From contig NZ_DRFV01000007.1 of assembly GCF_011050365.1 (NCBI RefSeq), forward strand, positions 116,001 through 180,000: a stretch of DNA of 64,000 nucleotides. The letters are read 5' to 3'. The notes under the pieces were generated by a model. It ran no database searches, was not told where the DNA came from, and saw only the letters and a list, made by a program, of their open reading frames with translations. This DNA is from Pseudohongiella sp. Lineage in GTDB: Bacteria > Pseudomonadota > Gammaproteobacteria > Pseudomonadales > Pseudohongiellaceae. The position numbers were made by a program, and so were the translations under genes. Shown piece by piece: positions 1 to 64,000 of this stretch (the first letter of the stretch is position 1; each line of letters opens with the position of its first letter).

Positions 1-22
1 CAGCGTCGCCGAGCTCGATTAA
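1..22 (+). CDS. 3' tail of an upstream gene (partial)
   Basis: Bases 2-22 read as six codons (S V A E L D) followed by TAA, so the window probably opens on the end of a plus-strand gene. recA usually precedes recX in gammaproteobacteria, so recA is the natural guess, but six codons cannot prove it. Confidence 0.3.
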
Positions 23-43
23 CAGCCTGCTATACTTTTCATT

Positions 44-544
44 GTGAAAAACGAAGATCAGCTCAGCGAAAAGGAATTGACCACTGCGTTGCGGCGGCGT
101 GCCATGGATTATCTGGCACGCCGCGAGCACAGTCGGTATGAGCTGCAATGTAAATTGCGGGAAAAGTTTGAGATCCCCGGTGATGCATTGATCAGCTCGG
201 TGCTTGACAGGCTTGAGGCTGATAATCTGCTCAGCAATACCCGTTTTGCCGAATCCTATGTGCGCTCCCGCATCGGTCGGGGTTACGGTCCGCTGTACAT
301 CCGTTACCAACTCAGGCAACGTCAGGTCGATTCTGTGCTGATCGATCAGGTATTGACGTTTGATGAGGATGAATGGGCAGATGTGTTGGCGGATGCGTTG
401 GCAAAAAAGGTCGCCGATATGCCGGAGCGGGGTAGCAAACAATGGTTGAAATTGCAGCGCTTCAGTCAGTCGCGTGGTTTTAGCCTGTCACACTTCAACG
501 CGGCCTGTCAGGAAAAATCGGCGGCAACAGCTAAATCTCAATAA
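44..544 (+). CDS. recX: regulatory protein RecX
   Basis: 166-residue, mostly helical, charged protein of RecX type. RecX binds RecA filaments and limits recombinase and co-protease activity. The family pattern is visible: an N-terminal AMDYLARREHSRYEL segment (about residues 21-35), then RFAESYVRSRIGRGYGP (about 67-83) with the conserved R-G-x-G-P turn, then a third helical repeat. The start is GTG at 44, with a TATACT box at 31-36 only a few bases upstream and no clear Shine-Dalgarno sequence. The 3' end overlaps the convergent haemoglobin-like gene by 14 bp. recA would be expected just outside the window on the left. Confidence 0.9.
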   Translation: MKNEDQLSEKELTTALRRRAMDYLARREHSRYELQCKLREKFEIPGDALISSVLDRLEADNLLSNTRFAESYVRSRIGRGYGPLYIRYQLRQRQVDSVLIDQVLTFDEDEWADVLADALAKKVADMPERGSKQWLKLQRFSQSRGFSLSHFNAACQEKSAATAKSQ

Positions 545-992
545 TTTGCGGCCGCAAGCCGGCGAGTCTTTCCAGTAAACGGTTCTGTGCGCTGATCGGC
601 GTGCCTGCCTTGTCCATGGCGTCTATCAGGTCTTCCACCACCGCGTTGAACTCGGCTGAGTTGATGTCCATGCCCCGGTGCACCAGCACCATACTGTCAC
701 CGGTGTATTCGCAAGGGCCATCGGCGATAAAGCAGAAGTGCTCAATGATTTTTTCCCGAAAGCGTTCAACATTGGAGTCAGCAAATCGATCAAACACGCG
801 TGGGTCGTAGGCGATCTCCATGATGAAATTATCTGCGATCTGCTCGATGCCCGGCTCAGCGCCCAGCGCCTGATACAGGTTGTCATCCGCGCCTGATGGC
901 TGCTGTATGGCACAGGCACTCAAGGTCAGAGCGGCGCACAGTAGCATGATGGTCAGCATTGCTTTTGATTTCATTAAACGGTTCTCGCTCAT
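531..992 (-). CDS. truncated-haemoglobin-like lipoprotein (group 1 type)
   Basis: 153 residues. The N-terminus carries a lipoprotein signal with lipobox LSAC (Cys about residue 26), so the protein is predicted to be exported and lipid-anchored. The rest matches group 1 truncated haemoglobins: LYQALGAEPGIEQIADNF near the start of the globin fold, and SMVLVHRGMDINSAEF, whose His is in the position of the haem-binding proximal His. Two Cys (HFC and GPC) lie between them. Such globins bind O2 or NO; an exported version suggests gas sensing or detoxification outside the cytoplasm. It is the last gene of a coupled trio and overlaps the DUF3034 gene by 1 bp. An internal Met seven codons in (974) is an alternative start. 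Confidence 0.78.
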   Translation of the reverse strand: MSENRLMKSKAMLTIMLLCAALTLSACAIQQPSGADDNLYQALGAEPGIEQIADNFIMEIAYDPRVFDRFADSNVERFREKIIEHFCFIADGPCEYTGDSMVLVHRGMDINSAEFNAVVEDLIDAMDKAGTPISAQNRLLERLAGLRPQIIEI

Positions 993-1873
993 TACAGGTT
1001 GGCCTGCAGGGAGAAATACACTCCGCGTTGATCGGGTGCGCCGGCAATATCACCGAGGTCCACCCAGGCCGTTGTGAATGACAGGCGCTTGTTGGGGAAG
1101 TAGGCCAGAAACAGATCGCTGGCATTGTTCTCGGTCAGAGCTGACAGATTGTCCGGCTTTTGCCGCCACTCAAAACCGACTGCGACGCTGCGACTGATAA
1201 ACATCGCGCCGGCTACTTCCATATTCACCTGTCTGTCCTCATCATCGCCGCCGTAACCCAGAATGCCGAACTGGTTGCTATTGCCATAACGCAGATTGAC
1301 GTTCAGCAATGTGGTGCGGTGGCCAATGCCGTTGAGCCAGGCCCGGGCCACACTGAGCGTGTAGTCGGTACCACGGGTGTCGTCAGCGCCAACGGATAGT
1401 GCTACCGCTTCATCACGCAGTTCACCATGTTCAACACCTACGGTGATTTGCGGCAGGCCGTCATAAATAATATCGCCTGCGACCTTGTAGCGCAGAGCGA
1501 TGCGGTCCTGGCGAATCTGCAGATCGGCGGCTTTGATCAGAAAATCCTGCCGCGCATATGACAGTTCCAGCTTGTCGTGAACGTTGAAAGAACCGCCAAC
1601 TACATCCAGTTGATAATCATCGACCTGGGCCTGACTGGCAAACACAGTGCCGCCCAGTTGTCCGCTTTCTGCGTAGGAACTCAACGTGGCCCAGGGTGTC
1701 AGGCCGCCGCCGCCGGCACCACTGATACTGGACACGCCACCGGTTCCCTTGATTTTGCCAAAGCGCTTGTTCTGTGCCTCATCGGCGCTGGCGGCGACCG
1801 GCAATGTAACGGCCAGTGCGCCACTCAGAAGCAGTGTCAGGGCCAACGAGGAAAGCATATTGCTTTGACTCAT
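992..1873 (-). CDS. DUF3034 family protein, predicted outer-membrane beta-barrel
   Basis: 293 residues with a Sec signal peptide (hydrophobic stretch about residues 8-27, cleavage near AASA). A Gly-rich segment (GGVSSISGAGGGGLTPWATL, about 45-64) is followed by alternating polar/aromatic strands ending in VYFSLQANL, which looks like an outer-membrane barrel C-terminus. I recognise the DUF3034 pattern; no biochemical function is established for it. The start overlaps the cupredoxin gene by 4 bp, implying translational coupling. Its place between a copper protein and a haemoglobin-like lipoprotein suggests an envelope redox or gas-related role, but that is inference. Confidence 0.75.
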   Translation of the reverse strand: MSQSNMLSSLALTLLLSGALAVTLPVAASADEAQNKRFGKIKGTGGVSSISGAGGGGLTPWATLSSYAESGQLGGTVFASQAQVDDYQLDVVGGSFNVHDKLELSYARQDFLIKAADLQIRQDRIALRYKVAGDIIYDGLPQITVGVEHGELRDEAVALSVGADDTRGTDYTLSVARAWLNGIGHRTTLLNVNLRYGNSNQFGILGYGGDDEDRQVNMEVAGAMFISRSVAVGFEWRQKPDNLSALTENNASDLFLAYFPNKRLSFTTAWVDLGDIAGAPDQRGVYFSLQANL

Positions 1874-2547
1874 TGGGTTCCCCCGGGCAGCAGGGCGCGA
1901 AAGCCGAATTGCTGATCAGGGTTGACCACCGGTAATGTCACTGCAATGCGATCGCCGGAAGTGTTGTTGCTGACGTCCAGTTCGTAGACGTTGCCGGGCG
2001 TCTGCAGCCAGGGGTGCCATATATGCAGTGTCTGCGGGAGCTGTGCCATGCCGGTCAGCGCGATGTTGCCGGCAGCGTCGCTGAGCGTGGCATCGTGCCA
2101 GTCGCTGACGTAAACGTAGGCCACCATGCTGTCATGAATATTACAGCCAAGCACGGCAATGCCGGGTGCTTCAAAACGGACCGGCTCCACGTTTTCGTCT
2201 GCATACAGTGGTGTTGAGAACTGCTTGATGTCGGAGAACGAATACACATGGTGGCGAACATTGTCACTGTTGGGGAAATTGACCTGCTGTCCCGGTGATA
2301 TCAACAGAACCATGGGCACAAAGCGGCGGTCGATCTGATCGATTTCCGCCACGGGTGCATCGGTTCGGGATTCTGCCGGGGTAAGTCGTGCCTCGACCAC
2401 AGCCAGTGATACCGGGTTGCCGTCTTCGTCCTGCAGCACAAGATTCAGTTCCGCTGCGCTCAGCGCAGTGCTGAACAAGGCGGTTATTGCCATTGTCAGA
2501 GGCAGGGCAAGTCGTTGAAGGAGATTTCTAAGTACTGGATAATTCAT
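1870..2547 (-). CDS. periplasmic cupredoxin-like protein ('methylamine utilization protein' family)
   Basis: 225 residues with a signal peptide (cleavage near ALSAAE). A complete set of type 1 copper ligands can be read in order: His in NVRHHVYSFS (about residue 96), then Cys-x2-His-x3-Met in GCNIHDSMVAY (about 134-140). This fits a blue-copper fold that carries electrons or senses redox state in the periplasm. Databases often label the family methylamine utilization protein, but no methylamine dehydrogenase gene is nearby, so that label should not be taken as function. First gene of a three-gene minus-strand operon, divergent from the cyclase with about 100 bp between them. Confidence 0.75.
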   Translation of the reverse strand: MNYPVLRNLLQRLALPLTMAITALFSTALSAAELNLVLQDEDGNPVSLAVVEARLTPAESRTDAPVAEIDQIDRRFVPMVLLISPGQQVNFPNSDNVRHHVYSFSDIKQFSTPLYADENVEPVRFEAPGIAVLGCNIHDSMVAYVYVSDWHDATLSDAAGNIALTGMAQLPQTLHIWHPWLQTPGNVYELDVSNNTSGDRIAVTLPVVNPDQQFGFRALLPGGTQ

Positions 2548-2649
2548 TAAAAAACATCGCTGGTTATTGTCATTGCAGAAGATTGTGCCTATCTTAGCGG
2601 CTGCCTACAAGCAATTGCCAGCCCCCTGAAACACGGGCGCCAGAATTCT

Positions 2650-4644
2650 ATGACCACCAAAGCTCGCTCACAGTTTAAATTCTCCAGCATTCGCACGCGA
2701 CTGATCGTATTCCTGTTGCTGATGTTGTTGCCGGTGCTCAGTGCGATCTACTGGTTTGTTGACAGGGAGAATACGCGCTACACCGATGAAACGATCAATT
2801 CCTACCTTGATATCGGTGCTGACGTTTTTGACTTTAGTCGTGAGGAGCATAAAAACACCTTGCTCACCATCAGTAATGCGCTGACCCGCGACTGGGGTTT
2901 TCGTAACGCATTTGGTGCATCCGATGCACAGACCATTACCGATGCCGCGCAGACGCTGCTGGTGCGATCTTTTGGTGCTGCCGACGTCATGATCATTACC
3001 GACATGTCCGGACGTATCATTGTTGATACCAGCGAGCCGGGACTGGAGGCGCTGCCGCCAGCGTGGGTTGACATGATCAACAGCGCTGCCAGTACCGGTG
3101 ACGGGGTGGCTGATGATATTCTGACGCTGAATGATATTCCCTACCAGATGACAGTCATTCCGCTGTTTTTGCCCACCCCTGTGGCCTGGATCATCGCCGG
3201 CTTCCCGCTGGATGACGACTTTGCCAACAGCATTAAATCCAGTACTGCCTCAGAGGTATCCATCGTCAAGTATCTGCACCAGGCAGACGGAGCGCCAGTG
3301 CAAAAACAGGTGATCGCATCGACGCTGTCGGCAGCGGATGCTGCCAATCTGGCGCATGGTCTGGATGCCGGTATCTACAGTGAAACCCAGCGCATCACGA
3401 TGACCGATGCCGACTACGGCACGCTGGTGCGCTCGCTGACCGGCCGCACTGAGCAGGGCGAGGAAATTGTCGCGGTCATCCAGCGCTCCTATGAGGAGAA
3501 CCAGGCCAACCTGGCAGCACTGAGAGACCGTCTGTTTGATTTTTCGCTGGCGGTGGTGGTCTTGAGCCTGCTGGCGGTCATTGTTCTGGCCCGGGGTTTT
3601 ACCCGGCCTGTGTTGCGACTGGCCAGTCGTGTGCAACGTATTGAAGGCGGCGACTATAGCTCGGCCTTGCCCCAGGAGCAGGTTTGGGGTCGCGATGAAG
3701 TGGCTGGGCTGGCTGACTCCATTGACAACATGGCGTCGGGGCTGGCGGAAAAAGAGAAAGTCCGTGATCTGCTGGGCAAGGTGGTTTCGCGTGAAATTGC
3801 CGACGAGCTGTTGAACAGCCGCATCGAGTTGGGCGGTGAGGAAAAAGTAGTGTCGGTATTGTTTGCCGATATCCGCGGCTTTACCGCGCTCAGCGAACAA
3901 CAGTCACCCTCGCAAACGCTGGCCATGCTCAATACCTGTCTGGAAAGCATCTGTTCGGCAATCGAAGCGCACGGTGGCGTGGTGGACAAGTTTACCGGCG
4001 ATGCTGTGATGGCGCTGTTCGGGGCACCCATCGGGCACCAGGATGACGCGATGAGGGCAGCACGGGCGCTGTTGGCCGTTCAGGACGCCATGGCCGGCGT
4101 GAACCAACAGTTGCGCAGTGACGTGGGCAATGAACAGCCGGGATTGCAGTTGCGCCTGGGCGCGGGTTTGCATACCGGACTGGTGGTGGCAGGTAATATG
4201 GGCTCGCGTAACCGGATGAATTACACCGTGATTGGTGATGCGGTCAATCTGGCCTCGCGTCTGGAAGGCCTGACCCGGCACTACAATGTCCACAACGTCA
4301 TCAGTGAGGCCAGTCGCCGGGCGCTGGGTGAGCAGGCGCAGACGTTTGCCTGGCGTGAGCTGGATCTGGTGCGCGTCAAGGGCAAGCAGGAGCCGGTGCG
4401 CATCTACGAGCTGGTGGGTCGGCGTGACCAGCTTGATGCTCAGACGCTGGCCGAGTTGACGCGATTCGAGGAGGTTCTGACCTTGTATCGGAGCAGGCAA
4501 TGGGACGCGGCGCTTGGTATACTGCGCGCTTTGTCGGAAGCCAATCCACTGACCCTGTATGAGCTGTACAGCGCACGGATCAGCGAGCTTCGCGACACAG
4601 TGTCTGCGGATTGGGACGGCGTGTATGTCTTCAGCAGTAAATGA
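2650..4644 (+). CDS. membrane class III adenylate/guanylate cyclase with periplasmic sensor and HAMP
   Basis: 664 residues. Layout: TM1 about 17-38, periplasmic sensor region (probably dCache) about 40-290, TM2 about 295-316, HAMP linker about 317-370, catalytic domain about 385-560 and a helical tail. Catalytic features are complete: metal-binding Asp in LFADIRGFTAL and in KFTGDAVMALFGAP, the Lys of DKFTGD and Asp of VIGDAVNLASRLEG (the pair that favours ATP), and the transition-state Asn/Arg. It probably makes cAMP in response to a periplasmic cue. It is divergent from the cupredoxin/DUF3034/haemoglobin operon, whose products share the envelope, and its stop overlaps the next gene by 20 bp. 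Confidence 0.88.
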   Translation: MTTKARSQFKFSSIRTRLIVFLLLMLLPVLSAIYWFVDRENTRYTDETINSYLDIGADVFDFSREEHKNTLLTISNALTRDWGFRNAFGASDAQTITDAAQTLLVRSFGAADVMIITDMSGRIIVDTSEPGLEALPPAWVDMINSAASTGDGVADDILTLNDIPYQMTVIPLFLPTPVAWIIAGFPLDDDFANSIKSSTASEVSIVKYLHQADGAPVQKQVIASTLSAADAANLAHGLDAGIYSETQRITMTDADYGTLVRSLTGRTEQGEEIVAVIQRSYEENQANLAALRDRLFDFSLAVVVLSLLAVIVLARGFTRPVLRLASRVQRIEGGDYSSALPQEQVWGRDEVAGLADSIDNMASGLAEKEKVRDLLGKVVSREIADELLNSRIELGGEEKVVSVLFADIRGFTALSEQQSPSQTLAMLNTCLESICSAIEAHGGVVDKFTGDAVMALFGAPIGHQDDAMRAARALLAVQDAMAGVNQQLRSDVGNEQPGLQLRLGAGLHTGLVVAGNMGSRNRMNYTVIGDAVNLASRLEGLTRHYNVHNVISEASRRALGEQAQTFAWRELDLVRVKGKQEPVRIYELVGRRDQLDAQTLAELTRFEEVLTLYRSRQWDAALGILRALSEANPLTLYELYSARISELRDTVSADWDGVYVFSSK

Positions 4645-5794
4645 TCTGAATAGTACCGTGCCCAAACGGATCGCGTTAATCAACCCGACCAAGTTTCTGG
4701 GTAACCTGTTGCTGGCAGGTGGCCTGATCCAGCAATTGTGTGAGCTTTGTCTGCAGCATGATTCCGAGCTGTTGCTGGTGCTGGATGAATCGTTTTGTGA
4801 TCTGGTCGGCGATGCCTGGCCTGGCGCCCGCGTGGTGTATTATCCGCGGCGGGCATTGAGTCATGGGGTCTCGGTTGACAGTGTCAGGCTGTGGCTGCGT
4901 TGCGTGCGGCAGATCCGGGCGTTCGCCGCTGACCTGGCCTTCACGATAGAAGAAGATTCGGTGTCTCATCGTCTGCTGCATGCATCAGCGGCGCGCCGCA
5001 AAGTCAGCAGCACTGTACACCGTTACCACTGGGGTTTTGATCAGGTGCTGGACATTCCGCGCAGTGGTCGTGCACCCGGCAAAGAGGGTATCTGGTACAG
5101 TTATCGTGATGTATTTGCCGCGCTTGGACTGCCCATAGCGGCCGTGACAACAGATCGCTCGCCAACAGTGCCTGCCTATATGTCATTGTCGCCGCCAACC
5201 CCTGACCGGGCATTGCTTGAGCGGCTGGCGACGAGCGGTCTGGAGCTGACACAACCGATAGCCGTGCTGCATGCCGGTGCCAGCAAGCGCTACAAACAAT
5301 GGCCGGCGCAGCAGTTTGTGGCGCTTGCAGTCATGTTTGCCGCGCGTGGTTATCAGCTTGTGCTGATAGGCGCGGGGCAGCGTGATAGCGAGGTCAACAC
5401 CAACATCATGCGGGCGCTGGCCAGCACCGGCGTTACCTGCGTTGATTTGTGCAACCGGTTGACGCTGGCAGAGCTGGCGTCGCTGTTGCGTCGTGTTGAA
5501 ATCATGGTGGGTAATGACAGTGGGCCGTCGCATCTGGCATCAGCGCTGGGCGTTCGTGGTGTGGTACTTTTCGGCCCGACTGATCTTGCCATCTGGCGTC
5601 CATTGGGCAGGCAGACGACAACGCTGCAGCACAAACACCTGTGTGCACCTGATTGCACCCGACACCACTGCCAACAGCAATACATCTGCCTGCAGTCAAT
5701 CATGCCGCAGCAGGTGCTGGCGGCGCTGGGCTTGAATTTGGGCCTGAATTCAGACCCGGGCCTGGGATCGACATCGAACACTGAAGAAAAATGA
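4625..5794 (+). CDS. glycosyltransferase family 9 (heptosyltransferase-like)
   Basis: 389 residues from ATG 4625, chosen over an ATG at 4559 that lies deep inside the cyclase gene. Two Rossmann-like halves are visible: [22 protein letters not shown] at the N-terminus, and in the C-half [18 protein letters not shown] (nucleotide-sugar binding region) and [16 protein letters not shown] with VVLFGPTD, the GT9 signature. Enzymes of this type add ADP-heptose or a similar sugar to lipopolysaccharide core. A Cys-rich C-terminus ([16 protein letters not shown]) resembles the CxxxC tail common in this family. The start overlaps the cyclase end; rfbB follows after 16 bp. The acceptor cannot be told from sequence. 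Confidence 0.85.
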
Positions 5795-5810
5795 CGTTAA
5801 GGACCCGAAC

Positions 5811-6917
5811 ATGAACGCAAACAAGGCAGCGTCGCCCGGCAGTACCGGTGCGGCAGAGCACAGCATACGCATCCTGGTGACCGGTGGCGCCGGTTTTATC
5901 GGCTCGGCAGTGGTGCGCCATATTATCAGGCACACCCGTGACAGCGTGCTTAATGTCGACAAATTGACCTACGCCGGCAATCTTGAGTCCCTGACCGATG
6001 TCAGTGACGACCCGCGCTACGAGTTTGCCCGGGTTGATATCTGTGACCGCGCGGCACTGGATGCGGTGTTGGCCCGATACCAGCCGGCGGCAGTGATGCA
6101 TCTGGCCGCCGAAAGCCATGTCGATCGCTCCATTGATGGCCCGGCGGCCTTTATCGAAACCAATATTGTCGGCACCTACACCTTGCTTGAGGCGGTTCGC
6201 GCATACTGGAGTGCGTTGCCGGAGGCGGCGCGGGCGGCATTTCGCTTTCATCATATCTCCACCGACGAAGTCTATGGCGATCTCGAAGGCCCCGACGACC
6301 TGTTTACCGAAACCACCGCGTACGCACCCAGTTCGCCATACTCTGCCAGCAAGGCGAGCTCGGATCACTTGGTTCGTGCCTGGCGGCGTACCTATGGTCT
6401 GCCGGTGGTGGTGACCAATTGCTCGAACAATTACGGGCCATACCATTTTCCGGAGAAACTGATACCGCACGTCATTTTGAAGGCGATGCAGGGAGAGCCC
6501 CTGCCGGTGTACGGCGACGGCTCGCAGGTGCGTGACTGGTTACACGTCGAGGACCACGCGCGTGCCCTGCACACAGTGCTGCGCCGGGGTGACGTGGGGG
6601 AGACGTACAATATTGGCGGGCACAACGAAAAGCGCAATATCGACGTGGTCAAAGCCATCTGCGCTTTGCTTGACGAACTGCATCCGCAGTCACCGGTGAC
6701 ACCACATGAGCAGCTGATTACCTTTGTCAGGGACCGGCCGGGCCACGACCTGCGTTATGCCATTGATGCCAGCAAGATAGCCCGTGAGTTAGGCTGGACG
6801 CCGAGTGAAACCTTTGAGTCCGGACTGCGCAAGACCGTGCAGTGGTACCTGGATAACCCACGTTGGTGGCAGCGGGTACTGAGCGGCGATTATCAGTTGC
6901 AGCGACTGGGTTCCTGA
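5811..6917 (+). CDS. rfbB: dTDP-glucose 4,6-dehydratase
   Basis: 368 residues of the short-chain dehydrogenase superfamily. Visible: NAD-binding [11 protein letters not shown] (about 24-34), [13 protein letters not shown] typical of Rml[28 protein letters not shown] (catalytic Thr-Asp-Glu) and [15 protein letters not shown] (catalytic Tyr-x3-Lys). It converts dTDP-glucose to dTDP-4-keto-6-deoxyglucose, the branch point for rhamnose and other deoxysugars of surface polysaccharide. An N-terminal extension of about 20 residues precedes the usual start ([10 protein letters not shown]). rfbA, rfbC and rfbD are not next to it. Likely co-transcribed with the glycosyltransferase upstream. Confidence 0.93.
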
Positions 6918-7017
6918 TCGTGGCGAACAGGAAACCGGCAAGCATCCTGTTCTTAACTGACGTATAATTCGTGTCCTTGGATGATTCGCCGGACCGCTTT
7001 TGTGGTCGGCGTCCCAT

Positions 7018-7046
7018 ACCGGGAAAGAGACCGGGAAAGAGACCGG
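7018..7046. repeat. 12-bp tandem repeat in the fadB leader
   Basis: The 12-mer ACCGGGAAAGAG occurs twice in direct succession (7018-7029, 7030-7041) followed by a partial third copy (ACCGG, 7042-7046), about 40 bp before the fadB start. Confidence 0.85.
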
Positions 7047-7084
7047 CCCTGAGACAGGCAGTGAAACAGAAAATGGGAGAGACA

Positions 7085-9232
7085 ATGAGCATGATATACC
7101 AAGGCAAGGCTATTACCGTTGAACAGCTGGAATCCGGCATTGCCCGACTGTGTTTTGATTTGCCGCAATCTCCCGTCAATGTGTTTAACAGCCTGATGCT
7201 GGAGGAGCTACGCGAGGCCATCTCTGCGGTGGCGGCCAGTGAGGTGCGAGGGCTGCTGTGTTGCAGCGCGAAACAGACCTTTCTGGTCGGTGCTGATATA
7301 AAGGAGTTTACCGAAACCTTTAAACTCGAAGAGGCCGAGCTGCTGAACTGGTGCGAGCGCACCAATGCGGTGTTTAACGCCATAGAAGACCTGGCAGTGC
7401 CCAGTGTCACGGCCATCAATGGCATGGCGCTTGGCGGTGGTCTGGAGATGTGCCTGGCCACAGACTTCCGGGTCGCTGCTGAATCCGCCTTGCTGGGTTT
7501 CCCCGAAGTTAATCTGGGCATCTGCCCGGGTTTTGGTGGCACCGTGCGTGCGCCACGCCTGATGAATGCGGATACCGCCATTGACTGGGTGCGCACAGGC
7601 AAACCGGTGAAAGCGCATCAGGCGCTCACGGATGGCGCCGTGGATTCGGTGGTCAGCGACGACATGCTGGAAGAGGCCGCGCTGGAAATGCTGGAACAGG
7701 CCATTAGTGGCGAACTGGACGTGGCCGATCGCCGCGCCCAGAAAACCGGCGCGTTGCCACTGACCGCAGGTGAAATTAAAAAGACTTTTACCGAAGGCCT
7801 GGCGCGCGCGAAAAAGGATGCCGGAGAGCATTATCCGGCCGCAGCCACGGCTGTTGAAGCCATGTGGAAAGCCGCTGACAACAACCGTGCGTTGGCGCTG
7901 ATGTTTGAACATCAGGCCTTTGTTGCACTGGCGCGCAGCACCGTGGCGGGCAACCTCGTGCAGTTATTCCTGAATGAGCAGTTTCTTAAGGGCCGCGCCA
8001 AAAAACAGGCGACCAGTGCGCAGCCGGTGAAGCAGGCCGCAGTGATGGGTGCCGGTATCATGGGCGGCGGCATTGCTTATCAGTCGGCACTGCGCGGCAC
8101 ACCCATTATCATGAAAGACATCGCCCAGGAAGGTCTTGATCTGGGGCTGGCTGAAGCCGGCAAGCTGTTGAACAAACAGGTCGAGCGCGGCCGTATGCAG
8201 CGCAGCAAAGCCGACAGGGTACTGGAAGCGATTACGCCGGCTCTGGATTATACCGGCTTCGACAAAGTCGATATTATTGTTGAAGCCGTGGTGGAAAATC
8301 CCAAGGTCAAAAAGCTGGTATTGGCGGAAGTCGAGCAGCTAGTACCGGCCACCACCGTACTGACATCAAATACGTCCACAATCTCCATCAGCCTGTTGGC
8401 GCAGGCACTGACACGTCCGGAAAATTTCTGCGGCATGCATTTCTTTAATCCGGTGCCATTGATGCCGCTGGTGGAAGTGATTCGCGGTGAAAAAACCGGT
8501 GACCAGGCCGTGGCGCAGACAGTGGCCTACGCGCTGGCATTGGGCAAAGCGCCTATCGTGGTCAATGATTGCCCCGGCTTCCTGGTCAACCGGATTCTGT
8601 TTCCGTATTTTGGTGCCTTCTGCCAGTTGTTGCGCGATGGCGCCGATTTCCGTGTCATTGACAGAGTCATGGAGACCTTTGGCTGGCCCATGGGGCCAGC
8701 GTACCTGCTGGATGTGGTGGGCATTGATACCGCATCACACTGCATGGCAGTGATGGCTGAAGGATTCCCGGATCGCATGCAGTATGATTTCACCACTGCC
8801 ATCGATCACCTGTATGAAGCGGGCAGCTACGGGCAGAAAAACGGCAAAGGTTTTTACCGTTATGAACAAAGTGCCGCTGGTCGCCCGACCAAAGTATTTG
8901 ATGAAGCCATTTTGGCGACGTTGAAGCCACTGCAGGGCGAACCACAGGACATCAGTGAACAGGCCATGTGTGAACGCATGATGGTGGCGCTGTGTCTGGA
9001 AGCAGTGCGATGTCTGGAAGACGGCATTGTCAGCTCGGCGGCCGAGGTGGACATGGGGTTGTTGATGGGGCTGGGTTATCCGCGTTTCCGTGGCGGTGCC
9101 CTGCGTTATATCGATAACATGGGCGCCGAGGCGTTCTGCACGATGGCGGATCAATACACCCACCTGGGTGCGTTGTATCAGCCCACGCCGGCGCTGCGCG
9201 AAATGGCCGCGCAGGGTAAAACATTTTACTGA
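7085..9232 (+). CDS. fadB: fatty-acid oxidation complex alpha subunit (enoyl-CoA hydratase / 3-hydroxyacyl-CoA dehydrogenase)
   Basis: 715 residues, the usual FadB length. The N-terminal crotonase domain shows GADIKEFTE and GMALGGGLEMCLATDFR with LGFPEVNLGICPGFGGTVR (oxyanion hole and catalytic Glu). The dehydrogenase domain starts near residue 315 with AAVMGAGIMGGGIAYQSA (NAD-binding GxGxxG) and continues with MHFFNPVPLMPLVEVI. It performs hydration and dehydrogenation in beta-oxidation. Upstream in-frame codons from 6971 are low complexity; a GGGAGA ribosome site (7075-7080) serves ATG 7085 or, with better spacing, ATG 7091. The thiolase gene fadA, normally directly downstream, is absent; ttcA follows instead. 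Confidence 0.93.
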   Translation: MSMIYQGKAITVEQLESGIARLCFDLPQSPVNVFNSLMLEELREAISAVAASEVRGLLCCSAKQTFLVGADIKEFTETFKLEEAELLNWCERTNAVFNAIEDLAVPSVTAINGMALGGGLEMCLATDFRVAAESALLGFPEVNLGICPGFGGTVRAPRLMNADTAIDWVRTGKPVKAHQALTDGAVDSVVSDDMLEEAALEMLEQAISGELDVADRRAQKTGALPLTAGEIKKTFTEGLARAKKDAGEHYPAAATAVEAMWKAADNNRALALMFEHQAFVALARSTVAGNLVQLFLNEQFLKGRAKKQATSAQPVKQAAVMGAGIMGGGIAYQSALRGTPIIMKDIAQEGLDLGLAEAGKLLNKQVERGRMQRSKADRVLEAITPALDYTGFDKVDIIVEAVVENPKVKKLVLAEVEQLVPATTVLTSNTSTISISLLAQALTRPENFCGMHFFNPVPLMPLVEVIRGEKTGDQAVAQTVAYALALGKAPIVVNDCPGFLVNRILFPYFGAFCQLLRDGADFRVIDRVMETFGWPMGPAYLLDVVGIDTASHCMAVMAEGFPDRMQYDFTTAIDHLYEAGSYGQKNGKGFYRYEQSAAGRPTKVFDEAILATLKPLQGEPQDISEQAMCERMMVALCLEAVRCLEDGIVSSAAEVDMGLLMGLGYPRFRGGALRYIDNMGAEAFCTMADQYTHLGALYQPTPALREMAAQGKTFY

Positions 9233-9247
9233 TATTGACTGAATGGA

Positions 9248-10117
9248 GTGGGTGCTTTGTTAACGCTGGATGTTCAAGAGCAAATAATTCAGAAGCGCAC
9301 AGACGAGCAGCGGCTGAATCGCAGCCGCAAAAGTCTTCGCCGTGACGTGGGTCGTGCGATTGCCGATTTCAACATGATTGAAGACGGAGATCTGGTCATG
9401 GTGTGCCTGTCCGGCGGCAAGGACTCATACACCATGCTTGATATCCTGCTGCATCTTAAAAAACATGCGCCGATTCATTTTGATATCAAGGCGGTAAACC
9501 TGGATCAGAAGCAGCCGGATTTCCCGGAACATATCCTGCCTGAGTACCTGCGCAGCATGGGTGTGGATTATCACATCATCGAGCAGGACACGTTTTCCAT
9601 CGTCAAGGAAAAAACCCCGGAAGGTAAAACCTACTGCGGATTGTGTTCACGTCTGCGCCGGGGCAGTCTGTATACCTATGCCCGACAGATTGGCGCCAAC
9701 AAGATTGCGCTGGGTCATCACCGTGATGACATCGTCGAGACTTTGTTCCTGAACATGTTCTTCGGCGGCAAGATGAAAGCCATGCCGCCGAAGCTGTTGA
9801 GTGATGACAAACAGAATGTGGTGATTCGTCCGCTGGCCTATTGCAGTGAAAAGGAGGTAGCCCGTTATGCTCGTCTGCGCGGCTTCCCGATCATTCCGTG
9901 CAATCTGTGTGGTACCCAGGACAATATGCAGCGCCAGGAAATGAAGGCCATGCTGCAGACCTGGGAAAAACAGTACCCGGGCCGTATCGATAATATTTTC
10001 CGCAGTATTGCACATATTGAACCGTCGCAACTGGCAGACACGCGGCTGTTCCCGTTCCGTGATTTACGCCGCGACAGCGATGCCCCGCAGCGAATCAACG
10101 CTGTTAATGTGGCCTGA
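9248..10117 (+). CDS. ttcA: tRNA 2-thiocytidine biosynthesis protein TtcA
   Basis: 289 residues. PP-loop ATPase motif [12 protein letters not shown] (about residues 54-65) and two conserved Cys pairs, [10 protein letters not shown] and [13 protein letters not shown], which in TtcA hold an iron-sulfur cluster and assist sulfur transfer. The enzyme thiolates cytidine 32 of some tRNAs. The annotated start is GTG 9248; TTG 9257, better spaced from GGAG at 9245-9248, is possible. The gene opens a small run with yheU, the sulfur-carrier gene tusA and an exonuclease gene. Confidence 0.95.
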
Positions 10118-10135
10118 GCGGACACAGAGGTTTGC

Positions 10136-10342
10136 ATGGAAATTCCCTGGCAACGTCTGTCGGATGAAGTGCTTGACGCGGTGATTGAAGAGTTTGTTAG
10201 CCGTGAGGGCACCGAGTACGGCGCCGAGGATTACACGCTGGCAGAAAAAGTCGCACAGGTACGCCTGCAGCTCAAACGCGGTGAGGCAGTGGTGGATTTT
10301 GACCCTGACACCGAAACCTGCCACCTGATAGCGAGCCACTGA
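10136..10342 (+). CDS. yheU: YheU family (UPF0270) small protein
   Basis: 68 residues. MEIPWQRLSDEVLDAVIEEF, REGTEYG and the KVAQVRLQLKRGEAVVDFD block match the E. coli YheU family closely. The function is unknown. It sits 18 bp after ttcA and 27 bp before tusA, so it is probably co-transcribed with tRNA-thiolation genes. Confidence 0.9.
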   Translation: MEIPWQRLSDEVLDAVIEEFVSREGTEYGAEDYTLAEKVAQVRLQLKRGEAVVDFDPDTETCHLIASH

Positions 10343-10369
10343 ATACCGGGTGTCACAGCAGAGAGTGAT

Positions 10370-10639
10370 ATGAACGACGATAACATTTCCGACAAGGCCA
10401 CCCTGGATAACAGCGGAGCTGATATCAACGTTGATGCCAGTGGTCTTTTTTGTCCCGAACCTGTCATGCTGTTACATAACAAATTTCGTGATATGCAACC
10501 AGGTGACACCTTGCTGATGACGGCAACGGATCCGTCTACCACGCGTGATGTCCCCAAGTTCTGTCTGTTTCTGGGCCACGATATGGTCGCCCACGATGAG
10601 CAGGGCGGTGTCTATCGTTACCTGCTGCGAAAGAACTGA
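10370..10639 (+). CDS. tusA: TusA family sulfurtransferase
   Basis: 89 residues. VDASGLFCPEPVMLLHNKF carries the CPxP motif whose Cys accepts persulfide from a cysteine desulfurase. TTRDVPKFCLFLGH provides the second conserved block. TusA relays sulfur for tRNA 2-thiouridine and other pathways. An N-terminal extension of about 20 polar residues precedes the core, which is slightly longer than E. coli TusA (81 residues). The exonuclease gene begins two bases after its stop. Confidence 0.92.
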   Translation: MNDDNISDKATLDNSGADINVDASGLFCPEPVMLLHNKFRDMQPGDTLLMTATDPSTTRDVPKFCLFLGHDMVAHDEQGGVYRYLLRKN

Positions 10640-10641
10640 TC

Positions 10642-11586
10642 ATGGCAGCACCGGTGTATCTGATTGATGCGTCCATCTATATTTTTCAGGCGCACTTTTC
10701 CCCGCAGTTTCAGAGCTGGTCAAAGCGCTCGGAGGATCGAAGTGCCTTTGCCGGGTTTGCCCGTTTTCTGTTGCGGTTTTTACAGGTGACCAAAGCAGAG
10801 AAACTGGCGGTGGCATTTGACGAAAGCCTGTTCAGTGGTTTCCGCCACCAACTTTATCCTGCTTACAAATCCAACCGGGTATTGCCGGACGACAATCTGG
10901 CGCGCCAGCTCAAAGCCTGCGCCAGTCTGTGCAAGGTACTGGGTGTTGCGGCCTACGCCAGTCGCAACTATGAAGCCGACGACATCATTGGCACTCTGAG
11001 CGCCTGCGTGCGAAGCGAGCAAACTCCCGGGCTCGTGTCACCGGTGGTGATCGTTACCCGTGACAAGGATCTGTCACAGCTGCTGGCCCGCGAAGAAGAT
11101 TATGTCTGGGACTTTAATGCCGGTGTGCGCCGTTATCGACAGGACATTTTTGCGCATTATGGTATCTGGCCTGAACAGTTTCCGTGTTTCCTGGGGCTGA
11201 CCGGCGACAGTATTGACTGCATTCCCGGAGTGCCCGGCATCGGCCCGGTCGCGGCTCGTCATCTGCTGCAGCATTTCACTGATCTGGATGCGTTGTTTCC
11301 GCAACTGGAGACGGTGTCCGATCTTGGTTTTCGGGGTGCCCGGCGTTGCCGGCAGTTACTGCAGGAGCATCAGCAACAGGCATTGCTGAGCCGACAACTG
11401 GCGCGCATTGTCAGCTGCGAAGATGTGTCAGAATCGTTTGTCATGCAGACCAGTGACGCATTGCGGGTGGCAGACATTGATGGACCCGGTTTTATGGCAT
11501 TGCTTGCCGACATGGCTTTGGCCGACGGTGATGTACAGCGCCTGCAGGCCATGCTGCACGGGTTAGTAAAGGCGGAGGCCGCATGA
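10642..11586 (+). CDS. 5'-3' exonuclease / flap endonuclease family (Xni- and Pol I-like)
   Basis: 314 residues. All core motifs of the PIN/FEN superfamily are present: LIDASIYIFQAHF at the N-terminus, VAFDESLFSGFRHQLYPAYK, NYEADDIIGTL, VTRDKDLSQLL, and the helix-three-turn-helix DNA-binding region GLTGDSIDCIPGVPGIGP. These supply the acidic metal-binding residues. It is longer than E. coli Xni (251 residues) and has no polymerase domain. Probable role is removal of flaps or RNA primers in repair or replication. It overlaps pdxB by 4 bp. Confidence 0.88.
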   Translation: MAAPVYLIDASIYIFQAHFSPQFQSWSKRSEDRSAFAGFARFLLRFLQVTKAEKLAVAFDESLFSGFRHQLYPAYKSNRVLPDDNLARQLKACASLCKVLGVAAYASRNYEADDIIGTLSACVRSEQTPGLVSPVVIVTRDKDLSQLLAREEDYVWDFNAGVRRYRQDIFAHYGIWPEQFPCFLGLTGDSIDCIPGVPGIGPVAARHLLQHFTDLDALFPQLETVSDLGFRGARRCRQLLQEHQQQALLSRQLARIVSCEDVSESFVMQTSDALRVADIDGPGFMALLADMALADGDVQRLQAMLHGLVKAEAA

Positions 11587-12770
11587 GTGGGAAGCGTATA
11601 AAAATAGTGGCCGATGAAAATATTCTGGCGCTCGATGGCTGGTTTGGCAAAAAAGTTGAGCTGGTCCTGGTGCCGGGTCGTGATATTCGTGCAGAGCATG
11701 TACAGGACGCGGATGCCTTGCTGGTGCGTTCCATTACCCGGGTCGACAAAAACCTGTTGCAGGGCTCCACAGTGCGCTTTGTTGGTACTGCCACCAGTGG
11801 CACGGATCATCTGGATCTGGCCTGGCTGGCACAACAGGATATCACGGTAGCCGATGCCGCCGGTGCCAATGCCAATGCTGTGGTGGAATATGTACTGGCG
11901 GCGCTGGCCTCCCTGATCAAGGAGGAGGGGCTGGCACTGTGGCAAAGTCGCGTTGCGGTTATCGGCGCAGGTCATGTGGGGAGTGCACTGATCCGGCGCC
12001 TGCAGAGCCTCGGTATACAGTGTGTGGCATGTGACCCGCTGCAGCAGATTGTGAACAATGTGGATTATGTCGGGCTCGATGAAGCCCTGCGTGCCGATGT
12101 CGTCTGCCTGCATACCCCGCTGACCCGGGATGGCAAACATGCGACCTGGCATATGCTTGACCAGGAGCGGTTGTCAGCGCTGCGTCCGGAGACGGTGTTG
12201 ATCAATGCCGGCCGTGGCGAGGTGATTGAGACTGCGGCATTGCTTGAGCTGATGCAGCGGGTTCCCGAACAAAAGGTCATTCTGGATGTGTGGGAAAACG
12301 AGCCGTCACCGGCGCTGGCGTTGTTGCGCAAGGTGGCCATCGGTACACCCCATATCGCCGGCTACAGTGTGGAGGCCAAACTGGCAGCCAGCCGCTTTGT
12401 GCTGACGCGTTTGTGTGAGCATTTCGACAAAAAAATACCAGCCATGCTGCCACCGACCAATCTGCCCCTGATCGTGCATGATGAGCGTTACACGGCAGCA
12501 CCGCGTTTTGCCTGGGATGGTGACCAGAGCGACGAGCACATGTTTGCCGATATTGTACTGGGTACATTTTCGCCGGCGCTGGTGTCACAGCGCTTTACCA
12601 CGATGTATCAGGAAGCGACGGCGGAGCAGAGCGGCGCCCGGGTATTTGACAGATTGCGCCGCGAACTGGCCATGCGGCGCGAATTTTCCGCCTGCCACCT
12701 GCACGCGGCGGCGTATAGCCCGCAACTGGCGAGCTGGCTGCATGCGGCAGGGTTTGTGTTGCAGGCCTGA
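11583..12770 (+). CDS. pdxB: 4-phosphoerythronate dehydrogenase
   Basis: 395 residues, D-2-hydroxyacid dehydrogenase superfamily. The N-terminus KIVADENILALDGWFGK and the TSGTDHLDLAWL block are typical of PdxB. VAVIGAGHVGSALIRRLQS (about 121-139) is the NAD-binding site; LINAGRGEVIE and DVWENEPSP supply catalytic-domain residues, and TPHIAGYSVEAK contains the active-site His. It oxidises 4-phosphoerythronate in vitamin B6 synthesis. The ATGA overlap with the exonuclease gene implies translational coupling. The C-terminal dimerisation domain is intact. Confidence 0.95.
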   Translation: MSGKRIKIVADENILALDGWFGKKVELVLVPGRDIRAEHVQDADALLVRSITRVDKNLLQGSTVRFVGTATSGTDHLDLAWLAQQDITVADAAGANANAVVEYVLAALASLIKEEGLALWQSRVAVIGAGHVGSALIRRLQSLGIQCVACDPLQQIVNNVDYVGLDEALRADVVCLHTPLTRDGKHATWHMLDQERLSALRPETVLINAGRGEVIETAALLELMQRVPEQKVILDVWENEPSPALALLRKVAIGTPHIAGYSVEAKLAASRFVLTRLCEHFDKKIPAMLPPTNLPLIVHDERYTAAPRFAWDGDQSDEHMFADIVLGTFSPALVSQRFTTMYQEATAEQSGARVFDRLRRELAMRREFSACHLHAAAYSPQLASWLHAAGFVLQA

Positions 12771-12819
12771 TGGCTTAGTGCAGCTTTTAGCTATCCGGCC
12801 TGTTACCGTGCAGGCTCTC

Positions 12820-14043
12820 TTACAGTGCTGATTGCGCCCACTTGCCCAGAAAGCGTTCCACTTTGCTGATGGCCTGCTGCAACACGTCTGTGGTGGGCAG
12901 GAAGACAATACGCAGGTGCTGGGTGTCACTGATATTGAAGGCGCTGCCCTGGACCAGCAAAATCTTTTCGCGCTCCAGCAAATCCTGGATAAATCGCTGG
13001 TCATCGGCAATCGGGTACATGTCCGGGTCCAGCCGCGGAAACATGTAGATGGCACCTTTGGGTTTGACACAGGTCACGCCGGGAATCTGGGTCAGCATGT
13101 CCCAGGCGATATCACGCTGTTCGCGCAGTCGGCCACCCGGCAAAATCAGCTCGTTGATGCTCTGGTAGCCACCCAGGGCGGTTTGCACTGCAAACTGCGC
13201 CGGTACGTTGGCACACAGGCGCATATTGGAGAGGATTTCCAGGCCTTCGATGTAATTGGTTGCGTGCTCTTTGGCGCCGCTCAGAATCATCCAGCCGGAG
13301 CGGAAACCCGCCAGCCGGTACGATTTCGACAGGCCATTGAAGGTGACAATAAACAGGTCGTCGCACAGCGACGCAATCGGCGTATGTACAGCACCGTCAT
13401 AGAGGATTTTGCTGTAAATCTCGTCGGCAAAAATGATGAGCTTGTGTTTGCGGGCGACGCGGATAATATCCAGCAGCAGCTCCGGGCTGTATACCGAGCC
13501 GGTGGGGTTGTTGGGGTTGATGATGACCAGGGCACGGGTTTTGGCAGTGATTTTCTGTTCAATATCGCTGATGTCGGGAAACCAGTCCGCCTGCTCATCA
13601 CAAACATAGTGGATGGGATTGCCGCCGCCCAGACTCACCGCCGCAGTCCACAGTGGGTAGTCGGGTGCCGGCACCAGTACCTCATCACCATTGTTGAGCA
13701 GCGCCTGCATGGCCATCACAATCAACTCGCTGACGCCGTTGCCCAGATAAATATCATCAATATCGACGCCATCAATGCCAATTTGCTGGCACTCCTGCAT
13801 AATGGCCTTGCGGGCAGAAAACAGTCCCTTGGAGTCGCTGTAGCCCTGCGCATTGGGCAGGTTGCGGATAACATCCTGGATGATTTCTTCAGGCGCTTCA
13901 AAACCGAACGCGGCCGGATTGCCAATATTAAGCTTGAGGATGCGATTGCCTTCTTCCTCAAGTCGTTTGGCTTCTTCCAGCACCGGGCCACGAATGTCGT
14001 AGCAGACTTTCGCCAGTTTTTCCGACTGCCTGATTTTTTTCAT
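12820..14043 (-). CDS. alaA: alanine-synthesising aminotransferase AlaA
   Basis: 407 residues from ATG 14043 (MKKIRQSEK), which matches the E. coli AlaA N-terminus; 27 further in-frame upstream codons look unconserved. Fold type I PLP aminotransferase: GNGVSELIVMAMQALLN, VPAPDYPLWTAAVSLGGG, INPNNPTGSVYS, IIFADEIYSKILYD, and the PLP-lysine in FNGLSKSYRLAGFRSGW. It transfers an amino group from glutamate to pyruvate to make alanine. It is convergent with pdxB (49 bp between stops, no strong terminator seen) and divergent from msrB. Confidence 0.95.
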   Translation of the reverse strand: MKKIRQSEKLAKVCYDIRGPVLEEAKRLEEEGNRILKLNIGNPAAFGFEAPEEIIQDVIRNLPNAQGYSDSKGLFSARKAIMQECQQIGIDGVDIDDIYLGNGVSELIVMAMQALLNNGDEVLVPAPDYPLWTAAVSLGGGNPIHYVCDEQADWFPDISDIEQKITAKTRALVIINPNNPTGSVYSPELLLDIIRVARKHKLIIFADEIYSKILYDGAVHTPIASLCDDLFIVTFNGLSKSYRLAGFRSGWMILSGAKEHATNYIEGLEILSNMRLCANVPAQFAVQTALGGYQSINELILPGGRLREQRDIAWDMLTQIPGVTCVKPKGAIYMFPRLDPDMYPIADDQRFIQDLLEREKILLVQGSAFNISDTQHLRIVFLPTTDVLQQAISKVERFLGKWAQSAL

Positions 14044-14117
14044 AATGCAATTTCCGGGATGTACGTGTTGGGGCGATATTGTAAACTGACAGCAGAAAAA
14101 TGATAGAGGAGAGAGTT

Positions 14118-14558
14118 GTGACAATTGACAGCAAAAGCCAGTGCAGCGTGCCTTCAGGCAATACGCACAAGATCAGCGACGCCGACAGGGACCGCCTGCG
14201 TGCCGAGCTGGACCCCGAGACCTACCATATCGTCTGTGAAGCCGGCACTGAGCGGGCTTTCAGTGGCAAATACTGGGACTGCAAAACGCCAGGTATGTAT
14301 CACTGCGTCGTCTGTGATGCCGCGTTGTTCGATTCGGAAACCAAGTATGACTCCGGTTCCGGTTGGCCCAGCTATTACCAGCCGATCGCGGAAGCGGCGG
14401 TGACCGAGGTCAAGGATACCAGCCACGGCATGGTGCGCACGGAAGTGGTGTGCGGCAAATGTGAAGCGCATCTGGGCCACGTGTTTGAGGATGGTCCACC
14501 CCCGACAGGCCTGCGTTATTGCATCAATTCGGCCTCTGTGGTCCTGCACGAGAGGTGA
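14118..14558 (+). CDS. msrB: peptide-methionine (R)-S-oxide reductase
   Basis: 146 residues. Zinc-binding Cys pairs CVVCD and CGKCE, the [13 protein letters not shown] substrate loop, [21 protein letters not shown] with the catalytic Cys, and the SASV ending are all present. The enzyme repairs methionine-R-sulfoxide in proteins. I chose GTG 14118 because GAGGAG (14106-14111) lies at proper distance; ATG 14100 is an in-frame alternative adding six residues. The stop TGA is shared in a GTGA overlap with the next gene. Confidence 0.93.
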
Positions 14559-15382
14559 TTGCGGGCTGCCACACGTTAACCCGGTCGGTATGCAACCGAC
14601 GGGCGGCAGTGGCGGCACTGTTGCTGTCCATCGCCCCGGCCGGCCATGGGCAAACAGGCGGCGCGCAGCCGTCGGCCAGCCACACCACGGCCATCGGCCT
14701 GTTTTACAGTCGCGGGGGTTACGGTGAAAGTCGTGACACCCGGATTCGTTACCTGCCGCTGTCTCATGAGGTTGCCCGCGGGAGTTGGCGGGTGAAAGCG
14801 ACAGTGCCGGTGCTGGAGGTTAGCGGTCCGGCCAATGTACTGGTCAACGTCGGCAGTCTGGGCGGGTTTTCCGGCTCCAGAACCTCACAGGTGTCGGCCG
14901 GGGGTGTGGGTGATGTCAGCGTTAGCCTGACCTACGAAGTACCAGCCTGGTCAGCCAATGCGCCGTATATTGACGTCAGCGTCGAGCTCAAGGCGCCGAC
15001 TGCGGACCCGGAGCAAGGTCTGGGTACCGGTCGCATGGATGCCGGTATGCAGGTCGATTTGTATCAACTGGCGGGTCCGCTGACTGTGTTTGCGTCAGCC
15101 GGTTACCGTTATCGCCGGCAATCGCCTTTTTATCCGGGGCTGGAGAATTCTGTTTTCGCCTCGCTGGGCGCCAGTGCCAATTGGGGAGATGCGCTGCAAT
15201 ACGGCCTGATCTACGACTACCGTCAGGCGGCGTCTGACTTTACCGGTGAAACCCATGAATTGTTGCCCTACCTGTCCTGGACGATGTCACCGGCGTGGAG
15301 CGCCATGCTCTACACCGTCACCGGATTCACTGAGGACAGTGCAGATTTCGCCGCCGGCCTGCAATTGAGCCGGCGCTGGTAG
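14555..15382 (+). CDS. secreted beta-barrel-like outer-membrane protein of unknown function
   Basis: 275 residues from GTG 14555, whose GTGA overlap with the msrB stop suggests coupling; ATG 14519 inside msrB is an alternative. A signal peptide is visible ([19 protein letters not shown]). The mature part is rich in alternating Gly/aromatic strands such as [37 protein letters not shown] and [16 protein letters not shown], and ends in a short strand LQLSRRW. This resembles transporter-like barrels related to the phenol-degradation MetA family, but I cannot assign a substrate. Confidence 0.6.
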
Positions 15383-15425
15383 TCATTTCTCCATATCCCC
15401 GCCGCAGCCGGTATTGAGCATCGGT

Positions 15426-16289
15426 TCAGATCTGCATGGGCCTGGGGCGCGGCGGCACAATCGATGCGCGGTCGACTGCCGGCCGCATGCGCTGGAAGGG
15501 CGGCAATTCCGGGCGCTGGATGCGCTCGGGAATCAGCGGGCGACCGCTGTCAAAATCGTCTTCCTGTCGTGCTTCATCAATGTCGCTGTCAGTGGCAGTG
15601 TCAGCAATCTCTTCAGACTGAAGTTGCTCAAGCACCAATGGCCGGTCAGCATTGCCGTGGTCGACGCCGGTGTCTGTGCCGGGTTCCGGCTCTGCGGCGG
15701 GCAAAGCTGATTCGGCGGGTGCGGCCAACTCCATGCGGAAACGTTCGATATTGTCAGTTCCTGTGCCTTCCGGTATCTGCACCCGGATTTCCAGCGTTGG
15801 CTCCACAATGGTGGCATTGTCGGCGTCTGCCATGTCCAGCAGGCGTCGCGCATGGGGCGGCAGTGTCTGAGTGTCTTCATCAAGAATATCAAGCGCCGGT
15901 GTACTGTCCAGGAACTCAGGGCTTCGGGGCGCGTTGCGTTGCAGTTCGATCAGCGGCCGCATGTCTTCGGGTATGCGCGCAGTCTCAATATCCTGTTGTT
16001 GCAGAAAAGGCATGATCAGGCTATCCGCGCTGATGTCACCGCGGTCTGAGCTGTCTTCGGTTTCATCGCTGCCCAGGAAGGGGCTGGGGGCGCCGGTACC
16101 ACCCAGGCCGCTGTCGCCATTAATACCGCCGGTACGGCCGGTGCCGCCCATGCCGCTGCCCTGATCATCACCGCCACCGCCAATGGTGCCGATGCTACTG
16201 GTCGCAATCAGAAAGCTGCACACGAAAATCACCAGGGCCATCAGAATGGCCAGCGGGTAGCTGCGAAGTGCAAGTATGGCTCTAGGCAT
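15426..16289 (-). CDS. single-pass membrane protein with Gly-rich GGTG segment, unknown function
   Basis: 287 residues. One N-terminal membrane segment (about 10-30), then a Gly-rich stretch about 34-68 containing two GGTG units, then a long acidic, Pro-rich, probably disordered region. A compact middle part around TLEIRVQIPEGTGTDNIERF may fold. It ends in a basic proline-rich tail (PPRPRPMQI). I do not recognise a family. It overlaps the DUF6502 gene by 8 bp, so the two are translationally linked and probably work together. The topology suggests most of the chain is on the periplasmic side, but positive residues flank the segment only weakly. Confidence 0.6.
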   Translation of the reverse strand: MPRAILALRSYPLAILMALVIFVCSFLIATSSIGTIGGGGDDQGSGMGGTGRTGGINGDSGLGGTGAPSPFLGSDETEDSSDRGDISADSLIMPFLQQQDIETARIPEDMRPLIELQRNAPRSPEFLDSTPALDILDEDTQTLPPHARRLLDMADADNATIVEPTLEIRVQIPEGTGTDNIERFRMELAAPAESALPAAEPEPGTDTGVDHGNADRPLVLEQLQSEEIADTATDSDIDEARQEDDFDSGRPLIPERIQRPELPPFQRMRPAVDRASIVPPRPRPMQI

Positions 16290-17229
16290 TATCCTGATCC
16301 TGTTGCGACTGGGTGCCGTCCTGGGTGTTTGCCTGCTTGTCAGTATGATTCTCGTAGCGACTATTGTAATGGAATATGCCGAAATTCATACGGAACCGGT
16401 TGGGATTTTTCGACGTTTTTGCTGATTTTGTGACGGCAGCCGCAGACGATTCTGCGTCGGCGCGCTGCAGGGCCAGTGCTTCATTGTTCAGGGCGCGCAG
16501 GGCGTTCATGCCCAGTTCCTCGGCCAGTTCGTTCAGTGCCTGAATGGAGTTCTCGCTCAGGCGATCGTAATACACGCTGCGATCGAAGAAAGCCGGCTTG
16601 TTGCCCAGCAGGTTGTGGGTGCCGGCACTGATATGGTCGTGCAGGTTTTTGCCAAAAAAGAACACTTTCTCATCAAAGCCTTTGTCCGGGGTAAAGGCGC
16701 CGGTATTGAGCACGACGCGGCCCTGTTCGTCCTGATGGGCAACGCCCAGGTGGATCCATTCGTCGAGGATGACCCTGGGACGAATGTCCTGGCGGCAAAC
16801 CATTTCCACCAGATCGTCAAAACAGGCTTCTTCGCCGGCCTGCGCTGAGCGCAGCGGCAAAGGCAATGGCTTGCCGGACGCATCCCGGAAACAGGCAGAG
16901 CCCAGCCAATTGGCGATCAGCTGCGCGCCGACCGAGATATTGGCAGGCAACACCGCTGCATCAGCCTGCTCACTGCGCAGGCGTTTGACATCCTTGCGGT
17001 GGACGCCGGTCAGCAGGGTGATGCGACTATCTGATTGGCGTTTGCCGTCGACAGAAAACTCGCTGTCGGCGACGTCGACATAGATGGACTTGAGCAGGGT
17101 CGTCAAATACGGATAGCTGACCTGAAACGATAACAGTAAACGTACCAGCGGGCGCAGCAGTTTGCGCAGCGCTGTTACCAGGGCGGCGGGGGGCTGTCCC
17201 GGAGATTGGCTGACGTTGTTGTCACTCAT
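16282..17229 (-). CDS. DUF6502 family protein with helix-turn-helix-like segment, candidate regulator
   Basis: 315 residues from ATG 17229. A longer in-frame start (GTG 17307) would put two palindromic operators inside the gene, so the shorter start is preferred. I recognise the DUF6502 pattern. The N-terminal third (LRKLLRPLVRLLLSFQVSYP, then SRITLLTGVHRKDVKRLRSE at about 66-85) looks like a winged helix-turn-helix: a helix pair followed by a recognition-like helix. The middle holds RVILDEWIHLGVAHQDEQGR and FFGKNLHDHISAGTHNLLG; the tail is low complexity and Gln-rich. No ribosome site precedes ATG, and a TATACT box ends eight bases upstream, so the mRNA may be nearly leaderless. DNA binding is inference. 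Confidence 0.7.
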   Translation of the reverse strand: MSDNNVSQSPGQPPAALVTALRKLLRPLVRLLLSFQVSYPYLTTLLKSIYVDVADSEFSVDGKRQSDSRITLLTGVHRKDVKRLRSEQADAAVLPANISVGAQLIANWLGSACFRDASGKPLPLPLRSAQAGEEACFDDLVEMVCRQDIRPRVILDEWIHLGVAHQDEQGRVVLNTGAFTPDKGFDEKVFFFGKNLHDHISAGTHNLLGNKPAFFDRSVYYDRLSENSIQALNELAEELGMNALRALNNEALALQRADAESSAAAVTKSAKTSKNPNRFRMNFGIFHYNSRYENHTDKQANTQDGTQSQQDQDNA

Positions 17230-17236
17230 GGCGAAC

Positions 17237-17242
17237 AGTATA
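17237..17242 (-). promoter_or_regulatory. candidate -10 box of the DUF6502 gene
   Basis: The minus strand reads TATACT here, seven bases before the DUF6502 start codon. The -35 position at 17 bp spacing (17260-17265) falls inside the first palindrome and matches consensus poorly, which is common for regulated promoters. Confidence 0.5.
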
Positions 17243-17249
17243 GCCAGAG

Positions 17250-17266
17250 GTGGGAAATAATCCCAC
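17250..17266. promoter_or_regulatory. palindromic operator 1 (GTGGGA-N5-TCCCAC)
   Basis: A 17-bp inverted repeat with 6-bp perfect arms. It shares the outer GTGGGA/TCCCAC and length with a second site 41 bp away, centre to centre (about four helical turns). It covers the spacer and -35 region of the presumed DUF6502 promoter. Confidence 0.8.
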
Positions 17267-17285
17267 AAATATTTTGTGACATGTG

Positions 17286-17314
17286 TTGACGTGGGAATAA
17301 TTCCCACCTACTAT
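17286..17314 (+). promoter_or_regulatory. sigma-70-type promoter of the alpha/beta hydrolase gene
   Basis: TTGACG (17286-17291), a spacer of exactly 17 bp, and TACTAT (17309-17314). The spacer is almost entirely filled by palindromic operator 2, an arrangement expected for repression by steric block. Confidence 0.65.
17291..17307. promoter_or_regulatory. palindromic operator 2 (GTGGGAAT-A-ATTCCCAC)
   Basis: A perfect 17-bp palindrome: 8-bp arms around a single A. It sits between the -35 and -10 boxes of the hydrolase promoter and matches operator 1 in length and outer bases. The presence of two like sites in one divergent promoter region points to a shared dimeric regulator, most simply the adjacent DUF6502 protein. 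Confidence 0.85.
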
Positions 17315-17386
17315 TCACACTAACACAATCAACGGCATACCGCGCCTGAACACTCAGACTGGGCGTTGGCTGCTACAAGGCGATCT

Positions 17387-18331
17387 ATGTTTGCACGCTT
17401 TAGGGATGACAGCTTTTATTTGCCCGGGTCGGTGGTAACGCCTGACAATGACCTGTCCCTGCCCCAAGCACCGGCACGACATCTGACGCTCGACGATGGC
17501 CGTCGCCTGAGTTGGTGCGAAACCGGCCACCGCCATGGTTATCCCCTGATTTACTTCCACAGCCAGGCCGGCTCCCGCCTTGAAGCTGAATTGCTGCATG
17601 ACGCGGCGTTTGCTGCCGGTTTTCGTGTGATTGCCGTGGACAGGCCCGGTATCGGCTGCTCAGATTTCAAAAAACTGCGCGGTCACAGCGATTTCGCTCA
17701 CGATATCGCAGCGTTGCTTCGCCATCTCGGTATCAACCGTGCCGGCACGATGGGCTGGGACGGTGGCGCGGCGTTTGCGCTGGCGTTCGGTCATTGTTAT
17801 CCGGGCCAGACTGCGTTTGTTACCTTGCTGGCGCCCGTCGCCGGCCGCCCCGTCGCACGGCGACGGACGGGAGTGCGCATGTTGACTGCGCTGGTGAGTG
17901 CGTTTGTTTATGCCCGGCACCGGGTGCGTGGTTCGCGAGTCGAGCAGTGTCTGGCACGTTTGCGTGAGGGCCTGTGTTACGCCGATCGCAAACAATTTGA
18001 TAATCCGTGGATTTACCGCTTGCTGGTCAGGGACGCCAACGAGGCGGTCCGCCAGGGCGGGCGGGGCGTAGCCCAGGACAGTGTGCTGAGTCTGGCGGAC
18101 TGGGATTTTGAGCCCGCCGCAATTACCGCGCCGGTAGATGTCTGGCGCGGCAGAGCAGATACGCTGAGCGCGTTTTGCCATGTCCGGGTGCTGCAGGAGG
18201 CATTACCCAACGTCACACTGCACTCGATTCCCGGACAGGGGCACTTCTTCTTTGCCGGTTCCGAAGCCGGTGCCGCGTCAGGTCCTGCGGCCGATATCTT
18301 CCGTTACGCCCGCAGTGCGCTGAGAGCCTGA
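17387..18331 (+). CDS. alpha/beta hydrolase with Asp at the nucleophile position
   Basis: 314 residues from ATG 17387 (TTG 17366 is an alternative). Alpha/beta-hydrolase hallmarks: IYFHSQAGSRLE for the oxyanion region, VIAVDRPGIGCSDF, the nucleophile elbow GTMGWDGGAAFALAF, and the catalytic His in PGQGHFFF (about residue 286). The elbow has Asp125 where esterase-like relatives have Ser, as in haloalkane dehalogenases and epoxide hydrolases. A candidate acid lies in WRGRADTLS. Substrate is unknown. The gene is divergent from the DUF6502 gene and probably controlled by the palindromes between them. Confidence 0.8.
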   Translation: MFARFRDDSFYLPGSVVTPDNDLSLPQAPARHLTLDDGRRLSWCETGHRHGYPLIYFHSQAGSRLEAELLHDAAFAAGFRVIAVDRPGIGCSDFKKLRGHSDFAHDIAALLRHLGINRAGTMGWDGGAAFALAFGHCYPGQTAFVTLLAPVAGRPVARRRTGVRMLTALVSAFVYARHRVRGSRVEQCLARLREGLCYADRKQFDNPWIYRLLVRDANEAVRQGGRGVAQDSVLSLADWDFEPAAITAPVDVWRGRADTLSAFCHVRVLQEALPNVTLHSIPGQGHFFFAGSEAGAASGPAADIFRYARSALRA

Positions 18332-18335
18332 AACC

Positions 18336-18632
18336 TCAGCTAACCTGTCGTCGACCGATTACTCCGCAGGTCCGGAAATGCAGCTTGTGCGGCATCATAC
18401 TGCTTTGCTGCAGGCGGCTGGTTTCGTCGATAAAGCGATGCAGCATTGATTCGGCTTCACAGCGATAGCGGAAAGGCCCGACATCCTTGCCTTCACGGGT
18501 ACGGAAATACCAAAGTCCGGACAGACTGAAAAGGCGATCCGAACGCTCATGGCTGTGCATGCCGACATCGGTCAGACGGGCGTCATTGCTGCTGTTTACC
18601 TCAGGGCGGGTACTGGTGCTGGCGTTTTGCAT
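18336..18632 (-). CDS. DUF6316 family small protein
   Basis: 98 residues. The core RLFSLSGLWYFRTREGKDVG followed by PFRYRCEAESMLHRFIDET fits the DUF6316 pattern: a short aromatic beta-hairpin (WYFRTREG...GPF) then a helix. Function is unknown. N- and C-terminal extensions are polar. Convergent with the hydrolase, 4 bp between stop codons. Confidence 0.75.
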   Translation of the reverse strand: MQNASTSTRPEVNSSNDARLTDVGMHSHERSDRLFSLSGLWYFRTREGKDVGPFRYRCEAESMLHRFIDETSRLQQSSMMPHKLHFRTCGVIGRRQVS

Positions 18633-18955
18633 GGCAGGAGTCTCGACTAGGGTTATTTTTGGTTATTTTTATTGATCGCTCGTTTTTGCAGGTGGCTTAA
18701 TACTAGACCACTCTCTGGCGGAATAATATCCCCGCGTCTGAGAAAAAGTGTGATCTGTCGCAAATTCAGCTATAAAAGGCGCTGCGCGATTATTTATTGA
18801 ATAAAACCAGTGTCTGTGGGACAATCGCGCTCTTCAAAATACCCTGTTTTCCACTTAACTTGTTGAAATAGTTGATGGAAATTATTTTGGCTGACTTATA
18901 ATAACTGTTTACACTGACCGTGCGTGATGGGCGCGCCGGTTCGAGAGGAATTTTC
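18633..18955. promoter_or_regulatory. intergenic region carrying the tig promoter
   Basis: No gene is visible. A perfect -10 box TATAAT lies at 18897-18902, with a TTGATG element at 18872-18877 (19-bp spacing, slightly long), about 55 bp before the tig start. Near the other end, GGTTATTTTT is repeated twice in tandem (about 18652-18671), upstream of the DUF6316 gene on the opposite strand. Confidence 0.5.
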
Positions 18956-20431
18956 ATGCAAGTTTCGATTGAAACCACAACTGGATTAGAGCGCCGTATG
19001 ACTATTGGCGTGCCTGCGGCTGAAGTAGAGAACGCTGTTGCCGCTCGTCTGAACGAAGCCGCCAGAACCGTCAAGATCAACGGTTTCCGTAAAGGTAAGA
19101 TTCCTCACAAAGTCATCAAGGACCGTTTCGGTAAGGGTGTGCGTCAGGAAGTTCTGGGCGAAGTCATGAGCCGCAGTTATTACGCTGCCATTACCGAGCA
19201 GAAGATCAAGCCTGCCGGACAGCCTAAAATTGAACCGACTTCCATGGATGAAGGCAAAGACATCGAGTTTGTCGCCACATTCGAGGTATATCCCGAAGTC
19301 ACTCTGTCCGATTTCACCAAGGTGAAGGCAGAGAAACTGGTAGCCGAAGTGACTGACAAAGATATCGACACCATGATCGAGAATCTGCGTCAGCAGCGTC
19401 AGGAATGGGACGAAGTCAAGCGTCAGGCCAAGAACGACGATATGGTCAATATCGACTATGAAGGCACCATCGACGGTGAAGCATTCTCCGGTGGCACCGG
19501 CAGCAACACTAATCTGGTGCTGGGTTCCGGTCGTATGATTGAAGGCTTTGAGAAAGGATTGCTGAAATCAAAAGCGGGCGACGAAGTCACTCTGGAGTTG
19601 ACGTTCCCCGAGGAATACCGAAACAAGGAACTGGCAGGCAAACCAGTGGTGTTCAAGGTCAAGGTCAACTCGGTCTCCGCGCCGAAGTTGCCGGAGCTGA
19701 ACGACGAATTTTTTGCTGCCTTCGGTGTCAATGAAGGCGGTGAGGCCGGTTTCCGCAAGGAAGTGGCGGCCAATATGGAGCGCGAGTTGAAAAAGGCGAG
19801 CAAGAATCGTCTGAAAACTAACGTGATGGATGTGTTGCTGGAACAGAACGAAGTGGATGTGCCGTCCGCGTTGGTCGGCTCGGAAATTGATGTACTACGA
19901 CAGCAGGCCTTGCAGCAGTTTGGCCAGGGAGCGCAGAATCTGGATCCAAGCCTGTTGCCGGACGAGCTGTTCCGTGAACAGGCTGAGAAACGCGTCAAGC
20001 TGGGCCTGATTCTGGGTGAGGTGATCAAGCAGAAGGGTCTGCGCGCTGATGCCGCCATGGTACGTGAGGCGATTGAAGATATCGCGGCAACGTATGAGAC
20101 GCCGGAAGAAGTCGTCAATTACTACTACAGCAATAAAGAGCAGCTTGATACGGTCGAGTCTGCAGTGCTGGAAGACCAGGTGTTTGACCTGATTGCAGAA
20201 CAGGCGCAGATCAAGGAGCGTAAAGTCAGCTATCAGGAACTGACCAACCCCAAGCAGGCGGCGGAAGAAAAAGCCGACGAGGGCAAGGCCAGCAAGTCAG
20301 CAGAGAAACCTGCCGCTGCCAAAAAACCTGCCGCAAAAAAGCCGGCAGCGAAAAAGGCAGCTGACGCGGATGCTGCGCCAGCCGACAAGAAGCCAGCCAA
20401 AAAGGCGGCTAAAAAGACAGATAAAGAGTGA
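18956..20431 (+). CDS. tig: trigger factor with Lys/Ala/Pro-rich C-terminal tail
   Basis: 491 residues from ATG 18956. Ribosome-associated chaperone and peptidyl-prolyl isomerase. The N-terminal ribosome-binding domain contains the signature [17 protein letters not shown] (about 44-60); the FKBP-type domain follows ([16 protein letters not shown] and [15 protein letters not shown], about 160-240); then the long helical arms. The normal family end is near residue 433 ([10 protein letters not shown]). After it come about 58 residues of repeated AKKPA-type sequence resembling histone H1 tails, absent in E. coli trigger factor (432 residues). Followed directly by clpP. Confidence 0.97.
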
Positions 20432-20460
20432 TAAAACGACAGACAAAAAGGCCTGATCAT

Positions 20461-21081
20461 ATGTCGAGTGAATCGATGCTATCGATGATAGAAGCCAACC
20501 TGGTTCCCATGGTTGTTGAGCAGAATGCCCGTGGCGAGCGCGCGTATGATATCTACTCGCGCCTGCTGAAAGAACGGGTCATTTTTCTGATCGGTCCGGT
20601 CGAAGACCACATGGCGAATTTGGTGGTGGCGCAGTTGTTGTTCCTCGAGTCGGAGAATCCGGACAAGGATATTCACCTGTACATCAATTCACCGGGCGGC
20701 GCCGTCACAGCAGGACTGTCGATTTATGACACCATGCAGTTCATCAAGCCGGATGTGAGCACCATGTGCATCGGTCAGGCTGCCAGTATGGGTGCATTCC
20801 TGCTGACCGGTGGCGCGCATGGCAAGCGTCATGCGTTGCCCAATTCGCGCATGATGATCCATCAGCCCAGCGGCGGCGCTCAGGGCCAGGCATCGGATAT
20901 CGAAATCCAGGCCACTGAAATTTTGAAAATGCGCCGGCAACTCAATGAAATCATGGCGCACCATACCGGTCGCTCGATTGAAGAGATTGAGCGCGAGACC
21001 GAACGCGACCATTTCATGAATGCCGAAGAGGCAGTATCATACGGGTTGATTGATAAGGTTATTTCACGCAGAGCCGTGTAA
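20461..21081 (+). CDS. clpP: ATP-dependent Clp protease proteolytic subunit
   Basis: 206 residues from ATG 20461; an in-frame GTG at 20428 overlapping the tig stop would add 11 residues. Serine protease of the Clp family: [20 protein letters not shown] (oxyanion strand), catalytic Ser about residue 109 in [11 protein letters not shown], His in [17 protein letters not shown], and the Asp further on in [11 protein letters not shown]. The N-terminal part ([18 protein letters not shown]) is probably a propeptide. It forms the double-ring chamber served by ClpX, encoded next. Confidence 0.97.
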
Positions 21082-21167
21082 TGTCAGAGTAGCAGGGGCC
21101 CGATAACGTTCCTGCTATCGGTGCTCCGGTGCCATACTGACTGCGGTTACACGTTAGAGGAAATTGA

Positions 21168-22448
21168 ATGTCTGATGATCGCTACAACAAGGGTGATGAC
21201 AACGGCAAACTGCTGTACTGCTCATTTTGCGGTAAAAGCCAGCACGAAGTCCGTAAGCTGATCGCTGGCCCTTCTGTATTTGTTTGCGATGAGTGCGTGG
21301 ATCTTTGCAACGATATTATCCGCGAAGAGATTCAGGAGAAGGAAGCGGAATCCGGCCGCAAGAAGTTGCCAACGCCTGAGGAAATCAAACAGACGCTTGA
21401 TGAATATGTTATCGGCCAGGAAAACGCCAAGAAAGTGCTGGCGGTCGCCGTCTACAACCACTACAAACGCCTGGGCTATGATCGCCGCAGCGGTGATGTT
21501 GAGCTTGGTAAAAGCAATATCCTGATGATCGGGCCAACCGGTACCGGTAAAACCCTGCTGGCGGAAACACTCGCCAGGTTGCTGGACGTACCCTTTACCA
21601 TCGCTGATGCCACCACCCTGACCGAAGCCGGTTATGTCGGTGAAGACGTGGAAAACATCATTCAGAAGCTTTTGCAGAAATGCGACTATGATGTTGAAAA
21701 GGCTCAGATCGGCATTGTCTATATCGATGAGATCGACAAGATTTCCCGCAAATCAGACAACCCGTCCATCACCCGTGATGTGTCTGGTGAGGGCGTCCAG
21801 CAGGCATTATTGAAACTGATCGAAGGCACGGTGGCATCAGTGCCACCGCAGGGCGGCCGCAAGCATCCGCAGCAGGAGTTTCTGCAGGTGGATACCGCCA
21901 ACATCCTGTTTATTTGCGGCGGCGCTTTTGCCGGACTCGACAAGATCATCCGTGATCGCTCCGAGAAAAGCGGTATTGGTTTCAGCGCCGAAGTGCGTAG
22001 CAAGGATGTCGACAAGATGATCGGCGAGTCGTTGCGCAATGTTGAGCCTGAAGACCTGGTCAAGTTCGGCCTGATCCCTGAATTTGTTGGGCGTCTGCCG
22101 ATGATTGCGACGTTGGAGGAGCTCGACCTGGATGCGCTGGTTCGTATTCTGAAAGAGCCGAAAAATTCCCTGGTCAAGCAGTACCAGAAGCTGTTCGAAA
22201 TGGAAGAAGTGGAAATCCAGTTCCGGGATGACGCGTTGCAAGCAGTGGCGAAAAAGGCCAAGGAGCGCAAAACAGGTGCCCGTGGTCTGCGTTCTATCAT
22301 GGAAAACGTGCTGCTCGAGAGCATGTACAAGATTCCTTCCACAAAAAATGTGTCGAAAGTTGTGATAGATGCTGCCGTTATCAATGGAGAGTCGGAACCA
22401 TTGTTGATGTACGAATCCGAACAGCAGCCTTCCAAGACGGCAGAGTAA
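21168..22448 (+). CDS. clpX: ATP-dependent Clp protease ATP-binding subunit ClpX
   Basis: 426 residues. N-terminal C4 zinc domain ([14 protein letters not shown] and CDECVDLC), AAA+ Walker [17 protein letters not shown] (about 120-135), Walker [11 protein letters not shown], the GYVGEDVEN pore loop and the [14 protein letters not shown] sensor-2 region. It unfolds substrates and feeds them to ClpP. The 86-bp gap after clpP shows an AGAGGAA ribosome site before ATG. Confidence 0.98.
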
Positions 22449-22457
22449 CGTCCTCTC

Positions 22458-22478
22458 CGGCGGGCCGTCGGCCCGCCG
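22458..22478. terminator. hairpin after clpX, weak terminator candidate
   Basis: CGGCGGGCC (22458-22466), loop GTC, GGCCCGCCG (22470-22478): a perfect 9-bp GC-rich stem ten bases after the clpX stop. The following TTGGTTT is a poor U-tract, so termination may be partial. Confidence 0.5.
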
Positions 22479-22516
22479 TTGGTTTACGTGGATCCGCGCA
22501 TGCGATTCAGGTTCCC

Positions 22517-22547
22517 CTTGAAATCCCTCACGGCAGGCCTCACATTA
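22517..22547 (+). promoter_or_regulatory. candidate heat-shock (sigma-32) promoter of lon
   Basis: CTTGAAA (22517-22523) equals the sigma-32 -35 consensus. After 14 bp comes CCTCACATTA (22538-22547), a partial match to the CCCCATnTA -10 element. lon is a classical heat-shock gene. The -10 match is imperfect. Confidence 0.5.
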
Positions 22548-22585
22548 AGAGGCTATAGATTGCTACTACAGCCACTACGACTACG

Positions 22586-25039
22586 ATGAGTATTATTATG
22601 GGCGACGCTACTGATACCCCGACCGATCTCCGGTCCAGTCTACCTCTGTTACCCCTGCGCGATGTTGTGGTGTACCCGCAAATCGTCCAGCCGCTGTTTG
22701 TCGGTCGTCCACGTTCCATCCGGTCGTTGGAAATCGCCATGCAGAGCCACAAGCAGGTGCTGCTGGTGGCGCAGAAAAATGCGTCCGAAGATGATCCGGG
22801 TCTGAAAGACATATTCTCTGTTGGTACCATCGCCACCATCCTGCAACTGATCCGTCTGCCTGATGGCACCGTCAAGGTGTTGGTAGAGGGCGTCACGCGC
22901 GCGCGCATCCGCTCTGTTGAGCTGGAAGATGACTATTTCCAGAGCGAGGTTATGCCACTGCACTCCGATCCGCTGCCGGACAAGCAGTCGCAATTATTGT
23001 TGCGCTCATTGCTGTCTCAGTTCGATCAGTACGTGCAGCTTAGCCGCAAAATACCGCCGGAAGTGATGAGCTCAATTTCAGGTATTGATGAGCCGGGCCG
23101 CATGGTGGACACCATCGCCTCGCATATGTCGCTGCAGTTGCAGGAAAAACAGAACCTGCTGGAGCTGGTGGGATTACAGCCGCGCATTGAGCATCTGATG
23201 GGCCTGATCGAAGCCGAGATTGACCTGTTCCAGGTTGAAAAGCGCATCCGTGGCCGCGTTAAAAAGCAGATGGAAAAAAGCCAGCGCGAGTACTACCTGA
23301 ACGAGCAGATGAAGGCCATCCAGAAAGAAATGGGTGACATGGAAGACGGCCCCAATGAGGCCGAAGAGTTAAAGAACAAAATCGAAAAAGCCGGCATGAC
23401 CAAGGAAGCCAAGGACAAATCCCTGGCCGAATGGAACAAGTTGAAAATGATGTCGCCGATGTCCTCGGAAGCGTCTGTGGTGCGCACCTATCTCGACTGG
23501 ATGGTGAACATTCCCTGGAAAAAGCGTAGCAAGATAAGTCTGGAGCTGGACAAGGCCGAAGGCATTCTCAATGCCGATCATTACGGTCTGGAAGAAGTCA
23601 AAGAGCGCATTCTCGAGTATCTGGCTGTGCAGAAGCGGGTGAAAAAGCTCAAAGGGCCTATTTTGTGTCTGGTGGGACCTCCCGGTGTCGGCAAGACTTC
23701 GCTGGGTGAGTCCATTGCCCGGGCCACCAATCGCAAGTTCATCCGTATGGCCGTGGGCGGTGTGCGTGATGAAGCAGAAATCCGTGGTCACCGGCGTACC
23801 TATATCGGTTCACTGCCGGGCAAGCTGATGCAGAAACTGTCCAAGGCGGGGGTCAAGAATCCGCTGTTCCTGCTCGACGAGATTGACAAAATGGGCATGG
23901 ATCATCGCGGTGACCCGGCCTCGGCGTTGCTGGAGGTGCTGGACCCGGAGCAGAACAAGGCGTTCAACGATCATTATCTGGAAGTGGATTATGACCTGTC
24001 CGAGGTCATGTTCGTGTGTACCTCCAATACCATGAATATTCCCGGGCCGTTGCTGGACCGCATGGAAGTCATCCGTTTGCCTGGATACACCGAAGCGGAG
24101 AAAACCAATATCGCTGCCAAGTATCTGTTGCCCAAACAGCTGGAAGCCAATGGTCTGGCCAAAGACGAGCTGACGGTGCCGGAAGAGACCATTCGCGATC
24201 TGATTCGCTATTATAGTCGCGAGGCTGGTGTGCGTGGACTGGAGCGTGAAATAGCCAAGCTGTGTCGCAAAGTGGTCAAGGAAGCCGCCATGCGTGATGA
24301 CAAGGTCAAAGGCAAGGGCAAGGCAGCCGGACAGCAATTGGTGCTGACGCCGGATCTGCTCGAGGACTATTCCGGTGTGCGCAAGTACGATTATGGTGTG
24401 GCCGAGGAAAGTAACCGGGTAGGGCAGGTCAATGGCCTGGCCTGGACCCAGGTGGGTGGCGAGTTGCTGACAATTGAGTCTGTTGCTGTCGAAGGTAAGG
24501 GTAAAACCGTCAAAACCGGCTCACTGGGCGACGTCATGCAGGAGTCGATTCAGGCTGCCCTGACAGTTGTGCGCAGCCGCTCTGCGATGCTGGGCCTGAA
24601 GTCCAACTTCCACGAGAATATCGATCTGCACATTCATGTGCCCGAAGGTGCGACACCAAAGGATGGTCCAAGCGCCGGTGTTGGCATGTGTACCGCTATA
24701 GTGTCGGTGCTGACCAACATTCCGGTGAAAGCAGACGTTGCCATGACCGGGGAAATCACATTGCGCGGTCAGGTCTTGCGCATCGGCGGGCTGAAGGAAA
24801 AATTGTTGGCGGCGCATCGCGGCAATATCAAAACCGTGATTATTCCTGCTGATAATGAACGCGATCTGAAAGAGATTCCGGACAACATCAAAGCCGACCT
24901 CGCCATTCATCCGGTCAAGTGGATTGATCAGGTGCTGGAGCTGGCACTGGAGCGGATGCCGCAGCCATTACCGCAGGGTGACGGGCCGATTAGCGGAAAA
25001 GATGCAGCAAAAGACGAAAATGCTGTCAGCACCCACTGA
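22586..25039 (+). CDS. lon: ATP-dependent protease La (Lon)
   Basis: 817 residues. N-terminal substrate domain begins [20 protein letters not shown], followed by coiled helices (about 190-260), the AAA+ module with Walker [18 protein letters not shown] (about 360-376) and LLDEIDKMG, and the C-terminal protease domain with catalytic Ser in [13 protein letters not shown] (about 694) and Lys in [15 protein letters not shown]. It degrades misfolded and regulatory proteins. The start is ATG 22586, or 22598 four codons later. Confidence 0.97.
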
Positions 25040-25055
25040 ATACGGCGTTTTTGTG

Positions 25056-25085
25056 TTGACACGGCTTTCGGGCGCTTGGTATAAA
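25056..25085 (+). promoter_or_regulatory. sigma-70 promoter of hupB
   Basis: TTGACA (25056-25061), 18-bp spacer, TATAAA (25080-25085), just after the lon stop. This near-consensus promoter leaves a leader of about 145 nt before hupB. Confidence 0.75.
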
Positions 25086-25237
25086 GTCACGGTTGTTTAA
25101 GGCTTTATGCCCGCGCACCGTCTGGGTCTTACAGATTCTGACGACGCAGCATTCAGCTCCTTCTGGTAGGAAGTAAACCAGATTGAAACCTTCACTCCGA
25201 TACACCATTAACAGGTACAGAAAAACAAGGGGATACT

Positions 25238-25513
25238 GTGAATAAATCAGAATTGATCGAAGCCGTTGCTGCCAGTGCAGACTTACCGAAAGCGGCAGCT
25301 GCGCGCGTCGTCGATGCCATGATCGACACGATTACAGACTCACTGCAAAAGAGTGAGCCGGTAGTGCTCGTTGGCTTTGGTACGTTTGGCACAAAAGATC
25401 GTGCTGCGCGCACTGGCCGTAATCCGCAGACGGGTGCAACGATTGAAATCAAAGCGGCCAAAGTGCCGAATTTCAAGCCGGGCAAAGCACTGAAAGATGC
25501 GGTAAACAGCTAA
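25238..25513 (+). CDS. hupB: DNA-binding protein HU-beta
   Basis: 91 residues from GTG 25238 with AAGGGG upstream. Typical [42 protein letters not shown] and the DNA-arm region [21 protein letters not shown], ending ALKDAVN. Small dimeric nucleoid protein that bends DNA. Position between lon and ppiD is conserved in gammaproteobacteria. Confidence 0.97.
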
Positions 25514-25628
25514 GTTTTTCTGACGACGCCGGGTGTCAAGTTTCGGCACGATGTCAGAACCGGAGCCTGAAGGTATCGTTGAGTGGATTGTGATCACGTG
25601 ATCAGATTCACATCCTGTCAGGACCGGT

Positions 25629-25662
25629 AAAAGGGCGCATCATTGATGCGCCCTTTTAGTTT
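25629..25662 (+). terminator. Rho-independent terminator of hupB
   Basis: Perfect 14-bp inverted repeat, AAAAGGGCGCATCA and TGATGCGCCCTTTT, separated by one base (25629-25657), followed by AGTTTT. The A/T ends make it potentially bidirectional. Confidence 0.88.
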
Positions 25663-25666
25663 TAAA

Positions 25667-25738
25667 ACAGATTGTAGTTTAAAGACAGATTGTAGTTCAG
25701 AAACGGGTCTTGGTTTCAGAACAGATTTTCATTTCAGT
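25667..25738. repeat. degenerate 18-bp tandem repeat, four copies
   Basis: Four consecutive 18-mers start at 25667, 25685, 25703 and 25721. The first two differ at three positions; the third and fourth are more diverged but keep the register and the TTTCAGA-like end. It lies between the hupB terminator and ppiD. Confidence 0.65.
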
Positions 25739-25754
25739 ATTTTCAGGATTTTGT

Positions 25755-27650
25755 ATGCTGCAGACGATTAGAGACAACTCCCAGGGTGTCATCGCCAAAA
25801 TCATCATCGGTTTTATCATCGGTGTGTTCGCATTGTTTGGGGCTGAATCGATTATTGGCGGCTTCCTGGGCGGTAATAACGTCGCCAGTGTCAACGGTGA
25901 AGAAATAACAGAGCCTGAACTGGCGCAAAGTCTGCAAAATGTAATGGCGCAGATGGGCGCCAACGTGCAGGATTTTGACGAACAATTGCTGCGCGAGATT
26001 GCACTCGGTCAACTGATCGAGGATCGCTTGTTGATGCAGGCGGCTGAATCGTCGGGCATGACGATCTCTGATAATTCACTGGACCGCCAGATTGTCCGCA
26101 CGCCTCAGTTTCAGGTAGGCGGGGTTTTTGATCCCGATTTGGCCCGCCGAACCATGGGTGCGCAGGGTTTTACCGCCCAGACCTACCGTGCCTCGCTGTC
26201 TCAGCAGATGATGATGAGCCAGTTGGCCAATGCCTACGCCAGTAGTGGTTTCGTGACCGATGAGGCCATCGAACGCCTGGCGGCGCTGGAGCTGCAGACG
26301 CGCGATTTCCGCTACCTGTCGATCCCATTGGGGAATCGCACTCTGGGCGAAGCGATTCCGGCTGACGATATCCGCGCTTATTACGACAATAACCCGGCTG
26401 AATTTACGGCACCTGAGCAGGTGTCAGTCAACTACGTGGTCCTGGAAAAGGATCGCATATTTGATGAGGTAGAGGTAGACGAGGCGCGTGTGCGCGCGCA
26501 GTACGAAGAGGAGCGTGATGCAGCGGTGGCCAATATTGAACGTCGGGCGTCGCACATTCTCTGGGAGCTTGGTGGCGACGCCTCGCAGGAGGAGCTGCTG
26601 GCGATAGCGGCGGGGGTGAAGGAGCGCCTGGATGCCGGTGAAGACTTTGGCGAGCTGGCACGTGAGTTCTCCGATGACGTGGTGTCTGCCGAAGATGACG
26701 GCGACATCGGTTATACTGACGGCAGTGTATTTCCGGCGGCGCTGGAACAGGCGTTGGTGACGCTGGAAGTTGATCAGGTGTCAGACCCTGTGGTGTCTGA
26801 ATTCGGTGTACACCTGGTCAAACTGACCGAGTACGATGCACAGGAATACCCTGAGTTTGATGAGGTCGCAGAGCGTATCGAGCGAGATCTTAATTCGGCG
26901 GAAGTCGATCAGCTTTATTTCAGCCGACTGGAAAATCTGGCCAATCTTGCTTTTGAAACGTTTGATCTACAGGCGATCAACGAAGAGCTGGGCCTGGAGA
27001 TTCAACAAAGCGAGTATTTTGGCCGTAGTGGTGGCAGCAGTGCGATCACCTCCGAAGAGCGCGTGATTGAAGCGGCATTTTCCGACGACGTTCTGGTCGA
27101 GGAGCTCAACAGCGAGTTGATTGAATTGAGTGACACCCGGGCTGTGGTTCTGCACTTGCAGGAATATCGCCCCGAAGCATTGATTCCCTTCGAGGATGTG
27201 CGCGCCGAGATTGCCGTCACCCTGCGTGGGCAGCGGGAGCGGGAAATGGCACGTGAGCTTGGCGAGAATCTGATGGCCGCTCTGGACTCCGGAGAAGATA
27301 TCAGCGGGCAGATAGCGTCGGAATCGTTGAGCTGGATTGAACGCGAAGATGTGCGTCGCAACCAGGCTGATGTCAATATCGAAATTGTACGCAATGTTTT
27401 CCAGATGCCATCGCCGGAAGCATCGGATCCGGTGCGCCGCGGCTTCAGCCTGAATAATGGTGCCTACGTGCTTGTCGAGCTGCAGGCGGTGGAAGACGGC
27501 AATGCCGCAAATATGCCAGAGCAGCAGCGCCAGCAACTGACTGCGGCGCTGATAGAGAACCAGGGGCGCATGAGTTTTGATGCGCTGCTGAGAAACCTGC
27601 AGACAGACGCAGATATCACCGGGCTGGAGCTTGATCCGGGGGTTCTGTAA
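25755..27650 (+). CDS. ppiD: periplasmic folding chaperone PpiD (SurA-like, parvulin domain)
   Basis: 631 residues from ATG 25755 (MLQTIRDNSQGVIAKIIIGF), the conserved PpiD start; earlier in-frame codons are within the tandem repeat. One N-terminal membrane anchor (about 13-35), a SurA-like chaperone region, a parvulin domain at about 263-360 (RRASHILWELGGDASQEELL and GDIGYTDGSVFP), then a second degenerate parvulin-like region. It is a membrane-bound periplasmic chaperone near the Sec translocon. Confidence 0.93.
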   Translation: MLQTIRDNSQGVIAKIIIGFIIGVFALFGAESIIGGFLGGNNVASVNGEEITEPELAQSLQNVMAQMGANVQDFDEQLLREIALGQLIEDRLLMQAAESSGMTISDNSLDRQIVRTPQFQVGGVFDPDLARRTMGAQGFTAQTYRASLSQQMMMSQLANAYASSGFVTDEAIERLAALELQTRDFRYLSIPLGNRTLGEAIPADDIRAYYDNNPAEFTAPEQVSVNYVVLEKDRIFDEVEVDEARVRAQYEEERDAAVANIERRASHILWELGGDASQEELLAIAAGVKERLDAGEDFGELAREFSDDVVSAEDDGDIGYTDGSVFPAALEQALVTLEVDQVSDPVVSEFGVHLVKLTEYDAQEYPEFDEVAERIERDLNSAEVDQLYFSRLENLANLAFETFDLQAINEELGLEIQQSEYFGRSGGSSAITSEERVIEAAFSDDVLVEELNSELIELSDTRAVVLHLQEYRPEALIPFEDVRAEIAVTLRGQREREMARELGENLMAALDSGEDISGQIASESLSWIEREDVRRNQADVNIEIVRNVFQMPSPEASDPVRRGFSLNNGAYVLVELQAVEDGNAANMPEQQRQQLTAALIENQGRMSFDALLRNLQTDADITGLELDPGVL

Positions 27651-27691
27651 GGGCTGGTGGAAGTATCATCCGGGCTTGAGACAGACCGGAG

Positions 27692-27730
27692 AAAAAGCCG
27701 GGGGTAACACCTGTTGCCTTCGGCTTTTTT
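27692..27730 (+). terminator. Rho-independent terminator of ppiD
   Basis: AAAAAGCCG (27692-27700) and CGGCTTTTTT (27721-27730) form the base of an imperfect stem with an inner GGG/CC pairing, ending in a T6 run. Confidence 0.75.
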
Positions 27731-28003
27731 ACGCCCGGGAAAGACGTGGCAGTGTTCAGGTCAACCGGTTTCGAGCTTTTTTCGGCAGACGAGGGTACGG
27801 ATTTTCTTGCCAATATTGCCCCGTTTTGCTAGTTTTCACCTTCGCTATTTCTGGCTGTCGCACAAGAATTGTTGAGTTTTGACAGCATGCTGACATATTT
27901 GTCACAAACGTGCTCTGCCGTCACAAGTTGATGTAATTTGACACGAATACCGGCGTTAACGCCCCGGATTCTTCCGGAATAACAATGAGTCTGGGCTGAC
28001 AGG
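27731..28003. promoter_or_regulatory. intergenic region upstream of the antiporter operon
   Basis: No gene is visible in this stretch. It contains TTGACA (27879-27884) overlapping the perfect palindrome CAGCATGCTG (27883-27892), a possible promoter TTGAGT (27872-27877) with CATATT (27894-27899), two GTCACAA copies (27901 and 27920), and the palindrome GGCGTTAACGCC (27952-27963). These suggest a regulated promoter for the operon, but no single promoter can be fixed by eye. Confidence 0.4.
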
Positions 28004-28522
28004 ATGCAAGAGTCTGTCGTCAGCATTGAGGCAATACAAAAAATGAAACACATGACAGGTCTGTTGTTTTTTCTCGCCCTTCTGTGGTGGGTACTGTCGG
28101 GTTACACCAAACCACTTTTGATTTCCCTGGGTATCGTCTCGGTTCTGTTTGTGGCCTTCGTTGCACATCGTATGGATGTGGTTGACGAGGAAAGCCACCC
28201 GCTGCATCTGAGCATGAAGCTGGTCAGGTACTGGCTGTACCTGTTATGGGAGATTGGCGTCTCCAATGTGAAGATGGTTGTCACCATCCTCAGTCGCAAC
28301 CCTGATATCGACCCCCGTATTATTAATGTCCGGATTAACCAGCGCAGTGAGCTGGGGAAAGTCGTGCTGGGTAACTCAGTGACCTTGACACCTGGTACCG
28401 TAACGTTGCAGGTGGAGGGCGACATGATCGAAGTTCACGCCCTGAACGAGGAAAGCGCGGAAGGTGTGGAACAAGGCACCCTTGACGAACGCGTGCCTGC
28501 CAGCATCGAGGAAAAATCATGA
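28004..28522 (+). CDS. mnhE: Na+/H+ antiporter subunit E (MnhE/MrpE)
   Basis: 172 residues; Met14 (28043) or Met17 (28052) may be the true start because the first residues are not hydrophobic. Two closely spaced membrane segments (about 19-58), then LYLLWEIGVSNVKMVVTIL and the MrpE-type cytosolic domain with GNSVTLTPGTVTLQVEGD. First gene of a nine-gene operon with overlapping or abutting frames encoding a multisubunit cation/proton antiporter. Overlaps mnhF by 4 bp. Confidence 0.9.
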   Translation: MQESVVSIEAIQKMKHMTGLLFFLALLWWVLSGYTKPLLISLGIVSVLFVAFVAHRMDVVDEESHPLHLSMKLVRYWLYLLWEIGVSNVKMVVTILSRNPDIDPRIINVRINQRSELGKVVLGNSVTLTPGTVTLQVEGDMIEVHALNEESAEGVEQGTLDERVPASIEEKS

Positions 28523-28830
28523 TTCTGACGTCGGCCGCTCTGGCCATTCTGGTGACCATGACGCTCGCCATCACACGTGCGTTGTTGGGCCCGACAATCT
28601 ATGACCGCATTTTGGCCGTCAATATGTTTGGCACCAAGACAGTTTTGTTGATCGCGGTTATTGCGGCGATCGCCGGGCGCGGTGACTATCTTGATATAGC
28701 GCTGGTTTACGCCATGATCAATTTCATTGCCATCATCGCGGTGATGAAGTATTTCGAGTATGGCAGTCTGGGGCATGCCGGAGACGATGCAGCTCCCGAC
28801 CACACTGGCGAAAACCAGGAGGGCAAATAA
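28519..28830 (+). CDS. mnhF: Na+/H+ antiporter subunit F (MnhF/MrpF)
   Basis: 103 residues with three membrane segments. RALLGPTIYDRILAVNMFGT and the following ALVYAMINFIAIIAVMKYFE are typical of MrpF. Small structural subunit of the antiporter. ATGA overlap with mnhE; GTG of mnhG is three bases after the stop. The C-terminus is a short acidic tail. Confidence 0.92.
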   Translation: MILTSAALAILVTMTLAITRALLGPTIYDRILAVNMFGTKTVLLIAVIAAIAGRGDYLDIALVYAMINFIAIIAVMKYFEYGSLGHAGDDAAPDHTGENQEGK

Positions 28831-28832
28831 TC

Positions 28833-29174
28833 GTGGATATTGTGCAAGTGCTGTCCGCTATTCTGCTGGGTCTGGGTGCCGTGCTTGGCGTTGTTGGTGC
28901 CATCGGTATATTACGATTTCCGGATTTCTATACACGTATGCACGCCGCGGGTATAACCGATACCCTGTGCACCGGTTTCTTTGTCGGTGGGTTGATGCTG
29001 CAGTTCGGTCTGACGCTGGCCAGTGTCAAGCTGCTGCTGATCTTCATGTTCATGCTGTTTACCTGTCCGACAGCGACTCACGCCCTGGCCAAAGCGGCAC
29101 GGCACGGTGGCCTGAAACCCTGGGTCAAAACTGATGCCGGCGCTGGTCTGGGCAACGAAGGACGTGCGTCATGA
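28833..29174 (+). CDS. mnhG: Na+/H+ antiporter subunit G (MnhG/MrpG)
   Basis: 113 residues from GTG 28833. GAIGILRFPDFYTRMHAAG is the MrpG signature; three membrane segments follow the usual spacing, ending in FTCPTATHALAKAA. Overlaps the next gene by 4 bp. Confidence 0.93.
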   Translation: MDIVQVLSAILLGLGAVLGVVGAIGILRFPDFYTRMHAAGITDTLCTGFFVGGLMLQFGLTLASVKLLLIFMFMLFTCPTATHALAKAARHGGLKPWVKTDAGAGLGNEGRAS

Positions 29175-29731
29175 TTTTCGAACAACTCATTGATATATTC
29201 CTGCTGGCGTTTCTGGCTGTCATCTCGATCGCCATCGTGCGTATTCGCAATGTGCTGACCGCCGTCATGCTGTTTGGTATTTACAGCCTGGTATCGGCAT
29301 CACTTTTCATGCTGCTGGATGCGGCTGACGTCGCTTTCACTGAAGCGGCAGTGGGTGCCGGTATCTCCACGATTCTGATGCTGGCAACGCTGAGTCTTGT
29401 CGGGCGCGATAACGAAAAGCCGCTGGTGAAAAAGAAGATCAGTTTCCTGCCGCTGATCATTGTGCTGGTCACCGGTGCCACACTGGTATACGGCATTGTT
29501 GATCTGCCACCGTTTGGTGCTGCCGATAACCCGGCTCAGACGCACGTCGCACCGCGCTACATTTTCCAGTCCATGTCTGAAATTGATGTCCCTAACCTGG
29601 TGACAGCGGTGCTGGCCAGCTACCGGGGTTTCGATACGCTGGGTGAGGTGGTGGTGATCTTTACCGCGGGTATCGGGGTGCTGCTGTTGATCGGCGGACG
29701 TCGTCGTGAGGAGGAAAACACAGATGAATGA
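29171..29731 (+). CDS. MrpA C-terminal / MbhD-MbhE-like antiporter subunit (DUF4040)
   Basis: 186 residues. The first half (IVRIRNVLTAVMLFGIYSLV, then FTEAAVGAGISTILMLATL) matches the MbhD/DUF4040 unit with its conserved membrane Glu; the second half (MSEIDVPNLVTAVLASYRG, then DTLGEVVVIFTAGIGVLLL) matches MbhE. In ordinary Mrp operons these units form the C-terminus of the large MrpA subunit; here they are a free-standing protein, as in the Mbh-type module. ATG of mnhB overlaps its end by 8 bp. Confidence 0.85.
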   Translation: MIFEQLIDIFLLAFLAVISIAIVRIRNVLTAVMLFGIYSLVSASLFMLLDAADVAFTEAAVGAGISTILMLATLSLVGRDNEKPLVKKKISFLPLIIVLVTGATLVYGIVDLPPFGAADNPAQTHVAPRYIFQSMSEIDVPNLVTAVLASYRGFDTLGEVVVIFTAGIGVLLLIGGRRREEENTDE

Positions 29732-30158
29732 TCATATGATCCTGCGTGTTGTCGGTAAGTTTCTGATCCCCTACATCATGTTGTTTGCCCTTTATGTTCA
29801 GTTCCACGGCGATTTTGGTCCCGGTGGCGGTTTCCAGGCCGGTGTTATATTTGCCTCCGCGTTTGTCATCCACACGCTTTTGTTTGGTGTGCGTGCAACA
29901 CAAAAAATCGCGCCAGAATGGATACTTCGCATCGTCGCCTCGGGCGGTGTGCTGTTGTACGCCGGTGTTGGTGTTGCCTCGTTGCTGCTGGGTGCGAATT
30001 ACCTTGACTACAATGTACTGGGAGCTTACCCGGTGGCGGGTCAGCATCTGGGCATCATACTGGTGGAGTTTGGTGTGGGCCTGACAGTAACCGCTGTCAT
30101 CATGCTGATGTTCTTTGCCTTTGCTGCCCGCGGTGAGCCCGAAGGAGACGCGTCATGA
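29724..30158 (+). CDS. mnhB: Na+/H+ antiporter subunit B (MnhB/MrpB)
   Basis: 144 residues from ATG 29724. Four membrane segments; MLFALYVQFHGDFGPGGGFQ with AGVIFASAFVIH is the MrpB hallmark, and GQHLGIILVEFGVGLTV is the second conserved block. Overlaps its neighbours on both sides (8 bp and 4 bp). Confidence 0.93.
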   Translation: MNDHMILRVVGKFLIPYIMLFALYVQFHGDFGPGGGFQAGVIFASAFVIHTLLFGVRATQKIAPEWILRIVASGGVLLYAGVGVASLLLGANYLDYNVLGAYPVAGQHLGIILVEFGVGLTVTAVIMLMFFAFAARGEPEGDAS

Positions 30159-30508
30159 GCGGACTGGGAATCTGGAATTATCTGATCATCATATTTCTGA
30201 TGATGACCGGACTGTATATGGTCATCTCCAGCAGTAACCTGGTGAAAAAACTGATCGGTCTTAACGTGTTTCAGACCTCGGTGTTTTTCATGTATATCAG
30301 TTTCGGTTATATCAGCGGCGGTGCCGGGCCCGTGTTTAATGAAAATGTGGAGCTGTATTCAAACCCGTTGACCCACGTGCTGATCCTGACCGCGATTGTG
30401 GTTGGGGTGGCGACTACCGCAGTAGGACTGGCACTGTCTATCCGTATTAAAGAGTCGTTCGGCACCATTGAAGAAGACGACCTGCACAAAATGGACTCCT
30501 CACTCTAA
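30155..30508 (+). CDS. mnhC: Na+/H+ antiporter subunit C (MnhC/MrpC, NuoK-like)
   Basis: 117 residues, three membrane segments. LVKKLIGLNVFQTSVFFMYI and PLTHVLILTAIVVGVATTAV match MrpC and the NuoK family of complex I. ATGA overlap with mnhB; its last base is the first base of the next start codon. Confidence 0.93.
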   Translation: MSGLGIWNYLIIIFLMMTGLYMVISSSNLVKKLIGLNVFQTSVFFMYISFGYISGGAGPVFNENVELYSNPLTHVLILTAIVVGVATTAVGLALSIRIKESFGTIEEDDLHKMDSSL

Positions 30509-31986
30509 TGTTAATGCATCTTCCTGTACTCGTAGTGCTTGCGCCGCTGCTGGCGGCGCCGATTGTCGCTCTTATGCGAGGTGCCACGTGGCCCTGGCTG
30601 CTGTCGACGCTGGTATCCTGGTTTGCCCTGCTTTGTGCCGTACTTCTGCTAATACAGGTACAGGCCGAAGGCGTGATCATTTACACCATGGGTGGCTGGG
30701 AAGCACCCTGGGGTATTGAATACCGGATAGATTTTGCCAATGCGCTGTTGCTGGTGCTGATCACCGGCCTGGCCAGCGTGGTTATGCCGTATGCACGATT
30801 GAGCGTAGAGCAGGAAGTCGGCGCTGAACGCAGCCCGATGTTCTATGCCGCCTTGTTGCTGCTGAGCCTGGGGTTGTGTGGCATGACCGCCACCGGCGAT
30901 GCCTTCAATGTGTTTGTGTTCCTGGAAATATCCTCTCTGGCGACCTATACACTGATCGCCATGGGTCGTGACCGGCGCGCGCTGACAGCGTCGTTTTCCT
31001 ACCTCGTCATGGGGACTATTGGTGGCACCTTCTACCTGATCGGCATTGGCCTGCTGTATGTGATGACCGGCACTCTGAACATGGCCGATCTGGCCGAGCG
31101 CCTGCCTGCGATCAGCGACAGCAGCACAGTAAGAACCGGCTTCGCCTTTATCGTCACCGGTATCTGCCTGAAACTGGCGCTGTTCCCACTGCACCTGTGG
31201 TTGCCCAACGCATATACCTATTCGCCATCGGCGGTGACGGCACTGCTGGGTGCGACTGCTACCAAGGTGGCGGTGTATATCCTGATCCGGTTTGTGTTTA
31301 CCATTTTTGGTCCTGAATACAGTTTTGGTGCCGAGCCGCTGGCAGAAGTACTGATTCCTCTGGCGGTGATCGGGCTGCTGAGCGCCTCCACTGTCAGCAT
31401 CGGTCAACCCAATATCAAACGTATGCTGGCGTATTCCAGTGTCGCCCAGATCGGCTACATCGTGCTCGGCATCGCCATGGGTACCGCGATGGGACTAACC
31501 GCAGCGTTGCTGCACGTATTCAATCACGGTCTGATGAAGGGTGCCTTGTTCATGACCCTGGGTGCTGTCATGTATCGCATGGGAGGCACCAATCTGTCCG
31601 ATATGCAGGGCCTGGCCAAAACCATGCCGTTGACGTTCTGGGCCTTTGTTATTGGTGGTCTCAGCCTTATTGGTGTCCCTCTGACAGTAGGTTTTGTCAG
31701 CAAGTGGCATTTGATACTGGCAGCCATAGAGCTCGGCTGGTGGCCGGTTGTGATCGTGATCCTGGCAGGTTCAATGCTGGCAGTGGTGTATGTCGGCCGC
31801 GTGGTGGAAGCAGGTTTCTTTGGCGAAGCCAGGGATCCGACCCGGCGCGAGGCACCAGCCAGTTTGCTGATTCCGGTGTGGATCCTCATTTTTGCCAATA
31901 TCTATTTCGGCATTGATACCCGTTTGACTGTTGATATCGCCGAAGCGGCTGCTGCGCAGTTGATGGCAGGAGGTGTTGTCCGGTGA
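30508..31986 (+). CDS. mnhD: Na+/H+ antiporter subunit D, first copy (MnhD, NuoM/NuoN-like)
   Basis: 492 residues, about 14 membrane segments. Proton-channel features of complex I antiporter-like subunits are present: membrane Glu in NVFVFLEISSLATYTL, Lys in CLKLALFPLHLWLPNAYTYS, and Lys in HVFNHGLMKGALFMTLG. RMLAYSSVAQIGYIVLG is the typical loop. Start is ATG 30508. Coupled to the next D-type gene by a GTGA overlap. Confidence 0.92.
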   Translation: MLMHLPVLVVLAPLLAAPIVALMRGATWPWLLSTLVSWFALLCAVLLLIQVQAEGVIIYTMGGWEAPWGIEYRIDFANALLLVLITGLASVVMPYARLSVEQEVGAERSPMFYAALLLLSLGLCGMTATGDAFNVFVFLEISSLATYTLIAMGRDRRALTASFSYLVMGTIGGTFYLIGIGLLYVMTGTLNMADLAERLPAISDSSTVRTGFAFIVTGICLKLALFPLHLWLPNAYTYSPSAVTALLGATATKVAVYILIRFVFTIFGPEYSFGAEPLAEVLIPLAVIGLLSASTVSIGQPNIKRMLAYSSVAQIGYIVLGIAMGTAMGLTAALLHVFNHGLMKGALFMTLGAVMYRMGGTNLSDMQGLAKTMPLTFWAFVIGGLSLIGVPLTVGFVSKWHLILAAIELGWWPVVIVILAGSMLAVVYVGRVVEAGFFGEARDPTRREAPASLLIPVWILIFANIYFGIDTRLTVDIAEAAAAQLMAGGVVR

Positions 31987-33446
31987 CTGCTAATACTGCA
32001 CTGATACTGACGCTGCTGACCCCATTATTGGGGGCAGTACTGATCGGCTTGACCGGCCGTTGGCCCAACCTGCGCGAGACCATCACCATGGTGACCGCGT
32101 TGAGCCTGTTTGCCCTGGTTATCCGGGTCCTGATCGGTCTGAATGCCGGTGAAGACATCGGAGTTGAGCTGTTCGAGGTGATGTCCGGCGTGGGTATCGC
32201 GTTCAACACCGAACCTTTGTCGATTCTTTTTGCCATGATCGCCAGTGGCTTGTGGGTAGTGACGTCGGTCTATGCCTTCGGCTACATGCGTGGCACCAAT
32301 GAAATAAATCAGACACGGTTTTATGTGTGTTTTGCCCTCGCGCTGTTTGGCGCCATGGGTGTGGCGTTTTCCGCAAACCTGCTGACACTGTTTATTTTCT
32401 ACGAAGTGCTGACCATTTCCACCTATCCGCTGGTGACTCACAAAGGTGATGCCAAAGCGAAGGCGGGTGGACGTACCTATCTCGGCATTCTGATGACCAC
32501 GTCAATCGTGTTCCTGCTGCCAGCCATTATCTGGGTCTATGCGGTAGCCGGTACGCTCGATTTTGTCCCGGGTGGCATTCTTGAGGGCAACCTGGCAGCC
32601 GGTTCGGCGACGATACTGTTGCTGCTGTTCCTGTTTGGTGTTGCCAAGGCTGCGGTCATGCCGGTACACAAGTGGCTGCCAGCGGCGATGGTGGCGCCGA
32701 CACCGGTGTCAGCGCTGCTGCACGCGGTTGCGGTGGTCAAGGCGGGCGTCTTCACGCTGACCAAGGTGGTTATTTACATCTTTGGTACCGACTATCTGGC
32801 CAGCGTACCGTACGAGAGCATCGCGGTGTATATGGCCGGTTTCACCGTGATCGCAGCATCCTGCATCGCCTTGCGGCAGACCAATATCAAGCGTTTGTTG
32901 GCGTATTCCACCATCGGTCAGCTCAGCTACATTGTGATGGCGACCATGGCACTGGCACCGTTCTCTGAAATCGGTGCCGCCATTCATATCGCTGCCCATG
33001 CATTTGGCAAAATCACCCTGTTCTTTACCGCCGGTGCCATTTATGTGGCCTCCAAGAAAACTGAAGTCACCCAGCTCAACGGCATCGGGTGGCGCATGCC
33101 CTATACCATGGCTGCGTTTGCTATCGGTGCCTTGTCCATGATCGGGGTGCCGCCAACCGCCGGTTTCGTTTCCAAGTGGTTTATCATCGCCGGTGCTTTC
33201 CAGCTCGACAATTATTTTGTGCTGGTGGTGCTGATTCTGTCGACCGCGCTGAACGCGGCCTATTTCCTGCCCATTATTTTCAACGCCTTCTTTAAACCGG
33301 AAGATGTGAAACTCAAAGATCACGGCGAAGCGCCGCCCAGCATGGTGATTGCCCTGTGCGTGACCGCTTCGCTGACGCTGTTGTTCTTCTTCTTTAACGG
33401 TCCGGTACTGGATCTTGAAACCCAGCTTGTAGGAGGTATGCCGTAA
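31983..33446 (+). CDS. mnhD: Na+/H+ antiporter subunit D, second copy
   Basis: 487 residues from GTG 31983. Same fold as the preceding subunit: Glu in TLFIFYEVLTISTYPLV, Lys in GVAKAAVMPVHKWLPAAMV, HAVAVVKAGVFTL, and RLLAYSTIGQLSYIVMA. APTPVSALLHA is close to NuoL/MrpA-type channel subunits, so this copy may stand in for the missing N-terminal part of MrpA. GTGA coupling upstream, 1-bp overlap downstream. Confidence 0.9.
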   Translation: MTANTALILTLLTPLLGAVLIGLTGRWPNLRETITMVTALSLFALVIRVLIGLNAGEDIGVELFEVMSGVGIAFNTEPLSILFAMIASGLWVVTSVYAFGYMRGTNEINQTRFYVCFALALFGAMGVAFSANLLTLFIFYEVLTISTYPLVTHKGDAKAKAGGRTYLGILMTTSIVFLLPAIIWVYAVAGTLDFVPGGILEGNLAAGSATILLLLFLFGVAKAAVMPVHKWLPAAMVAPTPVSALLHAVAVVKAGVFTLTKVVIYIFGTDYLASVPYESIAVYMAGFTVIAASCIALRQTNIKRLLAYSTIGQLSYIVMATMALAPFSEIGAAIHIAAHAFGKITLFFTAGAIYVASKKTEVTQLNGIGWRMPYTMAAFAIGALSMIGVPPTAGFVSKWFIIAGAFQLDNYFVLVVLILSTALNAAYFLPIIFNAFFKPEDVKLKDHGEAPPSMVIALCVTASLTLLFFFFNGPVLDLETQLVGGMP

Positions 33447-33802
33447 TGAGCGAGCAACCTGACGACACAAAGCTTGCCGACGATCCTCTATATGCCGGGT
33501 TGAAGCCGGTCATCTATGGCGAGAATTGTCCCAGAGTGGAAGTGCCGGATCTGAAAGACGGGCAGCCCCACTGGCTGGTGCGTGCAAAAACCATTCGTCT
33601 GCTGTGGTGGCTGTTTTCCGGCATCCTGGCATTGACGGTCCTGGCTCAGCTGTTTATCGATGTGCACGACTATTTCACAGTCGATGGCTGGTTTGCCTTT
33701 TACGCCATTTTTGGATTTGTTAGCTGCCTGGGCATGGTGATATTCGCCAAGGTGCTGGGTTTGTTTCTGAAGCGTCCGGATACGTATTATGACGATCTCT
33801 GA
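33446..33802 (+). CDS. uncharacterised two-TM protein embedded in the antiporter operon
   Basis: 118 residues. A soluble N-terminus of about 50 residues (LYAGLKPVIYGENCPRVEVP) is followed by two membrane helices (about 52-70 and 83-108), then LKRPDTYYDDL. I know no named Mrp subunit with this shape. It begins on the last base of the second D gene and overlaps the third by 14 bp, so it is made with the complex and is probably an accessory subunit. Confidence 0.7.
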   Translation: MSEQPDDTKLADDPLYAGLKPVIYGENCPRVEVPDLKDGQPHWLVRAKTIRLLWWLFSGILALTVLAQLFIDVHDYFTVDGWFAFYAIFGFVSCLGMVIFAKVLGLFLKRPDTYYDDL

Positions 33803-35483
33803 ATTAATGTTCCCACCCGCGTTCATCATGATTCTGGGCGCGATGCTGCTGCCGGTGGTGCGCGCCAGTTTCCGCCCGGTTCTGTTGGTACTGGTGCCGT
33901 TACTGACATTATTGATGATCTGGAATCTGGACGATGGCGTGCTGTTAACGGCGCGCTTCCTGGGATACGAAGTCGAATTGGTTGAAGCCAGCAATGTGCG
34001 TCGGCTATTTGCCACCATCTTTGCCCTGATGGCAATGATCGGCGGTTTTTTCGCATTTCAGCATGCCCGCGTGGTGGAGATGTCGGCATCGATGGCATAC
34101 GCTGCCGGCGCCGTCGGGGTATCGTTTGCCGGTGACCTGATTACGCTGTTCCTGTTCTGGGAATTCATGGCCCTGTTCTCCACGGTTGTGGTCTGGTGTG
34201 GTGGTACCGAGGAAGCCCGCCGGGCCGGTATTCGTTACGGCATCATGCACCTGATCGGCGGCATTGTGCTGAAAATCGGCATTGAGGGTGTCGCCGTGCA
34301 GACCGGCTCGATCGAGGTGCAGGCGCTGATGCTGGACAGCTTTGCCACCTGGATGATTCTGATTGGTGTGCTGATCAACGCAGCGGCGCCCCCGGTCAGT
34401 GCCTGGCTATCTGATGCCTATCCCGAAGCCAGCCCGACCGGGTCGGTGATTCTGTCGGCATTTACTACCAAAACCGCGGTGCTGGCCTTGCTGTTGTTGT
34501 TCCCCGGCCAGCAGGTGCTGATCTGGGTCGGTCTGTACATGATTTTTTACGGCATCATTTACGCCCTGATGGAGAACGATATGCGCCGCATTCTGGCGTA
34601 CTCGATCGTCAATCAGGTGGGGTTCATGGTGGTGGGCGTGGGGATCGGTACCGAGCTGGCACTGAACGGGGTGGCGGCACACGCTTTCTCGCACATCATC
34701 TACAAGGCATTGCTGCTGATGAGTGCAGGCGCGGTCATTGTGCAGACCGGCAAGCGCAAGTGTACGGATCTGGGTGGTTTGTATCGAACCATGCCGGTGA
34801 CCGCGATTTGCGGCACCATCGGGGCACTGGCCATTTCCTCGTTTCCTTATACCTCTGGGTTTATCTCCAAATCCATGATCAGCCAGAGTGCTGCCTACGG
34901 TGAGCTGGCCTTTGTCTGGTATGGTCTGGTGGCGGCTTCAGCGGGTGTTTTCCTGCATGCCGGGATCAAGTTCCCGTGGTTCGTGTTCTTCCAGAAAGAT
35001 TCCGGGTTGCGGCCCAAAGACCCGTCCTGGAACATGCAGGCGGCGATGATCATATTTGCCGTGGCCTGTGTGCTGCTGGGTGTGTTCCCGTCACTGCTGT
35101 ATCAGTTCCTGCCCTATGAAGTGACCTACGTGCCCTATACGGCAGACCATCTGGTGACTCAGTTGCAATTGCTGCTGTTCGCGGGTCTGGCATTCTTTGT
35201 CACGTTGCCGCTGATGAAACGCACATTGACCATCAGCCTGGATATCGACTTTTTCTATCGCAAGTTGGGACCGAAACTCTGGAAGAGTTTTGTCCATTGG
35301 CTGGTGGTACTCAACGGCCTATTCCAGACCCTGGTGATTGATCAGGGCAAGCGTCTGCCGCAGCTCTGGATTCGCTATCACGGCCCTGACGGTCCATTGG
35401 CAAGAACCTGGCCTACCGGCAGTATGCTGCTTTGGGTGGCGGTGATGCTGGTGGTGATTCTGATTGGTGCCCGGTTGTTATAA
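33789..35483 (+). CDS. mnhD: Na+/H+ antiporter subunit D, third copy, divergent
   Basis: 564 residues, about 14-16 membrane segments. Family features include Glu in TLFLFWEFMALFSTVVVW, RRILAYSIVNQVGFMVVG and Lys in HAFSHIIYKALLLMSAG. The central channel Lys found in the other two copies (LKLALFP, AKAAVMP) is replaced: here the aligned stretch reads LINAAAPPVSAWL, with Asn at about residue 197. It also has a longer C-terminal part. It may be structurally related but not an ordinary proton channel. Last gene of the operon. Confidence 0.85.
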   Translation: MTISELMFPPAFIMILGAMLLPVVRASFRPVLLVLVPLLTLLMIWNLDDGVLLTARFLGYEVELVEASNVRRLFATIFALMAMIGGFFAFQHARVVEMSASMAYAAGAVGVSFAGDLITLFLFWEFMALFSTVVVWCGGTEEARRAGIRYGIMHLIGGIVLKIGIEGVAVQTGSIEVQALMLDSFATWMILIGVLINAAAPPVSAWLSDAYPEASPTGSVILSAFTTKTAVLALLLLFPGQQVLIWVGLYMIFYGIIYALMENDMRRILAYSIVNQVGFMVVGVGIGTELALNGVAAHAFSHIIYKALLLMSAGAVIVQTGKRKCTDLGGLYRTMPVTAICGTIGALAISSFPYTSGFISKSMISQSAAYGELAFVWYGLVAASAGVFLHAGIKFPWFVFFQKDSGLRPKDPSWNMQAAMIIFAVACVLLGVFPSLLYQFLPYEVTYVPYTADHLVTQLQLLLFAGLAFFVTLPLMKRTLTISLDIDFFYRKLGPKLWKSFVHWLVVLNGLFQTLVIDQGKRLPQLWIRYHGPDGPLARTWPTGSMLLWVAVMLVVILIGARLL

Positions 35484-35527
35484 CCGGGCACCGCCAGCAA
35501 TCAGTTGTTCACTGAGCGCGCCTGTGC

Positions 35528-37201
35528 TCACTCAAGGTACAACACAAGTTCCTGCCCGGGATGGATGACGCTGCTGCGACCGATCCGGTTCCAGCGGGTG
35601 ATTTCGTCGATACTGACGCCGTGCTCGCGCGCGATTCTTGCCAGTGAGTCACCGGATCGGACTTCATATTGCAAAGGTGTCGGACCGCCACTGATATTGC
35701 TGACATCGGCCGCTGCAATGGTGTCGGGTTCCAGTCGCAGGCGTTGTCCCGGTCGCAACACTGAATTGATCTCAATATCGTTCCAGCTTGCCAGCTCCTC
35801 AACGCTCATGCGGTAGCGATTGGCTATACGCCAGAGGCTGTCGCCGCTGCGCACCGTGTATTGTCCGGCAGGTACCGGTTGCGTGTTGGTCGCAGCCAGC
35901 ACCACCGAGGGTGGGGACAGAGTCTCACCAGCGCGATAGGCACGCGGAATCAACAGGGAGTCCCCCGCGACGATACGACTGCCGACGAGGTTGTTGGTTT
36001 GTTGCAGGACACCGACCTGGCTGCCAAAACGGCTGGCAATGCCGCTGAGGGTGTCGCCGGGCTGGATCACATAGCGGTCCCAGGTGATACGACTGTCACC
36101 CAGTGCGGACAGATTGTTTTCGAAAACCGGCAAGCTGTCCACCGGCAACGAGATTGTATGCGGACCCTCGGGGTGTGTTGCCCATTGCAGATAACCCGGA
36201 TTCAACTGGTAAACGAGCTCGGATTCAAGCTCGGCCAGTGTTGCGACCAGACTCAGATCAATCTGCTCACCAACATCATAGGATGCCAGGTAGGGCTGAT
36301 CTGGCACCGGACTGACAGTCAGTTCAAACTGATCAGGGTCTGCCATGACGTGCGCCAGCCCCAGCAGTCGCGGTACATGGCGCAGAGTTTCCCGGGGCAG
36401 TGGCAAGGACCAGAAGTCAGTTGGCTGGCCGCGCTGCTGGTTGCGTCGTATCGCGCGCTGCACATTGCCCTGGCCGGCATTGTAAGCCGCCAGCGCCAGC
36501 AGCCAGTCTTCATCAAATTGTGAATACAGGGCCTCCAGATAGTCCAGCGCCGCGGAGGTAGACGCGACGGGGTCATGTCTGCCGTCGTACCACCAGTCCC
36601 GCTTCAGGCCCATACTGGTCGCTGTGGGGGCCATGAACTGCCAAAGACCTGCCGCGTCCTGACTGGAGCGCGCCATCGGATTGAATGCACTTTCGATAAC
36701 CGGCAACAGTGCCAGCTCCAGAGGCAGGTGGCGGCGCTCAACTTCCTGTACGATATCGTAGATGAATGGCGTTGCCCGTTCGGTCACTTCGGCAACATAT
36801 CGCGGATTGCTGCGGAACCATTCGATTTCTTCCGCTATCTGCTCGTTGTGATAGTCCTGTGCAAATTGCAGGCCGTTGCTGACACGGTACCAGACGGTGT
36901 CGGCGTGGCTGGGCAGGGAGTCGTTCGCGATATCAACTGTGCCGGCATTAACCACAAGTTGCTGTCGGTTGTTGCGATTATTGCGTGCGCTGTTGCCTGT
37001 GTAACCCCGCTGGCTGCCGGAAACCGAACTGTCACCATCTTCTGTTGTTAACGCCGGCAGGTTGCTGCAGGCCTGTAGCAGAAAGCCGGAAGCGATCAAC
37101 GCGGTTAATGGTCTGAGGTGGAATCTGAATCTGGTGTGCCTGAAAGCACGCGCCGCGTCAGGGGGGCGTGACGCCAAGGTGGATCTCGAACCTGCTTTCA
37201 T
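35528..37201 (-). CDS. mltD: membrane-bound lytic murein transglycosylase D with three LysM repeats
   Basis: 557 residues from ATG 37201 (an in-frame ATG at 37258 adds 19). Lipobox LQAC follows a hydrophobic segment, so it is a lipoprotein. The SLT domain has the catalytic Glu in LELALLPVIESAFNPMA and AGLWQFMAPTATSMGLKRDW, AYNAGQGNVQRAI. Three LysM peptidoglycan-binding repeats end the protein (starting YVIQPGDTLSGIA, YTVRSGDSLWRIA, YEVRSGDSLARIA). It cleaves murein during wall growth. Upstream of gloB in the order known from E. coli. Confidence 0.93.
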   Translation of the reverse strand: MKAGSRSTLASRPPDAARAFRHTRFRFHLRPLTALIASGFLLQACSNLPALTTEDGDSSVSGSQRGYTGNSARNNRNNRQQLVVNAGTVDIANDSLPSHADTVWYRVSNGLQFAQDYHNEQIAEEIEWFRSNPRYVAEVTERATPFIYDIVQEVERRHLPLELALLPVIESAFNPMARSSQDAAGLWQFMAPTATSMGLKRDWWYDGRHDPVASTSAALDYLEALYSQFDEDWLLALAAYNAGQGNVQRAIRRNQQRGQPTDFWSLPLPRETLRHVPRLLGLAHVMADPDQFELTVSPVPDQPYLASYDVGEQIDLSLVATLAELESELVYQLNPGYLQWATHPEGPHTISLPVDSLPVFENNLSALGDSRITWDRYVIQPGDTLSGIASRFGSQVGVLQQTNNLVGSRIVAGDSLLIPRAYRAGETLSPPSVVLAATNTQPVPAGQYTVRSGDSLWRIANRYRMSVEELASWNDIEINSVLRPGQRLRLEPDTIAAADVSNISGGPTPLQYEVRSGDSLARIAREHGVSIDEITRWNRIGRSSVIHPGQELVLYLE

Positions 37202-37338
37202 GTTTTTGAGTCTTCCATAAACAAGCATCTCGCTAACAAATATACCATGGGTAAACAAAACACCCGCACAACATCACCTGAGTCGGGCTGCGGGACGCAT
37301 CTGCCATCAGCAGTGCCGTTATCTGTCACGGGCCGTTG

Positions 37339-38130
37339 TCAGGCCTGATCTTTAAGACGACGCAGAGCGGTAAAGAGTTCCACCCCGGTGTCGATTTTCT
37401 GTGATATGCGCTGCTGTACTGCTGCCTGTAAACCCTGACTGTGACAACGCAAAAAGGGATTGGTTCGCTGTTCCAGTAAAATGCTTGAGGGCAATGTCGG
37501 GCGTTGCTGGTCGCGTTTGTCGCGCTCAGTGACCTGGCGTTGGGCAAGGTCACTGTTCTCCGGATCAGCACCGGCAGCAAACGCCAGGTTGGCCAGCGTG
37601 TACTCGTGGGCACAGAATACCTGAGTCTCCGCGGGCAGTGCTGCCAGCCGTTGCAGGGAATTGTACATCATGGTCGGGTTGCCCTCAAAAATTCGGCCAC
37701 AGCCACCGGCGAACAGCGTGTCGCCACAAAACAGCAAGGGGACACTGTCAGCGTCATCCGGGAGGCCGGGATGAAAATACACGATATGGTCCAGCGTGTG
37801 TCCGGGCGTCTCCATGATGTCAAAGGCATGCCCCAGCACCGTAACCTGATCGCCTTCCTGTAACGTATGATCGATCTGTTTGATATGGCCGCCCGCAGGC
37901 CCGTAAACAGGTACCTGCGCGCTGGCCAGCAGGCCGTCAATACCACCGGTGTGATCAGCGTGGTGGTGCGTAATCAGTATGCCGGCCAGAGTAAGCTGGT
38001 TTGACGTCAGCCACGCAGTGACGGGACTGGCGTCGCCGGGATCAACCACATAGACCTGACCGTCAGCGTTGTGCAAGGCCCAAATGTAGTTGTCAGTGAA
38101 TGCGGGGATGGGGGTTATGGTTAATGCCAT
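37339..38130 (-). CDS. gloB: hydroxyacylglutathione hydrolase (glyoxalase II)
   Basis: 263 residues. Metallo-beta-lactamase fold with the metal motif THHHADHTGG (about residues 53-62), the second ligand region METPGHTLDHIVYF, Asp in LFCGDTLFAGGCGRIFEG, and FCAHEYTLANLAFA. C-terminal substrate domain PTLPSSILLEQRTNPFLRC is diagnostic. It hydrolyses S-lactoylglutathione to lactate and glutathione. Divergent from the methyltransferase gene. Confidence 0.95.
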   Translation of the reverse strand: MALTITPIPAFTDNYIWALHNADGQVYVVDPGDASPVTAWLTSNQLTLAGILITHHHADHTGGIDGLLASAQVPVYGPAGGHIKQIDHTLQEGDQVTVLGHAFDIMETPGHTLDHIVYFHPGLPDDADSVPLLFCGDTLFAGGCGRIFEGNPTMMYNSLQRLAALPAETQVFCAHEYTLANLAFAAGADPENSDLAQRQVTERDKRDQQRPTLPSSILLEQRTNPFLRCHSQGLQAAVQQRISQKIDTGVELFTALRRLKDQA

Positions 38131-38240
38131 TGGCTAACTCCGGAGATTTCACGGTGTACAATCTGCTATCTGCAGCGCAATGATAGCAGATCCTGTTTGT
38201 TGCGTTTGCTTGCCAGGTGCTAGAATCCGGCCAGGGGTGA

Positions 38241-39080
38241 ATGATTATGGTTAAGCTGCTTGCTCGACGTCGGACCATACCGGATCCGGTGGCGCTGGCA
38301 CCGATGCTTGATGACTGGATGCACAGTCCATTGGGCAATGCGCTGATTGAGGCGGAAAAGGCACAATTGGCGCCGGTGATCAGTCGGGTCTTTGGTTATC
38401 ACATGCTGCAACTGTCGTGTTCACCCGGCATATCAATGCTGGATGAGTGCCCGGTGGGTCACAAAATCTGTTTTGCACCCGCCTGGGATCCGCAACGGCA
38501 GGCACCGGTAGCCGACAATGAGGCTTTACCGCTGGGTACGGACAGTATCGATGCCGTCCTGCTGCACCATGCCCTGGATTTCACCCCGGATAGCCATCGT
38601 CTGCTGCGCGAGGCAACCCGCGTGCTGATGCCCGGCGGTCGGTTGCTCATTCTGGGTTTCAACCCGGTGAGCCTGTGGGGGATCAGCGGACTCATGCGCT
38701 GGCACCGGCAGACACCCTGGAACGCACGATTCATTTCCCGGCGGCGGCTGACCGACTGGTTGCGGTTGCTGGATTTTCATGTCGAGAAGGTGTCTTACGG
38801 CGGTTTCATGCCGCCGCTCGGGCATCCCCGAATGCTGTCTCAGGCCGCCAGATTTGAACACTGGTTTGATCGCCTGGGTAATCCGACCGGCGCCTTTTAT
38901 TTGATTGTGGCCAGCAAGCAGCGCATGCCCGTGACGCCGGTCGCGCCGCGCTGGCCCAAACTGCGGGCGCCTGCCCTGGGTGCACCGTTGGCCGAAACCG
39001 GTCGTGTGGCCTCCGGAAGAGGGACTGTGATACCGATGCCGCCACGCAAGAATTTGCGTCAGGACGACGCCGGCAACTGA
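38241..39080 (+). CDS. SAM-dependent methyltransferase, YafS-like
   Basis: 279 residues. Class I methyltransferase domain in the middle: LHHALDFTPDSHRLLREATR and LMPGGRLLILGFNPVSLWG (motifs II-III), while the glycine-rich motif I is poorly conserved. Position between gloB and rnhA equals that of yafS in E. coli, whose substrate is not known to me. Starts ATG 38241 or 38247 after AGGGGTGA. The C-terminal 50 residues are basic and Pro-rich. Confidence 0.82.
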   Translation: MIMVKLLARRRTIPDPVALAPMLDDWMHSPLGNALIEAEKAQLAPVISRVFGYHMLQLSCSPGISMLDECPVGHKICFAPAWDPQRQAPVADNEALPLGTDSIDAVLLHHALDFTPDSHRLLREATRVLMPGGRLLILGFNPVSLWGISGLMRWHRQTPWNARFISRRRLTDWLRLLDFHVEKVSYGGFMPPLGHPRMLSQAARFEHWFDRLGNPTGAFYLIVASKQRMPVTPVAPRWPKLRAPALGAPLAETGRVASGRGTVIPMPPRKNLRQDDAGN

Positions 39081-39112
39081 GTGTTGTTGAATTAAAGTAA
39101 AGGATTTGAAGT

Positions 39113-39550
39113 TTGCAGGATATGGTTGAAATATATACAGATGGGGCTTGCAAAGGTAATCCGGGCAAAGGCGGTTGGGGCGTTGTCCTCAGCTTCAGGG
39201 GCGTGGAAAAAACGCTGCATGGCGGCGAGGCCATGACCACCAACAATCGTATGGAACTGACGGCCGTTATCCGCGCGCTGGAGGCGCTGAAAAAGCCGGG
39301 CTGCAAAGTGGTCCTGCACAGCGATTCCAAATACGTGTTGAACGGGATTGAACAGTGGTTGCCTGGCTGGAAGCAGCGTGGCTGGAAAACGGCTGCCAAA
39401 AAGCCGGTACTGAATCAGGACTTGTGGCAGCAGCTGGACGCCCTGAGTCAGCTTCATGACATTGACTGGCGCTGGGTTAAAGGACACAGCGGTGATGTCG
39501 GCAACGAACGTGCCGATGAACTGGCCAACCTGGGCATAGCCGGGCTCTAG
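39113..39550 (+). CDS. rnhA: ribonuclease HI
   Basis: 145 residues from TTG 39113 (AAAGGA upstream), or 142 from ATG 39122. All catalytic residues are visible: Asp in [12 protein letters not shown], Glu in NRMELTAVI, Asp in [12 protein letters not shown], His in [18 protein letters not shown] with the final Asp. It removes RNA from RNA-DNA hybrids. Followed by dnaQ, as in E. coli, though here on the same strand. Confidence 0.95.
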
Positions 39551-39571
39551 CGATATCCTGAATGGAGAGAT

Positions 39572-40381
39572 ATGCGTCAAATAGTACTGGATACTGAAAC
39601 CACCGGCCTTGACCCGGTTAACCACCGAATCATCGAGATCGGCTGTGTTGAACTTGAGCGCCGGCGCCTGACTGGCCGCCACTATCATCAGTACACCAAC
39701 CCCATGCGGGAGGTTGATGAGGCGGCACAGGAAGTCCACGGCATCAGCAATGAATTTCTGAATGACAAACCCGAGTTTTCCGCGGTTGTGGATGAATTCC
39801 TGACTTTTGTTAAAGGGGCGGAGCTGTTGATACATAACGCCCCGTTTGATATCGGGTTCCTGAATGCGGAGCTGGCCCGCCTGGGCGATGCCTACGGCCG
39901 CATGGAGGACCACTGCACGATAACCGATACCCTGGGGATGGCCCGGCGCAAACACCCCGGTCAGCGCAACAGCCTGGATGCGCTGTGCAAGCGTTATGGT
40001 GTCGACAACTCGCAGCGTGACTTGCACGGCGCGTTGCTGGACGCCGAAATTCTGGCCGACGTGTATTTAATGCTCAGTGGCGGACAAACCGATTTGTCAC
40101 TGGCTGCTGACGAGTCAGCCGAGCGTTCCGGGCAGGATCATCATCAGGGGCTCAGTCGTGACGGTCTGGTGCTGACGGTGATTCAGCCCAGTGCCGAGGA
40201 ACTGGGCGCCCATGAGTCGTTTCTGGCACAGATCAACAAGGTCAGTGGAGAGCGTTGCCTCTGGCTGCAGGGTGATCAGATGGTACCCACGCCTGACAGT
40301 GTTGCCGTCAGCGCTGTGCTGCCCGCAGATGACTTTGATGACGATGACGAAGAAGATGAAATCACCGGGGAAATCATTTGA
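39572..40381 (+). CDS. dnaQ: DNA polymerase III epsilon subunit (proofreading exonuclease)
   Basis: 269 residues. DEDDh exonuclease: IVLDTETTGLDPVNHRIIEI at the N-terminus, LIHNAPFDIGFLNAEL, and LHGALLDAEILADVYL with the catalytic His and Asp. A linker follows and a C-terminal segment with an acidic run (DDFDDDDEEDE) replaces the usual alpha-binding tail. Its stop overlaps the TTG start of nudC. Confidence 0.95.
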   Translation: MRQIVLDTETTGLDPVNHRIIEIGCVELERRRLTGRHYHQYTNPMREVDEAAQEVHGISNEFLNDKPEFSAVVDEFLTFVKGAELLIHNAPFDIGFLNAELARLGDAYGRMEDHCTITDTLGMARRKHPGQRNSLDALCKRYGVDNSQRDLHGALLDAEILADVYLMLSGGQTDLSLAADESAERSGQDHHQGLSRDGLVLTVIQPSAEELGAHESFLAQINKVSGERCLWLQGDQMVPTPDSVAVSAVLPADDFDDDDEEDEITGEII

Positions 40382-41193
40382 CCGTTGACGTTCACCAACG
40401 CAATGCCGGGCATGATCTGATACTGTTCTTTGAGGACCGGCTGTTACTGAACGGAGACAGCCCGATGTGGTCTTCGCACCAGTTCGATGATCTGGAAACG
40501 TTTACGCATGCGCGTGTTCATGTGGCGCCACTGGCCGTGCAACACCCCCCCTGTGATGCTGTGCAGCTGTCCCGCGTACCACCGGCACTGGCGCATATCG
40601 AACCCATGCCGGTGCGTCAGTTTCTCCTGCATCAGGGTTTTGATGCTTTTATCCTGGCCGGGCGCGCCAGCCAATTGCTGAACTGGTTTCGCAGCCATCG
40701 TTTCTGCGGCAGTTGTGGTGCCGAGAATGTATTGCGCAAACAACAGCAATTGCTGGCATGTCAGCATTGTGAAGTGGATTATTATCCCCGTATCAACCCC
40801 TGCATTATTGTACTGGTGACGCGGGGCGACAGGATTCTGCTGGCCCGAAGTGTCAGACGTGGCGCGACTTTTTTCAGTTGCCTGGCAGGGTTTATCGAAC
40901 CCGGCGAGAGCGCCGAGGAGGCGGTTGCGCGCGAAGTGTATGAAGAGGTGGGTCTTGAAATTGACAATATCCGCTACGTCAAAAGTCAGCCGTGGCCATT
41001 TCCGTCACAGTTGATGCTGGGATTTTATGCTGACTATGTCGGTGGTGAGATCGTACCTGAAGCGGCCGAAATCGCCGAGGCGCACTGGTATGATGTCAAT
41101 AACTTGCCTGAAACACCGGCGCCGACCATCAGCGTGGCAGGGCAGTTGATACAGGAATATTGTGATGCCGTGAGGGCATCGGACGATCAGTAA
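40378..41193 (+). CDS. nudC: NAD+ (NADH) diphosphatase NudC
   Basis: 271 residues from TTG 40378. Zinc-binding CGSCGAENVLRKQ...ACQHC (about 107-129), Nudix box GFIEPGESAEEAVAREVYEE followed by VGL (about 170-192), and SQPWPFPSQLMLGF, the SQPWPFPxS-type NudC signature. Hydrolyses NADH and removes NAD caps from RNA. The 4-bp overlap with dnaQ suggests co-translation. Confidence 0.93.
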   Translation: MTVDVHQRNAGHDLILFFEDRLLLNGDSPMWSSHQFDDLETFTHARVHVAPLAVQHPPCDAVQLSRVPPALAHIEPMPVRQFLLHQGFDAFILAGRASQLLNWFRSHRFCGSCGAENVLRKQQQLLACQHCEVDYYPRINPCIIVLVTRGDRILLARSVRRGATFFSCLAGFIEPGESAEEAVAREVYEEVGLEIDNIRYVKSQPWPFPSQLMLGFYADYVGGEIVPEAAEIAEAHWYDVNNLPETPAPTISVAGQLIQEYCDAVRASDDQ

Positions 41194-41207
41194 ACAGGAG
41201 TTGAACT

Positions 41208-42251
41208 TTGGAATACGTTATCGACTATGTGATTTTTCTGGCAAAGACTGCGACTATTGTGATCGCCGTGTTTGCCATTCTGAGTATGATGATCACTGCC
41301 GGACAGCGCAATCGCCGGCAGTTGCAGCGCGGATATTTGAGCGTGACACATGTCAACAAGGAGATCGAATCGCTGCAGGAAGGCTTGCGGCGCTCAATAC
41401 TGGACAAATTTTCGCTGAAACGTTTTGCCAAAGCGGAAAAAAAACGTCTCAAGGATGAAGAGAAAAAACTGAAAACCGATAGTGGCGAGACCCGTCGGCG
41501 ACGGGTGTACGTGCTGGACTTTAATGGTGACATGGAGGCGTCGGGGCTGGAGTCGCTGCGACAGGAAATCACGGCTGTGTTAACCATGGCGGAACCCCAG
41601 GATGAAGTCATGCTGCGCCTGGAAAGCCCGGGGGGTATGGTTCATGCCTACGGTCTGGCGTCGTCGCAGTTACTGCGCTTCAAACAGCAGGGAATTCCGT
41701 TGACCATCAGTGTGGACAAGGTGGCGGCCAGTGGCGGTTACATGATGGCCTGTGTCGCGGATCGTATTGTTGCGGCGCCCTTCGCCATCCTCGGTTCCAT
41801 CGGTGTCCTGGTACAGTTGCCCAATATCCATCGACTGTTGAAAAAGAACGATGTCGACTTTGAGATGATCACCGCCGGCGAATACAAACGCACGCTGACG
41901 CCATTCAGTGAAATTACGGAGAAAGGGCGGGACAAGGTCAAGCAGGAAGTCGAAGAGATGCATGTGCTGTTCAAGCAGTGGGTCAAAGAGTATCGGCCGG
42001 TGGTCGACATAGACATCATTGCCACCGGTGAAACCTGGACCGGCACGCAGGCACAGGAGCGTAAAATGGTGGATTCGATCAGCACCAGTGATGATTATGT
42101 TGTCACTGCCTGCAAGGAATCGGACGTCTATGAAGTAAGCTATGAAATTCGTGTGCCGCTGGGAGAGAAGCTGGGCGGAGTTCTGCAAAAAGCCATGGAC
42201 AAGACATTGTTGAACTGGTGGCAGCGATTGCGCGAGCAGCGCCAATTCTGA
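41208..42251 (+). CDS. sohB: periplasmic/inner-membrane serine protease SohB
   Basis: 347 residues from TTG 41208. N-terminal membrane helix (about 7-27), a charged coiled segment about 45-95 (LKRFAKAEKKRLKDEEKKLK), then a peptidase S49 domain: VLDFNGDMEASGLESLRQEI, LRLESPGGMVHAYGLASSQL, and the catalytic Ser in VDKVAASGGYMMACVADRIV. Lys of the dyad lies in YKRTLTPFSEITEKGRDK. SohB is a quality-control protease related to SppA. Confidence 0.92.
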   Translation: MEYVIDYVIFLAKTATIVIAVFAILSMMITAGQRNRRQLQRGYLSVTHVNKEIESLQEGLRRSILDKFSLKRFAKAEKKRLKDEEKKLKTDSGETRRRRVYVLDFNGDMEASGLESLRQEITAVLTMAEPQDEVMLRLESPGGMVHAYGLASSQLLRFKQQGIPLTISVDKVAASGGYMMACVADRIVAAPFAILGSIGVLVQLPNIHRLLKKNDVDFEMITAGEYKRTLTPFSEITEKGRDKVKQEVEEMHVLFKQWVKEYRPVVDIDIIATGETWTGTQAQERKMVDSISTSDDYVVTACKESDVYEVSYEIRVPLGEKLGGVLQKAMDKTLLNWWQRLREQRQF

Positions 42252-42326
42252 GACCGTACATGCGCATCGACAGGGCCCTCCATGTATGGTGAACGGGTCG
42301 TTATTCATGAACCGACAGGAAAGATT

Positions 42327-43355
42327 ATGAAACTGGATCAGGAAACCTTTGACGCCTTTGTAGTGCAGGAAGTCCCCCGGGACAACACATCTTCGGAAAA
42401 GCCCGTTTATCAGGGGGCGATCGCGCAGCGCAAGGTTGCCGATTTGCCGGCCGGTGATGTATTGATCCGCGTTGCCTATTCCTCACTGAATTTCAAGGAT
42501 GCCTTGTCATCCGTCGGTAACAAGGGTGTGACCCGGCAATATCCTCATACGCCTGGTATTGATGCAGCGGGTGTGGTGGCGGAATCCTCCGATGCCGGCT
42601 TTGCTGCCGGTGATGAGGTCATTGTTATTGGTTATGATCTGGGCATGAACACCGCCGGTGGTTTTGGCCAATATATTCGGGTGCCGGCCGGATGGGTGGT
42701 GAAGCGTCCCCAGGGTCTGAGCCTGGCGGAAAGCATGATCATTGGCACCGCAGGTTTTACCGCCGCCCTGTGTGTCGACAAGTTATTGCAGAACGGTCTG
42801 CGCCCCGAGCACGGCCCGGTGCTGGTGACCGGTGCCAGTGGCGGGGTCGGCAGTTTTGCGGTGGCGTTGTTGGCGCAACTGGGTTATGAGGTGACTGCGA
42901 TGAGCGGTTCCGCTGCATCGCACGATTTTCTGCGCGGACTGGGGGCCACTGACATTATTGGCCGTGATGATTACATCGACGTGTCGCCAAAACCGATGAC
43001 CAAAGAATTGTGGGCCGGTGCGGTTGATGTGGTTGGTGGCGACATCCTGTTTAATGTCGTCAAGGCGCTTAAATACGGTGGCAGTGTCGCTTGCTGTGGT
43101 CTGGTTGCGTCACCGCAATTTCAGGCCAGTGTGTTCCCGTTTATCTTGCGGGGCGTGAATCTGCTGGGGGTGGACTCAGTCAATCTGCCGCTGGAGCATA
43201 AGCGCCAGGTGTGGCAGAAACTGGCGACGCAGTGGAAACTGTCTCATCTGGCTGATCTGGAAACCCGCCTGGGCATGAATGAGTTAGGCGATGCGCTGGC
43301 CAGTGTGCTGCGCGGTGAGAGTACCGGCCGGCTGGTGCTGGATCTGTCGGTCTGA
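42327..43355 (+). CDS. acuI: NADPH-dependent quinone oxidoreductase, YhdH/AcuI family
   Basis: 342 residues from ATG 42327 with AGGAAAG upstream; an ATG at 42282 is less likely. Zinc-free medium-chain reductase: YSSLNFKDALSSVGNKGVTR, PHTPGIDAAGVVAES, nucleotide-binding LVTGASGGVGSFAVALLAQL (about 169-188) and VPFILRGVNLLGVDSVNLP-like C-terminal block. Members reduce acrylyl-CoA or quinones with NADPH. In marine bacteria acuI can detoxify acrylate derived from DMSP, but no DMSP lyase is in view. Confidence 0.87.
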   Translation: MKLDQETFDAFVVQEVPRDNTSSEKPVYQGAIAQRKVADLPAGDVLIRVAYSSLNFKDALSSVGNKGVTRQYPHTPGIDAAGVVAESSDAGFAAGDEVIVIGYDLGMNTAGGFGQYIRVPAGWVVKRPQGLSLAESMIIGTAGFTAALCVDKLLQNGLRPEHGPVLVTGASGGVGSFAVALLAQLGYEVTAMSGSAASHDFLRGLGATDIIGRDDYIDVSPKPMTKELWAGAVDVVGGDILFNVVKALKYGGSVACCGLVASPQFQASVFPFILRGVNLLGVDSVNLPLEHKRQVWQKLATQWKLSHLADLETRLGMNELGDALASVLRGESTGRLVLDLSV

Positions 43356-43377
43356 TTACCGACAGGTCCGGGTCATA

Positions 43378-43896
43378 TCAGGCGCGGCGGCGAAACAGCG
43401 GTTGCGGCCGGTCGACGCTGGCCTGGTAGGCCTCCCTGAAATCATCAAGGGCGGCCAGCGCAGTTTCCGCGTCCTGATCTTCGCGCAGGGCAAAGGCATT
43501 AAAGCCACATCGCGCCATGTAGAACAGCTGGTCGCGCAGCACATCACCGATGGCACGCAGCTCACCTTCAAATCCCATATTCTGGCGCAGCTCGCGGGCG
43601 CTGGAGTAGGCTCTGCCGTCACTGAAAACAGGGAAGTTCAACGCAATCAATGGCAGCCGTGACAGATCTGCTGCCAACGCGGCGGGGGTTTCATTGCTTT
43701 GCAGCCAGACCCCGGTTTTTCCCGGTCGCGCCAGCAGTTGCTCGCCAATTTCAAGCCAGCAGCTCAGCGGCACAATGATGTTGTCACCGTCATGCTGCGC
43801 CAGTTTGTCTGCCTGCGTGTCGCCCAGTGTGTCTGCAGCCAGTAAAAACCAGTTGTCACTGCAGATGCTGCCGTCCTTGATAAGTGTAGCGCTCAT
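43378..43896 (-). CDS. DUF934 family protein linked to sulfite/nitrite reductase
   Basis: 172 residues. PLSCWLEIGEQLLARPGKTG, FPVFSDGRAYSSARELRQNM (with the family's DGR-YSxAR motif) and LFYMARCGFNAFALRED match DUF934. Biochemical role unknown; it nearly always accompanies siroheme reductases, as here (4-bp overlap with the reductase gene upstream), so it probably assists that enzyme. Confidence 0.85.
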   Translation of the reverse strand: MSATLIKDGSICSDNWFLLAADTLGDTQADKLAQHDGDNIIVPLSCWLEIGEQLLARPGKTGVWLQSNETPAALAADLSRLPLIALNFPVFSDGRAYSSARELRQNMGFEGELRAIGDVLRDQLFYMARCGFNAFALREDQDAETALAALDDFREAYQASVDRPQPLFRRRA

Positions 43897-45593
43897 GATT
43901 GTGCTCCTGCGGCTTTCCTGCCGGCGTCTTTAGTCTCTCCGGTCTTGCTTCCATAGAGCGCATCCTTGAACGGCTCCATGCCAATGCGCTGGTAGGTGTG
44001 CAGGAATGCTTCTTCCGGTTCACGACTTTGTTTGTAGACCGCAACGATTTTTTCGATGACCACGGGAATTTCTTCCTGCGAAAACGCCGGGCCCACAATT
44101 TTACCCAGTGAGGTGTTGTTGTCGGCAGAGCCGCCCAGCGACACCTGATAATATTCTTCGCCCTTTTTGTCGACACCCAGAATGCCTATATTGCCCACAT
44201 GGTGGTGACCACAGGCGTTCATGCAGCCAGAGATGTTGAGGGACACAGCGCCGATATCACGCAGTTCCTGATGACTGAAGCGGCGCTGGATGGATTCGGC
44301 AATGGGAATCGATTTGGCATTGGCCAGGGCACAAAAATCACCGCCCGGACAGCAGATCATATCGTTGAGCAGGCCCAGATTATCGGCTTCCAGATCATGC
44401 GTTTTCAGATCCTGCCAAAGCTGATATAGCGCGTCTGCTGCCACATCGGCGAAGACAATGTTCTGGGTATGCGCGATGCGCATTTCACCGAAGCTGTAAT
44501 TGTCGGCGAGGTCGGCGACGAAGCGCATCTGAGCGGAGTCCAGGTCGCCTGGCGCGAAACCGGTCTTTTTCACGCAGATGGTGACAATGGCATAACCGGT
44601 CTTTTTGTGTGCTGCCACGTTCTGCTGATACCAGGCGGCAAACAGCAGGTCTGTGTTCAATGCCTGTGTCAGCGTATCGCTGTGCGCGGGTAAATCCTTG
44701 TAGGCGGGATCATGGAAGAATGCACGGCAACGTTCGACTTCAGCCTGCGTCAGCGTCATCGGACCGTCCTTGATGGCCTGCCACTCGGCTTCGACCTTGT
44801 CGCGGAAAGTGTCGACGCCGGTCTCCTTGACCAGAATCTTGATGCGCGCTTTGTATTTGTTGTCGCGACGACCTTCGCGGTTGTATACCCGCAATATGGC
44901 ATCCAGATAGGACAGGAGGTGCTGTTGCGGCAAAAATTCCCGGATCTCGCTGCCGATAACCGGGGTACGGCCCAGCCCGCCACCGACCAGTACCCGGAAA
45001 CCGATCTCGCCAGCGTCGTTGCGCACGATGTACAGCCCGATATCGTGGACCTGGGTAGCGGCCTGGTCGCGCCGGGTGCCACACACGGCGATCTTGAACT
45101 TGCGTGGCAGGTAGGCGAACTCGGGATGGAAGGTCGACCACTGGCGAATAATCTCGCAGTAGGCGCGGGCATCCTCTACCTCATCGGCAGACACGCCGGC
45201 AAACTGGTCAGTGGTGGTGTTACGAATGCAGTTGCCACTGGTCTGGATGGCGTGCATCTCGACCTCGGCCAGATGCTCAAGAATATCGGGCACCTCAGCC
45301 AGCGCCGGCCAGTTGAACTGAATGTTCTGTCGGGTGGTCAGGTGCGCATACCCTTTATCGTAGTAATCCGCGATGTGGGCCAGTTTGCGCATCTGGGTGG
45401 AGGAGAGCATGCCATAAGGGATGGCAATGCGCAGCATGGGTGCCAGGCGCTGAACATAGAGGCCGTTCTGCAAACGCAGGGGCAGGAACTCGGCGTCGCT
45501 GAGCTTGCCGGCGAGGTAACGGCTGGTCTGATCACGGAATTGTGCTACCCGATCTGCCAGCATCTGGTGATCGTAGTTATCATATCGATACAT
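43893..45593 (-). CDS. cysI: siroheme/4Fe-4S nitrite/sulfite reductase
   Basis: 566 residues. Duplicated ferredoxin-like and siroheme domains: LAHIADYYDKGYAHLTTRQN with IQFNWPAL, and HAIQTSGNCIRNTTTDQFAG. Cluster-binding Cys are CPGGDFC (C-x5-C) and CMNAC (C-x3-C) in ISGCMNACGHHHVGNIGI. The enzyme reduces sulfite (assimilation) or nitrite with six electrons; sulfite is favoured by the DUF934 partner. No flavoprotein subunit (cysJ) is adjacent, so electrons may come from ferredoxin. Confidence 0.9.
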   Translation of the reverse strand: MYRYDNYDHQMLADRVAQFRDQTSRYLAGKLSDAEFLPLRLQNGLYVQRLAPMLRIAIPYGMLSSTQMRKLAHIADYYDKGYAHLTTRQNIQFNWPALAEVPDILEHLAEVEMHAIQTSGNCIRNTTTDQFAGVSADEVEDARAYCEIIRQWSTFHPEFAYLPRKFKIAVCGTRRDQAATQVHDIGLYIVRNDAGEIGFRVLVGGGLGRTPVIGSEIREFLPQQHLLSYLDAILRVYNREGRRDNKYKARIKILVKETGVDTFRDKVEAEWQAIKDGPMTLTQAEVERCRAFFHDPAYKDLPAHSDTLTQALNTDLLFAAWYQQNVAAHKKTGYAIVTICVKKTGFAPGDLDSAQMRFVADLADNYSFGEMRIAHTQNIVFADVAADALYQLWQDLKTHDLEADNLGLLNDMICCPGGDFCALANAKSIPIAESIQRRFSHQELRDIGAVSLNISGCMNACGHHHVGNIGILGVDKKGEEYYQVSLGGSADNNTSLGKIVGPAFSQEEIPVVIEKIVAVYKQSREPEEAFLHTYQRIGMEPFKDALYGSKTGETKDAGRKAAGAQS

Positions 45594-45753
45594 AGTATTG
45601 TCTTGCCGCCTGCTAATTTTGTCTGGTGGTTGGTGCTGAATATCTTGATTCTGTGCCGGAAGTCATTAAAATGCGCCTCCGAAAGTCTTGTTACTGCAAC
45701 CGCGTTGTCCGACTTCAACCGAACGCCAACTGAACTGTCTTGAGAGAGCAAAT

Positions 45754-45885
45754 ATGACTAATCACGAATCAGCGATCGTCCTCACTGAAGAAGAAATCCA
45801 GGCCAACAGCCGTGTCGACGCGCTGGCCATTTTCTCTCTGGTTGTCATCGTGGTGGGACTGGTGGTTTTCTACGTCGCCAGCTGA
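45754..45885 (+). CDS. 43-residue single-pass membrane protein
   Basis: MTNHESAIVLTEEEIQANSR leads into one hydrophobic helix (about 23-42: ALAIFSLVVIVVGLVVFYVA). ATG 45754 has a GAGAG box upstream (45742-45746) at workable distance. In-frame codons extend further up to 45688 but look random. Function unknown. Convergent with the DUF2970 gene; both stop codons lie in the arms of one hairpin. Confidence 0.65.
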   Translation: MTNHESAIVLTEEEIQANSRVDALAIFSLVVIVVGLVVFYVAS

Positions 45886-45900
45886 GCCCTATCGGCTCAG
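45882..45900. terminator. shared hairpin between two convergent small genes
   Basis: CTGAGCC (45882-45888), 5-nt loop, GGCTCAG (45894-45900). The TGA of the 43-residue gene (45883-45885) and the TGA of the DUF2970 gene (45897-45899 on the minus strand) are in opposite arms. No T-tract follows on either strand. Confidence 0.45.
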
Positions 45901-46178
45901 TCCAGCACCACGTTCACAATAATAACCAGTGTCAGTACAAACAGAACCGTGAAGATCAGTGCGGCGCCGACAAAGCCTTTAATCGAGCCTTTCTCGAAGT
46001 CGCGCTCCTTGTTCTTCTGGTTCTGCACCCCGAAACTGGCCTGACCTACGCTAACCAGAGTCTGCCAGAATGACAATGACCCGCGGTTGCGGTCTTCCTG
46101 TTTAAGCGTCTCTTCTGTCTGATTGTCGGCAGTGTCAGTCTGTCCTTGCTCGTCTCTGTGTTCGTCTAATCGGGACAT
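45897..46178 (-). CDS. DUF2970 family membrane protein
   Basis: 93 residues. A charged, hydrophilic N-terminus (Asp/Glu/Gln-rich, about 40 residues) precedes the DUF2970 core SFWQTLVSVGQASFGVQNQK, a basic linker KNKERDFEKGSIKGF and one membrane helix to the C-terminus. Function unknown. It lies downstream of metH on the same strand. Confidence 0.82.
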   Translation of the reverse strand: MSRLDEHRDEQGQTDTADNQTEETLKQEDRNRGSLSFWQTLVSVGQASFGVQNQKNKERDFEKGSIKGFVGAALIFTVLFVLTLVIIVNVVLD

Positions 46179-46195
46179 ATACCCTCCAAAGCGGC

Positions 46196-46223
46196 AGCGG
46201 TCGCCGGTTGGCCGGCGACCGCT
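46196..46223 (-). terminator. perfect 12-bp stem between metH and the DUF2970 gene
   Basis: AGCGGTCGCCGG (46196-46207), loop TTGG, CCGGCGACCGCT (46212-46223). On the minus strand it lies about 65 bp after the metH stop and just before the DUF2970 start, without a T-run. It could be a processing or attenuating stem, or a partial terminator. The 46224-46288 stretch next to it is strikingly A+T-rich. Confidence 0.5.
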
Positions 46224-46288
46224 GAATATTCGCTAGTTATCTATTGTATCAATAAGTTTTAAGTGTAATAACTCAATTTATCGATAAG

Positions 46289-49200
46289 CTAATCCAGCAG
46301 ATTGGGTCGTAGCAGGCGACGTGCATCTTCATCGCTGAGTTGACGCCGCTCGGCAAAATCAGCGACCTGATCGTCATTGATCTTGCCCACGGAGAAGTAG
46401 CGCGATTCGGGATGCGCGAAGTAGAAGCCGCTGACAGCCGCAGCCGGCAGCATGGCGAAGCTCTCGGTCAATTGCATGTCGATGGCGTTTTCCACACCCA
46501 GCAGATCAAAAATGGCAACCTTGTCGGAATGTTCCGGGCAGGCAGGGTAGCCGGGAGCCGGTCGGATACCGCGGTATTTCTCCTTGATCAGGGCGTCGCC
46601 ATCAAGTTTTTCGTCCGGCGCGTAGCCCCAGTATTCGGTGCGCACGCGCTCATGCAAATGCTCCGCGAAGGCTTCTGCCAGACGATCTGCCAGGGCCTTG
46701 ACCATCAATGAGTTGTAGTCATTGTTTTCAGCGGCGTAGCGCTCTGCCAATTCCTGGGCGCCGATACCGGTAGTGACGGCAAAAGCGCCGACATAGTCAC
46801 TGGTCTGGTGGTCGCCCGGGGCGACAAAGTCCGCCAGCGACAGATTGGGAATATTGTCGGCTTTGGCGGCCTGCTGGCGCAGGAAGCTGAAGGTATGCAG
46901 CTTGTCCTTGTGCGCGCTGTCGGCGTACAGGGTGACGTCATTGCGGCCCGTGCGCGCGGCCGGCCAGAAGCCGAACACGCCTTGTGCGCGCAGCAGTTTT
47001 TCGTCAATCAGCTTTTTCAGCATGGCCTGAGCGTCAGCGAACAGGTCGCGCGCCGCTTCGCCGACAACCGGGTCCTGCAAAATCGCCGGATATTTGCCGG
47101 CCAGGCTCCAGGTAATGAAAAAAGGTGTCCAGTCGATGTAGGGCACCAGTTTCTCCAGCGGATAATCGTCCAGCACTTTGGCACCGGTAAAGGCGGGTGC
47201 AGTGATGGTCTTGTCACCCCAGCTGAAATCGCCAGCGTTGGCATTGGCCTCGGCAAAGGGCAGCAGGCTCTTGCGCTGGTCACGTCCGGAGGTGCGCGCA
47301 CGCACGGTGTCGTACTCGGCCTTGACGCCGGCGACAAAGCTGTCGCGGGTTTCGTCGCTGAGCAGGTTGCTCACTACGGTGACGCTGCGTGAGGCGTCGG
47401 GCACGTACACGGTCGCATTGTTGGTGTAGTTCTGTTCGATCTTTACTGCCGTGTGCGCTTTTGAAGTGGTGGCCCCGCCAATCAGCAAGGGTACTTTAAA
47501 ATCAAGTCGTTGCATCTCTTTTGCAACGTGAACCATTTCATCCAGCGACGGTGTGATCAGACCACTGAGGCCGATGATATCCACCTTGTGTTCTTTGGCC
47601 GCCTGCAGAATTTTCTCGCAGGGCACCATCACGCCGAGGTCGACAATGTCGTAGTTGTTGCAACCCAGCACCACGCCGACAATGTTCTTGCCGATGTCGT
47701 GGACGTCGCCTTTGACCGTGGCCAGCAACACTTTGCCCTTGGCTTTGGATTCGCCGCCGGCCGCTTCGAATTTTAATTTCTCGGCTTCGATATAAGGCAA
47801 CAGATACGCCACCGCCTGTTTCATGACGCGGGCACTTTTCACCACCTGGGGCAGGAACATCTTGCCGCTGCCGAACAGGTCGCCCACCACATTCATGCCG
47901 TCCATCAGCGGGCCTTCAATGACCTGGATAGGGCGATCAAATTGCTGTCTGGCTTCTTCGGTATCATCGTCAATGTAACGGGTGATGCCTTTGACCAGCG
48001 CGTGGGTGATACGCTCGCCCACCGGCGCGTCACGCCAGGCAACATCTTCGGTGGACTCATTGCTGCTGGTGCCGCTGTATTTGGCAGCGATCTCCATCAG
48101 CCGGTCAGTGCCATCGGGGCGGCGGTTGAGTACGATGTCTTCAACGCGTTCTTTAAGGTCGGCCGGAATCTCGTCATACACGGTCAACTGACCGGCGTTG
48201 ACAATACCCATGTTGAGCCCGGCCTTGATGGCGTGGAACAGGAACACCGAGTGAATTGCTTCGCGCACCGGATCATTGCCACGGAACGAGAACGAGACAT
48301 TGCTGACGCCGCCCGATATCAGGGCGTGTGGCAGATTCTGACGGATGTATTTGCAGCTTTCGATAAAGTCGACGGCGTAATTGTTGTGCTCGTCTATGCC
48401 GGTGGCGATGGCAAAGATATTGGGGTCAAAAATGATGTCTTCGGGCGGAAAGCCGACCGCGCTGACCAGCAGGTCGTAGCTGCGTTTGCAGATTGCGCGT
48501 TTTTTCTCCAGGGTGTCGGCCTGGCCGTTTTCATCGAACGCCATTACCACAACGGCGGCGCCATAACGCCGGCACAGTCGGGCCTTGGCAAGAAAGTCTT
48601 CTTCGCCTTCTTTCAGGCTGATGGAGTTGACGATACCTTTGCCCTGAATGTTTTTCAGGCCGGTTTCAATGACTTCCCACTTGGAAGAGTCAATCATCAC
48701 CGGAACCCGGCTGATATCCGGTTCAGCAGCGATCAGGCGCAGGAATTTCTCCATCGCTGCGCGCGAATCCAGCATGCCTTCGTCCATGTTGATGTCGATA
48801 ACCTGGGCGCCGGATTCGACCTGTTGCAGGGCCACGTCCAGAGCTTCGTCATACAGGCCTTCCAGAATCAGTCGGGCAAACTTGCGTGAGCCGGTGATAT
48901 TGGTGCGTTCGCCAACGTTTACGAACAGACTGTCGGCTGCGATATTGAAGGCTTCCAGACCACTGAGCCGGCATTTAACCTCGATTTCGGGAATAACCCG
49001 GGGCGGGTATTTGCTGACGGCGTCGGCTATGGCGCGGATGTGCTGCGGCGATGAGCCACAGCAGCCGCCGATAATGTTAAGGAAGCCGCTGGCGGCGAAT
49101 TCTTCAACAATTTCAGCCATTTCGCGCGCGCTTTGATCGTATTCCCCAAACTCATTGGGCAGGCCGGCGTTGGGGTGCGCCGAGACAAAGGTGTTGGCCA

Positions 49201-49996
49201 GGCGCGAGATTTCCTCGATATGGGGACGCAGTTGCGCGGCGCCCAGCGCGCAGTTGAAACCGATGGACAGTGGGCGTGAATGTGACAGCGCATTCCAGAA
49301 AGCCTCAACGGTCTGGCCGGACAGGGTGCGGCCGCTGGCATCGGTAATGGTGCCGGAAATCATGATGGGCAGCTCGATGCCCAGCCGCTCCATGGTGCTG
49401 TGAGCCGCAAACGCAGCGGCCTTGGCGTTGAGCGTATCGAAAATGGTTTCGATCAACAACAGATCGGCACCGCCTTCAATAAGGCCTTCAACCGCGACTT
49501 CATAATCCGCGACCAGGGCGTCAAAATCGGTGGCGCGATATCCAGGGTCGTTGACGTCCGGGGACAGCGATGCAGTGCGGCTGGTCGGTCCGACGACGCC
49601 GGCGACAAAGCGCGGCCGTGACGGATCCTGCCGGGTGACGGCATTACAGCACTCGCGTGCCAGTCTTGCCGCCTCGACGTTAAGCTCGCGGACAATGGCC
49701 TGTAGCCCATAGTCTGATTGTGAAACCGCTGTCGAGTTGAAGGTGTTGGTCTCTACGATATCGGCGCCGGCATCAAGGTAGGCATGGTGAATTTTGCGGA
49801 TCACATCCGGTCGCGTCAGCGTCAGCAGGTCGTTATTGCCGGCCAGGTCACTGGCATGATCCTGAAACCGGTCACCCCGGAAATCCGCCTCTTGCAGCTT
49901 TTCCGCCTGAATCATGGTGCCCATCGCGCCATCAAGCACCAGTATGCGCTGGCTGAGGGCTTGGCGGAGAGTGGCGAAAGCGGGATGTTGTTTCAT
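46289..49996 (-). CDS. metH: cobalamin-dependent methionine synthase
   Basis: 1235 residues from ATG 49996 (ATG 50008 adds four). All four modules are present: homocysteine domain with zinc Cys in [10 protein letters not shown] (about 246) and GGCCGSSPQ (about 312); pterin domain from about 355 ([20 protein letters not shown]); cobalamin domain with [12 protein letters not shown] (about 762), whose His is the lower B12 ligand; and the activation domain ending with [12 protein letters not shown] (about 1148). It makes methionine from homocysteine and methyl-tetrahydrofolate. No B12 riboswitch is evident in the short upstream region. Confidence 0.97.
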
Positions 49997-50149
49997 GGTC
50001 AGTTCCATAGTTCGGTTCACCGGCGACGCTGTCTGGTGGCAGCCGATTTCAATGTTGTGGCGAATTTCAAGGAGGCGCAATTCTACCAGAAGCGGAGCCG
50101 TCCCGGATAAATTTGTGTCTTTTCGGTAGGGGGAGCTGCAAATTAGATA

Positions 50150-50174
50150 ATAACCGAGTAAAATAGTCGGCTAT
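50150..50174 (+). promoter_or_regulatory. IscR type 1 binding site upstream of nfuA
   Basis: This 25-mer is an interrupted palindrome, ATAaCCGA...TCGGcTAT. Compared with the IscR type 1 consensus as I recall it (ATASYYGACTRWWWYAGTCRRSTAT), 23 of 25 positions agree; the exceptions are A at position 4 and G at position 9. It lies 57 bp before the nfuA start, and nfuA is a known IscR target in E. coli. Confidence 0.72.
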
Positions 50175-50231
50175 TAACCGACAGCAAGACTCAATGTCAG
50201 AATCAAGTCAGAGAAGAGGCGCGCCGTATTT

Positions 50232-50813
50232 ATGGTCACGATCACAGAACCCGCACAGGAATACCTGGCAGAACTGCTGAAAAAACAGGATTGTGAGGGC
50301 ATCGGTATCCGGGTGTTTATACTGGATCCGGGTACGCCCAAGGCAGAAACCTGTATCTCGTTTTGCCGTCCTGGTGAGGAAAAGGAAGAAGACGAGCGTA
50401 AATCCTATGCCCATTTTGATGCCTGGGTGGAAAACCGCAGCATTCCGTTTCTGGAAGACGCGGTGGTGGATTACGCCAAGGACAGCATGGGCGGTCAACT
50501 GACAATCAAGGCACCGAACTCGCGTTTACCCAAAATACGTGATGACAGTCCGCTGGAGGATCGCATCAATTACGTCCTGTATAACGAAATCAACCCGTCT
50601 CTGGCTTCGCACGGCGGCGTGGTCAGTCTGGAAGAGATAGTTGATGACTCCATTGCCGTGCTCAAATTCGGCGGCGGCTGTCAGGGTTGTGGCATGGTTG
50701 ATGTCACGCTGAAAGAGGGCGTGGAAAAAACCCTGGTGGAAAACGTGCCCGGATTGACCGGTGTGCGCGACGTCACTGACCACAGTAACCGCGAGAATGC
50801 CTATTTCCAGTGA
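50232..50813 (+). CDS. nfuA: Fe-S cluster biogenesis/carrier protein NfuA
   Basis: 193 residues. N-terminal degenerate A-type carrier domain ([18 protein letters not shown], with the usual Cys largely missing) and C-terminal Nfu domain with [16 protein letters not shown] and the cluster-binding [20 protein letters not shown] (C-x2-C, about 155-158). It carries 4Fe-4S clusters to target enzymes under stress or iron limitation. The IscR-like site upstream predicts repression when clusters are plentiful. Confidence 0.95.
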
Positions 50814-50866
50814 GGTTTTGGGGCAAGCGGTCGGTGATTGACTGCTTCGGGGCGCGCTGACCCGGC

Positions 50867-51544
50867 TCAGGCCGGGTAGCGTTGTTTGAGCGCCTGATAC
50901 AGCTGGGTAGGGTAGCCGTCGGCGGTTGCTGACAGTGTGGCCATGACCTCTACCAGGTGTTCGTTGTCCTCTTTGCCGTGCCATATTTTCTGATAGCTGC
51001 CGTCCTTGTAGCCATGATCCTGGCGAAAAAAGTTGAGCACGTTCTTGCTCACATATTGTGCAAACAGATCATCCCAGCTCATACCACAATCCCGCATGAT
51101 GGCCGCGAATACGACGATTTCGATACGGCGGGCAGCCGCCAGCGCGGTCAATAATTCCAGTTTGTCCAATAGTGTCAGGTCTGCGAGCGAGTAGGACCGG
51201 CCGTCAAAAATAATGACCTCGTTGCCGCCATCGCGGCAGTTGTGCAGCAGATGATCACTGGCGGCGGCTTCATCACCTTGCTGTCGCAACAGGATTTCGG
51301 AAAGAATAAAGTGCCAGATGTCGATGACTTCCATTTGCAGTTGTGCCATGTCCAGGCTCTGCTTCTTCCACCACTTCCAGCCATGGTGCTCGATAGCCTC
51401 GGCTGCTTCCACGACAACTGCCCTTAAATAGGGATAGGCAGCCTTGATCCAGTCGGGATCGACCTTGTGGTTCATCGCTGCCTGCAGTGACAGCATGGTT
51501 GTCAGTTGCTGTGGTGAGGGCATCTGTGGTGATGGTTCGGACAT
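50867..51544 (-). CDS. dimeric all-alpha dUTP diphosphatase (MazG-like)
   Basis: 225 residues. The paired metal-binding helices EAAEAIEHHGWKWWKK (ExxE) and QLQMEVIDIWHFIL (ExxD) are those of dimeric dUTPases, and QYVSKNVLNFFRQDHGYKDG with KIWHGKEDNEHL matches the C-terminal part of the family. It hydrolyses dUTP (and dUDP) to dUMP, keeping uracil out of DNA. It is convergent with nfuA. This class is unrelated to the trimeric Dut, which is not in the window. Confidence 0.85.
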   Translation of the reverse strand: MSEPSPQMPSPQQLTTMLSLQAAMNHKVDPDWIKAAYPYLRAVVVEAAEAIEHHGWKWWKKQSLDMAQLQMEVIDIWHFILSEILLRQQGDEAAASDHLLHNCRDGGNEVIIFDGRSYSLADLTLLDKLELLTALAAARRIEIVVFAAIMRDCGMSWDDLFAQYVSKNVLNFFRQDHGYKDGSYQKIWHGKEDNEHLVEVMATLSATADGYPTQLYQALKQRYPA

Positions 51545-51627
51545 GATGATGGTTCCTGATAGTACTTGCGACGGACGGCAGAGTTTAGCAGAGTTGCGTT
51601 GAGGCTCAACGCTCGGGCGGCAGGTGA

Positions 51628-51933
51628 CTAGCGGGAGCGTGATGACTGGGCCGCGTTCAGTTCGGATTTTTGCGCTTCGAGTGAGCGCAACATTTCCTTG
51701 CGGCTTTGCAGCATGTCTTTGTAGGAGACTCTCAGTTCGGTATCACTGGCATCCAGATTCTCCAGCCAATCGGTCAGAATCTGAATTTCCATGTTTAGCT
51801 GGGCAATACCCTGTTCGAGCAGGCCTGGCTCGATATCAGGTGTGCGCGAACGCTTTCGCTTGTCAGTGAAGGTCATTCCAGTGATCCTTGGGTTCCTGCT
51901 AACCATTGTATCCTGCTGAGAAGTGTCGGCCAA
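51628..51933 (-). CDS. small helical/coiled-coil protein, unknown
   Basis: 101 residues; Met11 or Met20 are alternative starts. The C-terminal 60 residues (IEPGLLEQGIAQLNMEIQIL and beyond) form a probable coiled coil rich in Glu, Leu and Gln with no Cys. I do not recognise the family. It stands alone between the dUTPase gene and the membrane protein downstream, all on the minus strand. Confidence 0.55.
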   Translation of the reverse strand: MADTSQQDTMVSRNPRITGMTFTDKRKRSRTPDIEPGLLEQGIAQLNMEIQILTDWLENLDASDTELRVSYKDMLQSRKEMLRSLEAQKSELNAAQSSRSR

Positions 51934-52045
51934 TTGCCCGAAAGCATTAGAGGATGGAGACAGTGCATCCGAAAAATGCTGGCAGAGCTGGCGAAGACTA
52001 AACTGACATCTTTGTCAATAGGCTCTCACACTGGCCCTAAAATGG

Positions 52046-52705
52046 TCAAGAGATAGCTGCTAACCATCGTTTGCGGTGAAAAATACGTGCACTTTGATGG
52101 GCTGCCGGCTCGCCCAGCAGTTTTGCCAGTTGCTTGCGATCAGATTTGGTCAGCAGCCGCAGCTCCCGATAACCGATTTCCGGCCAGGGCATATCCAGTG
52201 CGTCAAGCTCTTGCGCATCAAATTGCTGTGCCAGCAGCCTGGGGATGGGGTCAGGCAGTCCCTCGACCCTGTCGTGCAAAAAACTGGCGTGGGCGGCGAG
52301 CCTGAACAGTGCGTGCAGCCATTGTTGGCGCGTCGCAGAGTCTGTGTCCGGGTTACGAATGGCGGCACGCATGACGCGCGCGGCATGCTCGAAGCTTTGC
52401 CATTGTGGCCACGCCTGCCGGCAAGTGGACACTGCCTCCTGGTAACGTCCCTGGTCCCTGAGTGCCTGACACCGCTGGCGCCAGTCCGCGTTAGCAGCCT
52501 CCGGGGCGGACTCGACAGTCACCGTCACAGCCGGTTCGGATACTGCCATGGGGGTCTTGAGTGGGGGCAGGGGTTGTTCCCGCGCCACCAGCTCTTGCCG
52601 CCTGCGTTCCTGGTGATGGCGCAGTGCATAGATAATGCCTGCCAGCAATAGTAGTGCCAGGATAAGGCTAACGATAACCATCATGGGTAATGTCTCCGTG
52701 TCCAT
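52046..52705 (-). CDS. single-pass membrane protein with helical repeat-like domain, unknown
   Basis: 219 residues from ATG 52705; upstream in-frame codons to 52870 look random. One N-terminal membrane helix (about 8-28), a Pro-rich linker (about 40-65), then a cytoplasmic helical part containing WRQRCQALRDQGRYQEAVST, which resembles a single tetratricopeptide unit, and a basic C-terminus. Function unknown. Could be an assembly or scaffold factor, but that is a guess. Confidence 0.6.
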   Translation of the reverse strand: MDTETLPMMVIVSLILALLLLAGIIYALRHHQERRRQELVAREQPLPPLKTPMAVSEPAVTVTVESAPEAANADWRQRCQALRDQGRYQEAVSTCRQAWPQWQSFEHAARVMRAAIRNPDTDSATRQQWLHALFRLAAHASFLHDRVEGLPDPIPRLLAQQFDAQELDALDMPWPEIGYRELRLLTKSDRKQLAKLLGEPAAHQSARIFHRKRWLAAIS

Positions 52706-52891
52706 GCAGCCAGTACCCCTGATCGCGGGACTTTGCTGGCAGCAAGTTACTATAACTGTTTGTTGAGGTGAATCGGTAAAAGAAGATACACAAAATACTA
52801 TCACCTGCATGACAGATTTGTTATTATGCGCGCGCTGTCTGTTGAGACGTTTCGCCAAAACATGTGGCAACGAAAATAGACAAAATAAATC

Positions 52892-52920
52892 TTGACTGCG
52901 ACGACGAAGCTAACTAAAAT
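52892..52920 (+). promoter_or_regulatory. promoter of tRNA-Glu
   Basis: TTGACT (52892-52897), 17-bp spacer, TAAAAT (52915-52920), followed by a G+C-rich discriminator (TCGCGCCGC), the pattern expected for stringently controlled stable-RNA promoters. Confidence 0.75.
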
Positions 52921-52959
52921 TCGCGCCGCTTTCTGCAATAAGGCAGGAAAATTTTTTCT

Positions 52960-53035
<76 letters not shown>

Positions 53036-53041
53036 TTTTGT

Positions 53042-53070
53042 AAGCCTGGCTTTTGCCAGGCTTTTTTTTT
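53042..53070 (+). terminator. Rho-independent terminator after tRNA-Glu
   Basis: AAGCCTGGC (53042-53050), TTTT loop, GCCAGGCTT (53055-53063), then a run of T to 53070. Confidence 0.93.
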
Positions 53071-53088
53071 GGAATTTGAGAAGCGACC

Positions 53089-54024
53089 ATGTCACATGCC
53101 GATTCACAAAATGCCATCTCCATCCGTAATCTTCGCAAGACCTATGCCAATGGGCATGTTGCCCTGAAGGGCATCGATCTGGATGTCAAAGAAAACGATT
53201 TCTTTGCTTTGCTGGGTCCAAACGGTGCCGGCAAGTCCACGATCATTGGCATCATTTCGACACTGGTCAATGCCAGTGACGGCACGATTAAAATATTCGG
53301 TAAAGACGTCGCCAGTCATGTTTATGAAGCCAAGCAATCTTTGGGTGTCGTGCCGCAGGAGATCAATTTCAGTCAGTTTGAAAAAGTTGCTGACATTGTT
53401 ATGACCCAGGCGGGATACTACGGGCTGAAAGGCTCCCTGGCCCGTGAGCGTACCGAAAAATATCTGAAAAAACTGGATCTGTGGGACAAACGTGACAACC
53501 GCTCCCGCATGTTGTCCGGTGGCATGAAACGTCGACTGATGATCGCCCGCGCCCTGGTGCATGAACCCCGCCTGTTGATTCTGGACGAGCCGACCGCCGG
53601 CGTGGACATCGAGCTGCGACGCTCAATGTGGGAGTTTCTGCAGGAAATCAATCGCAACGGCACCACTATCATTCTGACCACGCATTATCTGGAAGAGGCG
53701 GAGAGTCTGTGCCGCAACATCGCCATCATCGACCATGGGCAGATCGTGGAAAATACCAGCATGCGTGCGCTGCTTGGTAAGCTTGCGATGCAGACGCTGG
53801 TATTTGACACCGTCAACGATATTTCCACCGCCCCTCAGTTTAATGACCCGGAAGTGAAGTGTCAGTGGATTGATTCGCACAGCTTCGAGGTCACCATGAG
53901 TACCGATCGGGATATCAATGCCTTGTTCACGGCGCTTAACCAGCAGAACGTGCTGATCAAGAGCATGAGAAATAAAACCAACCGGCTGGAAGAGTTATTC
54001 CTGTCCCGTCTGAATTCCCGGTAG
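53089..54024 (+). CDS. yadG: ABC exporter ATP-binding protein (YadG family)
   Basis: 311 residues. Walker A LLGPNGAGKSTIIGI (about 43-57), signature RMLSGGMKRRLMIARAL (LSGGM, about 143-147), Walker B LLILDEPTAGVDIELR and the H-loop TTHYLEEAESL. A C-terminal regulatory region follows. It energises export through the permease encoded next. Substrate unknown; E. coli yadGH has the same arrangement. Confidence 0.92.
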   Translation: MSHADSQNAISIRNLRKTYANGHVALKGIDLDVKENDFFALLGPNGAGKSTIIGIISTLVNASDGTIKIFGKDVASHVYEAKQSLGVVPQEINFSQFEKVADIVMTQAGYYGLKGSLARERTEKYLKKLDLWDKRDNRSRMLSGGMKRRLMIARALVHEPRLLILDEPTAGVDIELRRSMWEFLQEINRNGTTIILTTHYLEEAESLCRNIAIIDHGQIVENTSMRALLGKLAMQTLVFDTVNDISTAPQFNDPEVKCQWIDSHSFEVTMSTDRDINALFTALNQQNVLIKSMRNKTNRLEELFLSRLNSR

Positions 54025-54084
54025 ATAAATTTTAGAGAGCATTTGCAGCAGAGCATCCATCAGCAGTTCAGCAAAGGTACGCAC

Positions 54085-54858
54085 ATGTTTGCCAATCACA
54101 AGTACATTGCATTTGAAACCATTGTTGTCAAAGAAGTCCGGCGCTTTACCCGCATCTGGTTGCAGACCCTGGTGCCACCGGCCATCACTATTGGTTTGTA
54201 TTACCTGATCTTCGGCAATCTGATTGGTCGTCGCATTGGTGAAATGGGTGGCTACGACTACATTGATTTCATCGTGCCCGGGCTGATCATGATGGCTGTC
54301 ATACAGAACGCCTACTCCAACGTGTCATCGTCTTTTTTCAGCAACAAGTTTCAGCGTTGCGTTGAGGAGATTCTGGTGTCACCTGTCCCCAATTACATCA
54401 TTCTGCTGGGTTTCGTGGCTGGTGGTATGGCACGGGGCCTGGCCGTCGGCATTATCGTAACGCTGATGTCGTTTGTGTTTACCTCATTGAGCATTGAACA
54501 CGTGTGGCTGACAATACTGGTAGTACTGCTGACTGCCATGGTGTTTTCACTGGCGGGATTCATCAACGCACTGTTTGCCAATACGTTTGATGATATTTCG
54601 ATTATTCCGACATTTGTGCTGACGCCACTGATCTATCTGGGCGGTGTTTTTTACTCTATTGAATTGTTGCCGGCGGCGGGGCAGTGGGTTTCTGCTTTGA
54701 ATCCGGTCCTGTACATGGTGAACACGTTCCGCTTCGGTATCCTGGGTAGCAGCGACGTCAATATATACTGGGCTTTGTTTATGCTGGTTGTTTTCAGTGC
54801 GGTGCTGTTTGCCGTGGCGTTGATACTGCTTCGCCGCGGAACCGGGCTGCGCCACTGA
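54085..54858 (+). CDS. yadH: ABC-2 type permease (YadH family)
   Basis: 257 residues from ATG 54085 (AAAGG upstream); an in-frame ATG at 54043 is less likely. Six membrane segments of ABC-2 type; SSFFSNKFQRCVEEILVSPV is the family signature, and the C-terminal VFYSIELLPAAGQWVSALNP block contains the conserved loop. Partners with the YadG ATPase 60 bp upstream. The substrate is not known. Confidence 0.92.
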   Translation: MFANHKYIAFETIVVKEVRRFTRIWLQTLVPPAITIGLYYLIFGNLIGRRIGEMGGYDYIDFIVPGLIMMAVIQNAYSNVSSSFFSNKFQRCVEEILVSPVPNYIILLGFVAGGMARGLAVGIIVTLMSFVFTSLSIEHVWLTILVVLLTAMVFSLAGFINALFANTFDDISIIPTFVLTPLIYLGGVFYSIELLPAAGQWVSALNPVLYMVNTFRFGILGSSDVNIYWALFMLVVFSAVLFAVALILLRRGTGLRH

Positions 54859-54925
54859 GTCCTTTTCTCCTGCGGTGCCGGGAGTAGTGATGCGTTTGAA
54901 TTTGAATGGTAAAGGTGACGCGATA

Positions 54926-55750
54926 ATGTCTGAGATACCGCTGGGCAAACAAACTGCGTACCCGACTGCCTATGATCCGGGATTGTTATTTCCGGTGCCC
55001 CGGGCCGCCAATCGCAGTAACATCGGCATTGCCGAGGGTGCTGCGCTGCCGTTTGCCGGTTTTGATCACTGGCGGGCATATGAGCTGTCGTGGCTGTCGC
55101 CAACCGGGCAGCCGGTAGTCGCACTGGCAGATATTCTGGTGCCGTGTGATTCGCCCTGTCTGATTGAATCCAAGTCAATGAAGCTGTATTTCAATTCTCT
55201 GAATCAGCATGTCTTCACGGATGCGGAATCGGCGCGCCAGAGGATCGGGCAGGACCTTGCCGAAGTGGCCGGTGCTGCCGTGCAGGTCACTTTGTATACC
55301 AGCGAAGCACAGGCCGTGCATACGGTCGATATGGCTGACGCTGTCCTGCTTGACGAGCTGACGGTGACGACGTCTGTTTACCAGCCCTCGCCACAACTGC
55401 TGACCTGTCACTCAGGCACTGATGTCAATGAGATACTTTACAGCCACCTGTTTCGCTCCAACTGCCCGATAACCGCGCAGCCGGATTGGGGCAGCATCGT
55501 GATCAGTTATCAGGGGGAGCAGATAGATCACAGGAGTCTGTTGTCTTATCTGATATCTTATCGTTTGCATGAAGGTTTTCACGAGCATTGCGTGGAACAG
55601 ATATTTCAGGATCTGTCGGTACAGTGCCGACCCCGGAAGCTGCAGGTCAGTATCAATTTCCTGCGTCGCGGAGGGCTGGAGATTAATCCGTTGCGCTGCA
55701 GTAGCGGCGCCATTGTCGCGTATCCGCTGCCAAGATTGCTGCGTCAGTGA
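54926..55750 (+). CDS. queF: NADPH-dependent 7-cyano-7-deazaguanine reductase
   Basis: 274 residues from ATG 54926 (AAAGGTG upstream). Long-form QueF with two T-fold halves. PCLIESKSMKLYFNSLNQ bears the QueF motif E-S-K-S-x-K-L-Y-F-N-S that binds NADPH. The C-terminal half contains the catalytic Cys in FRSNCPITAQPDWGSIVIS and the ensuing HEGFHEHCVEQIF. It reduces preQ0 to preQ1 in queuosine synthesis. Ends 30 bp before the tRNA-Ser repeat array. Confidence 0.95.
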   Translation: MSEIPLGKQTAYPTAYDPGLLFPVPRAANRSNIGIAEGAALPFAGFDHWRAYELSWLSPTGQPVVALADILVPCDSPCLIESKSMKLYFNSLNQHVFTDAESARQRIGQDLAEVAGAAVQVTLYTSEAQAVHTVDMADAVLLDELTVTTSVYQPSPQLLTCHSGTDVNEILYSHLFRSNCPITAQPDWGSIVISYQGEQIDHRSLLSYLISYRLHEGFHEHCVEQIFQDLSVQCRPRKLQVSINFLRRGGLEINPLRCSSGAIVAYPLPRLLRQ

Positions 55751-55780
55751 GGGGCTGCTTTGGCGTTAGCTGGATTATGT

Positions 55781-56047
55781 AATGGCGGTGAGGGAGGGAT
55801 TAATCAAAACAGCTTAGGGCTGTTTTGACACTGCGGGCTTCGCGCTGTCGCGCTCGTTGCAAGTTGCTGTGCAACTAGTAATCCGAAACAGCTTGGGCTG
55901 TTTCAGACCCTGCGGGCTTCGCGCTAGCGCGCTCGTTGCAAGTTGCTGCGCAACTTGTCGACCCTGTGTCGGGTTCGTCTCCCTCCCGGGTTGGCTGAAG
56001 TAAACTTTTCGAGGAAGGGGAGCCGCTTTGCTGCAGATGACTCTTTT
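55781..56047 (-). repeat. tRNA-Ser 3'-end repeat unit 3 (distal, 267 bp)
   Basis: Starts with the 19 nt complementary to the tRNA-Ser 3' end. It is longer than its neighbours because a segment of about 79 bp, from the AAAACAGC hairpin to the CAAGTTGC hairpin, is present twice (copies from about 55806 and 55886) with small differences. The rest matches the 189-bp units. Confidence 0.95.
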
Positions 56048-56236
56048 AATGGCGGTGAGGGAGGGATTAATCAAAACAGCTTAGGGCTGTTTTGACCCTG
56101 CGGGCTTCGCGCTGTCGCGCTCGTTGCAAGTTGCTGCGCAACTTGTCGAACCCTGTGTCGGGTTCGTCTCCCTCCCGGGTTGGCTGAAGTAAACTTTTCG
56201 AGGAAGGGGGGCCGCTTTGCTGCAGGTAACTCTTTT
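56048..56236 (-). repeat. tRNA-Ser 3'-end repeat unit 2 (189 bp)
   Basis: Almost identical to unit 1; the differences I noted are a GTC for GCT-type change in the GC-rich stem, an extra A in the GACC/GAACC stem and one base in the CCCGGG run. Same 19-nt tRNA tail and same hairpins. Confidence 0.97.
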
Positions 56237-56425
56237 AATGGCGGTGAGGGAGGGATTAATCAAAACAGCTTAGGGCTGTTTTGACCCTGCGGGCTTCGCG
56301 CTGCTGCGCTCGTTGCAAGTTGCTGCGCAACTTGTCGACCCTGTGTCGGGTTCGTCTCCCTCCCCGGGTTGGCTGAAGTAAACTTTTCGAGGAAGGGGGG
56401 CCGCTTTGCTGCAGGTAACTCTTTT
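56237..56425 (-). repeat. tRNA-Ser 3'-end repeat unit 1 (189 bp)
   Basis: Ends, in the tRNA sense, with a copy of the last 19 nt of the tRNA (including CCA). Internal stems include AAAACAGC/GCTGTTTT (56262-56282) and CAAGTTGC/GCAACTTG (56316-56334). The stem with its T4 end on the minus strand could act as a weak terminator or processing site. Confidence 0.97.
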
Positions 56426-56427
56426 AA

Positions 56428-56515
56428 TGGCGGTGAGGGAGGGATTCGAACCCTCGATACGTTTCCGTATACACACTTTCCAGGCGTGCTCCTTCAGCCA
56501 CTCGGACACCTCACC
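56428..56515 (-). tRNA. tRNA-Ser (anticodon GGA)
   Basis: 88 nt with encoded CCA. Acceptor stem GGTGAGG/CCTCACC, long variable arm (TATACG...CGTATC) typical of serine tRNAs, anticodon stem CACGC/GTGTG around the loop CTGGAAA (anticodon GGA), and T-arm with GGTTCGAATCC. Its 3' end is duplicated three times downstream. Confidence 0.97.
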
Positions 56516-56532
56516 GTTTCAAGGCGCGTAAC

Positions 56533-56538
56533 TGTATA
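56533..56538 (-). promoter_or_regulatory. candidate -10 box of tRNA-Ser
   Basis: TATACA on the minus strand about 18 bp before the tRNA 5' end, followed by a G+C-rich discriminator (GTTACGCGCC). A TTGTAT element lies upstream at a short spacing of 15 bp. Confidence 0.5.
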
Positions 56539-56674
56539 TCAGGGCAGTGGCAAATACAAGCAGATAAGTATTGCCGCGCCAAATTGACCGGCGCCCGATC
56601 GCTACCCTGTATAGCTTGACGCGGCACAAGATCTGCTGTGACTATGTCGCCAACGCAGACAGGAACGTTCCGCC

Positions 56675-58579
56675 ATGGCCAGGCTCCGACGACCAAAATC
56701 AAAGTCACTGATGCGCAGTGTGCTTCTGCGCATTGTGCTGGCAGCCTCCCTCGTGGTTGGTGCCCTGACCATGATGGCGTACACCTTTATCTACGCCGGA
56801 ACCCAAACCCGCATGCTGGATAACCTCAGTGACTGGGTCGTGGAACGGGCGCGCAACGACAGTGTCATCTTCGAACTGGCGAAAGAGAACATGACACGCT
56901 TCAGTGACGAATTTCTGCGACTCTATACCTCCGACATTGCAGTCGATGAAGATGTTTTCTGGTCGTATTACGAGACCGATCAGGACAATGCTGTCCGCAT
57001 GCGTCGTGAATATTATGATGGAGTGTATGCTGACGACGGGCTTTATTATGAGGGGCTGACCAGTTTTGTCGGCAACAACCAGTCGATTGATGATCCTGAC
57101 CTGCAGCGCCGCCTGGTATTGTCCGTGCGGTTGTTGGCTCAACTTGGTCCGGCATGGATTAGCCGTTTCCAGAATGTGCACGTGAGTTTTCCCGAAAATG
57201 CCATCGCGTTGTACGCACCGGGCACACCCTGGGGGTTGGAGGCGGCGCCTGACCTGCCCATGAACGAACTGGGTGTCGTCCGTTCCATGCAACAGTCTGA
57301 GAACCCGGACCGTGATCCGGGCTGGAGCGGGCTGTATTACGATGAGACGGCAGAAGAATGGGCGCTGACCTATCAGGTACCGCTGGATCTTGATGGCAGG
57401 CACCTGATCAACCCCAGTCATGATGTCTCACTGACAGCGATCATGGACAAGCTGGTCAGGGACACGCCGGACGGGGGTTATAATCTGATCTTCCGCAGTG
57501 ACGGATACCTGATTGCCCATCCGGCAGAACCGGCCTCGGACCGGCGCTGGGTAGGGCAGTTGTCCCCGGAAAACATTGACGATCCCGCCATAGTCCGCAT
57601 GTACGAACTGATTGATGCGGCCACGGATGGCAATCCGGGCACTGTGTCGTTAGTGCAAAACTCCGTGGGCGGAACCTGGCTTGCGGTCAGCGAGCTGAGT
57701 GGGCCGGACTGGTGGTTTGTTTCCGTGTATCCGGAATCGATGATTCGCGCGTCAGCCAATCAGGCGGCGGTGGCGGTCCTGGTGACCGGGATTGTGCTGC
57801 TGTTGTTATTGATCTTCATCATCGGCTTTATCATCCGCCGGGATGCGGAGCGGCCGCTTGAACAGCTCCGCGAGGCAGCGCGGTGTATTGGCCGCGGTGA
57901 CTATGCTGCCGTGGCCGATGGGCGGGTAAAATTGCCTCGCGAGCTGCGAAACGAAGTGGGGCTGTTGGCCAACACGTTCCATGACATGGCTGAAAGTATT
58001 CGCGATGCGCAGGCGACTCTAGAGCTGATAGTAGCGGAGCGTACCCGGGAGCTGCAGGCGGCCAATAGTGATTTGCGTGAACTCAGCCTGCTTGATGGCC
58101 TGCTGGGTATCCACAACCGGCGAGCCTTTGACCGTGACCTGGCGCGCGTGTGCAGGGAAGCCGGAACCGGCCATGGTGAGTTTCATCTGATGTTGATTGA
58201 TGTCGACCATTTCAAGTTGTTTAATGACAGTTACGGGCATACCCAGGGTGACCAGGTTCTGCGGCAGATAGCAAAAACCATCAGTGACGCTATCCGCACT
58301 GAGGACAGAGTTTATCGATACGGCGGTGAGGAGTTGGCGGTGCTGTTTAATCGCGGCGATTCCGAGTCTGCTGACAGCGCCGCCGAGCGTATCATGGCCG
58401 CTGTGCGGGAGCTGGCGATTGCTTTTCCCGAGTCAGCACACGGCATTGTTACAGTCAGTGCCGGTCTGATGCACGGTCATGCTAAGCATGACCGTGTCGA
58501 CGATGTCATCGCCGAAGCTGACAGTCGGCTATATGCGTCGAAGCGAAAGGGCCGCAACTGTCTGACCACGAGTAGCTGA
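56675..58579 (+). CDS. membrane diguanylate cyclase with periplasmic sensor and HAMP
   Basis: 634 residues. TM1 about 15-38, a large periplasmic sensor region about 40-355 (probably dCache), TM2 about 361-388, HAMP linker, a short coiled coil, and GGDEF domain about 465-634. The active-site motif is GGEEL (about 549-553) preceded by the I-site RxxD (RTED) at the correct five-residue spacing, so the enzyme should make cyclic di-GMP and be product-inhibited. It has no EAL domain. No neighbour reveals its ligand. Confidence 0.92.
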   Translation: MARLRRPKSKSLMRSVLLRIVLAASLVVGALTMMAYTFIYAGTQTRMLDNLSDWVVERARNDSVIFELAKENMTRFSDEFLRLYTSDIAVDEDVFWSYYETDQDNAVRMRREYYDGVYADDGLYYEGLTSFVGNNQSIDDPDLQRRLVLSVRLLAQLGPAWISRFQNVHVSFPENAIALYAPGTPWGLEAAPDLPMNELGVVRSMQQSENPDRDPGWSGLYYDETAEEWALTYQVPLDLDGRHLINPSHDVSLTAIMDKLVRDTPDGGYNLIFRSDGYLIAHPAEPASDRRWVGQLSPENIDDPAIVRMYELIDAATDGNPGTVSLVQNSVGGTWLAVSELSGPDWWFVSVYPESMIRASANQAAVAVLVTGIVLLLLLIFIIGFIIRRDAERPLEQLREAARCIGRGDYAAVADGRVKLPRELRNEVGLLANTFHDMAESIRDAQATLELIVAERTRELQAANSDLRELSLLDGLLGIHNRRAFDRDLARVCREAGTGHGEFHLMLIDVDHFKLFNDSYGHTQGDQVLRQIAKTISDAIRTEDRVYRYGGEELAVLFNRGDSESADSAAERIMAAVRELAIAFPESAHGIVTVSAGLMHGHAKHDRVDDVIAEADSRLYASKRKGRNCLTTSS

Positions 58580-58714
58580 TACCTGTCCTGTATTGGCGTT
58601 GGTTGCCGTTAGGGCTCACGTTGCCAAAATCCCCCTGTCGTGACAATTCCTATCCCGATAATCTTGTTGTAGTATCGAAGGGTCCGTCAATTAAAACTAT
58701 AAAGAGAACCGACC

Positions 58715-60610
58715 ATGACCGTACCCAAGACCCTGGCCCTTTCAGTGTCTGCGCTGGCCCTTGGCTTCAGCGTAATCAGCGACGCTGATGACTGGACCCA
58801 CTATGGCTCCGACCTGTCTTCTACCAAGTATGCCCCCTTCGATCAGATCAACCACTACAATGTCGCCAGCCTGGAACTGGCCTGGCAATGGCAGTCACCT
58901 GACAATGCCACCGTAGCCGCCAACCATGCCGCAGAGAACTACCGTGCGACGCCCGGTGCTTTTAAAGCCACGCCTATTGAAGTAGATGGCGTGCTTTACA
59001 TCAATACGTCCTTTGGCCGTGTATCGGCGATAGATGGTGTCAGCGGCGAGGAGCTGTGGGTGTTCGACACCAAGGGCTGGGAGATGGGACGCCCCGCCAA
59101 TCTGGGTTACAACAGTCGCGGCGTGGGGTACTGGAGTGAGGGTGATGAGGAGCGGATCCTGGTTTACTCCAATGATGCCTATATGTGGTCACTGGATGCC
59201 GAGACCGGCGAACTGGATACCGGGTTTGGTGATCAGGGCAAGGTAGACCTGGCCCAGGGCCTGGGTCGGGACATTAATCGTCAGGCTTACACCATGATGG
59301 GTGTACCGTTGATATTCAACGATCTGGTAGTGGTGGGTTCATCGATTCATGATGGCCCGGCGTTTCAATCGGCGCCGCCCGGGCATGTCCGGGCCTACAA
59401 CATCAAAACTGGCGAGCAGGAATGGATTTTTCACACCATTCCGCAAGCCGGCGAATTCGGCAATGACACCTGGGAAAATCAATCCTGGGAAGTTGTTGGT
59501 AATACCAATGTGTGGACGCAGATGAGCGCTGACCTGGAGCTGGGCCTGGTGTACCTGCCGGTCGGCACGCCGACCAATGACTGGTATGGCGGTCATCGTC
59601 TGGGTGATAACCTGTTCTCGGAATCACTGGTGGCTGTTGATGGCATGACCGGTGAGCGCGTCTGGCATTTCCAGGCGGTTGAACACGGTTTGTGGGACTA
59701 TGACCTGCCGGCAGCGCCAACGCTGGTGGATATTACCGTTGACGGTCGCGACATCAAGGCGCTGGCGCAAATTTCCAAACAGGGCTTTGTTTACGTGCTG
59801 GATCGGGAAACCGGCGAACCGGTGTGGCCCATCGAGCATCGCCCGGTACCTGCCTCGACTGTGCCCGGCGAGCAGGCAGCGCCGACACAGCCGCATCCGA
59901 CCCGGCCTGCGCCTTTCGATCTGCAGGGTATTTCCGATGACACGCTGGTCGACTTTACCCCCGCGCTGCGGGCCGAAGCATTGGCAAATATTGAAAAATT
60001 CGACTACGGTCCGTTGTTCACACCGCCCTCACAGCGCGGCACCATTAACCTGCCTGGCTGGGCCGGCGGCGGTGGCTGGCAGGGCTCGGCTGTCGATCCG
60101 GAAACCGGCATGTTGTACATTCCGTCGGCAACGTCGCCGATAGTCGTGCAACTGGTGGAACCGGATGCCAGCGAGTCCGACTTCGATTTTGCCCGGGGTG
60201 GCGTCACTTCTGTTAACGGCCCGCAAGGCCTGCCGCTGACCAAACCACCGTATGGCCGCATTACTGCCATTGACCTGAACACCGGTGATCATGTGTGGAT
60301 GGTGCCGCATGGTGAGGGCCCGCGGCAGCGTATTATTGATCTGGGTATTGTCGATCCGGGCCCCGTCGGCTCAACCTCGCGTACCGGTCCGGTGCTGACC
60401 AAAACCCTGCTTTTCATTGCCCAGCAGGACGGCGGCCGGTCGGTGATGCGGGCGTTCGACAAGGCGACAGGGGCTGTGGTTGCGGAGATTGATTTGCCGT
60501 CTGTGCCCAGCGCCACTCCAATGACATACATGGTGAATGGCAAGCAGTATATCGCCATCGCTCTGGGAGGTGGCACCGAAGCGTCGGTGGTGAGTTATGC
60601 CTTGCCGTAA
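58715..60610 (+). CDS. secreted PQQ-dependent dehydrogenase, first copy
   Basis: 631 residues with a signal peptide (ALSVSALALGFSVISDA). Quinoprotein beta-propeller repeats: DWTHYGSDLSSTKYAPFDQI, VFDTKGWEMGRP, VVVGSSIHDGPAFQSAPP with GHVRAYNIKTGEQEWIFHTI, and WDYDLPAAPTLVDITVDGRD. No CxxCH haem motif, so it is closer to glucose-type quinoproteins than to alcohol dehydrogenases with cytochrome. Substrate unknown; PQQ synthesis genes are not in the window. The next gene starts 14 bp before its end. Confidence 0.9.
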   Translation: MTVPKTLALSVSALALGFSVISDADDWTHYGSDLSSTKYAPFDQINHYNVASLELAWQWQSPDNATVAANHAAENYRATPGAFKATPIEVDGVLYINTSFGRVSAIDGVSGEELWVFDTKGWEMGRPANLGYNSRGVGYWSEGDEERILVYSNDAYMWSLDAETGELDTGFGDQGKVDLAQGLGRDINRQAYTMMGVPLIFNDLVVVGSSIHDGPAFQSAPPGHVRAYNIKTGEQEWIFHTIPQAGEFGNDTWENQSWEVVGNTNVWTQMSADLELGLVYLPVGTPTNDWYGGHRLGDNLFSESLVAVDGMTGERVWHFQAVEHGLWDYDLPAAPTLVDITVDGRDIKALAQISKQGFVYVLDRETGEPVWPIEHRPVPASTVPGEQAAPTQPHPTRPAPFDLQGISDDTLVDFTPALRAEALANIEKFDYGPLFTPPSQRGTINLPGWAGGGGWQGSAVDPETGMLYIPSATSPIVVQLVEPDASESDFDFARGGVTSVNGPQGLPLTKPPYGRITAIDLNTGDHVWMVPHGEGPRQRIIDLGIVDPGPVGSTSRTGPVLTKTLLFIAQQDGGRSVMRAFDKATGAVVAEIDLPSVPSATPMTYMVNGKQYIAIALGGGTEASVVSYALP

Positions 60611-62507
60611 CTCATGGCTGCCGGGTCTCTGCACGTTGACCTTCAGCGTTGTTGCTGTTGTTGGTGCCAGCGCGCAGGACGCTCCGTTGCGACAGCAGGA
60701 CTGGCGTTTCTATGGCAGCGATGCCGCGTCCAGCAAGTATGTGCCACTGGCCGGAATCAATGCCGATAATGTGTCCGAACTGGAAGTGGCGTGGGTCTGG
60801 GATACCCCGGACAATGCCATTTTCCGGCAGGACGATCGCGCCAGTGCCGGTGAGTACAAGTCGACACCCATCATGGTCGACGGTGTGCTGTATGTCAGTA
60901 CTTCACTGGGTCAGGTGGCCGCCATTGATGCCGCTACCGGCGCTCAGCGCTGGGTGTTTGATACCGGCTCCTGGCAGAGGGGCAGGCACCCCAATTTCAA
61001 CAATAATCACCGCGGTGTGTCCTGGTGGGACGATGGCGGTGATGGTCGTATCTTCATGGCTGCCAATGATGGTTTGTTGTGGTCACTGAATGCGCGCACC
61101 GGCCAGCCGGACCAATCCTTTGGTGACGAGGGTATTATCGATCTGAAACAGGGTCTGGGGCGTGACACGCGCATCGGGCTGTATGGTTCGATTTCGCCGC
61201 CGCTGATCATCAATGGCATGGTGGTGGTGGGGTCCTCGATCAGCGACGGACCTCTGTTTCAGGACCAGCTGCCGCCGGGGCATGTCCGCGGTTTTGACGC
61301 ACGCACCGGTGAACAGCGCTGGATATTCCACACCATTCCGCAGGCCGGTGAGCCCGGCGTCGAAACCTGGGAAAATGAAGCCTGGCGTACAGCCGGTGCC
61401 ACCAATGTGTGGACCACCATGAGCGCTGATCCGGACACGGGATATGTGTATTTGCCGACCAGTACACCAAACAATGACTGGTACGGTGGTCACCGTCTGG
61501 GAGATAACCTGCATGCCGAAAGCCTGGTGGCGCTGGACTCCGCCAGCGGCGAGATGGTCTGGCATTTTCAGGTGGTCAGGCACGGTTTATGGGACTATGA
61601 CCTGCCGGCGGCGCCCAATCTGGTGGATATCACCGTTGCGGGTCGCGACATCAAGGCTGTGGCGCAGGTGACCAAGCAGGGGTTCGTATTTGTTCTGGAC
61701 CGCCTGACCGGCGAGCCGGTGTGGCCCATAGAGGACAGACCCGTACCGCAGTCGACAGTGCCCGGTGAACGTAGCTCGCCGACGCAGCCGTTCCCTACCA
61801 GGCCCGCGCCGTTTGAGCCGCAGGGCATCTCGGACGCGACCCTGATCGATTTCACGCCGGCGCTTCGAGCGCAGGCGCTTGACCTGATTGCTGATGTTGA
61901 CTACGGACCGCTGTATACACCGCCCAGTGAGCGCGGCGTTATCATTTTCCCGGGCTACAGCGGTGGTGCCACATGGACCGGGGCGGCAACCGATCCGGAG
62001 ACAGGAATCATGTATATTCCTTCGTTCTCGGTGCCGCGATTTGTGCGCTTGCGTAAACCCGAACCGGGTGAGTCGGACTTTGGTTACATCCGTGATCGCA
62101 GTTTCAGTATCGAGGGGCCGCAGGGCCTGCCGCTGATCAAGCCGCCATATGCGCGCATTACCGCCATTGACCTGAACACCGGTGAGCATCGCTGGATGGT
62201 GCCGCACGGTGAAGGCATCCGTCAGCGCATCATTGACCTGGGTATTGATGATCCCGGTCCGGTCGGCAGTTTCGGCCGCCATGGACCGTTACTGACGCGT
62301 TCGTTGTTGTTTGTTGCGCAGCTTGATGGCAGTCGCCCGGTTCTGCGCAGCTACGACAAGACGAGTGGAGAGGTGCTCAGTGAGCTCGACCTGCCTCTGC
62401 CGCCGATGGGCACGCCAATGAGCTACATGGTTGATGGCAAACAGTATATCGTCATGGCGGTGGGCGCAGGGCCGGTGACCCGGCTGATGGCGGTGAGTCT
62501 GCCCTGA
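60597..62507 (+). CDS. secreted PQQ-dependent dehydrogenase, second copy
   Basis: 636 residues with a signal peptide ending near GASAQD. Clearly paralogous to the preceding gene in order and motifs (QDWRFYGSDAASSKYVPLAG, GHVRGFDARTGEQRWIFHTI, WDYDLPAAPNLVDITVAGRD, VDYGPLYTPPSERG). Also lacks a haem motif. Overlap with the first gene implies co-translation. The two may act on different substrates or form a pair. Confidence 0.9.
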   Translation: MPCRNSWLPGLCTLTFSVVAVVGASAQDAPLRQQDWRFYGSDAASSKYVPLAGINADNVSELEVAWVWDTPDNAIFRQDDRASAGEYKSTPIMVDGVLYVSTSLGQVAAIDAATGAQRWVFDTGSWQRGRHPNFNNNHRGVSWWDDGGDGRIFMAANDGLLWSLNARTGQPDQSFGDEGIIDLKQGLGRDTRIGLYGSISPPLIINGMVVVGSSISDGPLFQDQLPPGHVRGFDARTGEQRWIFHTIPQAGEPGVETWENEAWRTAGATNVWTTMSADPDTGYVYLPTSTPNNDWYGGHRLGDNLHAESLVALDSASGEMVWHFQVVRHGLWDYDLPAAPNLVDITVAGRDIKAVAQVTKQGFVFVLDRLTGEPVWPIEDRPVPQSTVPGERSSPTQPFPTRPAPFEPQGISDATLIDFTPALRAQALDLIADVDYGPLYTPPSERGVIIFPGYSGGATWTGAATDPETGIMYIPSFSVPRFVRLRKPEPGESDFGYIRDRSFSIEGPQGLPLIKPPYARITAIDLNTGEHRWMVPHGEGIRQRIIDLGIDDPGPVGSFGRHGPLLTRSLLFVAQLDGSRPVLRSYDKTSGEVLSELDLPLPPMGTPMSYMVDGKQYIVMAVGAGPVTRLMAVSLP

Positions 62508-62644
62508 GTCGGTGTCACAGACCGGTAGACCCGCCGGTGTCGTCAGGTTTACTGTTTGCAGGTAGGGTCGCACTTGATTAACCGGCATAATTTATTGATA
62601 ATGCCGCCCCTGATTTGATGATTCCTCATTACATCAGATTTTAT

Positions 62645-62758
<114 letters not shown>

Positions 62759-62879
62759 CTCAAAACCCTGTTTTTGACGTTCGTCAAAACACACCTGCAA
62801 ACACACCCGCTGCCTGTCACTCCTGCGCTGTTTGCAATACAATAGCTCACCATCAGTCACCAGACATTAACAGCGACAC

Positions 62880-64000
62880 ATGAGCTATCAGGTACTTGCC
62901 AGGAAATGGCGCCCCCAGAATTTCAGTGAAATGGCCGGACAGGTTCATGTCCTGCAAACGCTGACGCACGCCCTTGAACAGCAGCGCCTGCATCACGCCT
63001 ACCTGTTCACCGGTACCCGGGGCGTGGGCAAGACCACAGTGGCCCGCATTCTGGCGCGCTGCCTCAACTGTGAGCAGGGCATCACAGCCACACCCTGCGG
63101 TCAATGCAATGCCTGCCGCGAAATCAGTGAAGGTCGTTTTATCGATCTGATCGAAGTCGATGCCGCCTCACGGACGCGCGTTGAGGATACCCGTGATTTG
63201 CTGGATAACGTGCAATATGCACCGGCACGCGGCCGATTCAAGGTCTATCTGATTGACGAAGTTCACATGTTGTCGACCCACAGTTTTAATGCCTTGCTGA
63301 AAACGCTGGAAGAACCACCGGCGCATGTGAAGTTTCTGCTGGCGACCACTGATCCGCAAAAGCTGCCGGTAACCGTGTTATCGCGCTGCCTGCAGTTCCA
63401 TCTGAAAAATCTGGCACCGGCGCAGATTGTGACCTACCTGCAATCGGTATTGGCAGCGGAGCAGATAGATTACGAAGAAGATGCTTTGTGGCAGCTTGGC
63501 CGCGCCGCCGGTGGCAGCATGCGGGATGCGTTGACGTTGCTGGATCAAAGTATTTCTTTTGGCGGCGGCAGCGTGCAGGTAGCGGCGGTGACATCGTTAC
63601 TGGGCACACCGGACCATGCTGCGGTGTTTGCTTTTCTGGATGCGCTGGCGCAGCGCGATGGCAATGCCCTGATGTCGGCAGTAGCCGCGTGCGCTGAGAA
63701 CAACCCGGACTATGGCCGCTTGCTGGAACAATTGCTCAGTGTCTGTCATCGTCTGGCACTGGCACAGGTGATGCCGGACGCGATAGACAACAGCGAAGGC
63801 GATCGTGAACAGATCAGGTCGCTGGCCGGCGCCTTTGCTGCCGAAGATGTTCAGCTGTATTACCAGATATGCGTGCAGAGTCTGCAGGATATGCCGCATT
63901 CGCCCAATACCCGAATCTGTTTTGAGATGGGTCTGCTGCGCATGCTGGCGTTCAGCCCGGACGTATTCGCCGGTGCGGCGGTAACCGGCAGCGAAAAAAA
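62880..64000 (+). CDS. dnaX: DNA polymerase III gamma/tau subunit (5' part; runs off the window)
   Basis: 373 complete codons, open to the last base. N-terminus SYQVLARKWRPQNFSEMAGQ, Walker A FTGTRGVGKTTVARIL (about 42-57), zinc Cys (CLNCEQG and CGQCNAC), Walker B VYLIDEVHMLSTHSFNALLK, arginine-finger SRC in LSRCLQFHLKN. Domain III ends near FEMGLLRMLAFSPD. The frame then runs into an A7 tract at 63994-64000. It is the motor of the clamp loader. ATG 62880 lacks a strong ribosome site. Confidence 0.95.
   Translation, partial: MSYQVLARKWRPQNFSEMAGQVHVLQTLTHALEQQRLHHAYLFTGTRGVGKTTVARILARCLNCEQGITATPCGQCNACREISEGRFIDLIEVDAASRTRVEDTRDLLDNVQYAPARGRFKVYLIDEVHMLSTHSFNALLKTLEEPPAHVKFLLATTDPQKLPVTVLSRCLQFHLKNLAPAQIVTYLQSVLAAEQIDYEEDALWQLGRAAGGSMRDALTLLDQSISFGGGSVQVAAVTSLLGTPDHAAVFAFLDALAQRDGNALMSAVAACAENNPDYGRLLEQLLSVCHRLALAQVMPDAIDNSEGDREQIRSLAGAFAAEDVQLYYQICVQSLQDMPHSPNTRICFEMGLLRMLAFSPDVFAGAAVTGSEK

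What the first reader, a model, noticed from the sequence alone, without database searches (positions are those of the whole stretch)
55781..56515. tRNA-Ser followed by tandem repeats each carrying 19 nt of the tRNA 3' end (rtT-like array)
Downstream of tRNA-Ser(GGA), three units (189, 189 and 267 bp) each end in an exact copy of the last 19 nt of the tRNA, CCA included. The E. coli tyrT operon has the same plan: 178-bp repeats with 19 nt of the tRNA-Tyr 3' end, giving the small rtT RNA. Finding it on a serine tRNA with a different repeat sequence suggests independent origin or a wider class. Processing at each pseudo-3' end could release several small RNAs; the copies could also be attachment-site-like targets or decoys for RNase P/CCA enzymes.
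Basis: partly seen in the sequence, partly recalled or inferred. Interest (0 to 1): 0.75.

Follow-up and report, generated by a model that had tools for sequence, protein, structure and literature searches.

The report
tRNA-tailored repeat array behind tRNA-Ser
Behind a serine tRNA gene lie three repeats that each end in an exact copy of the tRNA's last 19 bases and carry an inverted stretch matched to that same tRNA; they are kin of E. coli's rtT repeats, a class found behind many tRNA genes, whose hairpins likely fold in single-stranded DNA and which may therefore be small gene-less insertions rather than only sources of small RNAs.

Summary
In detail: tRNA-Ser(GGA), 56515-56428 (minus strand), is followed by units of 189, 189 and 267 bp, each ending in an exact 19-nt copy of the tRNA 3' end. 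Units 1 and 2 align full-length to Rfam RtT (RF00391, the E. coli tyrT family) at 21.3 and 28.6 bits, below its cut-off of 45: a divergent relative, not an independent invention. Relatives sit behind 115 tRNA genes (Ser, Gln, Tyr, Arg, Phe, Glu) in the loci I read. New points: (1) each unit holds an inverted arm matched to its own tRNA, and arm and tRNA change together; (2) hairpins covary strongly yet with few G-U pairs (1.2% of cells against 10.6% in RNase P RNA); (3) the commonest loop is C(GNA)G, a stable DNA loop, 270 on the tRNA-sense strand against 1 on the other; (4) E. coli strains carry 0, 1 or 2 exact 175-bp units between tyrT and tyrV, and the flank of the empty allele does not resemble the unit. 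I read the units as gene-less insertions at the tRNA T-loop, kept as folded single-stranded DNA. A mobilising recombinase is inferred, not found. An RNA role remains a serious rival.

The parts
56428..56515 (-). tRNA-Ser(GGA), host gene
   Evidence: ARAGORN; Rfam tRNA 54.1 bits
56428..56446 (-). the tRNA's own last 19 nt (T-loop to CCA), the block copied in each unit
56239..56427 (-). unit 1 (189 bp): spacer, inverted arm, hairpin module, 19-nt tail
   Evidence: R1 model 134.7 bits (R1 was built with this unit); RF00391 21.3 bits at 56239-56378
56050..56238 (-). unit 2 (189 bp)
   Evidence: R1 model 139.8 bits (R1 was built with this unit); RF00391 28.6 bits, E 0.0028, 1-130/130 at 56050-56190
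55783..56049 (-). unit 3 (267 bp), hairpin module doubled
   Evidence: two overlapping R1 hits of 77.8 and 76.8 bits
56348..56364 (-). inverted arm of unit 1, near-complement of the tRNA T-arm (15 of 17)
56160..56176 (-). inverted arm of unit 2 (15 of 17)
55971..55987 (-). inverted arm of unit 3 (15 of 17)
56258..56334 (-). hairpin module of unit 1, at the T-loop split GGGTCGA | AATCCC
56069..56145 (-). hairpin module of unit 2; hairpins A and D have C(GCA)G loops
   Evidence: loops read from the sequence
55802..55957 (-). doubled hairpin module of unit 3
56239..56257 (-). exact 19-nt tRNA tail copy 1
56050..56068 (-). exact 19-nt tRNA tail copy 2
55783..55801 (-). exact 19-nt tRNA tail copy 3

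Best explanation
The array is a divergent relative of the RtT repeats of E. coli tyrT, and its units likely are gene-less insertions at the tRNA T-loop whose hairpins are kept in shape as folded single-stranded DNA. Shown: each unit repeats the host tRNA from the T-loop to the CCA, carries an inverted arm matched to that tRNA, and has its hairpin module placed exactly where the T-loop would be (GGGTTCGA | AATCCC); in E. coli whole units are present or absent exactly at the 19-nt block. Inferred: when the tRNA-sense strand is single-stranded, the arm pairs with the two split halves and re-creates a double-stranded T-arm, the place where tRNA-targeting integrases cross over, with the hairpins bulged out. 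A recombinase supplied in trans would then add, remove or move units, slippage between the 19-nt tails would change copy number, and the arm would be re-copied from, or selected to match, each new tRNA. The rtT-type transcripts would be by-products, or uses found later.
For: Tailoring: arm against own tRNA 8-mer, mean 5.61 Watson-Crick pairs of 8, shuffled 4.25, 0 of 10000 shuffles as high, over 79 distinct pairs. At tRNA-Ser(TGA) of the genus, T-stem strand TCCCTGCC goes with arm GGCAGGGA, TCTCTCTC with GAGAGAGA, TCTCTCCC with GGGAGAGA. Structure: 35 genus units, 96.5% of cells paired, 206 both-side changes against 57 in shuffles, 0 of 500 on four of five measures and 15 of 500 on the fifth. 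DNA rather than RNA: with RNAalifold structures for both, G-U makes 1.2% of cells and both:one-side changes are 19.4, against 10.6% and 2.15 for RNase P RNA of 30 genomes of the same family. Loops: 270 C(GNA)G hairpins in 158 sense units, 1 antisense, 0 in 30 RNase P RNAs; d(GNA) with a CG closing pair is a described stable DNA triloop (PMC5815330, passages). Precise units: between tyrT and tyrV, five fetched strains are empty, K-12 has one 175-bp unit, 15.03CC two; DNA covering at least 80% of the first 139 bp of this unit is in 1919 of 5426 E. coli genomes. Its spacer does not resemble the empty flank (identity 0.51; shuffled mean 0.48, maximum 0.59), so it is not a copy of the local sequence. 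Module swap: in G010 two units behind one tRNA share spacer and arm (0.89) but not module (0.58); the second module is nearest to one at another tRNA in G014 (0.84). Integrase genes lie next to tRNA-Ser(GGA) in G003 and G013, with the array found elsewhere without a tRNA.
Against: No recombinase for the units, circle or movement was seen, and the units encode no protein of note. RtT RNAs are transcribed in E. coli (recalled; annotated as ncRNA rttR) and gave Northern signals in A. pleuropneumoniae (PMC4986893, passages). At Tyr loci 0 of 11 have a terminator before the unit, and in several RtT lies between co-directional tRNA genes. The sense strand folds better with RNA energies too (z -4.28 against -3.16), and with DNA energies RNase P RNA also folds better in sense, so energy does not separate RNA from DNA. 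RtT units also hold 61 GNRA-type tetraloop hairpins. The few interrupted stems at GNA loops in the genus are G-U in 4 of 6. The G-U control is a single RNA family, and the structure counted was drawn from a window unit. In a second set of units the arm matches the 5' T-stem and variable region instead; only 31 of 79 arms have their own tRNA as unique best, 8 more tied. Where the tail copy differs from the tRNA the arm fits the tRNA better in 22 of 39 units, the unit's own end in 3, tied in 14, so in those units the folded duplex is imperfect. Module identity is only slightly higher within one tRNA than between tRNAs (0.73 against 0.69-0.70), so movement between tRNAs is not proved.
Confidence: 0.4

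Rival explanations
1. The units make small RNAs, as proposed for rtT: read-through from the tRNA is cut at each tRNA-like tail, and the structured RNAs act in trans (for example in the stringent response). The hairpins are kept as RNA.
For: The window spacer has no terminator-like hairpin; the scan of 55700-56700 found only two weak ones, inside hairpin C, at about the shuffled expectation of 1.4, so read-through is possible. The sense strand folds better than the antisense in 132 of 158 units. RtT RNAs were detected in A. pleuropneumoniae and RtT was reported up-regulated in the cold in Thioalkalivibrio. GCT arrays of the genus seem to lie between the tRNA and its terminator (read by eye).
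Against: Few G-U pairs; C(GNA)G rather than GNRA is the main loop (270 against 61); terminator before the unit in 49 of 114 loci, 8 of 8 Phe and 9 of 9 Arg; tail not intact in 66 of 141 units.
Confidence: 0.3
2. A passive by-product: tandem copies grow and shrink by slippage between the 19-nt tails, and template switching during replication keeps copying one arm of each palindrome from the other. No function and no mobiliser is needed.
For: Copy number varies between species and E. coli strains. L082 shows a 36-bp tandem of the bare tail. Templated correction would explain Watson-Crick pairs with few G-U.
Against: Would not explain the one-strand C(GNA)G loops (270 against 1), the centre of the arm that stays non-complementary, the spread over many tRNA genes and genera, or a unit unlike the empty flank.
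Confidence: 0.2
3. A local expression device: the arm pairs with the extra tail (or with the tRNA) in the transcript, so that surplus tRNA-like ends do not disturb tRNA folding, processing or termination.
For: Outer stem pairs in 95.7% of cells with 5 of 8 pairs changed on both sides; arms track the tRNA. rtT-like elements assigned to BIMEs were proposed as attenuators (PMC2965389, passages).
Against: The need would not arise where a terminator precedes the unit; where the tail copy differs from the tRNA the arm fits the tRNA better (22 of 39, 3 the other way), which speaks against pairing with the surplus tail; does not explain the DNA-type loops.
Confidence: 0.1

Closest known systems
RtT RNA, Rfam RF00391 (E. 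coli tyrT/tyrV repeats, rttR)
   Same: Position behind a tRNA, tandem units of similar size (175-178 bp in E. coli, 189 here), exact 19-nt tRNA tails, inverted arm, order of hairpins; full-length model match
   Different: tRNA-Ser host instead of Tyr, own hairpin sequences and lengths, score below the Rfam cut-off (28.6 and 21.3 against 45), doubled module in unit 3
Integrative elements of tyrosine recombinases in tRNA genes (T-loop att sites; example in PMC2647930, passages)
   Same: Identity block from T-loop to CCA; direct repeats flank the insert; integrases at tRNA-Ser(GGA) in G003 and G013
   Different: Units are about 0.2 kb, carry no integrase, and hold an inverted tRNA-matched arm
Integron attC sites (PMC2727003, start of abstract in a search listing)
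   Same: Would work alike: one strand folds into a hairpin that re-creates a double-stranded recombination core with bulged parts; structure kept more than sequence
   Different: No integron integrase or cassette genes tied to it; core resembles a tRNA T-arm; recombination not shown
REP/BIME palindromes
   Same: Extragenic palindromes; rtT-like similarity noted in PMC2965389 (passages); rttR listed as REP-bearing in PMC12306157 (passages)
   Different: Much longer, several hairpins per unit, bound to tRNA 3' ends (150 of 170 hits)

Membership tests
RtT (RF00391) | score at or above the Rfam gathering cut-off (45 bits) | tested here: not met
   28.6 and 21.3 bits; cut-off met by G029 and G024 behind tRNA-Ser(GGA)
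RtT (RF00391) | alignment over the whole model with the same hairpin order | tested here: met
   1-130/130 for units 1 and 2
RtT (RF00391) | tandem units with the 19-nt tRNA 3' end | tested here: met
RtT (RF00391) | processed transcript | not testable with these tools
   no expression data
tRNA-targeting integrative element | direct repeats equal to the tRNA 3' end | tested here: met
tRNA-targeting integrative element | own integrase gene | tested here: not met
   units of 189-267 bp; the ORFs of 60 aa or more that touch the array are mechanical, at most 86 aa
tRNA-targeting integrative element | circular excised form | not testable with these tools
   needs PCR or reads
integron attC | strand-specific folded DNA hairpin | tested here: inconclusive
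   DNA-type loops on one strand; folding in DNA not observed
integron attC | R/L boxes and recombination by IntI | not tested
   -
REP/BIME | short single palindromes scattered between genes | tested here: not met
   units of about 190 bp tied to tRNA genes

The most novel reading that the evidence does not exclude
RtT units, this array included, are a new kind of recombination site: gene-less cassettes that fold as single-stranded DNA, rebuild the T-arm of whichever tRNA they sit behind, and are moved in trans by tRNA-targeting recombinases, an attC-like system that adapts its core to its host tRNA. The 'rtT RNA' would then be a misnamed DNA element.
Probability: 0.18. Interest if true: 0.88.

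Novelty: new variant of a known kind. Interest (0 to 1): 0.64.

Why it matters
rtT RNA has been listed as a small RNA of unclear function since 1991 (recalled; the paper is not held). The comparison here shows that it belongs to a class behind at least six kinds of tRNA, that units are matched to their own tRNA, and that its hairpins evolve more like DNA than RNA. If so, a group annotated in E. coli genomes as 'RtT sRNA' is at least partly a DNA element, and how tiny gene-less sequences reach and fit the ends of tRNA genes becomes testable in E. coli, where strains with 0, 1 and 2 units at one site already exist.

Tried and rejected
Independent origin: rejected after the RF00391 match and the bridging hits. 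Chance or assembly artefact: rejected. Orphan arrays as free transposition: L051 and L053 look like arrays pushed away from the tRNA by an integrase-bearing insert at the same T-loop, and L011 lies beside an AlpA-type gene. Six other hits without a tRNA (L128, L143, L182, L218, L229, L231) are not at contig ends and stay unexplained. Clustering of modules by tRNA or by genome gave no clear signal. A precise empty site within the genus could not be shown; E. coli gave one. Loop-by-loop counts of stem interruptions were too few to use (G-U in 4 of 6 and 0 of 5 in the genus, 8 of 29 and 1 of 9 elsewhere; RNase P 4 of 5 and 3 of 13) and do not by themselves show G-U depletion. An exact count of empty E. 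coli alleles failed because the tool joins split matches, so I give only the count of genomes that hold the tyrT-tyrV unit. Literature: all ten searches used; some searches looked for rtT/rttR papers; Bosl and Kersten 1991 is not held. No paper describing tRNA-matched arms or DNA-type loops in RtT was seen in those listings or in the passages read, which is not proof of absence. PMC7657543 (one passage) names a tandem GA motif in RtT RNA, an RNA-type reading of part of the arm.

Full report
What is there. The tRNA-Ser(GGA) gene lies on the minus strand at 56515-56428. Reading on in its direction, three units follow, 189, 189 and 267 bp, each closed by an exact copy of the tRNA's last 19 nt. 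Each unit has the same order: spacer of about 60 nt; an inverted arm GGGAGGGAGACGAACCC that would pair with the T-arm at 15 of 17 places; a short hairpin GAACCC...GGGTTCGA (GGGTCGA in units 1 and 3); a module of about 77 nt with hairpins A, B, D and C; and the tail AATCCC...CCA. The module therefore sits exactly where the T-loop would be, between GGGTTCGA and AATCCC. In unit 3 the module is doubled; the same doubling is seen in L011 in the same genome.

Same genome. A search with the unit found three more places: behind tRNA-Ser(GCT) (L009, two units of 190 bp), behind tRNA-Ser(TGA) (L010, two of 191 bp), and L011, which has no tRNA within the 5.2 kb read but carries what looks like the tail of tRNA-Phe and lies near an AlpA-type phage gene. 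The L009 and L010 arrays carry the tail of their own tRNA (in L010 with one C missing) and an arm matched to it.

Kinship to rtT. At Rfam cut-offs only the tRNA is called over the array, but at relaxed thresholds RtT (RF00391) aligns over its whole length, 28.6 bits (E 0.0028) and 21.3 bits, cut-off 45. Of 37 genomes searched, the window's own included, 14 match at E up to 1 and 2 exceed the cut-off, both behind tRNA-Ser(GGA). In E. coli the tyrT/tyrV units have the same anatomy, arm included. In the class, 76 of 370 genomes match RF00391 at E up to 0.01, 25 over the cut-off; of 14 control genomes only E. coli does. So this is one class, widely spread and diverged.

Hosts. With a covariance model of my own (R1) 14 of 15 genomes of the genus and 28 of 59 of the family have units. 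In the loci I read, 170 R1 hits were examined (178 reported or taken from the window, 8 partial rows dropped): 150 have a tRNA upstream on the same strand, on 115 tRNA genes: Ser 60, Gln 26, Tyr 11, Arg 9, Phe 8, Glu 1. Of the 20 hits without one, 12 lie at or near a contig end, 2 look displaced by an insert, and 6 are unexplained (with the contig lengths). First units start mostly 25-67 nt after the CCA. Loci were selected by RtT-type models, so these numbers describe the class, not tRNA genes at large. Exact 19/19 tails are seen in 75 of 141 units, 18 or more in 95; in several the match is kept only over the part that faces the arm.

Tailoring. Over 79 distinct arm-tRNA pairs the arm makes 5.61 Watson-Crick pairs of 8 with its own tRNA, 4.25 when tRNAs are shuffled (0 of 10000). 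Own tRNA is the unique best of 30 for 31 of 79, tied for 8. The weak remainder includes a second arm type matched to the 5' T-stem and variable region. The clearest case is tRNA-Ser(TGA) within the genus, where three T-stem versions go with three arm versions (synteny of these tRNA genes was not checked). In 39 units the tail copy differs from the tRNA over the arm-facing 8 nt; there the arm fits the tRNA better in 22, the unit's own end in 3, tied in 14. The arm therefore seems to follow the tRNA, not merely the copy beside it.

RNA or DNA. On 35 genus units the structure is supported by strong covariation: 96.5% of cells paired, 24 of 39 pairs changed on both sides, 206 such cells against 57 in shuffles, 0 of 500 on four of five measures (15 of 500 on the fifth), and sliding the partners destroys it (the structure was drawn from a window unit, and related sequences can exceed shuffles). 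Yet G-U pairs make only 1.2% of cells, and changes on both sides outnumber one-sided ones 15.9 to 1 (19.4 with the RNAalifold structure, 32 in hairpins A and C, 5.8 in the outer stem). RNase P RNA of 30 genomes of the same family, with its RNAalifold structure, gives 10.6% and 2.15 to 1. Loops agree: 270 C(GNA)G triloop hairpins in 158 distinct units on the tRNA-sense strand, 1 on the other strand, 0.10 per 130 nt in upstream flanks, none in RNase P RNA, which has 80 GNRA-type loops; RtT units have 61 of those. d(GNA) with a C-G closing pair is a described stable DNA hairpin motif with GNRA as its RNA counterpart (PMC5815330, passages). The loops are one-sided, so a double-stranded palindrome read by a protein would not explain them; single-stranded DNA of the sense strand would. 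Counter-evidence: sense folding is also better with RNA energies (132 of 158); DNA energies favour the sense strand too (131 of 158) but do so for RNase P as well; and the few interrupted GNA stems in the genus are G-U in 4 of 6. The control rests on one RNA family.

Transcription. The window spacer has no terminator-like hairpin; in all, 49 of 114 first units lie behind one, all 8 Phe and 9 Arg loci among them, none of 11 Tyr loci, several of which are in tRNA clusters. The scan of the window region found no sigma-70-type promoter and only two weak terminator-like sites. Transcription with the tRNA is therefore possible in many loci but not a shared feature.

Gain and loss. In the genus, of 14 tRNA-Ser(GGA) loci read, G000, G007, G008, G010 and G014 have units (G008 partly masked), G012 a partial one, G003 and G013 have an integrase gene directly behind the tRNA with the array elsewhere, and G001, G002, G004, G005, G009 and G011 have none. 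In E. coli the region between tyrT and tyrV is empty in five of the eight strains read (E16, CFIAFB20180540, 2c3, ECOR29, 131), holds one exact 175-bp unit in K-12 and two in 15.03CC; the eighth, EC958, has a single tRNA-Tyr. Units behind tyrV range from 0 to 3; in the two strains with none (EC958, 131) other genes follow at once. DNA covering at least 80% of the first 139 bp of the tyrT-tyrV unit is in 1919 of 5426 genomes. Its spacer is no more like the empty flank than shuffled sequence, so it was brought in, or is an old unit cleanly lost elsewhere; polarity is open. In G010 two neighbouring units share spacer and arm but carry different modules, the second nearest to a module behind another tRNA in G014.

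Conclusion. Firm: a tRNA-tailored repeat class related to rtT, present as whole units at the tRNA T-loop-to-CCA block. Likely: its hairpins are kept as single-stranded DNA. Inferred: folding re-creates a T-arm duplex on which a tRNA-targeting recombinase could act, attC-like. An RNA function, alone or in addition, is not excluded and has published expression data behind it (PMC4986893 and PMC8092127, passages).

Noticed in passing
window 54875-56675: Relative to G007, G008 and G010, the tRNA with its array points towards queF instead of away from it; G012 and G003 seem to show the window's arrangement (read by eye). The tRNA-array segment seems inverted between species.
   Followed up: no
L064 1605-2639 (G003), L076 1622-2641 (G013): Phage integrase genes (PF00589, Int_N) directly behind tRNA-Ser(GGA), with the RtT array found away from a tRNA (L051, L053).
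   Followed up: partly
L011 725-2167: AlpA-type regulator (PF05930) and an ORF weakly matching REP_ORF2-G2P (25.9 bits, cut-off 27.8) beside the Phe-type array without a tRNA: possibly a satellite or single-stranded-DNA-phage-like insert at tRNA-Phe.
   Followed up: partly
L082, behind tRNA-Ser(GCT) of G010: About four tandem copies, 36 bp apart, of the bare tail AATCCCTCTCTC with a short spacer and no module, following one full unit.
   Followed up: no
L123, L141, L142, L151, L105, L166: A second arm type that matches the 5' T-stem and variable region of the tRNA rather than the 3' T-stem.
   Followed up: partly
L128, L143, L182, L218, L229, L231: RtT-like units inside contigs without a tRNA upstream on the same strand in the stretch held.
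   Followed up: no
E. coli records H19, H15, H26 and others: RtT copy number at tyrT/tyrV differs between strains, up to five annotated RtT units; up to 14 places per genome match the tyrT-region query.
   Followed up: partly
window 56431-56471 and L009/L010: Rfam Plastid-psbl-rps4 (RF04351) matches the antisense strand of tRNA-Ser below its cut-off; likely a tRNA-Ser artefact in that family.
   Followed up: no
window 52960-53035 and 62654-62750: tRNA-Glu(TTC), where no tail copy or arm was found downstream, and the small SRP RNA.
   Followed up: no
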